Source: a virus. From it: a stretch of 49,407 nucleotides of DNA. Positions within the stretch are counted from its first letter, which is position 1; the number at the start of each line of letters is the position of its first letter. Where the stretch lies: IMG/VR virus record IMGVR_UViG_3300024518_003403, positions 1 to 49,407 of that record; one strand, given 5' to 3'. The position numbers and the translations under genes are program-made. Below are positions 1 through 49,407 of this stretch, one piece after another. The notes below the pieces were generated by a model that was not told the DNA's origin, made no database searches, and saw only the letters and a list, made by a program, of their open reading frames with translations.

Positions 1-893
1 TCTTCAAGGTCAAGGGTTCAATGAGGAAACGGACGGGATCACTGGTGGCGTGATCGACAACTTCACCCCGTCCGAACCCAAGGACTTCACCAGGCAGAAC
101 CCGATCCAGCCTGAAGACCTCGGTGAAGCAGTCGGGGCTGATGGGATAATCTTCCAGCTCCAGAACGTGGCAGCGGATAGTTGGAACGCCATGACCAAGG
201 CGGCGCTCGCTGATGGGGTCAACTTGTCAGCTGATTCAGCGTTGAGGTCATGGGATAACCAACTGCGCGCGTACGAGGATTTCGTTAAGACTGGGAAGAA
301 TCAGAACAACGTCACGGTCCCCAACATCCTCCCGCCTGAACGCTCCCTCCACGTTCTGGGTCTGGCTGTGGACATCAACTCTGCATCCAAGGGGTCAGTC
401 GTCCACAACTGGCTGGTGGCCAACGCTGCCCAGTTCGGTTGGACGCCCATCTCCAACGAGGCATGGCATTGGGAGTTCAAGGGCAGCCAGTTCTTCGGTG
501 GTAGTCGGACTGGTAGTGGGAGTAGCGACACGCCAGACACCTCTACTCCAGCTGACGCATCCCAGCCTGCACCCATTACCACCACACCCACGGCAGGTCC
601 CCGCTGATGGCTACCTCTGACCAGTTCCTCCCACCTGAAGATCAAGGCTTCCCGCTGTTGCCCCCCCCGGTCAAACCACCGGATGATGACGATGGTGGTG
701 GAGGCAACCAGAACTCGCCTGGTGGCGTAGAAGAATCAGGCATTGGCGACACCACCAACCTGGTCCCTACCCTCGAAGAAGGTGACGTACCAGGTATCCC
801 CCCAGGTGCTGAGTTCTGGAAGGTTGGCGGTCGCCATTACGCGGTCTTCTTCATCCCCGGCTCTGAACCCCCCATCCCCCTGGTCTACCTCAT
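1..893. repeat. Left copy of 893-bp terminal imperfect direct repeat
   Basis: This segment aligns without net length change to 48515-49407. Bases 1-99 are identical to 48515-48613, and bases 796-893 are identical to 49310-49407. The middle differs at many positions, largely third codon positions, with compensating in-frame indels (a 12-nt shift near the gene junction is restored by 12 nt in the next gene). Two versions of the same two-gene junction therefore flank the window. A strain-variant bubble in the assembly of a circular genome of about 48,514 bp explains this most simply. A genuine tandem duplication is the alternative. Confidence 0.9.
2..607 (+). CDS. Virion-associated M15 (VanY-like) peptidase, 5'-truncated by window edge
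   Basis: The reading frame is open from base 2, and the codons before the first internal ATG (base 50) match the interior of the full-length gene at 48282-49112. This is therefore a partial CDS, not a gene starting at 50. It carries the M15 zinc-peptidase signature: a SLHVLGLAVD segment with the His and Asp ligands, and a later WHWEF segment with the third ligand. The family cleaves D-Ala-D-Ala or L-Ala-D-Glu bonds in peptidoglycan. Its place inside the virion-protein block suggests a particle-borne wall hydrolase acting at DNA entry. A Gly/Ser/Thr/Pro tail ends the protein. The stop overlaps the next start (TGATG). About 13 substitutions separate it from the other copy over the first ~160 shared residues, plus tail changes. 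Confidence 0.8.
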   Translation, partial: LQGQGFNEETDGITGGVIDNFTPSEPKDFTRQNPIQPEDLGEAVGADGIIFQLQNVAADSWNAMTKAALADGVNLSADSALRSWDNQLRAYEDFVKTGKNQNNVTVPNILPPERSLHVLGLAVDINSASKGSVVHNWLVANAAQFGWTPISNEAWHWEFKGSQFFGGSRTGSGSSDTPDTSTPADASQPAPITTTPTAGPR

Positions 894-1920
894 CCCTGAA
901 GAAGAACTCCCAGCTATGGAGATCTCTCATCCCATCGACTTCAAATCAGTAACTGAAGCTGAGTTCCGCCAGGTCGGTGCCCTTGATATGGGTCTATCCA
1001 CTCTCCTCATTGACACCCCCGACAACCCTTGGGATGCGTTCTTCGACCAGTACGAAGACAACCTGGCCATCATGCCGTGGCTGGCTGAACCCGACATCTT
1101 GGCTCTGTACGCGTCAGAATGGTTGAAGGGTGGCTCTCCATCTTCAGCTCAACTCTCCCAAACCGAATGGTGGCAGACCCACACCCAAGAGGAACGAGAC
1201 TGGCTGCTGTTCACCAACTCCGACCCGGCTTCCGCCCAGCGCCTGATCGAAGACAACCGACGCTCTATGCGCGACCTACTCCAACAGGCAGGGATAGACA
1301 ACCCTGACGAATCCTTGATCACGTTCATGTCGGATCAGGTAACCATGGGACTATGGAGTCAGGGTCTAGTGGATGACCAAATCCTGGCCCTAGCCGATCC
1401 CTTCTCTGGCATCCCCATCGACCCAACCCTCTCATCCTTCCTGTCTGAAAACGAGATCAACCCTGAGTTCATCGACACAACCAGGCAGGGCGAAGATGTG
1501 GTCCGTCAGCTCGTTTCCCGTTGGCTTGGCCCCTACTACTCCGATTTCTGGAACGATGACAACCTGGCTGAATGGGCCGGGGAGATCCGCAACAACCCTG
1601 ACGCGCAACTTGAACTCACCGACATCCTTCGTTCTCAACGCATGACCTTGTTCCCCAACCACACCAACGAAAACCTGACCTATGAAGACATCGCTGCACC
1701 CATGCGCGGTGTGTTCGCATCAGTGTGGGGGCAGGCCGCGGACGAAACCACCCCCTTCTTCCAGCGCCTGCTCGCATCCAACGACTTCGAAGGGGCAGAA
1801 CGGCAGCTCCGCATTGAAGGCATGAAGCAAGGTGTGAGGAAAGTCCAAAACGATGCTCTATCCGGCATAGTCTCCAGCTTCGGCGGTAGCATTGTCCGAG
1901 CAGATCCGGCGATTCTCTAA
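607..1920 (+). CDS. Putative internal virion protein with proline-rich N-terminus
   Basis: 437 aa, function not recognised. The first ~45 residues are low complexity (Pro, Asp and Gly runs) and look like a flexible linker or tether. A conserved block follows (residues ~45-100, with GIPPGAEFWKVGG). The rest is mostly helical, rich in Trp and acidic residues. It overlaps both neighbours by one to a few bases, so it is co-translated with the upstream M15 peptidase and the downstream LysM protein. That context suggests a component of the DNA-ejection or wall-penetration apparatus. A second version of its first ~100 codons occurs at 49109-49407 with a different low-complexity linker. Confidence 0.6.
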   Translation: MATSDQFLPPEDQGFPLLPPPVKPPDDDDGGGGNQNSPGGVEESGIGDTTNLVPTLEEGDVPGIPPGAEFWKVGGRHYAVFFIPGSEPPIPLVYLIPEEELPAMEISHPIDFKSVTEAEFRQVGALDMGLSTLLIDTPDNPWDAFFDQYEDNLAIMPWLAEPDILALYASEWLKGGSPSSAQLSQTEWWQTHTQEERDWLLFTNSDPASAQRLIEDNRRSMRDLLQQAGIDNPDESLITFMSDQVTMGLWSQGLVDDQILALADPFSGIPIDPTLSSFLSENEINPEFIDTTRQGEDVVRQLVSRWLGPYYSDFWNDDNLAEWAGEIRNNPDAQLELTDILRSQRMTLFPNHTNENLTYEDIAAPMRGVFASVWGQAADETTPFFQRLLASNDFEGAERQLRIEGMKQGVRKVQNDALSGIVSSFGGSIVRADPAIL

Positions 1921-3392
1921 TGGTACGTTTCAACTCCAACGGCAAGATGATCATTGAGGCGGGGGACACCCTCTCCTCGATTGCCAACCAACTCGGCCTA
2001 ACCGGTGATGAACGCACCGAGTTCTTCAACTTCATCCAACCCCAGCTCCAGTCCGGTGACATCAACCTGATCCAGGTGGGTGAGAAGCTGAACCTGGGTA
2101 CATTCTCTGCGCCTGGTGACCCGATCAGTCCTGGTCCCCTCGATCCTGATGGCAACCCCTTTGACCCCACCGCTCCACTACCCCCACCACCTGAATTTCC
2201 CAGGTCTGATGACCCCTTCGCCCAAATTCCCGGTGACGGCTCCACTCCACCCATCTCTGTTGACCCCATAGCTCCATTCGAAGAACGCTCACCCACCCAA
2301 ACCCTCTTCACCGGCACCTTCGAAGACGCCCAAGCCCAAGTTCAAGCAATGCTTGAAGGTCTCGGTTTCCGCAAAGGGTTCCTCTTGGGTCAGAACCGGA
2401 TCGACAGGTTGGCGCAACGATTGGTTGATAGTCGCGAATCTCTTGACGCCATGCGCTCCAGGATCATTGCAACCGACAACTATCAGCAGCTCATCTCCGA
2501 TGGCCTGGTCCCCGATCCCAACCTCCCCGGCGTCCCCGACCCCGGTGACCCCGTTGGCGGTGGCGGTGGGGGTAGCTCCTTCAACTTCTTCGAAGCTGCT
2601 TCCCTCCTTCTCCCCTTCCTTCCCCCAGAACTGGTCCGCATCTACGCTGACGCATGGGCTGACTTCGGTGACCGCACCATCGCCCTAGAAGCCACTCGCG
2701 CCGATCCCCGCTACGAACAGTTCTTCCCTGGGATCAAGCGCGGTGATGGCACCCTCCGCATGACCGAACAGGAATACCTGGCCACTAAGGAAGCGTATCG
2801 AATCTCCCTACTTGAACTGGATGTCAACCCCAATCTGTTTGATGGCAAGTTTGTTGACCTCATCTCCAACAATGTCTCAGCTAGGGAATTTGCTCTCCGC
2901 CTGGATTCAGCGTTCAGAGGCATCATCAACAACATCCCTGAAGTCCAAGCGTTCTACGCCAACAACTTCGGGATCAACATGACTGAATCGGCAGTGTTCG
3001 CATCAGTTCTGGACCCTGAAATCGGCCAGTCCATCATCAACCAGAACATCTCAATCGCCCAGGTCGGTGGTGAAGCTGCCCTCCAAGGCTTCGCGATAGG
3101 TGGAGGCTTCGCTGAAGAACTCGCCAATGCGGGGCTGGCCCAAAACCAAGCTCGCGCGTTGTTTGCCGACGCCGCCTTCCGCCTTCCCACCCTGGCCACC
3201 CTCGCGGACCGGTTCAACGCCCCCGACTCCACTTTTGACCTCTCCGAATTCGTGGATGCGTCATTCCTAGGTGACGCTTCCCAGGCCCGCAGAATCAACC
3301 GTCTCCGCGCTGGGGAATCGTCCTCCTTCAGCTCTCAGGATTTCGCATCCACCACCCAGCAAGGACTCGTCTCAGGAATTGAGGAACGATGA
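1920..3392 (+). CDS. LysM-containing virion protein
   Basis: 490 aa. The N-terminus (residues ~8-57) reads as a LysM domain: an EAGDTLSSIANQLGL start and a closing GEKLNLG. LysM binds N-acetylglucosamine polymers, so the protein probably docks to peptidoglycan. Residues ~60-125 form a Pro/Asp-rich linker, and a Gly-rich stretch (residues ~205-216) separates two helical parts. The C-terminal half is rich in Ala, Phe and Asn and resembles other internal virion proteins in composition. The start overlaps the upstream stop (TAATG). LysM next to an M15 peptidase suggests a split wall-binding and wall-cutting module carried in the particle. Confidence 0.65.
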   Translation: MVRFNSNGKMIIEAGDTLSSIANQLGLTGDERTEFFNFIQPQLQSGDINLIQVGEKLNLGTFSAPGDPISPGPLDPDGNPFDPTAPLPPPPEFPRSDDPFAQIPGDGSTPPISVDPIAPFEERSPTQTLFTGTFEDAQAQVQAMLEGLGFRKGFLLGQNRIDRLAQRLVDSRESLDAMRSRIIATDNYQQLISDGLVPDPNLPGVPDPGDPVGGGGGGSSFNFFEAASLLLPFLPPELVRIYADAWADFGDRTIALEATRADPRYEQFFPGIKRGDGTLRMTEQEYLATKEAYRISLLELDVNPNLFDGKFVDLISNNVSAREFALRLDSAFRGIINNIPEVQAFYANNFGINMTESAVFASVLDPEIGQSIINQNISIAQVGGEAALQGFAIGGGFAEELANAGLAQNQARALFADAAFRLPTLATLADRFNAPDSTFDLSEFVDASFLGDASQARRINRLRAGESSSFSSQDFASTTQQGLVSGIEER

Positions 3393-3541
3393 CAGATACC
3401 AATGACTGTCGTGAATGCGGCAGAACACTCAACAACAGCTCAGCCAACTTCCCTCACGCGGGTCCAGCCAAGAACCTGTGTGTGAGTTGCAAGCCCAAGG
3501 CCAAGAAGAAAGCGAAGGCCAGTGCCAGCAAAAAGAAGTAG
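3389..3541 (+). CDS. Small zinc-ribbon protein with lysine-rich tail
   Basis: 50 aa. The ATG overlaps the stop of the LysM gene (ATGA). Two CxxC pairs are visible (CREC near residues 7-10 and CVSC near residues 31-34), which would form a treble-clef or ribbon zinc site. The last ~16 residues are almost all Lys, Ala and Ser. It is a probable nucleic-acid-binding protein. The lysine tail overlaps the start of the next, very basic protein in a different frame. Confidence 0.65.
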   Translation: MTDTNDCRECGRTLNNSSANFPHAGPAKNLCVSCKPKAKKKAKASASKKK

Positions 3542-3740
3542 TGCCCGCAAGAAGGTCGCCAAGAAACGGGCACCAGCCAAACGTAAAGCACCGAGCAGGT
3601 CCAACAAGGGTGGGGCTACCAGGGGCAAAGCCAGAGCTACCCAGGTGAAGAAGGCCAACGCGTCGCGGAAGAAGAAGCAACCGGCGAAGGGTAAGCGTCG
3701 GCCCAGGATTTCAGAGCCTCAACCATTTCCGAAATCCTGA
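3522..3740 (+). CDS. Histone-tail-like, Lys/Arg/Ala/Pro-rich basic protein
   Basis: 72 aa starting at a GTG that lies 20 nt inside the upstream gene. Over a third of residues are Lys or Arg, mixed with Ala, Pro and Ser, in the style of histone H1 tails and some phage DNA-condensing proteins. There are almost no hydrophobic residues and no Cys, so it is probably disordered. Likely roles are DNA compaction in the capsid or neutralising DNA during ejection. It closes the structural operon. A shift from the upstream zinc-ribbon frame would need +1 slippage, and no good +1 site is evident, so a separate GTG start is preferred. Confidence 0.6.
   Translation: MPAKRSSARKKVAKKRAPAKRKAPSRSNKGGATRGKARATQVKKANASRKKKQPAKGKRRPRISEPQPFPKS
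3704..3739 (+). terminator. Hairpin at end of the virion-protein operon
   Basis: CAGGATTTC (3704-3712) pairs perfectly with GAAATCCTG (3731-3739), with an 18-nt loop. The stem reaches into the stop codon of the basic-protein gene. There is no T-run after it, so intrinsic termination is uncertain. A 3'-end stabilising hairpin is equally possible. Confidence 0.45.
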
Positions 3741-3746
3741 TATACT
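3738..3746 (+). promoter_or_regulatory. Extended -10 promoter candidate before the tRNA-like element
   Basis: TGATATACT reads as an extended -10 (TGn followed by TATACT, 5 of 6 matches to TATAAT). No convincing -35 lies upstream. Seven bases after the -10 is the GGACCCAG that begins the tRNA-like fold, so a transcript from here would start almost exactly at that structure. Confidence 0.4.
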
Positions 3747-3752
3747 GTGACA

Positions 3753-3811
3753 GGACCCAGCCTGTGGCAGGTTTGAGTTGGTAAGTGGTTCGAATCCACC
3801 CCTGGGTGCGC
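3753..3811 (+). ncRNA. Truncated tRNA-like RNA element
   Basis: A canonical T-arm is present: GTGG (3785-3788), loop TTCGAAT, CCAC (3796-3799). It is followed by CTGGGT (3802-3807), which pairs with ACCCAG (3755-3760) like an acceptor stem. Between acceptor and T-arm is only a short CCTG/CAGG hairpin (3761-3771) and 13 unpaired bases, so there is no room for both D and anticodon arms. This is not a functional canonical tRNA. It could be a tRNA mimic, a decayed tRNA, or a captured 3' tRNA fragment such as an attachment-site core. No integrase was found. Confidence 0.4.
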
Positions 3812-3824
3812 CTATCAAGCAGTT

Positions 3825-3854
3825 AGACCCCGGTCCTTGACAGAGCCGGGGTCT
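3825..3854 (+). terminator. Strong GC hairpin downstream of tRNA-like element
   Basis: AGACCCCGG (3825-3833) and CCGGGGTCT (3846-3854) form a perfect 9-bp stem with a 12-nt loop. It could terminate or bound the small RNA. No T-run follows. The loop contains the TTGACA of the next promoter, so the DNA or RNA hairpin and promoter use overlap physically. Confidence 0.45.
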
Positions 3855-3866
3855 GCCGCGTATCCT
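3837..3866 (+). promoter_or_regulatory. Sigma70-type promoter for the capsid/tail operon
   Basis: TTGACA at 3837-3842 is a perfect -35. TATCCT at 3861-3866 is a 4/6 -10, with an 18-nt spacer. It faces the scaffold and capsid genes and would yield a leader of about 215 nt. No similar signal is seen closer to the scaffold start. Confidence 0.6.
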
Positions 3867-4087
3867 CACCCCAACGGGCTATGGCAGCGTACCGCCCGAA
3901 CCAAAGACGCTCCATCAACGCCGGGGGACTCCTACCGCCCCCGGCCGTCATGAGTAGGTAGCAGAGCCAATGGTTCCGTGGCTGACAGGGAACCTAGAGG
4001 TTTGTTTTCTGCTGTCCACTGTCGCTGGGCGTGCAGCCTTCCGTCGTGCTGTACTGACTCTCCACCAGACGCGATAAGGAGCTACTC
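3867..4087 (+). other. Structured 5' leader, no gene
   Basis: This is a non-coding stretch between the promoter and the scaffold gene. It contains an 8-bp perfect stem (3920-3927 with 3938-3945, GCCGGGGG/CCCCCGGC) and a 6-bp stem (3972-3977 with 3989-3994, GGTTCC/GGAACC). The second is followed a few bases later by a T-rich TTTGTTTT, which makes it a possible attenuator. A strong AAGGAG lies just before the ATG at 4088. Confidence 0.45.
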
Positions 4088-4546
4088 ATGACCACCGAAA
4101 TCATCCCTAACCCTGACGAAGAAACTGCTGATATCCGACAGATGCGGGAACGCATCAAGGATCTGACAGCAGAAAACAAGACACTGACAGAAGGTGCCAA
4201 AGCCACCGCATTCAAGGATGCAGGCTTTGATCCCACTACCGGTGTCGGCGCACTTCTCGCTGAGTCCTACAAGGGCGAATACACAGCCGAGGCAGTCGCC
4301 ACCTTTGCCAAGGAAAAGGGAATCGAAACGTCCGGTCAACCGCTAGTGCAAAAACGCACACCCGAGGAACGACTCGTTGCGGCAGGACAAAACCGGCTAG
4401 ACGCGGTGAATTCAGGGGCTACTCCTGTCAACCTTGACCCTTCGATTGACGATCAGATCGCTCAGGCTGACGCAGATGGTGACCTCCAAAAGGGCATCAC
4501 TCTCCGCAACCTGAAGCTGCTCGCACACGAACAACGTCAAGGGTAA
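4088..4546 (+). CDS. Capsid scaffolding-like protein
   Basis: 152 aa, acidic, helical, no Cys. Residues ~12-40 form a coiled-coil-like heptad stretch (RQMRERIKDLTAENKTL), as in phage scaffolding proteins and capsid-assembly chaperones. It lies 30 bases upstream of the major capsid gene, the usual place for a scaffold. The start is fixed by AAGGAG seven bases upstream. The assignment rests on composition and position, not on a diagnostic motif. Confidence 0.6.
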   Translation: MTTEIIPNPDEETADIRQMRERIKDLTAENKTLTEGAKATAFKDAGFDPTTGVGALLAESYKGEYTAEAVATFAKEKGIETSGQPLVQKRTPEERLVAAGQNRLDAVNSGATPVNLDPSIDDQIAQADADGDLQKGITLRNLKLLAHEQRQG

Positions 4547-4576
4547 GTAACCGTCTAGAACAAGGAGTGAAAACTC

Positions 4577-5791
4577 ATGGCCGGTATTACCGGTATGGGC
4601 GACACCTTTGATCTGCCGAACTTCGTCGGTCCGCTGTTTCAGCTCACACCTGCTGACACGCCGTACCTGAGTATGTCGGGTGGTCTAACCGGTGGAGAGG
4701 TGGCAGACGCCACCGTCTTCAACTGGCAGACCTATGACCTCAGGGACGCGTCTCAGAACACACGGGTTGAGGGTCTGGCAGCACCCACCGCCGAACAGCG
4801 TGTCCGCGCTACGGTTCGCAACGTCGTACAGATCCACCAGGAAACTGTCGATGTTTCGTACACCAAGCAGGCCGCTACTGGTCAGTACAGCGATATCGGT
4901 TCAGCCCACCCGCACATTGATGGTGTGACAGACACCTCAGTGTTGTCGGAGTTGGACTGGCAGGTAACGCAGATGCTGAAGCAGATCGCCCGTGATGTTG
5001 AATACTCATTCATCAACGGGACCTTTGTGGAGCCAGCAAACAACTCAACAGCCCGCCAGACGCGTGGCATCTCTGAAGCCATCGTCACCAACGTAGAGAA
5101 CCAGCAAGTGGCCACCGACGACGTTACCGGTGAAGACGCCGATGACGTGGTTGATGCCGTTGCGCATCCTTTCTCGTTGAACGATCAGGTCAGGTTTACC
5201 GCCCTCACGGGTGGCTCAAACCTGTCCATTGACCGCCACTACTACTGCATCACTGTCAACGCCAACGACTTCCAGCTCTCCCTCACCAAGGGTGGAGCCG
5301 CGGTGTCGTTCGGTTCTGACATCACTGCCACATCGACGCTCGTCCAACTGGCCGCGCTCACCGATGTCATGGTGATTGATGCACTGCAGTCTGGTTGGGA
5401 AGACGGTGGATTCCAGGAGTCGGAAACGACCACAATCTGGACCAACGCATACAACAAGCGGGTTCTCACCACGCAGTTCATCACGAACGGCAACTACCGG
5501 GAGCAGTCCCGGAATGTTGGTGGTGTGAATGTGACCACAATCGAGACTGATTTCGGTCGCCTCAATGTGGCTCTCAACCGTCATCTCCGTACCCATGAGG
5601 TAATCATTGCCTCAATGGAGATGGTGGCTCCGGTGTTCTTGCCGATCCCAGGCAAGGGTTTCCTCTTTGTGAAGCCCCTAGCTGATACTGGCGCGAACGA
5701 TCAGCGCATGATCTATGGCGAGATTGGCCACAAGTACGGCCACGAACGCTTCCATGCCAAGGTAACGAACGTCACTGGCGGAATTACCTGA
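4577..5791 (+). CDS. Major capsid protein (HK97-fold, DUF5309/SU10-like)
   Basis: 404 aa with AAGGAG before the ATG. The N-terminus (a DTPYLSMSG segment, then a QTYDLRD region and conserved EGLAAPTAEQR and VDVSYTKQA) resembles capsid proteins of the DUF5309 type, which adopt the HK97 fold. Residues ~180-255 look like an inserted beta-rich domain (HPFSLNDQVRFTALTGG through TSTLVQL), a pattern seen as add-on Ig-like or decoration domains in phage structural proteins. The shell chain resumes at ALTDVMVIDALQSG. The capsid role is supported by the upstream scaffold and downstream neck and tail genes. Confidence 0.85.
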   Translation: MAGITGMGDTFDLPNFVGPLFQLTPADTPYLSMSGGLTGGEVADATVFNWQTYDLRDASQNTRVEGLAAPTAEQRVRATVRNVVQIHQETVDVSYTKQAATGQYSDIGSAHPHIDGVTDTSVLSELDWQVTQMLKQIARDVEYSFINGTFVEPANNSTARQTRGISEAIVTNVENQQVATDDVTGEDADDVVDAVAHPFSLNDQVRFTALTGGSNLSIDRHYYCITVNANDFQLSLTKGGAAVSFGSDITATSTLVQLAALTDVMVIDALQSGWEDGGFQESETTTIWTNAYNKRVLTTQFITNGNYREQSRNVGGVNVTTIETDFGRLNVALNRHLRTHEVIIASMEMVAPVFLPIPGKGFLFVKPLADTGANDQRMIYGEIGHKYGHERFHAKVTNVTGGIT

Positions 5792-5798
5792 TCGCTTT

Positions 5799-5824
5799 GG
5801 GGGTGAGGGTCAAACCTCACCCCC
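5799..5824 (+). terminator. Hairpin just downstream of the capsid gene
   Basis: GGGGGTGAGG (5799-5808) and CCTCACCCCC (5815-5824) form a perfect 10-bp GC-rich stem with a 6-nt loop, beginning eight bases after the capsid stop. No T-run follows. It could be a partial terminator or an mRNA 3'-end stabiliser that raises capsid over downstream gene expression. Confidence 0.6.
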
Positions 5825-5878
5825 ACTGCATACATCCCCTACACTCAGCATGAACCATCAGGAGGTTGGAGGTAAAAG

Positions 5879-6325
5879 ATGGCTCTAGCAACTAAGTCCA
5901 AGGGACATATCAGTCCTAACAAGGGCAAGCAACTAGTCGAGATTATCGACACTGCTCTCAACGATTCAGACAAAACCCTCACCGTCCCCGCTGGGGTGTC
6001 GTGGGAAGTCAAGACTCTCTTCTGTGAGCTGATCACTACAGCCACGGTGGGGAACCGGCGCATCAGGCTGGAGCTAACAGATGACTCCGGCAATGTGGCA
6101 GGACAGTGGCTGGCTTCGGCCGATCAAACTGCCTCACTGACAGAAACTTACAACTTCGTCCCTACCGGTGACTCATCCACTGAACCGGTGACTGGCGTCC
6201 ACATCATTGGGATCTCCCCCATCCATGCTCCATCCGGTTACGGCCTACGCATCTACGACGAACCAGCTATCGCCGCTGCCGCCGATGACCTCACCATCCG
6301 AGGTGTTGTGGTAGAACATAGGTAA
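5879..6325 (+). CDS. Putative head-associated beta-rich structural protein
   Basis: 148 aa, beta-strand-rich, no recognised family. AGGAGG and GGAGG-like sites precede the ATG. Alternating hydrophobic and polar runs (SWEVKTLFCELITTATVG, RRIRLELTDDSGNV, LTIRGVVVEHR) suggest a beta-sandwich. Its place right after the major capsid protein fits a capsid decoration or cement protein or a head-closure factor. The downstream gene starts on its stop codon (TAATG). Confidence 0.5.
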   Translation: MALATKSKGHISPNKGKQLVEIIDTALNDSDKTLTVPAGVSWEVKTLFCELITTATVGNRRIRLELTDDSGNVAGQWLASADQTASLTETYNFVPTGDSSTEPVTGVHIIGISPIHAPSGYGLRIYDEPAIAAAADDLTIRGVVVEHR

Positions 6326-7257
6326 TGGCAACTCTTGGTGACCTCATTGACCGGCTGTTCCGTGAGTGGTTGACCCCTCCTCACGAACAGCCTGCCCGCG
6401 CGGTAATGAACGACGCAGGTGGGATCTCTGCCGCGGACGTGACAATCACCATCGACCCTGCCTTGCTCTCTACTGAAGAAGAAGGGCTGCTCGGTGAAGG
6501 GGCCATTGTCGAGATCGAACGGGAGCTAATCAGGGTCAACTCCTACGCCTCCCCTGTCATCACTACCGACGCTGAAGGTCGCGGCTACCAGGGCACCACC
6601 GCAGCTACCCACGCCGACAACCTAGATGTGATAATCACCCCCACCTACTCCCGCCAGCTCGCCTTCGATGCGTTGTCTGACGCGATAGTGGGCCTGTACC
6701 CTGATCTATGGCGAGTAGACAACCTCACTTTCACCTCCCAATCCACCCCACTCACCGTCCCCACCGACCTCAAACAGGTCCTCCACTTCCGCTATGAACT
6801 AGATCAAACCTGGGTCACAGCCTCCGTTGACCTCCTTGACAACTTTCCCCACTCCGCAACCGACGTAGCTATCCAAACCTCATGGGAGGTCCCCAATGGC
6901 TGTTCATCCATCCTCACCTACAAGGCTGGGTTTGCCCGACCAACCGCAGAAACCACAGTCCTTGATGCATCAGTCACTACCAATCCCGCATCTGTGGGGA
7001 TACAGTCTGAGTGGTTTCCCATTGTCATGACAAGGGCACTGGCAAACGTTGCTCTGGCCCGAGATCTCGATGCGGCCACAGTCGAGTTTGTGTCTGAGAG
7101 TCTTGAAAACCAGGGCTTCCCCGTTGGTTCAGGGGAACGACTTCAGCGGGCCTTGGATCGCTACGCTCTCCTCTTGATTGACCGGGCCAAGCGCAACCTC
7201 ACCGCGTCCAACCCACCTCCGCCAACCCACCATGCCCAGGTTGTCTACAGGTGGTAA
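6325..7257 (+). CDS. Putative head-tail connector/adaptor protein
   Basis: 310 aa. The N-terminal ~110 residues are beta-rich, with a segment (EIERELIRVNSY and GRGYQGTTAATHADN) seen in phage structural proteins that assign values along a surface. The central and C-terminal parts are helical and contain a DALSDAIVGLYPDLW motif. Position between capsid and tail genes, size and mixed fold fit a connector or neck protein. There is no diagnostic motif, so this is a context call. Confidence 0.5.
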   Translation: MATLGDLIDRLFREWLTPPHEQPARAVMNDAGGISAADVTITIDPALLSTEEEGLLGEGAIVEIERELIRVNSYASPVITTDAEGRGYQGTTAATHADNLDVIITPTYSRQLAFDALSDAIVGLYPDLWRVDNLTFTSQSTPLTVPTDLKQVLHFRYELDQTWVTASVDLLDNFPHSATDVAIQTSWEVPNGCSSILTYKAGFARPTAETTVLDASVTTNPASVGIQSEWFPIVMTRALANVALARDLDAATVEFVSESLENQGFPVGSGERLQRALDRYALLLIDRAKRNLTASNPPPPTHHAQVVYRW

Positions 7258-7260
7258 TCC

Positions 7261-9111
7261 ATGACGCTCCCCACCCGCGATAACACCTCATCCCCAAAGG
7301 TCTTCGGCTATGACATCGTGCTGGATTGGGGATCTGCCGCGACTGACTCGTTATATCTCAGGTCCGCGTCTGGGCCAGGCCGCAATCTCCTCACCACTAC
7401 TGGTCAGCCCCCCTCCAACCAGCTCCAAACCAACATCAACCCTGAGGATTTCCGCACTGAGCTAGGTCAGATCTTTTCTCGCGCAGTGTTCAGTGGCGGA
7501 GAAGGATTGGACCGCGCCCACCGCCCTGACGGTGACCAAACCGACTTCACTCGGTACTGGGATTCTCGCAATGTGGACGTGACCCCAGCCCGCCCAGGCG
7601 ACCCAGAACTGGTCAAACTCCTACACGACACATCCATCTCAGACGCCCAGGTTGAATCCAACCTGTATATGGCCAAGATCAACGACCAACTCTTCATGGC
7701 CCAGTCCACAGGAGTCAGGACATCCACCAACGCTGGATCTACCTGGACCAACACCAACCCTGCCATCGGCGCTCTCACTGGTCTCGCAGTAGCTGGCGAC
7801 GAACTCCACGCGGGGTCTGCCACAGACGTAGCCCAACGCAGCTCTGGCGGGTCCTGGAACAACACCTGGTCATCTCAAAACGTACCCAATGGAATCTGGG
7901 GAGCCAAAGGTCGCGTGATCGGAGCCGACTCAACTGCTTTGTATGAGGTCCGCGCGGCTGCTGGTTCAGTCCTTCTCCACACGCTGGGCACCAATGATGT
8001 CTGGGTAGATGTAACAGACGGGGGTTCAGCCATCCTCGCTGCAGCCACTGACGGCTACATCTACTCATTCGCTGAGGAAGAAGGGGAACTCACCCTCAAA
8101 GGCCAGACCCGCATTGAAGGGGAGGTCCCTACCTCAGTTGGGTTCTCCCAAGGTGTGGTGTTCATTGGCACTAGTGAAGACACCACTGCTGGAGGGAAGA
8201 TCGGTCGGATATGGAGGGCCATCCTTGTTGGTGTTCGCCTCCGAGAGGCCCAGCTCCTTCGTACATGGGGTGACGGCACAGAAACCCGCGACCGCTCCCC
8301 ACACCGCATCTGGCCCACTCGCGATTCAGTGTTTTGGGGAGTGATCGAAGACGGGAGTGAAACCCATCTATGGCGGTATCACCTGGCTACAGGCGGAGTC
8401 AGTCGAAACTTGGTTCTAGGGTCTTCCGGCCTTGTACGTGGTATTACCGTCGTGGACGACCGCCTGTTCGCCACCGTCGATGGAGCAGGCGCGTATGAGG
8501 AGAACGCGACCTATGCAACTAGTGGCTATCTGATTGGACCCCAAGCTGACTTCTACACAACCTCACCCAAGAACTGGGTGGGTGCGCGCGTAGACATCGG
8601 CAGTGTGGCAACCCCTCAACAGGTAGATCTCGACTACAGCACTGACCCAGCCGCTCTCACCGACTCCGCTCACGGCTCCTGGGTCAACATCATCTCCACT
8701 GTCGTTGTCCTCCCCACTGAGACTGCCATCTCCAACGTCAACTCTCGGTGGCTGCTCTCCAAGCTCACCCTCACCCCTAACGCGGGGCGTACAACCACCC
8801 CTGAAGTTCTCTCTTACTCCTTCAGGGCGCTTCACTCAGTAGAAGATGAGATCATGCAGATACCCGTGACAGTCTCTGATCTTGTGGAACTGCCTGGCCG
8901 CAAGCGCCTACGCGTTAGGGGTGAAGGTGAACGGGTCTATCAGGAACTACGAACCAGGGAGGGTAAGGGCATCCTGGTTGAGATGTTCAACCCAGCCATC
9001 AAGATCCGCGGTGTGTTGGAGTCGGTAGCCACCCCAGTCCAAGGCAAGACCTATCGTGGGAGCCAAACCACCTTCTCGGTCCTCACCATACGCGGGATCA
9101 AGGTGGCCTGA
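7261..9111 (+). CDS. Beta-propeller tail protein (tail nozzle-like)
   Basis: 616 aa. Residues ~130-420 contain repeated strand-turn units of the kind found in BNR/WD-like propellers (for example STNAGSTWTNTNP, SSGGSWNNTWSS and TDGYIYSFAEEEG). The flanking parts are beta-rich. The size and position after the connector are compatible with a tail nozzle of short-tailed phages, several of which are built around a propeller, or with a minor tail protein. The absence of a tape-measure gene favours a short tail. Its stop overlaps the fibre gene start (TGATG). Confidence 0.55.
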   Translation: MTLPTRDNTSSPKVFGYDIVLDWGSAATDSLYLRSASGPGRNLLTTTGQPPSNQLQTNINPEDFRTELGQIFSRAVFSGGEGLDRAHRPDGDQTDFTRYWDSRNVDVTPARPGDPELVKLLHDTSISDAQVESNLYMAKINDQLFMAQSTGVRTSTNAGSTWTNTNPAIGALTGLAVAGDELHAGSATDVAQRSSGGSWNNTWSSQNVPNGIWGAKGRVIGADSTALYEVRAAAGSVLLHTLGTNDVWVDVTDGGSAILAAATDGYIYSFAEEEGELTLKGQTRIEGEVPTSVGFSQGVVFIGTSEDTTAGGKIGRIWRAILVGVRLREAQLLRTWGDGTETRDRSPHRIWPTRDSVFWGVIEDGSETHLWRYHLATGGVSRNLVLGSSGLVRGITVVDDRLFATVDGAGAYEENATYATSGYLIGPQADFYTTSPKNWVGARVDIGSVATPQQVDLDYSTDPAALTDSAHGSWVNIISTVVVLPTETAISNVNSRWLLSKLTLTPNAGRTTTPEVLSYSFRALHSVEDEIMQIPVTVSDLVELPGRKRLRVRGEGERVYQELRTREGKGILVEMFNPAIKIRGVLESVATPVQGKTYRGSQTTFSVLTIRGIKVA

Positions 9112-10565
9112 TGGGGTTCAACGAAGACCTACGGGCGGTGTCGTTGAAAACCATTGCCCCTCACGAACATGACTTCAGTGAGATTTCAGGCACTGCCCGC
9201 ATCTCCAGTGCTGAGATCATCAGCCTGACAGCCACCAAACTCACAGCCGGAACCATTGACGCGTCGGTCATCACCGTCACCAATATCAACGCTGACAACA
9301 TCAACACTGGGACTTTGAACGCGTCAGTGGTGGCAGTCACCAACATCAATGCGACGAACATCAATACTGGGACCCTGGATGCGTCCATTGCCACCATCAC
9401 CAACCTGAACGCGACCAACATCAGCACAGGGACCCTCTCTGTTGATCGCCTAGCCATTGACTCCATCACCGTGGACAAGCTGGCAGCAGGGACCATTGGC
9501 ACCCACATCATCAAGCTGTCCAACTCGGCATCATCCCGGATCGAATCCAACGACGGGACCAGCCTGATCATCAGGGGTAATGGGACCATTGTCGCCACCT
9601 CTGCCACTATCACCGGTTCGATTACTGCCACATCAGGATCGTTGTCTGGGCTAACTGTGCCCGGCAACCTAACAATGTCCGGTACGGGTGTGTATAGAAC
9701 GTCATCGTCGGGTCAACGTATCGAGATAACGTCTGCTAACTCAGGTCAGATGGATTTTTACACCGGTGCCACTTTGGTCAAGACAGAAGTGGAAGCGTTT
9801 GCAGAGACAACCGCTGTTACAGATTACGGCGGATTAGAGATCCGCGCGGGGGTGGACACTGGCCGCAATGAAGGCCGGTTCCGTGTCAGCTCACAATCAC
9901 CCGACAACGATGAGTTCTCGTTTGGTACTGGCGGTGCTGCTGCTGCTGTGTATGCGTCTGGTGAAGCTGGCCAATTCGATTCAATGTTGGTGTTGGCCGC
10001 GGGCCTAGCCACCGATTCCCTAAAAGGCATGGTCGTCTGGCAACGCAACACTTCCGATACCGGCATTGAGATTGTGACGGGGACGACTCTGGCGGGGGCA
10101 ACGACCCAATCGACGTTCGACGCTGATGGGACGATCACAATCAAAGGGGCCACTGTTAACGGTGATATCAACCTGCAAGACGGCGGAGTCACCGAATGGA
10201 CAATGAAAGCCCACACCAACGACAACTTCCAGCTCCTCGATGATGGTTCTGTCGTCCGGTTGGTGTTCGCGCAAGCCACCGGTGACTTCACAATCCAAGA
10301 CGATGCCGGTAACGCTGTCATCGACTACGACGACGCCGGGAACGCCATCAACTTTCACCCGAACGTCGGCAACCTGCGAGCCATCATTGATGCTTCCAAA
10401 GCAGACTTTGACCAGGGTGGCCAAGAGTTTCGGCTAGTCCTCCCTGTCAAAACCACAACTGGTGATGTGGGGACTCCCGAAGAAGGTGCCATTGTGGTCA
10501 ACACATTCGACAACAACGTCCAAGTGTTTGCTGATGCTGCATGGCGTTCTCTGGGATCATGGTAG
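9111..10565 (+). CDS. Tail fibre with N-terminal triple-beta-type repeats
   Basis: 484 aa. The N-terminus (~1-40) probably anchors to the tail. Residues ~45-130 are three to four degenerate repeats of about 19-20 aa, each with an ATNINTGTLDAS-like core and Val/Ile-Thr-Asn pairs, typical of trimeric fibre shafts. The middle is Gly/Thr/Ser-rich beta (TITGSITATSGSLSG). The C-terminus ends with a short domain (TPEEGAIVVNTFDNNVQVF, then WRSLGSW) like those closing many phage fibres. It probably contacts the host surface. Confidence 0.75.
   Translation: MGFNEDLRAVSLKTIAPHEHDFSEISGTARISSAEIISLTATKLTAGTIDASVITVTNINADNINTGTLNASVVAVTNINATNINTGTLDASIATITNLNATNISTGTLSVDRLAIDSITVDKLAAGTIGTHIIKLSNSASSRIESNDGTSLIIRGNGTIVATSATITGSITATSGSLSGLTVPGNLTMSGTGVYRTSSSGQRIEITSANSGQMDFYTGATLVKTEVEAFAETTAVTDYGGLEIRAGVDTGRNEGRFRVSSQSPDNDEFSFGTGGAAAAVYASGEAGQFDSMLVLAAGLATDSLKGMVVWQRNTSDTGIEIVTGTTLAGATTQSTFDADGTITIKGATVNGDINLQDGGVTEWTMKAHTNDNFQLLDDGSVVRLVFAQATGDFTIQDDAGNAVIDYDDAGNAINFHPNVGNLRAIIDASKADFDQGGQEFRLVLPVKTTTGDVGTPEEGAIVVNTFDNNVQVFADAAWRSLGSW
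9247..9440 (+). repeat. Tandem ~60-bp repeats encoding the fibre shaft
   Basis: About three copies of a 57-60 bp unit, each with a variant of AACATCAACACTGGGAC followed by GCGTC and CACCAACATCAA. They encode the repeated shaft motif of the fibre. Such in-frame repeats can change number by recombination. Confidence 0.65.
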
Positions 10566-10575
10566 AAAGGATCAC

Positions 10576-10740
10576 ATGGATCTGACATTCAACACCAAGC
10601 TAGCCCTGGAGATCCTTCAGGCTAAAGCTGCTACCAACCCTCTACTCGCTGCTCAGATCGAAGCTGCGATCTGGGAAGCCATCGCGCGAACCGAAGATCC
10701 CCCACCCACCCCCGATCCTGAAACCCTCCCTGATGAATGA
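10576..10740 (+). CDS. Small hypothetical protein upstream of lysis cassette
   Basis: 54 aa, starting at an ATG preceded by AAAGGA. An amphipathic, Ala/Leu-rich helix (residues ~7-40) is followed by a Pro/Asp/Glu tail. No family is recognised. It ends in ATGAATGA, overlapping the next gene. It may belong to the fibre or to the lysis group. Confidence 0.55.
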   Translation: MDLTFNTKLALEILQAKAATNPLLAAQIEAAIWEAIARTEDPPPTPDPETLPDE

Positions 10741-11020
10741 CCACAACCACCCCTCCTGCCATGACGAACACGCCGAGATCAGACAAGCCATAGATGACCA
10801 CACCCACCAGGAACTCGAAGCGGTGGACCGGATCATCGTGCTGCTGGAGGGGCCAGTTGATGGTGAGAACCTGGATGGCACCCCCAAGCACGATGGCTCC
10901 CAGGGGCTAGTTGGCAAGGTTGATGAACTGATTGAGCGGGGGGTCAAGATCCGCATCCCCTGGTTCAAGATTGGCACCTTCACAGGTGGGGTGATCCTGG
11001 CCATCTGGGGGATCGTGTGA
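10733..11020 (+). CDS. XhlA-like membrane protein (holin accessory candidate)
   Basis: 95 aa. A His/Asp-rich N-terminus and helical, probably coiled-coil middle are followed by one C-terminal membrane segment (residues ~78-95, IGTFTGGVILAIWGIV). That layout resembles XhlA-type proteins, which pair with a holin and endolysin. It overlaps the genes on both sides (ATGAATGA upstream, GTGA downstream) and sits in front of the endolysin and a two-TM holin candidate. Confidence 0.5.
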   Translation: MNDHNHPSCHDEHAEIRQAIDDHTHQELEAVDRIIVLLEGPVDGENLDGTPKHDGSQGLVGKVDELIERGVKIRIPWFKIGTFTGGVILAIWGIV

Positions 11021-11613
11021 GAAGGACGATCTTGGGTCTAGGTGTTCTGCTGATCTTGGTCACACCTGTTACACTCGTCATCGCGGAACCTAGTCTCCGC
11101 CCATGTGAGAATCCAGCAGCAGAGAGGGTTGCAAGATGTCAGAACACCACCACAACGGGATCAATTTCAATCACGACGATTTCCACCACCACCACGGTGA
11201 CAACAACTCCACCCTCATCCACCAGCACCGCTATACCGACCCCCTCCACCGTCACTACCTCGACGCTCTCGACTCAAACTTCGGTCCCGACGACTGTTAC
11301 GACGGTATTGGCCCAGCCGATCACTTCCACCACCCTTCCGCCAAGCACACCAGGCGTGACCCTCACCCCATCGCCACCGTCCTTGTCTCCGTCCCCAACA
11401 TCAACCGTGGCGACCTCACCTCCCGCGTCACCAGCATCAACCCTCCCTCCCAGCTCACCTTCTTCATCGAACCCTGAACCCTCAACCTGGCCAAACTGGG
11501 TAGTGGGTGGAATCCTTACCGCCCTCATCCCTTGGGCTATCTGGCTACGGTGGGGTGTGCGAATCAACTCATGGAGAAAACGAATCTGGAGGAAGATCCA
11601 TGGCGGCGAGTAG
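11017..11613 (+). CDS. Mucin-like Thr/Ser/Pro-rich membrane protein in lysis cassette
   Basis: 198 aa, GTG start inside the upstream stop (GTGA). Residues 1-24 form a signal peptide or anchor (charged N-end, then a Leu/Ile/Val core). Residues ~40-155 are almost only Thr, Ser and Pro. Residues ~160-178 are a second hydrophobic segment (WVVGGILTALIPWAIWL), followed by a strongly basic tail. The two membrane ends with an extended extracytoplasmic linker recall a unimolecular spanin, but no lipobox cysteine is visible. It may instead be a wall-spanning lysis factor. The linker could be O-glycosylated in some hosts. The endolysin start lies inside its 3' end. Confidence 0.55.
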   Translation: MRRTILGLGVLLILVTPVTLVIAEPSLRPCENPAAERVARCQNTTTTGSISITTISTTTTVTTTPPSSTSTAIPTPSTVTTSTLSTQTSVPTTVTTVLAQPITSTTLPPSTPGVTLTPSPPSLSPSPTSTVATSPPASPASTLPPSSPSSSNPEPSTWPNWVVGGILTALIPWAIWLRWGVRINSWRKRIWRKIHGGE

Positions 11614-12226
11614 CAGTCAGCTGAGAACCTGGTGGGCGAAGTACAAGTGCGAGACGAAGCTCCTGGAACACATCGAGTTCTTCGGTCGGGGGATAGGTGG
11701 GGTGGCAGCCCCTACCGTTGAGGCATACGCAGCTTTGGAGATGGCGCTGGAAACTACCGGCTACGACCCCACCTCACGCTGGGCATACAACTGCCGTCCC
11801 ACCTCCTCTGGACTCCCCTCCCTCCATGGCTTCGGCATCGCCATCGACATCGACCCGAAGCTCAACCCGTTCACCACCCGACCCTTTTCATGGGACGAAA
11901 CTGATTTCACTCCTGCCCAGATCAAGGCAGTGGAGGGCATCAAGACGACCCAAGGCAACCAGCAGTGGGCGTGGGGTGGCCGGTGGAACTCCATCCGCGA
12001 CTACATGCACTTCCAGATTGATCGCCCACCAACTGATGTAGAGGTCGATTGGTCCACGGTCACCGGACATACCCCTGCCGGTCCGCGTCCGCCAGCTCCC
12101 TGGGCAGCCGACTCCTGGAACAAGGCCATCGCCAAAGGTCTAGTCAAGCCATCCGCCAACCCACATGCCCGGCCGAAAGCACAACGGATCATGTCGTGGC
12201 TGGATAAGCTGGGCGAACTCGACTGA
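11600..12226 (+). CDS. Endolysin, M15 D-Ala-D-Ala/L-Ala-D-Glu peptidase
   Basis: 208 aa from the ATG at 11600. That start follows GGAGG by a good distance and overlaps the upstream gene by 14 nt. The M15 zinc site is clear: SLHGFGIAIDID (His ~75, Asp ~83) and YMHFQI (His ~137). The enzyme cuts the peptide part of peptidoglycan. After a Pro-rich linker, residues ~165-208 (WAADSWNKAIAKGLV and following) resemble a short SLH-like wall-binding module. There is no signal peptide, so release would depend on the neighbouring membrane proteins. Confidence 0.85.
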   Translation: MAASSSQLRTWWAKYKCETKLLEHIEFFGRGIGGVAAPTVEAYAALEMALETTGYDPTSRWAYNCRPTSSGLPSLHGFGIAIDIDPKLNPFTTRPFSWDETDFTPAQIKAVEGIKTTQGNQQWAWGGRWNSIRDYMHFQIDRPPTDVEVDWSTVTGHTPAGPRPPAPWAADSWNKAIAKGLVKPSANPHARPKAQRIMSWLDKLGELD

Positions 12227-12237
12227 AGGGGCCAGCC

Positions 12238-12426
12238 ATGTGGCCAGTAGTAAAGCGATTCATCTTTGACGCTAGCTTTGCGCTGGCTGTCCTCGGTTCG
12301 GTGCTTGCATCGACGTTGGGCGAGGTGGTCAACCCCCCGGTGTGGCTGCGCGTCTCGTCTGTCGTGGTGATTCTGGCGGCTGGCCTGTACAAAGCGCCGG
12401 AAGTAGCTGATCCCCCCAGTACCTGA
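12238..12426 (+). CDS. Holin candidate, two membrane segments
   Basis: 62 aa, preceded by AAGGGG. The sequence shows a charged start, a hydrophobic helix at residues ~10-32, a Pro-rich turn (NPPVW), a second helix at ~36-52, and a short polar tail. Small two-TM proteins next to an endolysin are typical holins. It is the last rightward gene of this operon. Confidence 0.65.
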   Translation: MWPVVKRFIFDASFALAVLGSVLASTLGEVVNPPVWLRVSSVVVILAAGLYKAPEVADPPST

Positions 12427-12473
12427 TCCCACCCCTGATCAAGCAAGGGCAGAGAAACGGGCTGACAGCGTAT

Positions 12474-12487
12474 CCCCTGGTCAGGGG
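12474..12487. terminator. Bidirectional hairpin between converging operons
   Basis: CCCCT (12474-12478) and AGGGG (12483-12487) form a short stem with loop GGTC, followed by TTT on the plus strand. It sits between the rightward lysis genes and the end of the leftward early operon and overlaps the stop codon of the leftward gene. It is short, so termination strength is uncertain. Confidence 0.4.
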
Positions 12488-12684
12488 TTTGCCAACGTCC
12501 AATTCCCCCAACATCCACACGTACAGGTCATCATGTCATCCAAAATCCCCTGTTTCTGCATCCGTCGCGCCTTGGCAAGAGCAACCTTGCGGGGTACGCC
12601 AAGGATTTCCGCAACCCTGCTAGATCCGGTGGATTGACGGACCGCTGCTATGAAGTCTTCGGTGGTGATGTCTTTAGCCTGCAT
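12481..12684 (-). CDS. Small helix-turn-helix DNA-binding protein
   Basis: 67 aa starting at the ATG at 12684. Longer upstream extensions would run into the tailspike gene, which ends at 12686. Residues ~20-45 (GSSRVAEILGVPRKVALAKARRM) read as a helix-turn-helix. The C-terminus has CTCGCW. It is probably a regulator, and it is the promoter-distal last gene of the leftward operon, so it would be made late in early expression. Confidence 0.55.
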   Translation of the reverse strand: MQAKDITTEDFIAAVRQSTGSSRVAEILGVPRKVALAKARRMQKQGILDDMMTCTCGCWGNWTLANP

Positions 12685-12685
12685 G

Positions 12686-13756
12686 TCAATTGACCGGGAT
12701 GACGAAGTGTTCCTGATCCGCTGCCGACAAGTGATCAATATCACCCTCATTCAGACCAGTGTTGTGGACGAACCCAAACCGGGCAGCTCCATCCTCCACG
12801 TCAACCACCGTCTTCCAGCTTGACTTGTTCGCGATTGAGTGACCGACGTACTGCAACCACCTGGAGTGACTGCCCACGATGATCGCATGAGCGTCATTGC
12901 TGATTAGTCCGGCCCCTGACTTGTTCTCAGTAGACCCGCCAATCACCAGCACCTCTTCACTATCAATGTCCCAGTTCTTCTCAGCGAACTGGCTATGGAC
13001 ATCAATGAAGGTGAAGTTGTTGGCCTTGGATGACGTGCCCCCGCCACCAGTGTCTAGCTGCACACCAGTAGTCCCTGCCAGCCCAGTCCCGTACACCCAC
13101 CCATGCATGAACAGATGATCGGGTGATCCCCGCTGTGCCCAGATCCCCTTCTTCCGGTAGTGCTTGAAGAAGAAGTTGATGCCAGCTGAGTACTGCCCGT
13201 CGTAGTTTCTCCCTGCTGCATCCTCAGTCACCCACCCATACTCCGGGCTGCCAATCGCAGAGATGTCCTGCATCCAGGAGCAATTCCCCCCCAGCATGCG
13301 GAAGGCGGGGCCAGGCCGACCCAAGCAATCGACCTGTAACCCCGCGACCTTCCCTCCCCACCATGCATTCCGCCCGCTGCCGAAATCATTGTCGTACTTG
13401 CCGCCGTCCACGAAGTCCCAGCCTGGTCCGTCATGAGCCTTCAGAAATGTGGTCCGTGATCTACTCCATGGGTTGAGGTAGCCCGCGACTGTCAGGTTCA
13501 GCCCAGGCGCGCGGATCAACGTGTCGGTTACCGGGATCCCCTCACCATGCCCATCGAAGTGAATGTCCCCACCTTTCTTCTCATCCATCAGCGTCCACAT
13601 GGCGTCGTTGATATCTGAAGTGGTCCAATCCGGGTCCACATGATGGTCGTGGTCTAGGCACTGGTCGATGGGGCTGGGGGGTGTGCTGCCAGCCTCTAGC
13701 TCAACCACTCTCGCCATCAGCGCATTGAACTGAGCCATGTTGGGGACGCGGGGCAT
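12686..13756 (-). CDS. Beta-helix tailspike / polysaccharide depolymerase candidate
   Basis: 356 aa. Residues ~5-25 are a short coiled-coil-like start (FNALMARVVELEAG). The middle has a pectate-lyase-like entry (DINDAMWTLMDE, then GGDIHFDGHGEGIPVTD), followed by long stretches of short strands and Asn/Gly turns characteristic of right-handed parallel beta-helices (NNFTFIDVHSQFAEKNWDI, EEVLVIGGSTENKSGAG). Such proteins bind or cut host surface polysaccharide. It is unusual in lying on the leftward strand with the early genes instead of in the rightward tail module. No catalytic residues could be assigned. Confidence 0.6.
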   Translation of the reverse strand: MPRVPNMAQFNALMARVVELEAGSTPPSPIDQCLDHDHHVDPDWTTSDINDAMWTLMDEKKGGDIHFDGHGEGIPVTDTLIRAPGLNLTVAGYLNPWSRSRTTFLKAHDGPGWDFVDGGKYDNDFGSGRNAWWGGKVAGLQVDCLGRPGPAFRMLGGNCSWMQDISAIGSPEYGWVTEDAAGRNYDGQYSAGINFFFKHYRKKGIWAQRGSPDHLFMHGWVYGTGLAGTTGVQLDTGGGGTSSKANNFTFIDVHSQFAEKNWDIDSEEVLVIGGSTENKSGAGLISNDAHAIIVGSHSRWLQYVGHSIANKSSWKTVVDVEDGAARFGFVHNTGLNEGDIDHLSAADQEHFVIPVN

Positions 13757-13765
13757 ATCAGATCC

Positions 13766-13834
13766 TCACTCTGGGAGACGCAGCCAAGTGTAGATGAAGA
13801 TGGATGCCAGCACGATGAAGATGGCTGTGGTCAT
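13766..13834 (-). CDS. Tiny single-membrane-segment peptide
   Basis: 22 aa, ATG to TGA, almost wholly one hydrophobic helix (TTAIFIVLASIFIYTWL) with a charged end. It fills the gap between the tailspike and the next gene on the same strand. There is no clear ribosome site, so it is a candidate small membrane protein, not a certain one. Confidence 0.35.
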   Translation of the reverse strand: MTTAIFIVLASIFIYTWLRLPE

Positions 13835-13844
13835 GTGTTGACAA

Positions 13845-14075
13845 TCATGGACCTGGGTCTCCTTCAACGTTATTGCGTAGACCCGCAGCCTCAAACTCCA
13901 GCATGCCCAAGATTGTCCAGTTGGGAAGATCGTTGGTTATCAACATGATTGTGTGCGCGCCGTTGGTTGGGATCACTTCCATGAGGAGAACAGCCTTAGT
14001 GACCATTGCTGGTTCACCGTAATGGTCATCGACTAGGTGTTGTGAAGCATCCATTAGATCAGCGGCATAAGTCAT
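13845..14075 (-). CDS. Conserved-looking small hypothetical protein
   Basis: 76 aa with a strong GGAGGAG site before the ATG. Two beta-like segments (AVLLMEVIPTNGAHTIMLITND) are followed by LPNWTILGMLEFEA, which would form a helix. No family is recognised. The upstream gene ends four bases inside its start (ATGA overlap). Confidence 0.6.
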   Translation of the reverse strand: MTYAADLMDASQHLVDDHYGEPAMVTKAVLLMEVIPTNGAHTIMLITNDLPNWTILGMLEFEAAGLRNNVEGDPGP

Positions 14076-14332
14076 GTTGTCTCCTCCAATGGGATCACGA
14101 CGTAACGGCCAGGACTGCCCTTTCCGACGTGGATGTATCGGTTATCCGCAGTCCCACGGATACGGACATCGTGTCGGATCTTGTCGGGGTTGAGGCCCGA
14201 CCCGCCACACACCCTGCATGCGTGGGCAGGTGGGGGAAGGTGCGTGTAGTCGGCGCATATCGCTGGGCAGTCGGTCCTGCCTTTGCCATCGCAGCGTTCG
14301 CAGATGGCGGGTTTCAGGGCATCAGGAATCAT
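14072..14332 (-). CDS. DnaJ-like zinc-ribbon protein
   Basis: 86 aa from the ATG at 14332, chosen because GAGGTG lies six bases before it. A CxxCxGxG motif (CERCDGKG) and a second CRVCGGSG pair match the zinc repeats of DnaJ-type proteins and many small phage proteins. A C-terminal RYVVIPLEETT follows. It probably binds nucleic acid or protein; its role is unknown. Confidence 0.6.
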   Translation of the reverse strand: MIPDALKPAICERCDGKGRTDCPAICADYTHLPPPAHACRVCGGSGLNPDKIRHDVRIRGTADNRYIHVGKGSPGRYVVIPLEETT

Positions 14333-14474
14333 CAGACACCTCGGCTTGGTAATCGACGGCCACTCCGAGAGTTGGCAGAAACGCCTCCAATACAAGCGTT
14401 GCTTCCTCTGCCGTGTCTGATACGAGAAGCTCTGCCAGCTTCGTCAGGTCAGCATATGTAATCGTGTCGCTCAT
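14322..14474 (-). CDS. Small acidic hypothetical protein
   Basis: 50 aa, ATG preceded by GGAGG. The protein is mainly helical with Leu/Ala repeats (DLTKLAELLVSDTAEEATLV) and an acidic end. It overlaps the next gene's start by 11 nt. Its initiation region (GAGTGGAGGATCGAATGAG) is duplicated at the next gene upstream. Confidence 0.55.
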   Translation of the reverse strand: MSDTITYADLTKLAELLVSDTAEEATLVLEAFLPTLGVAVDYQAEVSDDS

Positions 14475-14634
14475 TCGATCCTCCACTCAGTCATCAGACA
14501 CCTCGGTCCATTCAGGAGACGTGCATTCGCACTTACTGCAACCCGTCCACCACTCGGCGGTGGAAGAATCGAAAGTGTGATCCTCTGGTGCGTGACTACA
14601 TTCGCAGCGATAGCTCATTCGATCCTCCACTCAG
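14472..14634 (-). repeat. Duplicated translation-initiation cassette
   Basis: The plus-strand string TCATTCGATCCTCCACTCAG occurs at 14471-14490 and again at 14615-14634. It carries the ATG, GGAGG and upstream bases of two adjacent leftward genes. A second duplicated string, TCATCAGACACCTCGG, lies at the 3' ends of both genes. The two genes may derive from a small duplication that kept only the edges recognisable. Confidence 0.6.
14487..14618 (-). CDS. Small Cys/Trp-rich putative zinc protein
   Basis: 43 aa, ATG with GGAGG. Cys residues near positions 5 and 7 and a CSKCEC cluster near 30 suggest metal binding. The C-terminal EVSDD repeats the end of the neighbouring 50-aa protein, because the DNA around both 3' ends (GACACCTCGG on the plus strand) is repeated. 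The stop of the upstream gene overlaps its start (ATGA). Confidence 0.55.
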   Translation of the reverse strand: MSYRCECSHAPEDHTFDSSTAEWWTGCSKCECTSPEWTEVSDD

Positions 14635-14956
14635 ACGGCAACGCAATCAGAGCGCCGATTCGCCCGACCATCTCGCCAACAGTGTGCCCGTCCGCATACA
14701 GCAGCCCGTCACCTGTGTCGGTGACCGTATGAGGGCCAGGGCACTTGGTCGGCTTCGGGCATGGGTCCGAAACGGGATCACCAACGATGGGTCGGTTCTC
14801 CCTTTCGCATCGGAACCCCGTCCCGCCGCATGGTTCGTGTGCTATCACAGCAGCGACGCCCGCAGCCCACGCCTCGGCAGCGATCTTCTCCTCGACTACC
14901 GATGGGTACAACCACTCCTCGATCACCTTGGCGATGGCTTCGATGGCCTTACTCAT
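14615..14956 (-). CDS. Hypothetical protein with Cys-containing middle
   Basis: 113 aa from the ATG at 14956, which has GGAGG upstream. The N-terminal ~45 residues are helical (AIAKVIEEWLYPSVVEEKIAAEAW). A CGGTGFRCE and CPKPTKCPG region is a possible zinc site. A Gly-rich C-terminal part follows. No family is recognised. It is joined to its neighbours by ATGA overlaps. Confidence 0.55.
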   Translation of the reverse strand: MSKAIEAIAKVIEEWLYPSVVEEKIAAEAWAAGVAAVIAHEPCGGTGFRCERENRPIVGDPVSDPCPKPTKCPGPHTVTDTGDGLLYADGHTVGEMVGRIGALIALPSEWRIE

Positions 14957-15252
14957 TCGTCTACCTCCACGATCCCCAACACACGCCACACGTCGTCACA
15001 GAACCAGCGCCAGGTCCGCTCGGCAGGGTTGAGCTGGTCGTCTAAGTCACGTTCGGTCATCCACCATTCGGGTGGGTCGGGGTACAGGAACCCGAGACCA
15101 TCGCACGTCGTGCAGTCTTGGGGGCGTGAGTAGAACTGAGGGTTGGGGCAGCGGCGGGGCAGGATGCGAGTTACGTCGAATGGTTCAGGAAACGACAGCA
15201 AGTGTTGGCTTGCCATAACCAATACGTCCTCGGCGTATAGGGTGGGCTTCAT
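14953..15252 (-). CDS. Hypothetical zinc-ribbon-like protein
   Basis: 99 aa. A CPNP and CTTCDGLGFLYPDPPEW stretch resembles the CxxCxGxG ribbons of neighbouring genes. It is followed by an acidic, Trp-rich C-terminus. ATGA overlaps join it to both sides. The several ribbon proteins in this operon may be members of one expanded group. Confidence 0.55.
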   Translation of the reverse strand: MKPTLYAEDVLVMASQHLLSFPEPFDVTRILPRRCPNPQFYSRPQDCTTCDGLGFLYPDPPEWWMTERDLDDQLNPAERTWRWFCDDVWRVLGIVEVDE

Positions 15253-15494
15253 GTTGCACCGTCCTTCGGGTCGATCAGGAACCGCACAACCTCCACGCAG
15301 TCCTCGATGTCAGGATCGAACCCATCGAACACGGAGCAGATGTCGGGTACACCGTCAGTGATCGGGTTGTCGTGGGTTTGGCACCATCGCACCTCCACGC
15401 CACCCAACGCTTCGATAACCTCGGCTCGGGTCGGATGTCGCCAAACTGACTGATCATCCTCATCCTCTATCACCCACATGTCAGTCAGTTGCAT
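15249..15494 (-). CDS. Small acidic hypothetical protein
   Basis: 81 aa. The ATG at 15494 is preferred over the in-frame ATG at 15479 because only the former has a GGAG at proper distance. Features are an EDEDD cluster near the N-terminus, a helical middle (RAEVIEALGG) and an acidic C-terminus. No family is recognised. It overlaps the upstream gene's end by 14 nt. Confidence 0.5.
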   Translation of the reverse strand: MQLTDMWVIEDEDDQSVWRHPTRAEVIEALGGVEVRWCQTHDNPITDGVPDICSVFDGFDPDIEDCVEVVRFLIDPKDGAT

Positions 15495-15747
15495 CGTTGT
15501 CTCCGATCCCGAGGGCAGCATCGACGATGTTCTTGGCATAGCTATCCATACCGAGACTCGATCCCACCGCCCACGGTTCTTGCGTGATCGCCTTTTCAGT
15601 AGCTGCTTCGTAGTCCACTTCGATGGCACGCCCACCAGGGCACGACCCTTCATCGCCCTCTTGCCAAGTGCAGAACCAAATGCCACGCCACTCATAACTG
15701 TCGGGGCTGTCGTGTTCGCAGGGTTGGGTGTGGTCACGCAGCTTCAT
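15481..15747 (-). CDS. Hypothetical protein, Cys/Trp-rich start
   Basis: 88 aa from the ATG at 15747, preceded by GGAG. The N-terminus has three Cys and two Trp (QPCEHD, WFCTWQEGDEGSCPGG), a possible metal site. The C-terminal half is a helix rich in Ala. The ATGA overlap links it to the upstream gene. Confidence 0.55.
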   Translation of the reverse strand: MKLRDHTQPCEHDSPDSYEWRGIWFCTWQEGDEGSCPGGRAIEVDYEAATEKAITQEPWAVGSSLGMDSYAKNIVDAALGIGDNDATD

Positions 15748-15893
15748 ACCAACTCCACCTGTCCCTCCCCAAACACCTCCACCAACACCATCCATGCCCT
15801 TCTCTCCTCTCCCTTCAACATCATTGCCCTGTCTCTTGACCTCACTGTACCATCTATCTCATCTTTGTCAACCTCATCCACCACTGCCACCAT
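15744..15893 (-). CDS. Short acidic hypothetical protein
   Basis: 49 aa if started at the ATG at 15893, which has a purine-rich GGAGGGGG upstream. An ATG at 15911 would add six residues. Strongly acidic first part (VVDEVDKDEIDG), then a basic-helical part and a Val-rich end. No family is recognised, and start and reality are both only moderately supported by its fit into the overlap chain. Confidence 0.4.
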   Translation of the reverse strand: MVAVVDEVDKDEIDGTVRSRDRAMMLKGEERRAWMVLVEVFGEGQVELV

Positions 15894-16572
15894 CTCCACT
15901 ACCCCCTCCATCCACGGCAAGGGCGTCCCATATCTTGGCTGCTTTGGCCTTCCCAATTCCCTTCACCCTTTCCAAATCCTCTGGTCCATCCAGATCCCAT
16001 CGCACCGGCAACCCATACTCTTCATAGATGTTCCTCGCCAGCGTCGGCCCTACACCCTCCATTGACTGGAGCAAATGCACCGCCCACGCTGCCGAATCCC
16101 TAGTCCCCCACATGCTCTTTCTAGGACCACTGCGCCTACTCAGTGACAGATGGTGGTCCTTCTCCGTCCACCGCTTCAACGCCTTGACCGTGTGAACAAA
16201 CTGCTGGGCATCTTGCACCCGGTACGTCACAATCCCATGCTCCAGATTCATAGAGGTAATCAAACTCGACAACGCCCCAAGCTGAAACCGTCTCTTCTCA
16301 TGCAACAGCTCACCATCACTGGTCCACACCCCATACCCTTCCAGCACCAGAAACCTCATGTCCAGCTTCTGCATCTGCTGGACCTCTTTGCCTAGCCGAT
16401 CATCGTGGAGGGAAGCTAGGAAATCATCGGGGAACTGTTTGCGCTGAACCCCACACCTCTTCCCCTTGCTCCACCAAAAGAAGTCCACCCCATGCTCTTC
16501 AACTATCGGGGAGATCTTCGCGTTGAATGCGCCGCGGTAGGTGGCAGGTTCAGTCGGTGAGCAAAGGATCAT
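15874..16572 (-). CDS. ERCC4/XPF-type nuclease with helix-hairpin-helix
   Basis: 232 aa. Residues ~30-70 carry the ERCC4 nuclease core (FFWWSKGKRCGVQRKQF, with QRK at 43-45 followed by Asp 49 and 50, then RLGKEVQQM). The canonical motif is ERK; the Gln in place of Glu is worth noting. Residues ~171-217 contain two helix-hairpin-helix motifs (MEGVGPTLA and VKGIGKAKAA). Family members cut branched or flapped DNA. It sits with recombination genes, so it probably resolves or trims recombination intermediates. A Gly/Ser tail ends the protein. Confidence 0.8.
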   Translation of the reverse strand: MILCSPTEPATYRGAFNAKISPIVEEHGVDFFWWSKGKRCGVQRKQFPDDFLASLHDDRLGKEVQQMQKLDMRFLVLEGYGVWTSDGELLHEKRRFQLGALSSLITSMNLEHGIVTYRVQDAQQFVHTVKALKRWTEKDHHLSLSRRSGPRKSMWGTRDSAAWAVHLLQSMEGVGPTLARNIYEEYGLPVRWDLDGPEDLERVKGIGKAKAAKIWDALAVDGGGSGDGGSGG

Positions 16573-16898
16573 GGACCAAACCCTCCCACATACACCCTCA
16601 ACGGACTCGCGTGCCTTCTGATTGATGGCCGGTATTCATCAGTCCTGATGATCCAGCCTTCCTTCACTGCATGAGTCATCCGTGGACCCAACGCCCTTGG
16701 CTCTCTCGGTGCTGGAACTCCCCACCCTTCCAGCGTCTCCCACACATCATCAGCGGTCAGGGTGGAGAGCCTTCTGGCTGTGGCTCTGATGGCAGCGTTG
16801 GCCACCTGCTTCCAGTTCTTGTCAGCAGCGTCATCGACCTGTTCCATCTTGACTTCAGCATCAGCCCAACCTGGGTGAGTGGTCACCGCATCACCCAT
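16569..16898 (-). CDS. Small winged-helix-like protein paired with the nuclease
   Basis: 109 aa. A helical N-terminal half (AANAAIRATARRLSTLTADDVWETLEG region) leads into a PAPREPRALGPRM segment and a closing GWIIRTDEYRPS strand. The pattern recalls a winged helix-turn-helix that binds DNA ends or protein. Proteins of this type often lie next to phage ERCC4 nucleases, though I cannot name the family. The ATGA overlap suggests co-translation. Confidence 0.5.
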   Translation of the reverse strand: MGDAVTTHPGWADAEVKMEQVDDAADKNWKQVANAAIRATARRLSTLTADDVWETLEGWGVPAPREPRALGPRMTHAVKEGWIIRTDEYRPSIRRHASPLRVYVGGFGP

Positions 16899-17665
16899 TC
16901 CGCCGTCTTCCTCAAATAATCCAACCCGTAGTTCTTAACCCCCACATCCACATGTTGCTCCCGCTCTCTGTCCTTGATCGTGGTCATCGTCCACCCACTC
17001 TTTCCCGCTTTCAACAACATGATCGTATGCACCAGATGACCAAGCCTCTTCTCGCCCTCTGGCCTGACCCCAACCCGTCCATACGTATTCACAATCTCAG
17101 CGGTGTCTTTCCATTGACCCGTTGACCTAACCGCCTTAGCCCCCGCCGTCACTAACACATGACCTTGATGGCGATGGAACAAAGGCATGGTGAAGTCCTG
17201 GTAGTAGCTCTTGATGATCTGCCAGTCCACTGAGTCAAACGGGTTGCCCTTCTCTTCAGCTTTCTTCTTGGCTAGATAGAAATCAGTTTTGCTCACCCCG
17301 AATGCCTTCTCGATGTAGTGCCCCTGACACAGATCCCACACCGGCCCAAACATGTCGCACATCAGCCAATCCCCAGGCACAATCAGCTTCTGGAATTTGG
17401 TCAAGGCCCGTACATGATCGTCGTAATCAAACACGGTCTCCAAGGTGATGTTGTTCAGGTTCCCAAACTCTTTCCCACCAAGCATCCGCTCCCAGGCAAA
17501 GTCAGTGTCAATGACATGGAAGGTGGCTGTTGACCCGGTTTGCTGAGACAGCTTGGCAAGGGACAACCCCGCGCGTGTCTTCCCACTACCAGGCCCGCCA
17601 AAGATCAGTTGCCTCTCCCTGTGCATGGCAGAGTTACTAGGGGCGCGGAACCCAGTGTCACTCAC
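16883..17665 (-). CDS. Sak4-like RecA-fold ATPase (recombinase)
   Basis: 260 aa from the GTG at 17665, chosen for the GGAGGTG just upstream. Walker A is GGPGSGKT (residues 23-30), and a Walker B-like strand is LIVPGDWLMCDMF. The overall RecA-core layout and lack of a helicase tail match Sak4-type single-strand annealing or recombination ATPases of phages. It lies between the Cas4-like exonuclease and the ERCC4 nuclease, near an SSB-like gene, forming a plausible recombination module. Confidence 0.7.
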   Translation of the reverse strand: MSDTGFRAPSNSAMHRERQLIFGGPGSGKTRAGLSLAKLSQQTGSTATFHVIDTDFAWERMLGGKEFGNLNNITLETVFDYDDHVRALTKFQKLIVPGDWLMCDMFGPVWDLCQGHYIEKAFGVSKTDFYLAKKKAEEKGNPFDSVDWQIIKSYYQDFTMPLFHRHQGHVLVTAGAKAVRSTGQWKDTAEIVNTYGRVGVRPEGEKRLGHLVHTIMLLKAGKSGWTMTTIKDREREQHVDVGVKNYGLDYLRKTAEWVMR

Positions 17666-17849
17666 TGAACACCTCCCACCGTTCAGGCGTCTCAATGTCT
17701 ACTTCAACCGCGGAAGTGTCGTAGAAGATGGTCCTTCCTTTCAACTGTCCTTTGTGACCATCCTCATGGGGGTCGTTCTCAGCCAGCGAACACCGATCAT
17801 GCCAGTCCCAAGGGTTGACAATCGGGCACCGGTAGACCACATCACTCAC
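17658..17849 (-). CDS. Small hypothetical protein in recombination operon
   Basis: 63 aa, GTG start overlapping the upstream stop (GTGA). A short Cys-His-Trp stretch (YRCPIVNPWDWHDRCSLAEND) could bind metal. No family is recognised. Its location between the exonuclease and the Sak4-like ATPase suggests an accessory role, but this is only context. Confidence 0.5.
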   Translation of the reverse strand: MSDVVYRCPIVNPWDWHDRCSLAENDPHEDGHKGQLKGRTIFYDTSAVEVDIETPERWEVFSE

Positions 17850-18778
17850 CTTCTGGTCACCCTCAGCTCGTTGTACTTCGTCTTGGTCTTGTACTTCTTC
17901 ATCCATTCCTCACCCATCTCCTTCTCCATCAGCACCTTGTTCAGCCCCGCCCGCTCTTTCTCACTGACGTTGATCCGGTGCGTATCCGTCTGACCTCTTG
18001 CGTTACCACCAACCAAGGCCACCAACCCCTCCCGTAACTCCTTCTTCCGAACCTCCAGTGCCTTGATCTCATCACTCACCTCCATGTACTCTTCGGCCAA
18101 CTCATCGAGCGCATCTGATCCTGACAAATCAACCTTCTCAGCGCCGTACTCCTCATGGAGATAAGGAAAGGGGCAGAAGAACTTGTTGACGTTCTCCTCA
18201 CAGTCAGGCATCACCCCTCGGTCAATCCACGACCACACCTTGGCGACCTTCCCCCTGATCTGGGCTTCACTGATTGGGGGTGTGCCAATGTGAAAGGTTT
18301 GTAGCTCCCCTGAGTTCCGGTTCTTGTACGCGTACAGTGCCTCAGTTGCTCCATTACCCAGCATGTACGCACTCACCTGCCAGGCATACCCAGGCTTGGA
18401 ATCAAACCGGTTCAGCTCAAACTCCTTGAACACGTTGTCACTCATGCTCTTGACTTCCAACACTGTGGGACCAGGCTCAGTATCAATCAGCCCATCAACA
18501 TGTCCCTCAACCACAGCCTTCCCCGGTACGACTTCCCACCGCATCGTTGCCTGAGGATCACGGATGACAATCGTCCCCCCACTGTCCTCCATCAATCTCC
18601 TTCTCACATCTTCCTCATGCAAATGTCCCTCCTGAGCCATCTGGTTCAACCACCCTGGACTATCAACCTTCGCATACCCCGTAGCTGCCGCCCACAAAGC
18701 CCTTACACAGTTCCCCAACGCGCTAGCTCTCACCACCAGCACACCATCCTCCATCCGAGCAATAGGCGCATCTGACAT
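17846..18778 (-). CDS. Cas4/RecB-like PD-(D/E)XK exonuclease
   Basis: 310 aa. The nuclease core is clear: GHVDGLI (Asp ~95) and VLEVKSM (Glu 108, Lys 110), followed by a QVSAYM helix as in RecB/Cas4 nucleases. Cys 24 and two Cys in the region after residue ~190 (CEENVNKFFC) hint at a metal or iron-sulfur site, though fewer than the four Cys of Cas4. The C-terminal ~90 residues are coiled-coil-like. It probably produces single-strand tails for the nearby Sak4-like ATPase. Confidence 0.8.
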   Translation of the reverse strand: MSDAPIARMEDGVLVVRASALGNCVRALWAAATGYAKVDSPGWLNQMAQEGHLHEEDVRRRLMEDSGGTIVIRDPQATMRWEVVPGKAVVEGHVDGLIDTEPGPTVLEVKSMSDNVFKEFELNRFDSKPGYAWQVSAYMLGNGATEALYAYKNRNSGELQTFHIGTPPISEAQIRGKVAKVWSWIDRGVMPDCEENVNKFFCPFPYLHEEYGAEKVDLSGSDALDELAEEYMEVSDEIKALEVRKKELREGLVALVGGNARGQTDTHRINVSEKERAGLNKVLMEKEMGEEWMKKYKTKTKYNELRVTRR

Positions 18779-18830
18779 GTGTTTTCCCTTCAGGATTTTT
18801 CGACTACGGAGAGTGGTTAGTCAACTACTC

Positions 18831-19223
18831 TTAGAATATGGCCTGTAATAGCTCTCGGATCGCATACCCGTCTGGAGCGAATACCTTGGGTAGGTTGTCT
18901 GCGATAGTGATGACACCAGCAATTGAAAGAAACACGCTGATAACTCCCATGAAGATGCTCGCGTACTCTTCACTCTCTTTGGCCCTGGCTGCGTTGTATG
19001 CGGCCCTGGCTTTGTGTTCAGGCAGCTCTCGCTTGTAAAGCTTCCACCCGACAAACGCAACCACACTGGCCACAAGCACCAGGAACAGACCAATCCCTAC
19101 CCCTGTAATCCCCTGCCACCGGATCTTCCTCGCGGTGATCTCCAACAACTGAATCCCGGCCTCACCAAGCTGATCCAGCCTGGCGAAGATCTCATCAATC
19201 AAACTGTCACTTACCTCATCCAT
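18831..19223 (-). CDS. Two-membrane-segment protein of unknown function
   Basis: 130 aa from the ATG at 19223, which follows AGGAGAAGGA. An acidic helical N-terminus (~30 aa) is followed by a membrane helix at ~43-64 (GVGIGLFLVLVASVVAF), a basic helical loop, and a second hydrophobic stretch at ~92-112 (IFMGVISVFLSIAGVITI). No family is recognised. A membrane protein in the middle of a recombination operon could tether replication or block superinfection; neither is shown. Confidence 0.55.
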   Translation of the reverse strand: MDEVSDSLIDEIFARLDQLGEAGIQLLEITARKIRWQGITGVGIGLFLVLVASVVAFVGWKLYKRELPEHKARAAYNAARAKESEEYASIFMGVISVFLSIAGVITIADNLPKVFAPDGYAIRELLQAIF

Positions 19224-19294
19224 GTCCTTCTCCTGTCTGTGATGGGCGGGGGCAGGTGCCAGAAAGCGACTAACAACACCCACCCCCTATCCCA

Positions 19295-19954
19295 TCAACC
19301 ATTTGCCTCCACAAAGAGGCGATCTTCATCCAGAGCTTCGTCGTACAGTTCTGTGTTGTCGGCAACTTCTGGATACTGCTCATGCAGTGCATCCAAGAAC
19401 CCATCAAAGTCATCTGACTTCTTGGCCAGGTTCTTCAGCTTCGCGCGGAGAGCCTTGTCCCCACCGCTGTTAGATGCAGCTTTCTTCGCAGCAGGTTTCT
19501 TCGGGACAGCTTTCTTCTTCCCTTCAACCAAGCTCACCGGCAACAGCATCTGCCTGGTCCCAATCTGACCGCCGTACTCCACATCCTGGCGTTCCATGTG
19601 GAAGGTCAAACCCTCCCATATCGCAGCCTCATCAGGAGTACCCCGGTCCTGGATGATCTCACTCACCCCCGGGATCTGCAGTGCCGCATTGAAGAACCTC
19701 GCATACGCACTTGACGTATTGAACTTCTCCTTGCCTTCAACCTTGGCCCCACCTTCGATAGCCTCCCAGCCACCTCCAATAGACCAGAACTGGCGCACTT
19801 CATCTTCATCAGCCTGAGGAGATGTCCCCTCAATGACGAACAACAACTGCTCCCCACTTTGATACCTAGCATCGGTGCCAAAGTACGCCTGGTTGATGGT
19901 CACGTCCGCATCATCCAGTAATCCACTTGATTCCTCAGTTTCCCAACTGACCAA
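19295..19954 (-). CDS. SSB-like/recombination-associated protein
   Basis: 219 aa if begun at the TTG at 19954, which has GGAGGTG six bases upstream. A GTG at 19963 overlaps the helicase stop (GTGA) but has its ribosome site too close. Residues ~1-150 form a beta-rich domain (DADVTINQAYFGTDARYQSGEQLLFVIEG). Then come a Lys/Ala/Pro linker (GKKKAVPKKPAAKKAA) and an acidic helical tail. A compact beta core plus acidic C-terminus and position beside helicase and recombinase suggest single-strand DNA binding. That is an inference. Confidence 0.5.
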   Translation of the reverse strand: MVSWETEESSGLLDDADVTINQAYFGTDARYQSGEQLLFVIEGTSPQADEDEVRQFWSIGGGWEAIEGGAKVEGKEKFNTSSAYARFFNAALQIPGVSEIIQDRGTPDEAAIWEGLTFHMERQDVEYGGQIGTRQMLLPVSLVEGKKKAVPKKPAAKKAASNSGGDKALRAKLKNLAKKSDDFDGFLDALHEQYPEVADNTELYDEALDEDRLFVEANG

Positions 19955-19959
19955 CGTGT

Positions 19960-22047
19960 TCACCTCCTCGGTGATAGTGACCCACCCCACGCGATAGCTT
20001 CTTGCCACCACTCAGGAATGAGCCGCTTGTCTTTTCTCCACAACTCCAAGAACTGGCTATCCAACAGGTACGTTTCGCAGTGATCGTCGGCAGAGCGCAT
20101 TGCCCTACCTGACATTTGGACCATGGTCCTGATCGTCTGCATCGTGTACCAGCCTTGGCCACCCTTGGCGTAGAGCCTCTTACTCACTTGCTGATCACCC
20201 AGATACGGGTAGGGGATTTTGGCAATCACCTGCACCCGGCACTGGTCACCAACAAGGTCTATGCCTCGGTCAAATGACGGGGCAAACAACACCCCGTTGT
20301 CTGACGCGAGGAAATCTGATAGTGCTTGGTCTCGCTCTCTGGCCTTGGTGTAGGTCATCAACCTGCCTCTCGACAATGACCCGTTCAGCTTGAACGACAA
20401 CGCCTTCATGAATCGGGCAGCGAGGTCATAGCTAACCGTGTGAACCAGGATGCGTTCATCATGGCGATCCATGATTTCCAGCATCCGCTCGCGAGCCTTC
20501 ATGAAGTTGGCGTCTATTTCCTTGCGCGTCATCTTCCCCACCGGCTCAATCCAAATCGGCCGTCGTTCAGGGTCAAACGTGGATGGGACAGTCACCACGG
20601 TCCAGCTCCCATCCTCCAGCCCCAAATCACTGGCCATCTGCTGTGGGGAAATAAACGTTGCAGACATCAACAACCATGTGGTCCCATACTGAAACAACGC
20701 ATCTTCCGCGAACTCATCCACCTTGATGGGCTTGAACACCACATGCCCGGCCTTGTACCCATCCAACACAAAGTTCTCCAGCAACCGAGGCTTCTCTTCC
20801 CCTTCTCTGGGCTTGGTCAACCATTCCAGCTTCGTGGCCATCTCCCCGATCCGCTTACGCTCTCGCCTTTGCTTTGGCGTGCATTTCTTCATAGGTGGGA
20901 ACGTCCACAGATGCCGTCTCAACGCTGGCAGTGCCTCATCCTCTATCCATTCCACCCAACTGCTCGATACAGTCACTTTCTTCGGCAGCCCCACACCCAG
21001 CCTCTCCAGCAACCGCTTCCCAACCACAACTTCTATTGATCGCATCAGCTCAGACTCAACCATGTCGGCTTCGTCCAAGATCATCAGGTCAGCGCGGGCC
21101 AGCAACGACCCTCTACCTTGGATCTCTCTCACCAGATATGCAGAGTTGGCAATCACCATCTCAGCTTGCCTGGCACGCATCCGCTGTTTCTGATACCCAG
21201 AATCCGCCCACGGATGACATTGATCACAGTGGCGGATCTCATCACCATGCCCTACCCCTGGGTACATCCAATCCTGACACTTCCCACACCCTGGGTACGT
21301 CACCAACTCCTCATCACACAAGTCACAAGCAATCAACGGGAACGCAGCCGGGTTGTCCGCAGTTGGGTAGTTGGCTCTCCCTTTCAGCACCACCCCATAG
21401 TCAAAGTCTTCCTCAATCTGATCCTGCAAAGTCTTGGTCGTGCAGGTGTAGACGGTCTTGTGCGCCTGCATCTTCCGCCTGACCAGCTCCCCAATCAGGG
21501 TCTTCCCACTCCCAGTAGGCGCATCCAAAAACACGAACTTGTAACCCTGCTCAAACGCGTTCACAACCTCATCCACGGCGGGGACTTGGTGAGACCGAAT
21601 TCCCTCAACCCAACTAGGGAGCGTATGCGATCCCCAGTCATACTCACCAAGTCCCCTGCCATGATCACGCTCAGGGAGGGGAGGGGTGGGATGTGGGGGG
21701 TCAATGTCAGAGGGTGCGATTCCTTCATCAACCAGGACAGGTCCCACCTCCTCCCCTTCCTCAGCGTCCCATGGCTTGTCACCCTTCAAGCTCAACAGCA
21801 CGCGCAGAATATGAGAGCAAACCTTCCGGTACTCCCCACCCGCGTGACTTTGACAATCACACACCAGCTTGCCGTTGATCCCTTCACCCACGCGATAGAA
21901 CGGGTAGGAATCACCCAACTTCTCAGACCCATCCACGACATACCCAGTGGCAGTCTTGGTCGCTGTCCTCTTCTCGGCCCTCTTCACCAAAGTCTCGCGA
22001 AAACGATCCCTGATGTCTGGCCGGTCCTCAGTCTCCCAACTCACCAT
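19960..22047 (-). CDS. XPD/DinG-like helicase with N-terminal SWIM zinc finger
   Basis: 695 aa from the ATG at 22047 (GGGAGG upstream); an ATG at 22071 would add eight residues. Residues ~63-79 hold a SWIM finger (CDC ... CSH). Walker A is DAPTGSGKT (~173-181) and the DEAD box is near 324. Between them, about six Cys in CxxC-style pairs (CDLCDEE, CGKC, CDQCHPW, ~240-280) occupy the place of the iron-sulfur cluster of XPD/DinG helicases. C-terminal motifs include SGRAMRS near 645. It is a 5'-3' superfamily 2 helicase by family knowledge and probably the main phage helicase. Confidence 0.8.
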   Translation of the reverse strand: MVSWETEDRPDIRDRFRETLVKRAEKRTATKTATGYVVDGSEKLGDSYPFYRVGEGINGKLVCDCQSHAGGEYRKVCSHILRVLLSLKGDKPWDAEEGEEVGPVLVDEGIAPSDIDPPHPTPPLPERDHGRGLGEYDWGSHTLPSWVEGIRSHQVPAVDEVVNAFEQGYKFVFLDAPTGSGKTLIGELVRRKMQAHKTVYTCTTKTLQDQIEEDFDYGVVLKGRANYPTADNPAAFPLIACDLCDEELVTYPGCGKCQDWMYPGVGHGDEIRHCDQCHPWADSGYQKQRMRARQAEMVIANSAYLVREIQGRGSLLARADLMILDEADMVESELMRSIEVVVGKRLLERLGVGLPKKVTVSSSWVEWIEDEALPALRRHLWTFPPMKKCTPKQRRERKRIGEMATKLEWLTKPREGEEKPRLLENFVLDGYKAGHVVFKPIKVDEFAEDALFQYGTTWLLMSATFISPQQMASDLGLEDGSWTVVTVPSTFDPERRPIWIEPVGKMTRKEIDANFMKARERMLEIMDRHDERILVHTVSYDLAARFMKALSFKLNGSLSRGRLMTYTKARERDQALSDFLASDNGVLFAPSFDRGIDLVGDQCRVQVIAKIPYPYLGDQQVSKRLYAKGGQGWYTMQTIRTMVQMSGRAMRSADDHCETYLLDSQFLELWRKDKRLIPEWWQEAIAWGGSLSPRR

Positions 22048-22543
22048 CGTTCTGTCCTCCCATGAAGCCATGTCTCTCCAACAGCTCCGTCATCCTCTTC
22101 TTCGCATCAGGGGGCAGCAAATGCACTGCTTCGATCTGTTCCTCAATCAGGTCGTGCATCTCGCCCCATTGTCCTGTCAACCGGTACTTGCTCAGCATGT
22201 CTTCTATGTCCTGCACATGCTCCTGTGCTGCTTCGTAGTCCTGCTTCCTCTTCGTCGCGTTGTGCCTCACTATCGCCAGCGTCAGATCCTCGCTGTACGC
22301 CCCTTCCGACACCTTCCGGTTCAGATACTGCAACCGGTGAAACGCAGCGTCTCGGAGGAAGTCAGCGGCTGTTCGGAACTGGGGAAGGGTGGGGTCGGCA
22401 ATGATCCTGGCCACCATCCCTGCCACGTCGGTAGGCAGTCTGACCCTGAACTGGCTCCCATGCCCATGCTTGTCAGAAGCCCGCGTGTAGAAGTTCTCAA
22501 TGTCGTACCCACCATCATGGGTGTCCCAGCTACCCACCATCAT
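22028..22543 (-). CDS. Putative ribbon-helix-helix DNA-binding protein, first gene of leftward operon
   Basis: 171 aa (the ATG at 22540 or the GTG at 22537 are alternative starts; AGGAG lies just before). Residues ~33-75 (FRVRLPTDVAGMVARII, then TAADFLRDAAFHRL) fit a ribbon-helix-helix fold. The C-terminal two thirds are helical and coiled-coil-like. It opens the 10-kb leftward operon, faces a divergent promoter region and may regulate it. The 3' end overlaps the helicase start. Confidence 0.55.
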   Translation of the reverse strand: MMVGSWDTHDGGYDIENFYTRASDKHGHGSQFRVRLPTDVAGMVARIIADPTLPQFRTAADFLRDAAFHRLQYLNRKVSEGAYSEDLTLAIVRHNATKRKQDYEAAQEHVQDIEDMLSKYRLTGQWGEMHDLIEEQIEAVHLLPPDAKKRMTELLERHGFMGGQNDGELGD

Positions 22544-22658
22544 CTCCTGTCCGAGGGGGAACCGACCCTAGCACTTTGATTCATCCTTTCCAAGTACCCC
22601 ACTGTATCATGTTTTTGAGGCTGCTGTCACAGCTTTTCTTGCATTACTTAGATAAAGA
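22544..22658. promoter_or_regulatory. Divergent control region, leftward side
   Basis: This gap must contain the leftward promoter of the helicase/recombination operon. On the minus strand a GTGACA is followed by GATACA at a workable distance, but the match is too weak to call. No gene is seen here. Confidence 0.35.
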
Positions 22659-22686
22659 TTGACTGACCCCCCCTTCCCCTTATAAG
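22659..22686 (+). promoter_or_regulatory. Strong sigma70-type promoter for RHH gene
   Basis: TTGACT (22659-22664) and TATAAG (22681-22686), each 5 of 6 to consensus, are separated by 16 nt. Transcription would run right into the small ribbon-helix-helix gene at 22748. Confidence 0.7.
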
Positions 22687-22694
22687 CTGAACTA

Positions 22695-22719
22695 ACACCA
22701 TACCAAAACCGGGTGGTGT
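22695..22719. promoter_or_regulatory. Operator-like inverted repeat at the transcription start
   Basis: ACACCA (22695-22700) and TGGTGT (22714-22719) are perfect inverted arms, flanking ACC and GGG extensions. The site begins eight bases after the -10, so a bound protein would block the start. It may be the autoregulatory site of the adjacent RHH protein. Confidence 0.5.
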
Positions 22720-22747
22720 AGAAGTACTGTCTAGGAGGAGCGTATAT

Positions 22748-23041
22748 ATGTCGGATTATTCGGGACAATGGGACCAGATCTTGCGCGACACGGTTGAATG
22801 GCATGATCGGCGGAAACGTCAGGAAGCTGGTTTGTCTCCCTCCCAGAAAGATCTTTCCCGGCGAGGGGGCGATATCACTACTGACGCCAAGGAGAGTGCA
22901 TTGTTGGTGATGCTCCCTACCTGGCTCCGCAAGTCTGTCAAAGAGAAAGCGAGAAAGGATCAACTCACCTTGAAGCGCATCGTCAAGCATTCACTACTCC
23001 TCTACCTCAGGGGGGAAATTCAAATCCCTGCCGATGAGTAG
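22748..23041 (+). CDS. Ribbon-helix-helix regulator, the only rightward gene in this arm
   Basis: 97 aa with AGGAGG before the ATG. The C-terminal half (residues ~52-90: LLVMLPTWLRKSVKEKA, KDQLTLKRIVKHSLLLYL) fits a ribbon-helix-helix DNA-binding domain, preceded by a charged N-terminal region. It is transcribed against the surrounding leftward genes from its own strong promoter with an overlapping palindrome, which is the arrangement of an autoregulated repressor. The 3' end overlaps the converging gene by 48 nt. Confidence 0.65.
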   Translation: MSDYSGQWDQILRDTVEWHDRRKRQEAGLSPSQKDLSRRGGDITTDAKESALLVMLPTWLRKSVKEKARKDQLTLKRIVKHSLLLYLRGEIQIPADE

Positions 23042-23251
23042 TTTGGGCCGGTTCACCACCAGCCACGCCATCAACTGGTCGTAGCTGTAGTCAGGGCTGT
23101 CTCTGCGCGGCCCTCGTTCCCCATACCCAACCGGCTGTGGGAAGCTTGGATACCGCTTCTTCCACATGCGGAGGGTGTGATGGGAGATCTCCAGCAGCTC
23201 CCCGATCTCATACGATCCGATCAATTGGTTCTTGGTCTTGGTTGTAGCCAT
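22994..23251 (-). CDS. MerR/excisionase-like helix-turn-helix protein
   Basis: 85 aa, AAGGAG before the ATG. Residues ~12-40 (GSYEIGELLEISHHTLRMWKKRYPSFPQP) are a MerR/AlpA-type winged helix-turn-helix, followed by a YSYDQLMAWL helix. Such proteins are excisionases or transcription regulators. Without an integrase, regulation is the likelier role. It converges on and overlaps the RHH gene, which invites antisense interplay. Confidence 0.7.
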   Translation of the reverse strand: MATTKTKNQLIGSYEIGELLEISHHTLRMWKKRYPSFPQPVGYGERGPRRDSPDYSYDQLMAWLVVNRPKLLIGRDLNFPPEVEE

Positions 23252-23321
23252 AGCTCCTTCTTTCGGTCTACACTCCTTCTTGTCATCGTTTGTCCTTCGA
23301 TGGCGTCCTGTCCAGCGGGTT

Positions 23322-23353
23322 GGGAGTGAATGGGGGTTACCTCACTCACTCCC
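23322..23353. repeat. Inverted repeat at operon boundary
   Basis: GGGAGTGA (23322-23329) and TCACTCCC (23346-23353) are perfect 8-bp arms with a 16-nt spacer. They overlap the stop of the leftward gene ending at 23342. The site may act as a terminator or regulator between two parts of the leftward arm. No T-run is present. Confidence 0.45.
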
Positions 23354-23740
23354 GACTTGTTTCTCGGTCGTTTCTGGGCTGATCTCAAACGGTTCTTTGC
23401 TGCCATACCTCACACCAACAATGGCGATCACCTTCGTATGGGTTTGTAACGCCCACACCCATTGACCTTTCAGATCCTCCCATTTACTAACCCCTACAGC
23501 CTTCAAGATCCCACGCACATGCCGGTCAGTGTGTTCGCCACCAAGAAACACGTTGCCTGCTCCCTGGCCTGACCCAGCACGTCCTGGTTGTACCCGTGGT
23601 CCATCTTTGGTCTTGATCTCTTCAGGTGGTTCGTAATACCCCATGCGCAGGTTGTAGGTCAAGATTCCGTGGTCTTCAAACCCAAGACTGGTCTCTTCGA
23701 TCAGACCAAGCCTCCACACTGATTCGTCTTGCCACACCAT
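23342..23740 (-). CDS. Hypothetical protein
   Basis: 132 aa from the ATG at 23740, which overlaps the upstream stop (TAATG) and has GAGAGG upstream. The N-terminal ~45 residues are beta-rich (SVWRLGLIEETSLGFEDHGILTYNLRMGY). A Gly/Arg-rich middle and a closing beta part follow. No family is recognised. Confidence 0.55.
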   Translation of the reverse strand: MVWQDESVWRLGLIEETSLGFEDHGILTYNLRMGYYEPPEEIKTKDGPRVQPGRAGSGQGAGNVFLGGEHTDRHVRGILKAVGVSKWEDLKGQWVWALQTHTKVIAIVGVRYGSKEPFEISPETTEKQVGSE

Positions 23741-24030
23741 TACTTTGTATCCTCTCTCGCCAACCACGGCCGCAGCAGCACCGGTGACAACAAAAACTCA
23801 GCCAAGCTGCCACGCATCACTCCCGACAACGCCTCATCCATCTCCGCTATCGCAGCTTCACTCTGCTCCCGCCCTTCTTCCGGCCCCACATACACGCGAG
23901 GTAGGCCAACCGGTTCATACGGTGTGTCGATCCCACCTGTCCATGACCCTTCGCATTCACACACATGCAGATCGTGGTTGCCTGTATTGAATGAGCAAGT
24001 GCAGCGGTGAGCGGTTGATGGACAGTTCAT
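23740..24030 (-). CDS. Cys/His-rich small protein
   Basis: 96 aa, GGGAG before the ATG, ATGA overlap with the clamp-like gene upstream. The first 28 residues hold five Cys and three His (CPSTAHRCTCSF, HDLHVCECEG), consistent with zinc binding. A helical C-terminal part (AAIAEMDEALSGVMRGSLAEFLL) follows. Role unknown. Confidence 0.55.
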   Translation of the reverse strand: MNCPSTAHRCTCSFNTGNHDLHVCECEGSWTGGIDTPYEPVGLPRVYVGPEEGREQSEAAIAEMDEALSGVMRGSLAEFLLSPVLLRPWLAREDTK

Positions 24031-24659
24031 TTCTTGCTCCCTTCCACATCCACCGGCATAATCAACCCCTTCCAGCTCCCATCTCTCACCTGCATCAGCA
24101 ACGGGGCCAGGTGCGGGTCAATCCCCTTTGTGGCTCCAAGCAGCAACGGGTTAGCCATCAGCTCTTTCTTGCTGAACCCTGTACTGGCGATCATCACCTT
24201 CACAAACTCTCCATTCAGGTAAGGCAATGGTCCATCCCACGCAGCCACCACCTGCATCATGGGGAGGTATCGCTGCCACTGTGGGAACTTCTTTTTGATG
24301 TTGATTGCCTGGGCCTGGCTGTCTCCATACCCAATCGTGATGCTGTTGTCAGTCACGGCCAACGTCACAACCTTCTTCTTCTTGACTGCTGCCCCCATGT
24401 GGTCCCACCACCACTTGCCATCGACAAACACGGTGCCTGAGACTGACCCCATTGGATCAGTCTCTACCCCCTTGATCTCCCTAATCACCAACACATAGCC
24501 GTTAGTGGCGACCAACCTCAACCGGGTAGCTCCTTCATACTGATCCCACCTGATGACAATGTGGCCCGCGTCAATGAGCTTGTTGTCTTTGCCCACCGCG
24601 CGATACATCCACGGAAGAAGCCTGGCTTGGTCGTGGGAGAGGGTGATGAGCTGGTTCAC
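24027..24659 (-). CDS. Beta-clamp-like protein (short, two-domain size)
   Basis: 210 aa, GTG start with GGGAG and a GTGA overlap. The segment LRLVATNGYVLVIREI resembles the strand-turn-strand of DnaN-type clamps (where it reads like RLVATDGHRLA), and the C-terminal GLIMPVDV resembles the clamp's closing strand. At 210 aa it would contain fewer than the three domains of bacterial DnaN. It may assemble as a different oligomer or be only clamp-like. As no DNA polymerase is encoded, it could load onto or redirect the host polymerase. Confidence 0.5.
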   Translation of the reverse strand: MNQLITLSHDQARLLPWMYRAVGKDNKLIDAGHIVIRWDQYEGATRLRLVATNGYVLVIREIKGVETDPMGSVSGTVFVDGKWWWDHMGAAVKKKKVVTLAVTDNSITIGYGDSQAQAINIKKKFPQWQRYLPMMQVVAAWDGPLPYLNGEFVKVMIASTGFSKKELMANPLLLGATKGIDPHLAPLLMQVRDGSWKGLIMPVDVEGSKK

Positions 24660-24859
24660 TTGATCTCCCCAATCACCATGTCCGTCAACATCTTGACGAT
24701 CCTCTTCATGGTCTTTGTGGCCTGATCCATAAGTTCATCAGCAGATGCAGGGACTTTCTCGCCCTGATCAATAGCTTCCATCACATCAATCAACACTCCG
24801 CCCAACCTCGCTTGGTTCTCCCCTATCAACGTCATCACTCTCAGCAGTTCCCTCTCCAC
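24656..24859 (-). CDS. Small helical hypothetical protein
   Basis: 67 aa from the GTG at 24859, preceded by GGAGG. An in-frame GTG at 24874 lacks a ribosome site. All-helical, with Met and Leu rich stretches (VMEAIDQGEKVP, MKRIVKMLTDMVIGEIK). It overlaps the upstream zinc-ribbon ORF by 74 nt, more than other pairs here. Confidence 0.5.
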   Translation of the reverse strand: MERELLRVMTLIGENQARLGGVLIDVMEAIDQGEKVPASADELMDQATKTMKRIVKMLTDMVIGEIK

Positions 24860-24974
24860 ACCTTCCTCCTTCACACACCAATACCCTCACCAATGTCGGG
24901 GCGTCTCCATACACCACGGTATGGGCGGTTGCCAGTTCGATTGTGCGCCCACACCAGTAGCAGTTGACCTTCAC
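24786..24974 (-). CDS. Small zinc-ribbon protein, first gene behind an internal promoter
   Basis: 62 aa, GTG start with AAAGGA upstream. CYWCGRTIE and a later CEGGRC give a four-Cys zinc site. The C-terminal ~20 residues overlap the next gene and look less protein-like, so the annotated end is real by frame but less certain by composition. It is the first ORF after the promoter at 24994-25022. Confidence 0.45.
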   Translation of the reverse strand: MKVNCYWCGRTIELATAHTVVYGDAPTLVRVLVCEGGRCGEGTAESDDVDRGEPSEVGRSVD

Positions 24975-24993
24975 ACCTGTCCTTTCTGTGTGG

Positions 24994-25022
24994 ATTGTAC
25001 CACATGTTGCTTGTCACTTCAA
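24994..25022 (-). promoter_or_regulatory. Internal leftward promoter
   Basis: On the minus strand, TTGAAG (25022-25017) and TACAAT (24999-24994, 5 of 6 to consensus) are spaced by 17 nt. It overlaps the 3' end of the nucleotidyltransferase gene and would drive the zinc-ribbon and clamp-like genes. Confidence 0.6.
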
Positions 25023-25799
25023 ATACGCCTCTTTGTAAACCCGCGTTGTCCACCCATGGACCCCATACAGGTTGGGGTGTGACGGCAAGGTGGATGAATC
25101 GACCGCGGCCTTCAGCTCATCTTCAACTTCAGCCGCCCACATCAATGCATCAGACTCATCTATCCCGCCTGTCCGAAGGTTCTTGATAGCCTCCGCGGGC
25201 GTCTTCGACATCGGCAGCGTGATCTTGCCGGATTGCATGTACTCGATGCCTTGAAGCCCAAGACGAATCACATGCCCGGCGTATTTGGTGTCGAACCCAT
25301 ACGCGTCTACAAGCTCAGGCCGGTTGACATTCTTCTGTCCTCGTTTTCCAGCCCATCGTTCCTGTTGTTGTTTCATGTAGCCGAGAAACGCTGCTCCGGC
25401 GCGCCGGGATGCGGTGAACGCGATCAGCTCATCCCAATCAATCCACTGGAAGTTCCCCCGCCATGGGTTAGGTGAGAACAGCGCGGTGAGAATTGACGGG
25501 TTACCTTTGGCAGCCAACCCCGCAAACTTTCGCAGCGTGTACACGTTGAGGTCGATGTCGCCCATGCGCGATCGGTGACCGTCAGGCTGGGTGCGGATCA
25601 TCATGGACTGTTGTTTTGCTGGTCCGTTGACCAGCTCATAGAAGTTCTCTATGCGCACGATGGTCATGTCTAGGTCATCTTGATCGGCTACAGCAATGCC
25701 GTGGATGGTGGACCCGACTTCAGCACCAAGCACTACCTCGGTTTTGAGATCAACACCGCGCCGCGCTAGCAGATCCTTTACGCGCCCCTTCTCTTTCAT
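25014..25799 (-). CDS. Predicted nucleotidyltransferase (COG3541-like, Pol-beta fold)
   Basis: 261 aa from the ATG at 25799, with GGAGG nine bases upstream. GSTIHG (Gly-Ser ~29-30) followed by DDLDM (Asp ~42 and 44) is the metal-binding signature of minimal nucleotidyltransferases. A third acidic site lies near MGDIDLNVYTL (~80). The rest is helical. COG3541-type proteins are of uncertain substrate; phage members are common. Possible roles are tRNA or protein nucleotidylation. Confidence 0.75.
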   Translation of the reverse strand: MKEKGRVKDLLARRGVDLKTEVVLGAEVGSTIHGIAVADQDDLDMTIVRIENFYELVNGPAKQQSMMIRTQPDGHRSRMGDIDLNVYTLRKFAGLAAKGNPSILTALFSPNPWRGNFQWIDWDELIAFTASRRAGAAFLGYMKQQQERWAGKRGQKNVNRPELVDAYGFDTKYAGHVIRLGLQGIEYMQSGKITLPMSKTPAEAIKNLRTGGIDESDALMWAAEVEDELKAAVDSSTLPSHPNLYGVHGWTTRVYKEAYLK

Positions 25800-25996
25800 C
25801 CTTCCTCCAGTGCTTTCAGATCCTTCTCCACCAGCTTGCCCACCCACTTGGCCTTGGACGTAGCAATGACCAGCGTCTTGTATCTGGTCTGCCACTTTGC
25901 CCCGTTGTCCCCTGCCAGCTGCCTCTGTGCGTCTTCTAGGTACTCGACAGCCTTGGTCAGCGCGTCAGCTGCCTGCTCCATGTTCTGCTTGTTCAT
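25796..25996 (-). CDS. Small helical hypothetical protein
   Basis: 66 aa, joined by ATGA overlaps on both sides. It is almost all helix with Ala/Lys/Glu repeats (ALTKAVEYLEDAQRQL, KLVEKDLKALEEG), probably coiled coil. No family is recognised. Confidence 0.55.
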   Translation of the reverse strand: MNKQNMEQAADALTKAVEYLEDAQRQLAGDNGAKWQTRYKTLVIATSKAKWVGKLVEKDLKALEEG

Positions 25997-26271
25997 TCGC
26001 TCAGTCCTCTCAGTTGAGTCAGGCAGTTCTTACAGGTGGGGTCATCGGGAGTGGCCCAACGAACCGCCCAGTAATCTTCATCTCCGATGTACTTGTCATC
26101 TGCGTTATGGCAAGCCGTGTCCTTCACCTCTCGATGCCACTTGTTGCCCAGCTCATAGATGTTCACGCCGTTGATCAGTATGTGGGCAACCTTCTTCCCG
26201 TTGACGACCACCCGCGGCAGGTTCAATGTCAACTCCACCGCCGACTCACGCATCTGTTTGTTCAGTTTCAT
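25993..26271 (-). CDS. Hypothetical protein with N-terminal beta hairpin
   Basis: 92 aa, ATGA-linked. N-terminal beta segments (ELTLNLPRVVVNGKKVAHILINGV) are followed by a region with CHNADD and CKNCL that could bind metal. No family is recognised. Confidence 0.55.
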   Translation of the reverse strand: MKLNKQMRESAVELTLNLPRVVVNGKKVAHILINGVNIYELGNKWHREVKDTACHNADDKYIGDEDYWAVRWATPDDPTCKNCLTQLRGLSE

Positions 26272-26600
26272 TCCTGCTCCTCTCTCACCTCAATAATCAC
26301 TGGTCTTGTCAACCATGCTCCACCACCATTAGGCCATTCCTCTACTGTCGCGCGGACCGTCACTGCATACCCCCCCATTGTCTTATCAAGCGCCTTGGGC
26401 TGTCCGCGAAACTTGTAGATGAAGTGGCCGATTTCTGATCGCATACGGTCGGTTGTTATGTAGTAGTCAGGTGGATACTCTCGGCGTTTGATCGCACCTC
26501 CATCTTCGGCAATTGCCAACAGACTGTCGGTTATGAAATCCCTTGACCGGCGCTTGCGCATTCGGACAACATGGAGAGTGCCGTTGATATTGGATCTCAT
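26268..26600 (-). CDS. Basic hypothetical protein
   Basis: 110 aa, GGAGCAGGA before the ATG. A basic RMRKRRSRDF stretch lies near the N-terminus. The remainder is beta-rich, with a Trp-containing end. It could contact nucleic acid, but no motif proves it. Confidence 0.55.
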   Translation of the reverse strand: MRSNINGTLHVVRMRKRRSRDFITDSLLAIAEDGGAIKRREYPPDYYITTDRMRSEIGHFIYKFRGQPKALDKTMGGYAVTVRATVEEWPNGGGAWLTRPVIIEVREEQE

Positions 26601-26779
26601 TCCTGCTCCAGTTCCTCAGTCAGATGTTCCTCGATCACACTTGACAGCGCCATAATCATTGCCAGCAGTTCGCCATGGATCTGAGCAACCGCGTGGCCAT
26701 TCATCAGCTGGCCTTCCCATCGTTTGGCATCTGCCTCACAATCGGCTCTAATCATCTGGAGAACTTCAATCGGGGTCAT
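26597..26779 (-). CDS. Small helical hypothetical protein
   Basis: 60 aa from the ATG at 26779, preceded by GGGAGG. Two helices: EVLQMIRADCEADAKRW and GELLAMIMALSSVIEEHL. ATGA overlap downstream. No family is recognised. Confidence 0.55.
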   Translation of the reverse strand: MTPIEVLQMIRADCEADAKRWEGQLMNGHAVAQIHGELLAMIMALSSVIEEHLTEELEQE

Positions 26780-27050
26780 CAATAACCTCCCTCACAAATG
26801 CCTCAAACCACTCGGCCATATCCGCGCGGTATCGCTTCCCATCCACCTTCATTGTCAGCCACTGGGATCCAACACCAGCCCCAACAGTCAACTCGTATTC
26901 GTGACCATCGTCCGTTTCCCCACTGAACCACCCCACACGAAACCCGCATGAGATCGTGGAGTCCACACGCTGCACCTGCAACCCAGTTCCAATCGTCTCA
27001 ATTGGGTCCAACGTGTTTTCCCGACCGCTTGACTCTTCTTGTGTAGTCAT
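26766..27050 (-). CDS. Hypothetical protein, beta-rich
   Basis: 94 aa from the ATG at 27050, with GGAGG five bases upstream. A polar N-terminus is followed by strands (STISCGFRVGWFSG, YELTVGAGVGSQWLTMKVDG) and a final helix (MAEWFEAFVREVI). No family is recognised. It overlaps the next gene's start by 14 nt. Confidence 0.55.
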   Translation of the reverse strand: MTTQEESSGRENTLDPIETIGTGLQVQRVDSTISCGFRVGWFSGETDDGHEYELTVGAGVGSQWLTMKVDGKRYRADMAEWFEAFVREVIDDPD

Positions 27051-27349
27051 TCCAACCTCCAACTCAGTTCCATCACTGCCCTATCTGCCGACTCTGCCAC
27101 CACATCAGTCACCACCCCGTCATCCCACCCAATCGCTTCTGCCGCCCACACGCCCAGGCTCCTCATCAGGTAGACATCCACGCGGACGACTTCTTGGAAC
27201 CCGCCAGCTGGGTCATTGGGGTAGTAGAACACCTTGCCAGTCACCTCAATCTCAGTGACCCGGCCTTGGCGTCCAACAGTGACCCCTCCAACCATGTCCA
27301 GTGCTGTCTGGCTAATCCTGGGGGCTAGCCCCCTCTTGGCCTTCTTCAC
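27047..27349 (-). CDS. Hypothetical protein
   Basis: 100 aa from the GTG at 27349, which overlaps the upstream stop in the GTGA manner used elsewhere here. A GTG at 27379 with GGAGG is an alternative and would add ten residues. A basic N-terminus (KKAKRGLAPR) leads into strands (GRVTEIEVTGKVFYY) and a C-terminal helix (DRAVMELSWRLE). No family is recognised. Confidence 0.5.
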   Translation of the reverse strand: MKKAKRGLAPRISQTALDMVGGVTVGRQGRVTEIEVTGKVFYYPNDPAGGFQEVVRVDVYLMRSLGVWAAEAIGWDDGVVTDVVAESADRAVMELSWRLE

Positions 27350-27513
27350 TTCCTCACCGCCACCTTGCACACCTTGCACCTGCCGCCTCCTTCCTCTCCA
27401 GCCCATGACTCGTTTCTGATCGGGACTGGCCTGCCGCACCTGGTCAGCCCTGGCCTACGCGTATCGCGAACGTGCCACATTGAACGTCTGCCTCGCCGCC
27501 ACCATCTGATCAT
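27346..27513 (-). CDS. Small zinc-ribbon protein
   Basis: 55 aa, ATG in an ATGA overlap with the upstream gene. A WHVRDTRRPGLTRCGRPV half followed by a RCKVCK half gives a His-Cys-Cys-Cys zinc site in a pattern frequent in small actinophage proteins. The N-terminus is very basic. Confidence 0.5.
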   Translation of the reverse strand: MIRWWRRGRRSMWHVRDTRRPGLTRCGRPVPIRNESWAGEEGGGRCKVCKVAVRK

Positions 27514-27662
27514 GACGAATGCCTTGGTTGGTGCTGCCAGCAGTAGCGAGCGCCACCGCTGACTCGCCGCTTGCATTGCCGACGCCACCAGGGACGCTTC
27601 CGGCCCTTCGGGCCTGACATCGGCCCATCAATGGTGTGTTGACAGCGTATGGTTTCTGTCAT
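27510..27662 (-). CDS. Small Cys/His zinc-binding protein
   Basis: 50 aa from the ATG at 27662, with GAGAGGAA upstream. The spacing of RCQHT ... QCKRRVSGGARYCWQH matches the short phage zinc proteins that end CxxH. A GGCCC/GGGCC hairpin lies within its coding DNA. Confidence 0.55.
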   Translation of the reverse strand: MTETIRCQHTIDGPMSGPKGRKRPWWRRQCKRRVSGGARYCWQHQPRHSS

Positions 27663-27733
27663 CGGTTCCTCTCTTCCAACATCACGCGGACCGCCCACCT
27701 AAGCGCCGTCCACCACCTAACTACTCGCACGCG

Positions 27734-27931
27734 CTATTGGCCCTTTCCCACATATGACACCGAGACGGTTCCCCAAGTGTCGTTATGCGCTGTAGCTGTA
27801 GCTGCCTTTAACACCAGCTGGGAACCATCATCGAAACCAATCGTGACAGTTTCCCCGTAAGGGCTATGCCCGATAGTCTCGACCTTTTTTCCTATGGCAT
27901 TGTCTCTATGCCAGGTTGTTACCTGTCCCAT
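27734..27931 (-). CDS. Small beta-rich hypothetical protein
   Basis: 65 aa, AAGGAAAGG before the ATG. Nearly all beta (KKVETIGHSPYGETVTIGF, SQLVLKAATATA, GTVSVSYVG), perhaps a small barrel. No family is recognised. About 70 bases without a gene separate it from the next leftward gene. Confidence 0.55.
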   Translation of the reverse strand: MGQVTTWHRDNAIGKKVETIGHSPYGETVTIGFDDGSQLVLKAATATAHNDTWGTVSVSYVGKGQ

Positions 27932-27941
27932 CCTTTTCCTT

Positions 27942-28019
27942 TCACACTCCCGCGGCTACCAACAGCGCCGCATACGCGATCACCAACACACCCGCGAACA
28001 CAAGCGCGGGGGCTACCAC
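27942..28019 (-). CDS. Tiny hydrophobic membrane peptide
   Basis: 25 aa with a GTG start one base after the upstream stop codon, so probably translated by coupling. The whole peptide is one hydrophobic helix (APALVFAGVLVIAYAALLVAA). No ribosome site of its own is visible. Candidate only. Confidence 0.35.
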   Translation of the reverse strand: MVAPALVFAGVLVIAYAALLVAAGV

Positions 28020-28020
28020 A

Positions 28021-28254
28021 TCACGCCACAGCATCGGTAGCCTCTTTCAGGATCAGCAGCGCCAGGTCTACAGCGATGCCGCGGTCGATGGTTAGCGGTA
28101 GGTCATAGGCGCGGTCTGGGGAGTTAGGCCCATACCGGGCCACTGTTTCGCCATCCATGGAGAACGTGACCTGATAGCTGTCTAGCTGTGGGTCGTAGGT
28201 CACCAGCTTTCCGCGGAATGTTCCTACCAATCCGTCAATGTGTCGGGGCTTCAT
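28021..28254 (-). CDS. Hypothetical protein
   Basis: 77 aa from the ATG at 28254, with GGGGGAG upstream. Beta-rich first half (LVGTFRGKLVTYDPQLDSY) and a C-terminal helix (AVDLALLILKEATDAV). No family is recognised. The start lies 20 nt inside the upstream gene. Confidence 0.55.
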   Translation of the reverse strand: MKPRHIDGLVGTFRGKLVTYDPQLDSYQVTFSMDGETVARYGPNSPDRAYDLPLTIDRGIAVDLALLILKEATDAVA

Positions 28255-28462
28255 TAGCTCCCCCTTCCAGGATCTCAATGACTTCCTGCAACACAGTCTC
28301 CAAATGCCTGGCATACGCGCCTGGGAGACTGCCCGCGGCGGAATACAGAAGGGCATCCCGGTAGCTCTTCCCCTCCCACCCACACTCGCAGCCGGGGAGA
28401 ACCAGCGCGGCTCCCGCGGTTGATTCCCTAGTTTTGGCGATCTTGTAGCTGTGTGCGTTCAC
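28235..28462 (-). CDS. Hypothetical protein with CECGW motif
   Basis: 75 aa, GTG start with GGGAGGAAG upstream and a GTGA overlap. A PGCECGWEGKSYRDA segment resembles the half-ribbon of small actinophage proteins in which a later His helix (ARHLETVLQEVIEIL) completes the metal site. Confidence 0.55.
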   Translation of the reverse strand: MNAHSYKIAKTRESTAGAALVLPGCECGWEGKSYRDALLYSAAGSLPGAYARHLETVLQEVIEILEGGANEAPTH

Positions 28463-28677
28463 TTCTTCCTCCCTAGGTCCCTCGCGGCGCTCTGTTCTTC
28501 GTTCTCCATCTGTAGGTAGTGATAGCCAGAATCTGACGTAACCTCATAGACGCGCTTGCCAACATCGACAAGCTGCGGACGGCCAAACGACTGGAAAAAG
28601 AACAGCGACTTGGGTAGATGGTTGCGGGGACTCCTAACCATGTCTTTCGTTATGGTGTAGCGGTATCGTCGTCTCAT
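28459..28677 (-). CDS. Basic hypothetical protein
   Basis: 72 aa, GGGAGGAAG before the ATG. A basic N-terminus (RRRYRYTITKD) is followed by an aromatic-rich middle (SLFFFQSFGRP) and strands. Its end SAARDLGRKK is nearly repeated in the next tiny protein, because both 3' ends encode a ribosome site for the following gene. Confidence 0.55.
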   Translation of the reverse strand: MRRRYRYTITKDMVRSPRNHLPKSLFFFQSFGRPQLVDVGKRVYEVTSDSGYHYLQMENEEQSAARDLGRKK

Positions 28678-28772
28678 TTGCTCTTCCTCCCTAGATCCCT
28701 GGCCGCTCTCCGTATCCGCACGCCAACCGACCGGCGAACCAGTCCCTGCCGCAATGTCGCGTAGGTCGTCAT
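28674..28772 (-). CDS. Tiny Arg-rich protein between two ATGA overlaps
   Basis: 32 aa. Its ATG overlaps the upstream stop and its TGA overlaps the downstream start, each by four bases, so it fits the operon exactly. Ten of the residues are Arg or Lys. The C-terminal RAARDLGRK repeats the neighbour's end. It may be mainly a translational relay, with or without a function of its own. Confidence 0.5.
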   Translation of the reverse strand: MTTYATLRQGLVRRSVGVRIRRAARDLGRKSK

Positions 28773-29083
28773 CTGGCCACCACTTTCACTGCGAACCCCG
28801 CGGGCACATCATCCGGCTCTAGCTCTATCGGTTCGTCGTTGTCGTCGTACTGGTGGAAGTACTCGAATGGGCACCTTGCCGCGGGTGCTGGCGTCCATGC
28901 GGTACTGATTGAGTCGTCCCAGGACAGCCCGCACGCGCCATCGGTTGCTATGTCCACGGCTCTCTCCTTTGCCTTACACACGCGGCAGATCATGCCGTGA
29001 TTGTCTGCGCCAATGGTGCCGACTATCTCGGCCGGTTGTCGGCCATGCCGCGGGCATCCGCGGTTGATGTCATGCACAGTCAT
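28769..29083 (-). CDS. Zinc-ribbon hypothetical protein
   Basis: 104 aa, ATGA-linked, no clear ribosome site. CPRHGRQ and CRVCKAKE in the first 40 residues form a probable zinc ribbon. Acidic middle and C-terminal strands follow. No family is recognised. Confidence 0.55.
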   Translation of the reverse strand: MTVHDINRGCPRHGRQPAEIVGTIGADNHGMICRVCKAKERAVDIATDGACGLSWDDSISTAWTPAPAARCPFEYFHQYDDNDEPIELEPDDVPAGFAVKVVAR

Positions 29084-29358
29084 GATGTCGCCAAGTACTC
29101 ATCTAGGGCGGTGCTGAAGTCATCCGCGGCCAGTCGGTCGCGCTTAGCCTCGGTCCATCCAGTGTCCAGCCAATTGAGATGTTTGCCAGTGGTTGGTCCC
29201 CAGTTGTTGGTCGTCACTCGCCAGGGAGTACCAAACGCCACGATGGTTTCGTAACTGAACGCGACGCGCTTGCCGTCATACTCCACGACGTAGAAGTTGG
29301 GGCGGTCGGTTGGATGCCACACCTTCGGGCGTTCTGGTCGGTTGGTCGTGTCGGTCAT
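29080..29358 (-). CDS. Hypothetical protein
   Basis: 92 aa from the ATG at 29358, with GAGAGG upstream. Strands with aromatic residues (RPNFYVVEYDGKRVAFSY, RVTTNNWG) and a C-terminal helix (STALDEYLATS). No family is recognised. Confidence 0.55.
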   Translation of the reverse strand: MTDTTNRPERPKVWHPTDRPNFYVVEYDGKRVAFSYETIVAFGTPWRVTTNNWGPTTGKHLNWLDTGWTEAKRDRLAADDFSTALDEYLATS

Positions 29359-29477
29359 CGTTTCCTCTCTTCTTCTGTTGGTAGACTCGATCCCAGCCGC
29401 ACGATTCCGCACCGCACGCAGATCATCCAAGTACCCATGTAGTGACGCCATAGATGCGCCTTGTGTCCCTTGGTCAT
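29355..29477 (-). CDS. Tiny Cys-pair protein
   Basis: 40 aa, GAGGTG before the ATG, ATGA overlap downstream. One CVRCG pair and two His (GHKAHLWRHY) could make a zinc site. The tail is charged. The clear ribosome site and overlap support it as a real gene. Confidence 0.55.
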   Translation of the reverse strand: MTKGHKAHLWRHYMGTWMICVRCGIVRLGSSLPTEEERKR

Positions 29478-29479
29478 CG

Positions 29480-29803
29480 TCACACCTCGCAGTCATGACC
29501 GAACGCCCATTCATCAGCGTTCGGCTCATTCAGCAGATCAAACGTCCGCCCACACTCCACGCACTCGACCACCATCGTCCGGCTCACTCGCGGCGGCTGG
29601 TTGGTCGTTGGATACGCGCCGAAGCCGTACCCATTCAATTCGTCATCAATCCCACCAGCTTCCGGCCCCCACACTTCCGCGGCCATAGCCTTGGTGCTAT
29701 TGATGTTCTCCCTGCTCTCCTTCTCCCCGCGGTATCTAGGCAGGTTCGCACCCTGGCCCTTCGCGGTATCTCTTCCTGCTCCCAGGTTCTCGGCGGTATG
29801 CAC
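29480..29803 (-). CDS. Hypothetical protein with C-terminal zinc pair, first gene of leftward early operon
   Basis: 107 aa from a GTG with GGGGAC upstream. The first ~40 residues are polar and probably disordered. A Gly-rich middle and a C-terminal VECVECGRTFDLLNEPNADEW and HDCE give a CxxC plus His/Cys metal site. It is nearest the repeat-rich control region. Confidence 0.5.
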   Translation of the reverse strand: MHTAENLGAGRDTAKGQGANLPRYRGEKESRENINSTKAMAAEVWGPEAGGIDDELNGYGFGAYPTTNQPPRVSRTMVVECVECGRTFDLLNEPNADEWAFGHDCEV

Positions 29804-29922
29804 GCTTGTCCCCTTTCCCGTCCTGCTGGCCCGTATGCGTAACAGACCTTACACCTGCAACGTTAACAGAATGCGCGTGGTGTGTCTAGAGGGTTTATGA
29901 GAATTAGCCGTGACAGGCAAAC
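29804..29922 (-). other. Leader region of the leftward operon, no gene
   Basis: About 120 bases upstream of the first leftward gene. No convincing ORF and no strong -10/-35 pair was found on the minus strand, although transcription must begin here or in the adjoining repeats. Confidence 0.35.
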
Positions 29923-30061
29923 TAGTTAAGGCTGATACTATGTAGTTAAGGCTGATACTACTTTGGTCGAGTCGTCTCATATTTTGAGTCACTGTCTCAT
30001 GTGGTGAGACAAACGTATGTTCGGGTCCATTTTGGGTCATTGGTGACCTGTTTTGGGTCAT
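29923..30061. repeat. Three sets of paired ~20-bp-period repeats (operator/iteron cluster)
   Basis: Set 1: TAGTTAAGGCTGATACTA at 29923-29940 and 29943-29960. Set 2: palindromes GTCTCATATTTTGAGTC at 29974-29990 and GTCTCATGTGGTGAGAC at 29994-30010. Set 3: TTTTGGGTCAT at 30030-30040 and 30051-30061, with GGTCA/TGACC arms between. Each pair is spaced 20-21 bp, about two helical turns. The block separates the leftward early operon from rightward genes. It is a likely regulator-binding region, replication origin, or both. Confidence 0.8.
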
Positions 30062-30075
30062 GGGCGGATTAGTGC

Positions 30076-30104
30076 TTGACGCGGGAAGCTGAGTGTGGGA
30101 TACT
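30076..30104 (+). promoter_or_regulatory. Rightward promoter next to the repeat cluster
   Basis: TTGACG (5 of 6) at 30076-30081 and GATACT (4 of 6) at 30099-30104 with a 17-nt spacer. It faces the small gene at 30133 and lies right after the third repeat pair, so repeat-bound protein could control it. Confidence 0.6.
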
Positions 30105-30132
30105 TGTGACAGACGCCACGAAAGGGCAAACC

Positions 30133-30375
30133 ATGTACCTAGTCATCGAGAACACACCCGGTTACATGCCAGACAGCGAGCCTGCCGAGTTTGCCGAGTA
30201 CACAGATGCCGTGAGCTATGCCAATGAACTCGCGGATGACCTGGAAGAGGAGGGCTACACGACTGACAGGTCATGGGCATCGCGGGATAACGGCTATGCC
30301 ATCAACGCAACGACCACTGAGAAGATCCACGATCTAGGGCGCACGATCGAAGTAGTGAGAGGAGAGAACTTCTAG
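30133..30375 (+). CDS. Small acidic protein, first rightward early gene
   Basis: 80 aa from the ATG at 30133, with AAAGGG upstream. Acidic (EPAEFAEYTDAV, DDLEEEGY) with a closing RTIEVVRGENF. No family is recognised. Being the first gene behind a promoter at the control region, it is a candidate early host-takeover or inhibitor protein. That is speculation from position and acidity alone. Confidence 0.6.
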   Translation: MYLVIENTPGYMPDSEPAEFAEYTDAVSYANELADDLEEEGYTTDRSWASRDNGYAINATTTEKIHDLGRTIEVVRGENF

Positions 30376-30533
30376 CCGGGGAGCTAGCCCACAACCAAAT
30401 AACTCAGCGCGACGACGCCGCGACCCTCCGCGAGCGTGATCCGCTGATGTCCTAACCCGCCCATCCCAAGTTGGGGGGGGCCACATGTCCCTAGGCCGGA
30501 GGGGACCCAACCGAAATACTGGTAAATCCCCTC
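30376..30533 (+). other. Intergenic stretch with weak hairpins
   Basis: No gene is seen. It contains a run of eight or nine G, a CCC-AAGTT-GGG fold and a GTCCC/GGGAC stem. Either could end the upstream transcript. The G-run is prone to sequencing error. Confidence 0.35.
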
Positions 30534-30561
30534 TTGACTCTTCTCTCTACCATGCTACCAT
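30534..30561 (+). promoter_or_regulatory. Promoter for a leaderless transcript
   Basis: TTGACT (30534-30539) and TACCAT (30556-30561) with a 16-nt spacer. Only six bases separate the -10 from the ATG at 30568, so transcription would begin at or next to the A of the start codon. No ribosome site is present. This fits leaderless mRNA, common in actinobacteria. Confidence 0.6.
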
Positions 30562-30567
30562 CTAACC

Positions 30568-30771
30568 ATGACACCACGCCACACATCCACCTACCGCATC
30601 GCTGACTCAACCTACACGGCAGTATCTCTCGCGGCCACCGCCCTAGATCTGTCTGTCAACGATGTGGTCAATGACGCGCTGGAGCTATGGCTGCAGAAGC
30701 CGGAAGTGGGGAAGGCGCTTCGTACACAGATGGAACGACATAGGAAAGTGATGAGACAATATGGCAAGTAA
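30568..30771 (+). CDS. Ribbon-helix-helix-type small protein (leaderless)
   Basis: 67 aa. A strand-like STYRIADSTYTAVSL is followed by two helices (SVNDVVNDALELWL), fitting a ribbon-helix-helix DNA-binding protein or antitoxin-like regulator. No ribosome site; its promoter sits directly in front of the ATG. It overlaps the start of the vWA gene by 11 nt. No toxin-like partner is evident, so a regulator is more likely than an antitoxin. Confidence 0.6.
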   Translation: MTPRHTSTYRIADSTYTAVSLAATALDLSVNDVVNDALELWLQKPEVGKALRTQMERHRKVMRQYGK

Positions 30772-31393
30772 CCGCCCAACGCTGATAACCACCATCCTGG
30801 ATCGGTCAGGTTCAATGACCAATATCCGCGCCGACATGATTGGTGGGTTCAACGAATTCATCAAGGCGCAGCGGAAGACACCCGGCAAAACCCGCTGGAC
30901 CATGTACCAGTTCGACGGCCAAGACCCGCATGAGTTGGTGTATTCAGGCAAGAAGGGCAGGAACGTTCCCAAGCTGGGTTCGACCGATGCCCCGTTCGAC
31001 CCCCGCGGGAGGACCCCCCTCCACGATGCGATCGGTTATGTCCTCCCGCGCGTCAAGCCGAAGAAGGGTCAGCTCTCAGTTGTGGTGATCATCACTGATG
31101 GGTATGAGAACGCGAGCAAGGAGTTCACCAACAAGGACATCAAGAAGCTGATCAAGAAGCGGGAGGACAAAGGCTGGCAGTTCGTGTTCCTTGGTGCTGA
31201 CCAAGACGCCTATGCAACGGCAGTGGACTTGGGCATCATGGCTGGGTCCACCTACACGTTCGCATCAACTGGTGCATCGACCAGGGCAGTGGCTGATTCA
31301 ATGACAACTGCCGTTTCGTCCTACCGCGAAACCGGTGCCCAGCAGGTTTCTCACACGGTTGTAGATGAGTCCGGGGATGTGTCCCCCAGCTGA
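30761..31393 (+). CDS. von Willebrand factor A domain protein
   Basis: 210 aa. DRSGSM (residues 14-19) is the DxSxS part of a metal-ion-dependent adhesion site. A Thr in GRTPLHD (~85) and an Asp in IITDGYEN complete the usual set. There is no signal peptide or membrane anchor, so it acts in the cytoplasm or in the particle. vWA proteins bind partner proteins through the metal and often accompany AAA ATPases, but none of that kind adjoins it. It starts within the end of the RHH gene. Confidence 0.8.
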   Translation: MASNRPTLITTILDRSGSMTNIRADMIGGFNEFIKAQRKTPGKTRWTMYQFDGQDPHELVYSGKKGRNVPKLGSTDAPFDPRGRTPLHDAIGYVLPRVKPKKGQLSVVVIITDGYENASKEFTNKDIKKLIKKREDKGWQFVFLGADQDAYATAVDLGIMAGSTYTFASTGASTRAVADSMTTAVSSYRETGAQQVSHTVVDESGDVSPS

Positions 31394-31408
31394 TTGAATG
31401 GACAACTG

Positions 31409-31693
31409 ATGAACCACGCTGACACGCTTGTCGCTAAATGGGCCGCTGACCGATACGGCAAATCGTACAACTACACGTTTGATGACGTGGAGACGATTCG
31501 ATTCGAGCCATGGGTCGGTTGCTACTCCGAATACACGCACGATTATGGGATCAATCCACAGATCGTGTTGAAGGATGGCCGGGTTGTCGAAACGGTTGAT
31601 TGGCACATGCCTGAAACTCTGCGAGAGATGGACAAGTACAAGGCAGCAGAAGACAAGCTGACCGAGATGCATGATGAGCAGTGCCCGGCTTAG
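31409..31693 (+). CDS. Hypothetical protein
   Basis: 94 aa from the ATG at 31409 (a TTG at 31394 is an alternative; neither has a clear ribosome site). Aromatic-rich middle (YNYTFDDVETIRFEPWVG) and a helical acidic end. No family is recognised. The 3' end overlaps the converging sulfotransferase gene by four bases. Confidence 0.5.
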   Translation: MNHADTLVAKWAADRYGKSYNYTFDDVETIRFEPWVGCYSEYTHDYGINPQIVLKDGRVVETVDWHMPETLREMDKYKAAEDKLTEMHDEQCPA

Positions 31694-32400
31694 TAGCCCA
31701 GTTGCTCCATCAATGCACCCAGCCGGTCATGCAGCGGTTCAGGGATATCCGCCCAACTGATATCCCGCGTCCCCTGATGGTGCGCGTGAACCCGCTTCCC
31801 AGTTCCCTTGATAGCCAACTGACAGTCTTCCAATGACGCGGGCCGACCAATCGACTCAGTAACCGACTGCAGCAACTCCGGTGTCAGGTCCTCCACCCGC
31901 CACCACATGTCGGCAAACCTCAGCGCCCGCTCATACACCGCCAGATACCACAGCACCGAGTTGTACACGGCATCCTTGCGCAGTTTCAATATCGGCAGCG
32001 CATCACACTTCAGCCGCCAGAACACCGAGTCTTCCAGATCCCCCCGCATGAACCCACCATGGTCATAACTCGCCAGACTCCCTACCACCCTGAATGGGTG
32101 TCGGGCCTGTACGAAGATCTTCCCGTGGTAGTGGTCCAGGACTGGTACACACATCCAGGAGCTGTCCCCGTGGATGCCGACCACCCGCCGATGGATGAAG
32201 GGGGTGAACCACTCCTCATGCCCGCACCTGATCCCCACCTTCTGTAAGACATGGCTGATGTAAGTCGAGCCACTACGACCGCTCCCAGCAACCACAAACC
32301 CAGGACCTTCAGAAGCGACCTGAGCGGTGATTGGCGCGAGCGTGAGATCCGTATATCCATCTCTCCCCTTCCCATAACCCAGCCGCGTGTCAGACCCCAT
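31690..32400 (-). CDS. PAPS-dependent sulfotransferase
   Basis: 236 aa from the ATG at 32400; a TTG at 32430 could add ten residues. GFVVAGSGRSGSTY (residues ~34-47) is the 5'-phosphosulfate loop, and RHPFRVVGSL (~100-109) supplies the Arg and Ser that bind the 3'-phosphate of PAPS. It would move sulfate from PAPS to a hydroxyl or amine on a glycan, lipid or tyrosine. It lies in a leftward pair with a BppU-like structural gene, between the early and structural arms. Target unknown; the phage's own fibre or host surface sugars are options. Confidence 0.75.
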   Translation of the reverse strand: MGSDTRLGYGKGRDGYTDLTLAPITAQVASEGPGFVVAGSGRSGSTYISHVLQKVGIRCGHEEWFTPFIHRRVVGIHGDSSWMCVPVLDHYHGKIFVQARHPFRVVGSLASYDHGGFMRGDLEDSVFWRLKCDALPILKLRKDAVYNSVLWYLAVYERALRFADMWWRVEDLTPELLQSVTESIGRPASLEDCQLAIKGTGKRVHAHHQGTRDISWADIPEPLHDRLGALMEQLGY

Positions 32401-32761
32401 CAATCCCCACGTAATCCAAATCCCCGTCAACCTCTACCCAGTTGAACCCAGGGTTCGGGTAGCTTTGAATGACCCCGCTACCAAACGTGACCTGAAACTC
32501 AGCCAGATACCTACCTGGTGTATCAGTGTCCCCAGCCGCCCACTGATACTCCACCACTCCGTTCGCCGCATCCACCAACGTCGCCGCTGAATTCACCTTC
32601 AGCGTGTCCTGCACCCCTGACGCCCGCCCCTGCACAAACCGCATCTTGAACAGGATCGTTGACCCCGACACATCCACTGCCGTCCCATCCCCGTCTCTCA
32701 AAGTTACCTGAAACGCTGGGCCTGTATCCCCAACCTTCATTTTCTGGGTTTGATTAGCCAT
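32390..32761 (-). CDS. BppU-N-like virion/baseplate beta-sandwich protein
   Basis: 123 aa from the ATG at 32761. The pattern of VGDTGPAFQVTLRDGDGTAV, a central GVVEYQWAAGDTDTPGRY and a closing aromatic strand matches the N-terminal domain of receptor-binding-complex proteins such as BppU. Those domains attach fibres or form the particle's outer parts. Its location on the leftward strand, next to a sulfotransferase and opposite the structural arm, is unusual. No ribosome site is obvious. Confidence 0.6.
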   Translation of the reverse strand: MANQTQKMKVGDTGPAFQVTLRDGDGTAVDVSGSTILFKMRFVQGRASGVQDTLKVNSAATLVDAANGVVEYQWAAGDTDTPGRYLAEFQVTFGSGVIQSYPNPGFNWVEVDGDLDYVGIDGV

Positions 32762-32794
32762 CCCCAAACTCTATCAGCTACTACCCTTCTTCAC

Positions 32795-33127
32795 ATGGAT
32801 GATCCAGCGCGCCGGTTCTTCACGCTCTACCTCCCCTCCAACTACAAGCACCGGAAGAACATCACCCAGATGGGAATAGCCGACACCGGGGAAATCTCCG
32901 ACAAAGGGGCCACCACCCAGGAAGACCATTGGGACGGTCGCCGCGCAGCCATCCAGCAACCGACGACCATACACTGGACCTTCGACCTCTCTTCCGGTAG
33001 ATTCAGACCGAAGACAAGGCAGGAGATGATCGACCAGGGTCTATTGGTCCCAGGCCAAGGACCCACCGGCATCGAACGCAAGAAGACAGGAATCCACATT
33101 GCATCCGAATATGGTCGAATTCCATAA
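32795..33127 (+). CDS. Hypothetical protein at the start of the structural arm
   Basis: 110 aa from the ATG at 32795, without a visible ribosome site; only 33 bases separate it from the divergent BppU-like gene. A weak TTGATT/TATCAG pair lies in front. Basic and Gly/Gln-containing sequence with FDLSSGRFRPKTRQEMIDQG. No family is recognised. Confidence 0.5.
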   Translation: MDDPARRFFTLYLPSNYKHRKNITQMGIADTGEISDKGATTQEDHWDGRRAAIQQPTTIHWTFDLSSGRFRPKTRQEMIDQGLLVPGQGPTGIERKKTGIHIASEYGRIP

Positions 33128-33302
33128 GGTCATGCTGGCCCTGCATGAGATCGAGAAAGATTTCATCCAGGCCAAAGCTGACGGAACAGTCACCGACGCG
33201 ATGAGGATGGAAGTTCGCCTAGCTCGCAAAACAGCCAGGGAACTCCGCGACACCGTTGGCGTTTTCCCACCTGCCGCCGAATACAAGATCCACAAGACAT
33301 AG
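33111..33302 (+). CDS. Small helical hypothetical protein
   Basis: 63 aa from the ATG at 33111, overlapping the upstream gene by 17 nt. Helical with charged repeats (LHEIEKDFIQAKADG, RLARKTARELRD). No family is recognised. Confidence 0.5.
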   Translation: MVEFHKVMLALHEIEKDFIQAKADGTVTDAMRMEVRLARKTARELRDTVGVFPPAAEYKIHKT

Positions 33303-33313
33303 GAGGCCAAATC

Positions 33314-33763
33314 ATGGCAGTCACTGCAGCGGGGCTGTACGGCCTCACTCTCGAAAAGATGATGATCGACACGCTCGGTCAGTCCATCGAAGCGGAAACC
33401 CACAAGGAACTGATGGTCCACGATGCCGAGGTTCCCAACTTCGACACCCATGACTTCCGCGCCGACATTCTCGCTGAAATCACCGGCACCAACTATTCAG
33501 CAGGTGGGGTAACTGTCACCGGCACTGAGGTAACTCTCGCCACCGGCACCCTCACCTTCGATATGGCCAATACCGTGTTCTCCAACATCACGATCAACTC
33601 AGCCAACGCCATGGCTGGGGTGTTCTACACCAACGTTGGGACCGGAGCCACCGACCAGCTTGTCTGCTTGCAGGATTTCGTGACCGCCGCAGACGCCACG
33701 GCCGCTGACTTCACCATCCAACATTCAGGAACCGGAGTCTTCACGCTCGACTACACCCCGTGA
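33314..33763 (+). CDS. Exposed virion beta-sandwich protein
   Basis: 149 aa, AGGAGG before the ATG. The N-terminal helix region is followed by NYSAGGVTVTGTEVTLATG and a FTLDYTP end, a pattern found in small phage structural proteins with an Ig-like or jelly-roll fold. Likely a decoration or fibre-base protein. Two hairpins follow the stop. Confidence 0.55.
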   Translation: MAVTAAGLYGLTLEKMMIDTLGQSIEAETHKELMVHDAEVPNFDTHDFRADILAEITGTNYSAGGVTVTGTEVTLATGTLTFDMANTVFSNITINSANAMAGVFYTNVGTGATDQLVCLQDFVTAADATAADFTIQHSGTGVFTLDYTP

Positions 33764-33781
33764 TATAGTCACCACACCATC

Positions 33782-33850
33782 GGTCAGTTGATCCTCTCTC
33801 TGACCACTCACGCATCAGAGTGAAGGTCCCTCGTCAACCGGGGGACCTTC
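33782..33850 (+). terminator. Two consecutive hairpins before the fibre gene
   Basis: GGTCAG/CTGACC (33782-33787 with 33800-33805) and a perfect 9-bp GAAGGTCCC/GGGACCTTC stem (33822-33830 with 33842-33850). Neither has a T-run. They may end the upstream transcript before the large fibre gene begins. Confidence 0.55.
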
Positions 33851-33853
33851 GCT

Positions 33854-33859
33854 TATGCT
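33854..33859 (+). promoter_or_regulatory. -10 element for a possibly leaderless fibre gene
   Basis: TATGCT lies seven bases before the ATG at 33867, and no ribosome site is present. A transcript beginning at the start codon is therefore possible, as at 30568. No good -35 is seen; the upstream hairpin occupies that place. Confidence 0.4.
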
Positions 33860-33866
33860 GTGACCT

Positions 33867-36800
33867 ATGGCCTTCCGGTCCGCCAACGAAGCCTCTGCGA
33901 ACACCACGTCGGTTACCGTTACCGCACCGGCTGGGATAGCTGACGACGACATCCTCATCATGTCGGTGGACCGGGGTGCCCTCACCTCGGCAATCACTTG
34001 GCCAACTGACTTCGTTGAGATCACAGGTGGAGCCGTTGATTATGCCGGTGGCTCCCTGCGCGCTGCTTGGAAGCGGGCTTCTTCCGAGTCGGGCAACTAC
34101 CAGGCATCGTGGACAGGATCGGGTCGTGTCACGGCAGGTATCACTGCCCATTCTGGAGCCGCCACATCCGGCACCCCAGTCCTCGCCACCAACACATCCG
34201 GTGGTGCCTCCTCCACTCCAGACCCGCCGAACCTGACTGGTCTCACTTCCAGCGTCACCTACGACTTCGTAGCTGTTGCTGGTCAGGAAGGTAAGGGCGA
34301 CAACCGCTTCACGGGAGTCCCCACCAACTACACCGAACGGGTAGACATCGGCACATCCGGCTCCGGTTCTGGTGTTGGCCACTCCTCAGTTTGTATGGCG
34401 ACCGAAGATGCCCAAACTGGTCAGACCGCTGAGAACCCCGGTACCTTCACCTCAACCGTTTCTGATTCCTGGGCAGCGCTTACCATTTCTATCGCTGCCC
34501 CAGCAGTGGTCACTGTTACCCCCCAGGGCGACACCCCCATCGGAACTTCCATTACGGTCCCCCAGCCGTTCATCCCTCGTCTACCCGCGACCATCTCCCC
34601 ACCGGTAGCCACTCTCCCAACCCCCACCATCTCGGTCACTGCTGAGACCATCGTCACTCCCGCGGTCATCCCACTGCCAGTCGTAACGATCCCCACCCCA
34701 ATCGTTTCTATCCCGGCGACCATTATCCCGGCAACCATTTCCCCGCCAATTGCCACGGTCCCTACTCCAACTGTTCACGTCGCGCCCACAGTCACCCCCG
34801 CTGTGATCTCCCCTCCAGCTGCCACAGTCCCTACCCCAACTTTCACCAACAAACCCACAATCATTCCGGCAACAATCTCCCCACCGGTCGCCACGGTCCC
34901 CACACCCACAATCAACGTAGACAGCTCTGTCACCGTCACCCCGGCAGTCATAGCTCTCCCAGTTGTCACCATCCCCACACCCAACGCTGGCGAGACCGTC
35001 GTAGTCACCCCAGCAGTCATCACCCTCGGCTCCAAAGACGGGTTCGTTGCCCTTGACGGAACCGGCGACTATCTCAACTCATCTGCTGGTCCCAGCTCTG
35101 GCACCGGTGACTTCGAAGCTGTCATCTACATTGACAACCCTGATTGGACCCCAATCGCCAACATGACGTTGATGGCTCGGTACGGCTCCACCAACGCCAA
35201 CCGTTCCTTCCGCTGGCGCATCCTCTCTGGCAACAACTTCCAGGTCACGTTCAACGATGGCGGCATCATCCGCAACATCGGCACTGGAGTTACCGGCTAC
35301 ACCGATGGGGTGGGTCGCTGGCTGCGTCTCCGCTTCGATGCCGACGACGGTGCTTCCTCCGATGACTGGTTCATCGACTCTTCCACAGAATCCCCTTCCC
35401 TAGACCCCGCCGACATCACCTGGAACAACGATTTCAACCCGACTCCCTTCGGTGCTGTCGTAACCCTCAATGACCCGGCATCTGAGCCATACGAAATCGG
35501 TGCCAACGAAGGTGCTGAACTCATCACCGGCGACATTTACTACGCCGAGTTCTGGCGTGATGGATGGCGGGGAACAGGCACCAGGGTCTACGCCGCCGAC
35601 TTCCGTTCTGGTCCACCAACCTTCCCCCGCACAGACTCAGTTGCCTCGTTCGTGTGGCAGGAAAACGGCGACCCGGCAATCACCCTGCCAACCTCCGGCA
35701 CCACTCTCTACACACCAACCATCACGGCGGTCGGCGTTGTTGTAGTCACCCCCGCGGTCATCACCACAACCGCTGCTGTCCCTACCCCGTTTATCCCCCG
35801 CCTCCCCCAAACCATCCTCACCACCACAACCATCCCAACACCCACCATCGACATCGGTGCAGTGGTGGTCCTGCCCGCAGTCATCGCGCCCCCAGTTGCA
35901 ACTCTCCCTACCCCAACTATCACCGTTGCCCCCACGATCCTTCCGGCAACTATCAGCCCGCCAACTGCAACTGTTCCTACCCCGACTCTGACTATCGCGC
36001 CCACAGCTACCCCTGCAACCATCGCACCTCCAACTGTCACGGTCCCAACTCCAACTATCTCCACAGCCCCCACCGTCCTCCCCGCGACCATTGCACCGCC
36101 AGTTGCAACCGTCCCCACACCTACCTTCATCAACAAGCCGACCATCACCCCGGCCACAATCGCGCCCCCGGTAGCAACAGTTCCGACCCCAACCCTGTCG
36201 ATAGCCCCAACCGTCCTGCCCGTAACAATCGAAGTGATAGCCGCCGTTCCCACCCCTGGCCTTCAAGTCGGTGCAGGTGCCACTGTTGTCCCAGCCACCA
36301 TCACCGCTACCACTCTCATCCCACGCCCCCATATCCATCCCAACCCGCCAGTCATCACTACCACTGTCACCGTCCCGACCCCAACCCCGTCCATCCCGGC
36401 CACCACAACTCCAGCGGTCATCGCACCACCAGTCGCGGCCGTCCCAACTCCCACCATCACTATTGCACCGACCATCCTTCCAGTCACCGTCGCTGCAATC
36501 GCCGCCGTCCCGACCCCAACCCTCACCCAAGCTCCAACCGTCCTCCCCGCTACCATCAGTCCCCCAGTGGCAACGGTCCCCACCCCGACGCTGGTCATCA
36601 ACCTCAACACGTTCGTCAACCCGGCAGTCATCGTCACTACAACTACCGCGCCGACTCCAACCCTCACAGTCAAGCCGACTCTGACCCCGGCAACTATCGC
36701 TACCACCACCACTATCCCCACCCCCACCGCGGGTGTCTTCGGCCTTGCCCCAACCACCCCTCCTTTCACCGCCATCATCACTCACGCCAACCGCACCTCA

Positions 36801-36911
36801 TACACCACCACCACTCACGCCAACACCAAATCCAAAGCTGACATCACCACCGCCAATGCCTCATCCACCGCCCCAATCACCACAGCCAACTATTCCTCTA
36901 CTACCGTCTGA
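33867..36911 (+). CDS. Long Pro/Thr/Val-repeat fibre with LamG-like domain
   Basis: 1,014 aa. Residues ~1-210 are a beta-sandwich-like head. Residues ~215-390 hold about six copies of an ~18-20-aa repeat ending VPTPT. Residues ~390-600 are a laminin-G/concanavalin-like domain (FVALDGTGDYLNSS, then IYYAEFWRDG), a typical glycan binder. Residues ~610-960 hold about fifteen more repeats (core PATIAPPVATVPTPT). The tail is Thr/Ser/Asn-rich. Regular Pro and branched residues suggest a stiff, extended stalk. It probably projects from the particle and binds surface sugars. Next to the terminase, far from the tail module. Confidence 0.75.
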   Translation: MAFRSANEASANTTSVTVTAPAGIADDDILIMSVDRGALTSAITWPTDFVEITGGAVDYAGGSLRAAWKRASSESGNYQASWTGSGRVTAGITAHSGAATSGTPVLATNTSGGASSTPDPPNLTGLTSSVTYDFVAVAGQEGKGDNRFTGVPTNYTERVDIGTSGSGSGVGHSSVCMATEDAQTGQTAENPGTFTSTVSDSWAALTISIAAPAVVTVTPQGDTPIGTSITVPQPFIPRLPATISPPVATLPTPTISVTAETIVTPAVIPLPVVTIPTPIVSIPATIIPATISPPIATVPTPTVHVAPTVTPAVISPPAATVPTPTFTNKPTIIPATISPPVATVPTPTINVDSSVTVTPAVIALPVVTIPTPNAGETVVVTPAVITLGSKDGFVALDGTGDYLNSSAGPSSGTGDFEAVIYIDNPDWTPIANMTLMARYGSTNANRSFRWRILSGNNFQVTFNDGGIIRNIGTGVTGYTDGVGRWLRLRFDADDGASSDDWFIDSSTESPSLDPADITWNNDFNPTPFGAVVTLNDPASEPYEIGANEGAELITGDIYYAEFWRDGWRGTGTRVYAADFRSGPPTFPRTDSVASFVWQENGDPAITLPTSGTTLYTPTITAVGVVVVTPAVITTTAAVPTPFIPRLPQTILTTTTIPTPTIDIGAVVVLPAVIAPPVATLPTPTITVAPTILPATISPPTATVPTPTLTIAPTATPATIAPPTVTVPTPTISTAPTVLPATIAPPVATVPTPTFINKPTITPATIAPPVATVPTPTLSIAPTVLPVTIEVIAAVPTPGLQVGAGATVVPATITATTLIPRPHIHPNPPVITTTVTVPTPTPSIPATTTPAVIAPPVAAVPTPTITIAPTILPVTVAAIAAVPTPTLTQAPTVLPATISPPVATVPTPTLVINLNTFVNPAVIVTTTTAPTPTLTVKPTLTPATIATTTTIPTPTAGVFGLAPTTPPFTAIITHANRTSYTTTTHANTKSKADITTANASSTAPITTANYSSTTV
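34590..35025 (+). repeat. First tandem repeat block of the fibre gene
   Basis: About six degenerate 54-60-bp units, each with a CCnACCCC-type string encoding PTP followed by Thr/Ile/Val codons. Protein repeats are better conserved than DNA, which argues for age and selection instead of recent expansion. Confidence 0.7.
35730..36735 (+). repeat. Second tandem repeat block of the fibre gene
   Basis: About fifteen degenerate units of ~60 bp, interrupted near 36250-36340 by two divergent units (PTPGLQVGAGA and IPRPHIH). The region generates long open frames on other strands and frames because codon content is repetitive; those are not genes. Confidence 0.7.
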
Positions 36912-36913
36912 TC

Positions 36914-38974
36914 ATGCCCGCACCCAAAATCCGCATTTGTCAGGGACCGGACTGCACTAACAAGTTCGAATGGTCAGGCATTGGCCGACCCAAGTCTTAC
37001 TGCTCCCCTCGCTGTGCCACCATCGCCAGCGAGATGCGGAAGTACGGACCTAAAGGCATCTACCCAACCTGCCTCATGGATGGATGCGAAGATCCAGTCC
37101 TTCCCCCCAAAACCAAGTACTGCACCGCTCTCCACCAACGCCGCCAGAAAATGCGGAATCAACGCAACGGTGTCGTCCCCTCTGAACGGGTTCTCCGCCG
37201 CAAGGGTCCCCGGTATGTTGAATTCCTTCGCCGTGGGTTTGGCGAGAAGATCAAATCCAAAGAGCTGAAACGAACCGACGTGGCCAAAATCATGGGCCTC
37301 ACTGACGCCACCATTTCCCGCTATCACTCCACTTGGGAAGCGGACATGGCCGACCAACAGCTCCGCCGCGGATGGTCAGGTCCCCAGTCCTCAATGGGCC
37401 TTACCTACTTCCTCGAAGACAAAGACGTGGATGAGTTGGTTGAACAGTTCATTGAGTTCAGGGACAAGTATTTCCGTACCGGCCAAGGCCACCCCTACTT
37501 CACCTCTGCCTTCCACGTCAGTTGGATCACCGCAATCCTTCAAGCACTCAAACACGGTGGTGAACTCCAGATCCTCTCTCCACCTAGACATGGCAAAACC
37601 GACTTGATGATCCATTTCGCTGTCTGGCTCATCGTCCATGTCCCCAACATCCGAATCATGTGGGTGGGGGGCAACGAAGACATAGCCCAAGATGCGGTAT
37701 CAGCGTGCAGGGACCATCTTGATGAAAACGAAGACCTCGTACATGACTTCCTCGGCCCTGGCCGCACCTTCAAGCCCGAATCTCGCAGTGGTAAGGCTTG
37801 GTCATCCACCCGGTTCACAGTCGCATCCAGGACCGTCACTGGGGTAAAGAGTCCAACAATGGTGGCAGTAGGACGCGGGGGCAAGATTCTCAGCCGAGAC
37901 GTTGACCTGATCGTGTGTGATGACATTGAGGATCACGGGTCCACTATTCAGCCTGGGTCCAGACAAAACACACGAAATTGGATGACCACGACGGTCGGTA
38001 GCCGTAAGGAAGAACACACCGCCATTGTTGTCATCGGTTCTCGGCAGCACGTTGACGACCTCTACGCTCACCTGCTCGATAACCCCGGCTGGGAGAAGAT
38101 AGTTGAAGAGGCTCACGACTCCTCCTGTGAACTCGATCCAGAAGTCTTCGACATCCATGTGGCTTGCATGCTCTTCCCTGAAATGCGGACCTACCGCTGG
38201 TTGATGTCAAGGCTAACCAACGCGCTCACAACTGGCGGCAAACACATATACGAAATGGTCTACCTCAACAAAGCCGTCGCTGCAGGCATGGAGATCTTCA
38301 AGAAACCCGCCATTGAGCAGTGCCAAGACCTGACTAGAAAACTCGGTGAAGCCCCCCAATTCCACTCCCTCTACCTTTGCGCGGGCCTAGACCCTGCAGC
38401 TACTGGCTATCAAGCTGCCTTCCTCTGGGGTTTCGATTTCAAGAACGAACTCCTCTACAAGATTGACAGTGAGAACCAAAAGGGTGGAGGCATTGAGGTC
38501 GCGCTTGAACAAATGCAGGACTGGTATAACCGCTACAACGTCAAGCATTGGGTGATCGAACGCAACCTGTTCCATGGGGGAATCAAGAAGGACCCTCGCG
38601 TCAAAAAGTACGCAGCTTCCAACGGGATCTATCTAGAAGAACATCAAACCACCGCTCAGTCCAAATGGGACGACACCTTTGGCATCACTACCATGGCTCC
38701 GTTGTTTGAAAACTCCCAGATCAACCTCCCCTATGCTGACACTTCCGCTCAGCAGAAGACCGATGTCTTCAAGCGCCAGCTCATCAACTTCGCCTCTGAC
38801 GTGACCCCCACAGGCAAACGACGCAAGATGCCATCCGATCTGGTCATGGCCGCGTGGTTCCCCCTCAAAGTGTTCAGGCGCAAAATCAAGGAGCAATCTG
38901 CCAATATGCAGGTACAGTATGAGCAGTCGTTCTCTGGATGGGACCGGACCAACTGGAATGAGGCACCGTGGTAG
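36914..38974 (+). CDS. terL: Terminase large subunit with N-terminal zinc-finger and HTH extension
   Basis: 686 aa. Residues ~9-80 have two Cys/His clusters (CQGPDC and YCSPRC; CLMDGC and KYCTALH). Residues ~118-143 are a helix-turn-helix (RTDVAKIMGLTDATISRYHS). The motor follows: Walker A PPRHGKTD (~223) and Walker B DLIVCDD (~330). The nuclease has GLDPAATG (~490) and MPSDLVMAAW (~638). The motor and nuclease package DNA and cut it. HTHs of this type normally belong to the separate small subunit that recognises the packaging site, so this looks like a small-large terminase fusion. No separate small-subunit gene is seen nearby. Confidence 0.85.
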   Translation: MPAPKIRICQGPDCTNKFEWSGIGRPKSYCSPRCATIASEMRKYGPKGIYPTCLMDGCEDPVLPPKTKYCTALHQRRQKMRNQRNGVVPSERVLRRKGPRYVEFLRRGFGEKIKSKELKRTDVAKIMGLTDATISRYHSTWEADMADQQLRRGWSGPQSSMGLTYFLEDKDVDELVEQFIEFRDKYFRTGQGHPYFTSAFHVSWITAILQALKHGGELQILSPPRHGKTDLMIHFAVWLIVHVPNIRIMWVGGNEDIAQDAVSACRDHLDENEDLVHDFLGPGRTFKPESRSGKAWSSTRFTVASRTVTGVKSPTMVAVGRGGKILSRDVDLIVCDDIEDHGSTIQPGSRQNTRNWMTTTVGSRKEEHTAIVVIGSRQHVDDLYAHLLDNPGWEKIVEEAHDSSCELDPEVFDIHVACMLFPEMRTYRWLMSRLTNALTTGGKHIYEMVYLNKAVAAGMEIFKKPAIEQCQDLTRKLGEAPQFHSLYLCAGLDPAATGYQAAFLWGFDFKNELLYKIDSENQKGGGIEVALEQMQDWYNRYNVKHWVIERNLFHGGIKKDPRVKKYAASNGIYLEEHQTTAQSKWDDTFGITTMAPLFENSQINLPYADTSAQQKTDVFKRQLINFASDVTPTGKRRKMPSDLVMAAWFPLKVFRRKIKEQSANMQVQYEQSFSGWDRTNWNEAPW

Positions 38975-40815
38975 CCCCAGCAGGCGCACTCCCTATCCCT
39001 GATTCACGCAACCCCCAGGACATACTCGAACGCGTCCAGTTCCTCATCCAGATCAATTCCGCCACTCTCAAAGCTCGCCTCCGCACCAAGAATTTGATGA
39101 ACGGTGGAGAGGCTGGATTGAAGGCGTTGTTGGGGGAGAGAATCAAGCTCACCTCCGACATGGTTCCTGCTATCAACTTGATGGACTCAGGCCTTCGCAG
39201 GCTTGGTCAGAAGATTGGGCGGATGCCGGATCTCCGCATCATGCCGTCTGGTCACAAAGACTCTGAGCGGGCTAGGAAATCAGCGGAGAAGCGAGAGCGC
39301 ATAGTCACCGCCTACGACCTTGGTGACAACCGCGACGAACAGATGCCTCAACTGGGCAGGTGGGTCCCTGGGTATGGATATGCCGCTTTTGTCATTCGTG
39401 AACGCATGGACGCCAATGGCTTCCCCTACCCATCCGCGGAACTACGCGACCCCTTCAACGTGTATCCAGGTACATGGGGAGTGAACAGCCAACCCGAAGA
39501 CATGGCTGTGATCACCCAGGTCCCCCACCGCACGCTCGCCCGCCTCTACCCCAAGCATTCAGCCGCAATCATGGAGGGTGCGCGCAGTGCTGTTGACTCT
39601 GCATCCGGTGGCCTCCTTCTTGCCAATACCACCACCAAATCCTGGTCCAACCAGTCCGGCAATGGCCTCCAAGTAGCCGAATACTTCGACCGCGACGGCA
39701 CCTGGGTTGTCCTCCCTGAAAAGCAACTAGTTGTCGATTTCGTCCCCAACCCTCTTCGTTCTGGCCCCCGCTTCGTCCTCATCAAGCGGTTCGTGTTTGA
39801 CCAGCTCATTGGGCAGTACGACCAGATCGTGGGCTTGATGGCAATGATGGCCAAACTCAACGTCCTGTCTGTGATTGCCCTTGAAGATGCGGTGTTTACA
39901 GAAACCAACGTGATGGGTGAGATGGAGTCAGGCCAATACTCCAAGGGTCGCAACTCCATCAACTTCCTCACCCCAGGCACCAACGTTGACAAGCCCATTG
40001 GTCAGATCCCCTTCCAGATGTTCCAGCAGATCGACCGGATTGAACGCCACTTGAGAATCGGCGCTTCATACCCTGTCCAAGATGACGGAGCCAACCCCGC
40101 CAACACTGCAGCAACAGGCCGAGGAATTGAACGGCTCGACTTCAACCCCTCCCTCGAAATCTCCGAATATCAGCTCGCCATCGGCAAGGGCATTCAGCGC
40201 GTTGATGACAAGCTGCTGGAGTGGGATGAAACCCTGTACAAGAACCAGGAAAAGCCGCTGTCTGGGCACATCAAGGGCGCTCCCTTCAATGAGTCCTACA
40301 TCCCCACCCGCGACATCAATGGCAATCACAACACTCGCCGGATCTATGGCGTTATGGCTGGCTGGGATGAACCCCAAAAGATCGTCACTGGGCTACAACT
40401 CATGCAGGGTGAAGTGATAGATGTTGAAACCATGCAGGAGAACTTGGACGGGTTGGAGAACCTGACCTTGATCCGAGAACGCATCAGGCGGAAGAAGGCC
40501 GAAGACGCGATGTTTGAGGCATTGCTAGTAGATGCCCAAAACCAAGATCCGACAGCTAGGGCATTGCTCGCTGAAGTCATTAACAACCAAGGCAAGGATT
40601 TTGAATCTGTACTCAAAAAGTACCTCACCCCTGATGAGCCTGAGCTATCCCCTGAAGAGGAAGCTTTCTTGCAGGCCCAAGGTGGTTTGGGTGGCCCCGG
40701 TGGTGGAGATCCCGCCCAGGTCCAAGGCCCACCTCCTGACGTAACCACTGTCCTGTCCCAGCTCCGTCAAGGTGGCGGGCTAGGCGGGGGCGTCCAAACG
40801 GTCGGACAACTCTAA
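38968..40815 (+). CDS. Portal protein
   Basis: 615 aa, GTG start seven bases inside the terminase end. Helical wing and clip-like regions surround a central segment (GGLLLANTTTKSWSN, then RFVFDQLIGQYDQIVG) in a layout typical of short-tailed-phage portals. The C-terminal ~80 residues are acidic, then Gly/Pro/Gln-rich and probably disordered. Placement directly after the terminase is the usual packaging order. The portal is the dodecameric DNA channel at the capsid vertex. Confidence 0.75.
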   Translation: MVAPAGALPIPDSRNPQDILERVQFLIQINSATLKARLRTKNLMNGGEAGLKALLGERIKLTSDMVPAINLMDSGLRRLGQKIGRMPDLRIMPSGHKDSERARKSAEKRERIVTAYDLGDNRDEQMPQLGRWVPGYGYAAFVIRERMDANGFPYPSAELRDPFNVYPGTWGVNSQPEDMAVITQVPHRTLARLYPKHSAAIMEGARSAVDSASGGLLLANTTTKSWSNQSGNGLQVAEYFDRDGTWVVLPEKQLVVDFVPNPLRSGPRFVLIKRFVFDQLIGQYDQIVGLMAMMAKLNVLSVIALEDAVFTETNVMGEMESGQYSKGRNSINFLTPGTNVDKPIGQIPFQMFQQIDRIERHLRIGASYPVQDDGANPANTAATGRGIERLDFNPSLEISEYQLAIGKGIQRVDDKLLEWDETLYKNQEKPLSGHIKGAPFNESYIPTRDINGNHNTRRIYGVMAGWDEPQKIVTGLQLMQGEVIDVETMQENLDGLENLTLIRERIRRKKAEDAMFEALLVDAQNQDPTARALLAEVINNQGKDFESVLKKYLTPDEPELSPEEEAFLQAQGGLGGPGGGDPAQVQGPPPDVTTVLSQLRQGGGLGGGVQTVGQL

Positions 40816-41226
40816 ATGGCTAGATCCCGCAAGCCCCGCCCACCCAATAACCCAGCACCAGTCGCCGGTCCTGGCAAACTCTCCGCGCGCACAGACGGTG
40901 GCCCCGGTCAACCCGTCCGCAACTTCCCCGCCCAGTCTCACGGTCAGCGTGGCCAACTCACCGACCTCCAGCAGGCAGCTCCCCTCTCTGCTGGACCAGG
41001 TGGGGGCGGGGGTGGGGGTCGTCCTCCAGGCGTCCCTGACCCCTTGCTCTCACAGGATGTGTTCGGTCCTACCCGCAACCCCAACGAACCCATTCAGGCA
41101 GGTATCCCGTTCGGTCCTGGCGATAACGGCCAGGGCATGCTCCCCACCGACCCCAACGAACTACTCCGCGCCCTCATCCGCGTCAAACCTTCCGCTCGCC
41201 TAGTTGCTCTCCTTAGTCAGGAGTGA
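40816..41226 (+). CDS. Gly/Pro-rich low-complexity virion protein
   Basis: 136 aa starting one base after the portal stop. Basic N-terminus (SRKPRPPNNPAP), a Gly run in the middle and a small helical end (LLRALIRVKPSARLVALLSQ). Mostly disordered. No family is recognised. Position suggests a portal-bound or internal virion protein. Confidence 0.5.
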   Translation: MARSRKPRPPNNPAPVAGPGKLSARTDGGPGQPVRNFPAQSHGQRGQLTDLQQAAPLSAGPGGGGGGGRPPGVPDPLLSQDVFGPTRNPNEPIQAGIPFGPGDNGQGMLPTDPNELLRALIRVKPSARLVALLSQE

Positions 41227-41227
41227 A

Positions 41228-44200
41228 ATGGGTGTTCCATTTGGACCTCTTGAAGATGCTCCCCTCTCTGATGCTCCCCTCTCCGATGCCCCTCTCGGCT
41301 CAGGGTTCTTCATCTCTGACATCCGCGCCCAAGAGAGCCTGTCAGATGAATATGATCAGCGGCTCCGACGTGCTGAAGCCTTGTCTCGCCAGTTCAGCGA
41401 GTTAGACGCACAGAACCTTGAACTGATCCACCAGGCATACCCCAACATCTCTATGGAGCTGGCTGAAGCATTGGTGTTGGCGCAAGTCCCTGCTTCAGAT
41501 CCCAACCTTGAAGCTCTCGCCCAGCGTGAAGCCCTCCATGACCAAAGCATCCTTGACCGGGCATATTCAGCCATCAAGGGTGGCACCCGGCTCGCCTTCA
41601 CTGCCTTTGATGCTGTCTGGGAAGAGGCTGTCGCCCGTAACTTCCGCGCTGCCGCAGCGGATATCTATGACGCGGAAGGGGCAGAAAACCTCAATTTCTT
41701 CCAGATCAGGGAACAACTAGCTGGAGAGTCAATAGGACTTCGCGCTCTCAACGAAGCCCGCCAAGGTAATCGGGTCAACCTCGGCTCTGGCTTCTTCCCC
41801 AGCTCCGAACAGGCTGAAGGGTCCCGCCAATTTGAACTCTTCACCGGTCAAGGCTTCTCCCCCGATGACGCCCTAGCCCTCTCTTCCAAAAACCTTGGTC
41901 GCCCAATCACCCAAGAGTTTCTACAAGAATCTGAGCAGCTAAAACTCAACGGTGTCCCTATCTCTCCTGGCCGCGTGTTCGCTGGCCAAGTACTCAACCT
42001 TGAACCAGGCACCCGCCCGTTCTCCATTGTCTCAGGTGGGGTGGATCTAGGCTCCCAGGTCGCCTTCGACCCCATATCCAAAGCCATGAAGTTCACCAAG
42101 ACTGTCTCTCAGGGTCTAGGCACAGTCCAAGGCGCATCCGACATTGGCAAGATCGGTCGGTTTCAAGGGCGTGGCGCACTCCGTACTGGTCCTGTCCTTG
42201 GTCCCGATGGCCTAGTCGCTCGCGGCCTCTACCGTTCTGGTGTCCTCCCCAAAACCGGCGAAGATCTCCTACGCACACAACGAGGTCAGCGCCTGGTTCG
42301 TGCTGTCCGCGATGAAACCGAAGACATTGACTTCCTTGCCTCTCGCCTAGGCATCAACGACCGCCGTTATCTCCAGGAACTCCTAGAAGCTGGCACTGAC
42401 GCGGAAGTGTCCCATCTGCTTCTCACCGGCACCCGCCCAGGGGCCATCCCCAGCATCCATGTCCCCGGTGCAGGCACTGGCACTCTTCTCGGTCAAACCG
42501 GCCCGACCCCTGCTGGTCTCGGTCGCAACATCGGCACCCGCCGCAACCCCCTCCCAGGTCTTGGCCCCAATCCCTCATCGTGGATTGGAGCCAAGCACCT
42601 CCCCGGCGACATCGCCCGCAAACGTTGGAAGATGAAGCGCAACCCATACTGGGGTAGGCGCGCGTTCAAAAACCAGCATGGTGTAGATCTCGACCCTGAA
42701 GATCTCGACACTGGTTTCACCGACATGCAAACGTTCCTCTTCAACTCCAATGTCCCAACAGCCAAACGCAATGAGATCCTGTCCCGATTCGCCAAGCTCG
42801 AAGACGGGGACCTGATCGGGCTAGAAGATGTAACCGCTGACGCCCTCCAAGAATGGGTCAATGTCATGGGTGGGGAGTTTGACCGCCCATCCAAGGTTCT
42901 CGACAAGATGATTCCTGCTTGGGCTAGGGAACAAACCCGCGCCAAGCTTCTGGTAGATCACTCCGGCGACCCCATCCAGCACCTAGGCCGCAACACCATC
43001 GACATTGCTGGCACCACTGAAGACATCGTGCAGATGCCTCTTGAAGCTGCGTTCGCTTCCCGCACCGTCACCCTTCCCGACCCCAACGAAGTTCGCCGCC
43101 TGGTCTCTCCCGCTTTCAAGATGTTTGATGGAATCAACGAAATGGCTAAAGCTATTCCTGGCATCCCCGCTCTTCGCAAATCAGCGGTAGAGCAAGGCGC
43201 TATCGCCAACATGATGGATGGGCTGATGGGTGGGTGGAAGTCCCTAGTCCTTCTCCGCGCTGCCTGGACAGTCCGCGTGGTTGGGGAAGAGCAAGTGCGA
43301 ATGGGGGTCACTGGCCTCGACTCCATGTTCAACCATCCCCTCTCTTACATTGCCTGGCGGATAGGCCGATCTGATGAAAAAGGGTTGATCAGCCGAGCGG
43401 TTGGAGCTGATGGCCTAGATGAATTCGCCACCAAATTCGGTAAGGGCCGACGCGACATCGCTGGCAACTTCTTCGATGAGTCTTTCCGCCACCAAAGGTC
43501 TATGTCTCAGAAGGGTGCGTTGTTCAGAGGGAGCCGTACTGGAACCACTTCCCCTGACTTCCACAATGTCATCAAACGCGGAGAGGATGGGTATGTCAAT
43601 GCGTGGGCGCGTGAACTCCTCATCCTCAACCGCGACCCCCTCTCCCGCCAATACCTGTCCGGTCAATCTCGCGGCCAAATCAAAACCTGGATGAAATCAA
43701 CCCCTGAAGGTCAAGCTCATGTGCGTCGGCTAGTTGGCGGCAATCGTGGCTTGCGCAAAGCTTCACAAGAACCTGACTTCGTTGACTGGTATGTGGATAA
43801 CACCGTGGCCAAGCTGGAGAAATCACTAGGCGGTGACCTTGCTTGGCGAGAGAGTGTTGATGAAATCTCTGGTCGGACAGCCACACCAGCAGGCACACGG
43901 CCAGCCGGTGCAGACGATCTCGCTGTGGGCACTGTCCTTGATCTGGAGTTTGAAGGAGTGCAACGCCGGGGAACAGTTCAAGGAGTTGCTTCCCACGGTC
44001 GACGCAACCCCCGTACTCGCAGAAAAGAAACAGTGTTCAGGGTTGAACTTGATGACGGCACTCGCACTGAAGCGTTCTTCTCCGACATCCAAAACCTCTC
44101 CCCTTCGTTCCGTGGTCAAACCATCGCGGTCCCCGGTCAGGCAGCCGTTCCTGGCACTCCTGGTGTCCCTGAAGGATGGAACTTCCAACAGATGACCATG

Positions 44201-46555
44201 GGCGACACCACTCTGCGTGGTCTTCTCACAGGTGACGAAACTATCGGAGCCGCAGCAGGTATCACCGATTTTGACCAGTGGGAGTCGGCTATCTCCCCTG
44301 GGTATCAAAAACTCCTAGACGTACTCACTGAGAAAGCTGCTGCTGGGATTGGTCCAGGAGCAGTAGAAGGTAATTCTCGCCCATTCGGTCGGTTGATTGG
44401 TCGAGCTGGAGGCAGTGACGCCGCTGATGGAGTGGTGGAAGATCTGTTCAAGGTCTTCATGGGTCGTCGCACCGACAACCTCTCTCGCTCTCCCGCCTTC
44501 CGCCAGTTCTACGCCGAGGAAATGGCTCAACTCGCCACATTTGGTGACGATGCCACGGTCCAGAAAATGGCTAAGTGGATGACAGACAACAACATCGGCA
44601 TTGAGTGGCTAGACCGGATCAAAGCATGGGGAAACAAGGTCACTGGGGTTGATTCTTCATCCAGCGACGAAGCTCTCAAACGACTGATGACCCACGTCAG
44701 GTCTTCTTACAAAGGCAAGGCAGCCATCACCAGCATTGAAGACATGGACATGCTGGCCAAGGCCAAAGCCCTAGATGAAACCCGCAAGCTCCTCTACGAC
44801 CTGACTCGTCGCTCCAACATTGCTGAACTCACCCGCAACATCTTCCCGTTCGGTGAAGCGTGGATTGAGATCATGGGAACTTGGGCCAGGCTCAACAAGG
44901 AGAACTTTGGCCTCCCTGCTCGCCGCCTTCAGCAGATGGTGGAAGGGAGCCGTGAGTCAGGGTTCTTCACTCAGGATGAGAACGGCAGGGAAGTGTTTGT
45001 CTACCCCGGTCAGGGTCTGCTCACCAACTGGATGTTTGGCGGCAAGGACAAAGAAACCGGGGAAGAGTTCGGTTCTGAACTTGCCCAAACCCAGCTTGTC
45101 GGCAACGTCCAAGGTCTCAACATCGTCTCTGGCTCCATCATCCCTGGGTTTGGGCCAGCTATCCAGGTAGCCGTAAATGCCTTCGCCAAAAACCAACCCA
45201 ACGTGGAATGGCTCAGGGAAATCGTCACCCCATTTGGTGAAAAGCCCCTGGAGTCCTTTGGTGATGTGGCCGAGTTTGCTCTTCCCTCCTGGATGAAGCG
45301 AACCCTCACCGCAGCAGGGTTTGATACCGAACTAGCTCGCTCCCACTCTCAATCCACCATGCAGATCATGGGCCAGCTTCTTCGCGAAGAGGGTGGGGGT
45401 ATCGACCTCCCGCGCAACCGATACGACCAGCTTCTTTCTCGCGCCAGCGACATAGCCACACGTCTTGCTTGGGTGAGAGCTATCGGCTCCTTTGCTGCTC
45501 CCACATCTCCAACCCCCCGCCACCTTCTCGCGTCAGGCCAAGATGAACGAGGCAACTACTTTTGGTGGGACACCCAAACCCTTGCTTCTGAATTCAGAGA
45601 GAAGCGAGAGAAGGTGTTCGACAACGATTCCGCCCTTGCCTTTGACTGGTTTGTCAAGCAGTACGGGTTCGATCCCTTCCTCTTGTCTACCCCCAAAACA
45701 GCTCGCATCATCACAACTACAGGCACCGCTGAAGGGTCTGAGTTCCGACGCCAAAACGCCCTCTTTTTTGACAAGTTCCCCAACGTTGCCTACTTCATCA
45801 ACCCCGACACTCCTGACACTTTCGATCCAGGCTCCATCCAGCGAGCCATAGACGACGGTGCGCGTGTGGGTCTATCCCCTGAACAGTGGATGATGATGCG
45901 AAACCAAACTCTTGCCCGCAACATCTACAACAACGTGGCTCGGAAGTTTGAGGGGCATGACACCAACAAGGCAGTCCGCAGATACCTCCGTGATGTGAAC
46001 ATCTACCTCCAGAACACCTACAACGGCTACACCCCGTTCGATCCCTTCGCAGGTATCCCCGGTGTCCCTGAACAAGTAGCCCCTTCTGTCCAAATCCAGA
46101 ACTTCTATCAGATGTTGGATGATCCCCAATTCTCCAACTTGGACACTTCCCCTGAAGCTGTCAAGGGCATCTCTTTGTATCTCCAACAGCGAGACAGGAT
46201 GATTGAAGCTCTCCAAGGTGCGGGCCTCACCGCCAACCGCGAAGGTACATTCTCTCGCGCTGACCGCGCCGCTCCTACCCGCGCTCACCTCAGAAACGTG
46301 GCCGAACGGCTCATCACCCTCTACCCTGACTTCAGAGCCGTTTGGGATCAGGTCTTCAAACGGGAACTAGTGGAAGATGAGAGCGAGTTGGATCGTGAAA
46401 TCCGCATCCAGGGACTTCTCCAAACTGAAGATGCGCGCCGCCTGCTCTTGTTCCCATCTGGCAAAACTGTCTCTAGGGATCTCAGACAGGCATCGTTCTC
46501 ACGGTCTGATCAACCCACATTCACGCCGCCTAACACTCTGTCAGTAGGTAACTGA
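41228..46555 (+). CDS. Giant internal virion / ejection protein
   Basis: 1,775 aa from the ATG at 41228, with AGGAG upstream. A threefold DAPLSDAPLSDAPLG repeat opens the protein. Long helical regions follow (for example KSLVLLRAAWTVRVVGEEQ near 680). Around residue ~900-960 an inserted beta part (GTVLDLEFEGVQRRGTV, FRVELDDGTRTEAFF) resembles a small SH3/Tudor-type barrel between Pro/Gly linkers. Size and place between portal and wall-active proteins match internal core proteins of podoviruses that leave the capsid to form a channel. No lytic or enzymatic motif was recognised. Confidence 0.6.
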   Translation: MGVPFGPLEDAPLSDAPLSDAPLGSGFFISDIRAQESLSDEYDQRLRRAEALSRQFSELDAQNLELIHQAYPNISMELAEALVLAQVPASDPNLEALAQREALHDQSILDRAYSAIKGGTRLAFTAFDAVWEEAVARNFRAAAADIYDAEGAENLNFFQIREQLAGESIGLRALNEARQGNRVNLGSGFFPSSEQAEGSRQFELFTGQGFSPDDALALSSKNLGRPITQEFLQESEQLKLNGVPISPGRVFAGQVLNLEPGTRPFSIVSGGVDLGSQVAFDPISKAMKFTKTVSQGLGTVQGASDIGKIGRFQGRGALRTGPVLGPDGLVARGLYRSGVLPKTGEDLLRTQRGQRLVRAVRDETEDIDFLASRLGINDRRYLQELLEAGTDAEVSHLLLTGTRPGAIPSIHVPGAGTGTLLGQTGPTPAGLGRNIGTRRNPLPGLGPNPSSWIGAKHLPGDIARKRWKMKRNPYWGRRAFKNQHGVDLDPEDLDTGFTDMQTFLFNSNVPTAKRNEILSRFAKLEDGDLIGLEDVTADALQEWVNVMGGEFDRPSKVLDKMIPAWAREQTRAKLLVDHSGDPIQHLGRNTIDIAGTTEDIVQMPLEAAFASRTVTLPDPNEVRRLVSPAFKMFDGINEMAKAIPGIPALRKSAVEQGAIANMMDGLMGGWKSLVLLRAAWTVRVVGEEQVRMGVTGLDSMFNHPLSYIAWRIGRSDEKGLISRAVGADGLDEFATKFGKGRRDIAGNFFDESFRHQRSMSQKGALFRGSRTGTTSPDFHNVIKRGEDGYVNAWARELLILNRDPLSRQYLSGQSRGQIKTWMKSTPEGQAHVRRLVGGNRGLRKASQEPDFVDWYVDNTVAKLEKSLGGDLAWRESVDEISGRTATPAGTRPAGADDLAVGTVLDLEFEGVQRRGTVQGVASHGRRNPRTRRKETVFRVELDDGTRTEAFFSDIQNLSPSFRGQTIAVPGQAAVPGTPGVPEGWNFQQMTMGDTTLRGLLTGDETIGAAAGITDFDQWESAISPGYQKLLDVLTEKAAAGIGPGAVEGNSRPFGRLIGRAGGSDAADGVVEDLFKVFMGRRTDNLSRSPAFRQFYAEEMAQLATFGDDATVQKMAKWMTDNNIGIEWLDRIKAWGNKVTGVDSSSSDEALKRLMTHVRSSYKGKAAITSIEDMDMLAKAKALDETRKLLYDLTRRSNIAELTRNIFPFGEAWIEIMGTWARLNKENFGLPARRLQQMVEGSRESGFFTQDENGREVFVYPGQGLLTNWMFGGKDKETGEEFGSELAQTQLVGNVQGLNIVSGSIIPGFGPAIQVAVNAFAKNQPNVEWLREIVTPFGEKPLESFGDVAEFALPSWMKRTLTAAGFDTELARSHSQSTMQIMGQLLREEGGGIDLPRNRYDQLLSRASDIATRLAWVRAIGSFAAPTSPTPRHLLASGQDERGNYFWWDTQTLASEFREKREKVFDNDSALAFDWFVKQYGFDPFLLSTPKTARIITTTGTAEGSEFRRQNALFFDKFPNVAYFINPDTPDTFDPGSIQRAIDDGARVGLSPEQWMMMRNQTLARNIYNNVARKFEGHDTNKAVRRYLRDVNIYLQNTYNGYTPFDPFAGIPGVPEQVAPSVQIQNFYQMLDDPQFSNLDTSPEAVKGISLYLQQRDRMIEALQGAGLTANREGTFSRADRAAPTRAHLRNVAERLITLYPDFRAVWDQVFKRELVEDESELDREIRIQGLLQTEDARRLLLFPSGKTVSRDLRQASFSRSDQPTFTPPNTLSVGN

Positions 46556-48285
46556 TGGCTCAATTTGTGCCCAGCGTAGAAGTAGTGAGGGAGCGCCTTC
46601 GGCAGCTTCTTCTCTCACGTCTTGATTCTCTCCAACGAAGCATCAACAGTCTGAATTTCGAGCAGGAACAGAACCCAAGCTTCCCCCGCGCCACCGACGC
46701 ATCAGCTCTCAGTCAAGCCTTTGGTAGTAGCAGAGAAACGGCAAACAGAACCCTAGATCGAGTGCGTCGGCTCATCACCAGCAATGATCTCCTTCAAGGT
46801 GATTCTCAAACTGAACTCATCCAAAGCTTCATCACAAATGTAGTGCCTACTCTCAATCAGGAATTGGCTCTCGTCACCCAAGGTGTGTCCGATCCTGAAA
46901 TCGCTGCTCTTGGATCTGGCGGTCAGTTCATAGCCTCCCCCGCACAGGCAATCTCCCAATACATCGTTCCTTCAATGACCCCTGACAATGCCTTCTCTGA
47001 TCAGGACGGTCAGGCAGCGGTGTTGACAGAAGAGGCTCTGGCGGATTCAGTCACCATAGCTACAGACATCATCCGCACAGCCCTAACCGGTATAGGCCAG
47101 CCTCTAGGTTTCGAGATCCAGTCTGCAGCCACCGAGGTCCCCAACCTCACTACCGAACAAATCGAACGACAGAACCAACGCAACCAGGGCTTGGAAGAGC
47201 AAACATCTGGTGATCTTGGCTCAGACTTGTTTGGCATCCAACCCTTTGATGGAGATCTCTCCGAAGATCAAGAAGTCAACACCCTCCCTTATGGCTCCCT
47301 CCCCAGCAACTTTTCCATCACCAAACGGATGGGGGATCTGGGTGAAACCGGCCTCCCTGACGGGTTCTTCGGTCCTAACATCAACGACGACACCCTGATT
47401 GAAGTCCCCCACCGATACGATCAACGCTTTGGGGATCATGTCAGAGTCTTCTCTCACATGTCGATGGAAGCTATCGCTGGTGTCCAAGCACAGATGGTGG
47501 AGGGTGGCTATCTCGCTTCTGATGCCTTCCGCGTAGGCACCCCTGACCTGATCACCCGGCAAGCTATGGCTCAGTTGATGGAGTATTCAGACGGCAATGG
47601 TCTTACTTGGCAGGATGGACTTGTCCGGTCAATCGAAACCAACGGCCCTAGGGTCGCTGCCGCCAAAGGAATCAGCAACCCTGTCTCCCCTCAGGACATC
47701 TTCACTCCCCGATCCTTCCTAGCCCCCTCTCCCGACACTCTCGCCAATGACGTATTCAACACCTTCCAACAGATCCTTGGCCGCAAACCCTCAGCCGAAG
47801 AACTGGGCGAGTACATGTCGTTCCTCAACACACAAGCCACCGCTCAGTTCAACACAGAGGAATCAGCAAGGTTCAGGGAAGCTCAGTCACGCGCTGACAC
47901 ACTCACCCAACTCCAGGAACAGGCAGAGCTAGCAGGGGTGGACTCTGAAGATGTAGCCAGCTTGATTGGATCAGGTGCGTTCTCCCACATCCCAGAAAAC
48001 GAACGGGTCCAGGCTGTTACCGACCATCTTCTTGCTACCCGCCAAGCTGCATCTGATCGGCGTAGACAAGCTGGTGAAGGGGGCGACAACCTTCTTGTTG
48101 GGGCCACCCCCGCTTCAGGCACTGCCGTCGATCCTCGCGCTGCCTTCCTCAACCGGTTCCGCACACAATTCGAACCTGAAGTTCAGCTCAACCAGCGCAG
48201 AGACTTCAACCAGGCCGCACAAACCCAAGCGTCACAAGGCTTTCTCGGCTTCATGTCTATGATCAGAAACAACCCATTCTCATGA
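46555..48285 (+). CDS. Internal virion protein
   Basis: 576 aa, start overlapping the upstream stop (TGATG). Largely helical with Gln and Ser rich stretches (RERLRQLLLSRLDSLQ; SRETANRTLDRVRRLI), and a C-terminal region (FLNRFRTQFEPEVQLNQRRDF) similar in style to the other internal proteins of this block. No family is recognised. Its start and stop overlap both neighbours, implying coordinated production with the giant protein and the M15 peptidase. Confidence 0.55.
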   Translation: MAQFVPSVEVVRERLRQLLLSRLDSLQRSINSLNFEQEQNPSFPRATDASALSQAFGSSRETANRTLDRVRRLITSNDLLQGDSQTELIQSFITNVVPTLNQELALVTQGVSDPEIAALGSGGQFIASPAQAISQYIVPSMTPDNAFSDQDGQAAVLTEEALADSVTIATDIIRTALTGIGQPLGFEIQSAATEVPNLTTEQIERQNQRNQGLEEQTSGDLGSDLFGIQPFDGDLSEDQEVNTLPYGSLPSNFSITKRMGDLGETGLPDGFFGPNINDDTLIEVPHRYDQRFGDHVRVFSHMSMEAIAGVQAQMVEGGYLASDAFRVGTPDLITRQAMAQLMEYSDGNGLTWQDGLVRSIETNGPRVAAAKGISNPVSPQDIFTPRSFLAPSPDTLANDVFNTFQQILGRKPSAEELGEYMSFLNTQATAQFNTEESARFREAQSRADTLTQLQEQAELAGVDSEDVASLIGSGAFSHIPENERVQAVTDHLLATRQAASDRRRQAGEGGDNLLVGATPASGTAVDPRAAFLNRFRTQFEPEVQLNQRRDFNQAAQTQASQGFLGFMSMIRNNPFS

Positions 48286-49112
48286 CCAATCGCCCCAACG
48301 AGATCAGCAGCCAGCCGACCCCGCGGTCAGGCCGGTCACGCGCCACCCTCCGCTCCCCCACAGAAGCTCTATCCGGTGGCGGCTCTCTAGACCTCAATGA
48401 CCCCAAAGCCATGAGACGCGCCAACATGATCCAGGTGTTCGGAGAGATGTCCAATGCAATAGCTGGGGGACAACGTGCCAACATCACCGACATGGCATTC
48501 CCCACCCTCAGATCTCTTCAAGGTCAAGGGTTCAATGAGGAAACGGACGGGATCACTGGTGGCGTGATCGACAACTTCACCCCGTCCGAACCCAAGGACT
48601 TCACCAGGCAGAATCCCATCCAGCCCGAAGACCTGGGTGAAGCGGTTGGGGCCAGTGGAAAGATCTTCCAGCTCCAGAACGTGGCCGCTGAATCATGGAA
48701 CGCCATGACCAAGGCTGCTCTCGCGGACGGGATCAATCTCAACAGTGATTCTGCCCTCCGCTCCTGGGACAACCAGCTCCGCGCATATGAAGACTTCATC
48801 AAGACGGGGAGAAACCAGAACAACGTGGTGGTCCCCAACATCCTCCCTCCTGAAAAGTCCCTCCACGTCCTAGGTCTAGCTGTGGACATCAACGGTGCAT
48901 CCAAAGGCTCAGTCGTCCATAACTGGCTAGCCGCCAACGCTGCCCGATTCGGCTGGACCCCCATTTCCAACGAAGCCTGGCATTGGGAGTTCAAGGGGAG
49001 CAAGTCGTTTGGCGGGGGAAGTGGTGGTGGGGGAGAAGATACCTCTACCCCCGTTGGTGACGCTTCCCAACCTGATCCAATAACCACTCCAGCACCGGCA
49101 GGTCCACGATGA
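48282..49112 (+). CDS. Virion-associated M15 (VanY-like) peptidase, full-length copy
   Basis: 276 aa, ATGA overlap with the upstream gene. A ~75-residue N-terminal extension (Arg/Ser/Pro-rich, then helical) precedes the catalytic part. SLHVLGLAVD gives the zinc ligands His ~194 and Asp ~202, and WHWEF near 233 gives the third. A Gly/Ser/Pro tail follows. It would cut peptide bonds of peptidoglycan at infection. From base 48515 onward it is a diverged version of the sequence at the window's left edge, probably the same locus in another strain. Confidence 0.85.
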   Translation: MTNRPNEISSQPTPRSGRSRATLRSPTEALSGGGSLDLNDPKAMRRANMIQVFGEMSNAIAGGQRANITDMAFPTLRSLQGQGFNEETDGITGGVIDNFTPSEPKDFTRQNPIQPEDLGEAVGASGKIFQLQNVAAESWNAMTKAALADGINLNSDSALRSWDNQLRAYEDFIKTGRNQNNVVVPNILPPEKSLHVLGLAVDINGASKGSVVHNWLAANAARFGWTPISNEAWHWEFKGSKSFGGGSGGGGEDTSTPVGDASQPDPITTPAPAGPR

Positions 49113-49407
49113 CCACCAACCCAAACGACCCATTCCTCCCGCCAGAAGATCGTGGCATTCCGATCCAGCCACCGAAACAAGATCCGACTCCTTCAGACAC
49201 TGGCAATGGCGGTGGAGGCGGTGGTGATGGTTTTACTGGTGTGGAAGAGTCAGGCATCGGTGACACCTCCAACCTCGTCCCCACCCTTGAAGAAGGCGAC
49301 ATCCCAGGCATCCCCCCAGGTGCTGAGTTCTGGAAGGTTGGCGGTCGCCATTACGCGGTCTTCTTCATCCCCGGCTCTGAACCCCCCATCCCCCTGGTCT
49401 ACCTCAT
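48515..49407. repeat. Right copy of 893-bp terminal imperfect direct repeat
   Basis: This is the partner of 1-893: identical for the first 99 and last 98 bases, diverged between. The window stops exactly where the second identical flank ends, which is what an assembler does when it runs out of a repeated node. Confidence 0.9.
49109..49407 (+). CDS. Putative internal virion protein, 3'-truncated by window edge
   Basis: The first ~99 codons of a version of the gene at 607-1920. The start overlaps the peptidase stop (ATGA here, TGATG in the other copy). The low-complexity linker differs in sequence and is four codons longer. From the VEESGIGDT segment on, the two are nearly the same. The window ends within the shared GIPPGAEFWKVGG block region. 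Confidence 0.75.
   Translation, partial: MTTNPNDPFLPPEDRGIPIQPPKQDPTPSDTGNGGGGGGDGFTGVEESGIGDTSNLVPTLEEGDIPGIPPGAEFWKVGGRHYAVFFIPGSEPPIPLVYL

Follow-up and report, generated by a model that had tools for sequence, protein, structure and literature searches.

Results

Two-gene terminases, in which a separate small subunit (TerS) bears the helix-turn-helix (HTH), are the rule (PMC9611059). The large terminase (TerL) gene in the viral record analysed here (the window, 49,407 bases, which is the whole record) raises the question of whether such an HTH can reside on the large subunit itself, and whether a separate TerS is then encoded at all. The first-pass annotation had proposed a natural TerS-TerL fusion. 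This proposal holds in part: a DNA-binding-type HTH with a zinc knuckle does sit on TerL, and its probable kinship with TerS is recognised by way of a sister clade of terminases, but a whole TerS does not, its core and stalk being missing. The features of the locus are given in Table 1.

Table 1. Features of the terminase locus in the window
Feature	Position	Strand	Basis
Repeat-rich protein, 1014 aa, upstream neighbour, not TerS	33867..36911	+	Sequence; no informative match
Large terminase (TerL), zinc-knuckle and HTH extension at N-terminus, 686 aa	36914..38974	+	phrog_38, NF033889, Foldseek
First Cys cluster, C9-C14-C30-C34 (residues 9-34)	36938..37015	+	Sequence; weak zf-CGNR match
Second zinc knuckle, C53-C58-C70-H74 (residues 53-74), family-wide	37070..37135	+	Conservation; model pLDDT 85-95
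HTH, residues ~99-153 (helices 101-106, 109-114, 120-127, 131-153)	37208..37372	+	AlphaFold model m9863f4052fb3, Pfam, hhalign
Adaptor 'FxxFRxxYF...FHxxW', start of TerL core, common to sister clade	37448..37537	+	Invariant residues
Walker A, SPPRHGKT, residues 222-229	37577..37600	+	Sequence; invariant among homologues
Walker B/catalytic acid region, DLIVCDD, residues 331-337	37904..37924	+	Sequence; D331, D336 and D337 invariant
RNase H-like nuclease domain, invariant acids D493, E549, D642	38375..38863	+	Invariant columns, Foldseek
Portal protein gene, overlaps TerL stop	38968..40815	+	tblastn to annotated Beephvirinae portals, E to 3e-19

The TerL core

The TerL reading frame comprises 686 codons from an ATG start with no internal stops, and its start codon lies 3 nt past the stop of the preceding gene. 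Residues 167-626 match phrog_38 (E=1.1e-55, PHROGs), and the protein scores 74 bits (7.8e-21) against the NCBIfam family NF033889 termin_lrg_T7, below the curated cut-off of 150 bits. In Foldseek searches the model of the whole chain matches 8dgc, 6z6d and 3cpe (PhiV-1 gp19, HK97 TerL and T4 gp17), and the nuclease domain matches those of P22, G20c, RB49 and SPP1, with a weak match to PF22530 in addition. The features of the TerL class are all present, namely a P-loop ATPase with Walker A and B motifs, an RNase H-like acidic triad and an adjacent portal gene, and the enzyme appears intact because the Walker motifs and the nuclease acids are invariant among homologues. The adaptor residues F179, F182, R183, Y186, F187 and W204 are also invariant. 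The nearest TerL fold and family is the T7-type large terminase (gp19, NF033889; PhiV-1 8dgc), a likeness that extends to the direct terminal repeats of the sister Beephvirinae described below. T7 has a separate small subunit, gp18, and T7 gp19 is not known to carry an HTH head.

The N-terminal head

The TerL core is preceded by ~165-187 extra residues, more than the ~145 of the first-pass annotation, whose two Cys clusters and HTH, placed in that order ahead of the ATPase and nuclease domains, were all recovered. A scan of IMG/VR returned at least 598 TerL relatives of the window, and conservation was assessed in the best 80 of them and in four MAG contigs, three sequences being cut by a contig end. 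The MAG contigs, considered as a prophage route to the host, are probably free virus. The first knuckle was seen only in this phage and in contig L002, which carries an identical TerL, among the best 80 of these at least 598 relatives and the four MAG contigs; its zf-CGNR match (residues 6-38) is weak (0.0045, below the cut-off), as are the Pfam treble-clef and CGNR matches to the predicted knuckles in general. The second knuckle follows the pattern C-x4-C-xn-[YF]C[ST]xx[CH]. C53, C58 and C70 are invariant in 15 non-redundant (NR) homologues, and all four Cys/His ligands are kept in 82 of the 82 relatives with a complete N-terminus, mostly as CCCC, though in some lineages the third or the fourth ligand is His in place of Cys. 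Such an exchange is, at the level of the alignment, the behaviour of a real metal site.

The same 82 relatives all carry the HTH too. As their overall identity is 45-51%, the retention of both HTH and second knuckle shows that the head is not a chance feature. AlphaFold modelling of the entire TerL chain from 15 sequences gave a model of middling quality (mean pLDDT 65), and a second model, of residues 46-190 from 77 sequences, reached a mean pLDDT of 85.9, with 92-98 in the HTH and 85-95 in the knuckle. Pfam HTH_23, HTH_28 and Crp match the HTH of the relatives, HTH_23 doing so in 9 of 15 homologues. The profile comparison of the N-terminus, through which kinship with TerS had been expected to emerge, thus gave generic HTH families but no significant direct TerS match, the one seen in the window clade being to phrog_309 (0.014) in 1 of 15 members. 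Profile searches of the PDB with the N-domain of the window clade or of the sister clade returned weak, non-significant matches alone (E>=0.2), and a Foldseek search of the N-domain model against the PDB and BFVD returned weak generic HTH matches (E>=0.25, none <0.001). The superposition of the HTH on TerS DNA-binding domains that had been anticipated was therefore not obtained, as the fold search singled out no TerS HTHs and found nothing significant; comparison of the predicted fold neither supports nor refutes a TerS origin.

It is also evident that the head leaves no room for the TerS oligomerisation core, with ~20 residues between the HTH and the TerL adaptor helix. Both the central helical core and the stalk of TerS are absent, and of the 180 positions of phrog_4044 the fused relatives match ~10-74. 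Judged by these alignments, the head would correspond to the HTH third of a TerS and is not a whole TerS.

A probable link between the head and TerS through a sister clade

The sister clade consists of the TerLs of Streptomyces Beephvirinae (Immanuel3, WRightOn and FlowerPower) and of Caudovirales sp. ct2KA10, and is represented in hundreds of contigs; the Beephvirinae proteins are annotated simply as terminase. These TerLs belong to the same TerL clade as that of the window and share with it the position of the HTH, directly ahead of the common 'FxxF..YL...HHxxW' adaptor, and a homologous portal, whereas they lack the zinc knuckle, carry a clearly TerS-like HTH and have a core ~27% identical to the window's. 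The sister-clade HTH matches phrog_4044, annotated as 'terminase small subunit', in 9 of 15 diverse members (best 1.6e-5), and also phrog_4102 (4/15), phrog_1482 (4/15), phrog_7344, phrog_3218 and phrog_309, with few other families. Moreover, hhalign aligns 43 residues of the sister-clade profile (prob 88, E 3.5e-6) with the TerS that Geobacillus phage GBK2 encodes as a separate, annotated gene. In GBK2-type TerS/TerL terminases, too, an HTH DNA-binding module lies upstream of the ATPase and nuclease. The N-domains of the window and sister clades align with each other over the whole domain (hhalign, E=2e-5) and over the HTH alone (7.8e-4, against 0.15-0.21 in reversed controls). Because the sister-clade HTH matches TerS families and the profile alignment joins the two clades, these results suggest a TerS origin for the HTH of the window clade as well.

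Besides this phage, more than a thousand related viral contigs carry a fused-head TerL. In a tree built from the core, with the N-terminus left out, the fused TerLs form one clade (98/92), although long outgroup branches leave its deepest placements uncertain. Most simply, the fused HTH would have arisen once, and the zinc knuckle would have been gained in, or lost from, one of the two branches. In two-gene systems (GBK2; Sf6/SF6/PaP3-type TerS, PMC9611059), the separate TerS gene encodes a helical oligomerisation core and a stalk, whereas the fused chain carries the HTH alone, on TerL. The fused protein would accordingly be classed as a member of TerL and not of TerS, and may work as TerS plus TerL in one chain. 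No description of a TerS-HTH/TerL fusion was found in the open-licence literature searched.

Search for a separate TerS

The first reading of the locus had noticed no separate TerS around TerL and had named the same lack in its relatives as support for a fusion; in the profile searches described here, none was found in the window or in the records of its relatives. No small-terminase family was found with PHROGs among the main ORFs of the window and its 45 leftover ORFs. In the relatives, for which 24-34 records were searched per TerS profile, the profiles match only inside TerL ORFs (~620-690 aa), an unrelated MAG contig excepted. Among 34 records, phrog_4044 gave 17 matches inside TerL ORFs and one free-standing match of 132 aa, which belongs to a normal two-gene terminase on that unrelated MAG contig and serves as a positive control; phrog_4102 matches lie only inside TerL, Sf6_terminase has one weak match, inside TerL, and Terminase_2 has none in these records. 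A TerS is also absent among the 84 annotated features of Streptomyces phage Immanuel3. Small terminases are highly divergent and fast-evolving, and the absence of a profile match is thus weak proof, suggestive and not final.

In 11 records searched with the head as a profile, no window-type head occurs apart from TerL except at a redundant assembly end. There, a second HTH that might have been a separate gene proved to be a redundant copy of the TerL region: the contig end (L087, or G010:C36:52500-54151) is 97% identical to the contig's own internal TerL region, a case of MAG assembly redundancy. Small ORFs upstream of TerL in the relatives (clusters c3, c5, c6, c7 and others) were also considered as TerS candidates, and none is recognisable as such; for the members sampled (<=5 per cluster), the window contains no homologue. 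Cluster c3 is a very basic ORF of 90-96 aa that overlaps the TerL start in ~25 relatives of one subclade (e.g. L054:5705-5995). It is without TerS features, and it is possible that it represents a packaging accessory factor of its subclade.

A proposed single-chain terminase and its alternatives

We propose, with a probability of about 0.6, that this gene encodes a single-chain terminase in which the HTH that is supplied elsewhere by a separate small terminase is carried in cis on TerL. The product would place an ATPase motor and a genome-cutting nuclease behind a zinc-knuckle and HTH head. At the base of this TerL clade, the TerS-type HTH would either have moved onto the large subunit or have been retained there in cis. 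As for the function of the head, we infer that it recognises the site on the concatemer where packaging or cutting takes place, that it positions nuclease and motor there, and that it loads the motor at the portal. Since the chain has no TerS oligomerisation core, any DNA-binding ring would have to come from the TerL subunits, in place of a separate TerS ring. Beephvirinae records with a fused TerL have exact direct terminal repeats (275 bp in Immanuel3 and 253 bp in FlowerPower). As these phages keep defined ends, site choice persists and something must recognise the site, and Immanuel3, which combines terminal repeats with no annotated TerS, makes such ends although no TerS is recognised in it. 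That a large and abundant phage clade packages without any TerS protein, one TerL ring recognising, cutting and pumping the DNA, is in our judgement evenly balanced.

A less probable explanation, which we nevertheless take as the main competitor, is that a divergent separate TerS, either like T7 gp18 or unrecognisable, recognises the site, and that the N-terminal HTH is an auxiliary or adaptor element. Large subunit gpP of P2 (Peduovirus) provides a partial precedent, as it likewise starts with an HTH-like segment while P2 retains a separate gpM; its HTH shows weak homology with that of the window clade (E 0.026), and PF06056 (Terminase_5, the gpP HTH) matches nothing in the window or in the other records searched, 24 in all. 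The poor conservation of small terminases would allow such a protein to escape notice, and the basic ORF over the TerL start in ~25 relatives could be a separate packaging factor, but the window has no counterpart of this ORF, and no TerS family occurs among the window ORFs or outside TerL in the relatives. Furthermore, many relatives have a divergently oriented gene upstream of TerL and the portal downstream, an arrangement that leaves no TerS slot.

Still less likely is that the head is a regulatory domain, acting in operon autoregulation or host-factor binding and unrelated to recognition of the packaging site. The HTH of the window clade does resemble those of generic regulators and transposases, and zinc knuckles of this kind are common in nucleic-acid enzymes, with HNH endonuclease families matching weakly; against this, the sister-clade HTH is specifically TerS-like, head-bearing TerLs are abundant, and, the redundant assembly end aside, none of the 11 records searched has a free-standing window-type head. 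It is very improbable that the extension is an annotation artefact arising from a wrong start codon or frame and missing from the mature enzyme. Several relatives have alternative downstream starts, yet every intact relative conserves the HTH and the zinc ligands as protein sequence, the start codon is coupled to the gene before it, and the model of the head is confident.

Both the role of the TerS ring and the way in which a small terminase transfers the DNA site that it has recognised to the motor are debated. If the single-chain reading is true, a separate TerS ring is dispensable, and a one-protein system becomes available for testing initiation, cutting and termination, which the Beephvirinae, cultured on laboratory Streptomyces and with fixed terminal repeats, make practical. 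The fusion may also account for the absence of a TerS annotation in such phages.

Gene neighbourhood and genome record

The morphogenesis operon of the relatives opens with TerL, followed in nearly all of them by the portal, and of the 67 loci whose upstream sequence is long enough, 27 have a divergent gene as the nearest upstream neighbour. The window has instead, directly upstream of TerL and in the usual TerS slot, the 1014-aa protein with Pro/Thr 'VPTPT' repeats, which among the loci compared occurs only in this phage and L002 and is an unusual insertion where the packaging operon begins.

The first 893 bases of the record (1-893) and the last 893 (48515-49407) align flush at 79.5% identity, and most of the differences affect the third base of codons in a VanY-like peptidase gene. 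The two ends are probably population variants of one locus at which a circular assembly closes, the alternative being a gene duplication, and the genome is probably nearly complete at ~48.5 kb. When rotated, the gene order runs TerL, portal, a giant gene, peptidase, glycosylase, capsid and tail, followed by leftward replication genes, and resembles that of Immanuel3. The major capsid protein (4577-5791) shows ~54% identity to those of Mycobacterium phage Gaia and Propionibacterium phages and has an apparent internal insertion of ~80 residues. With capsid relatives in these phages and TerL and portal relatives in Streptomyces Beephvirinae, the head module is mosaic.
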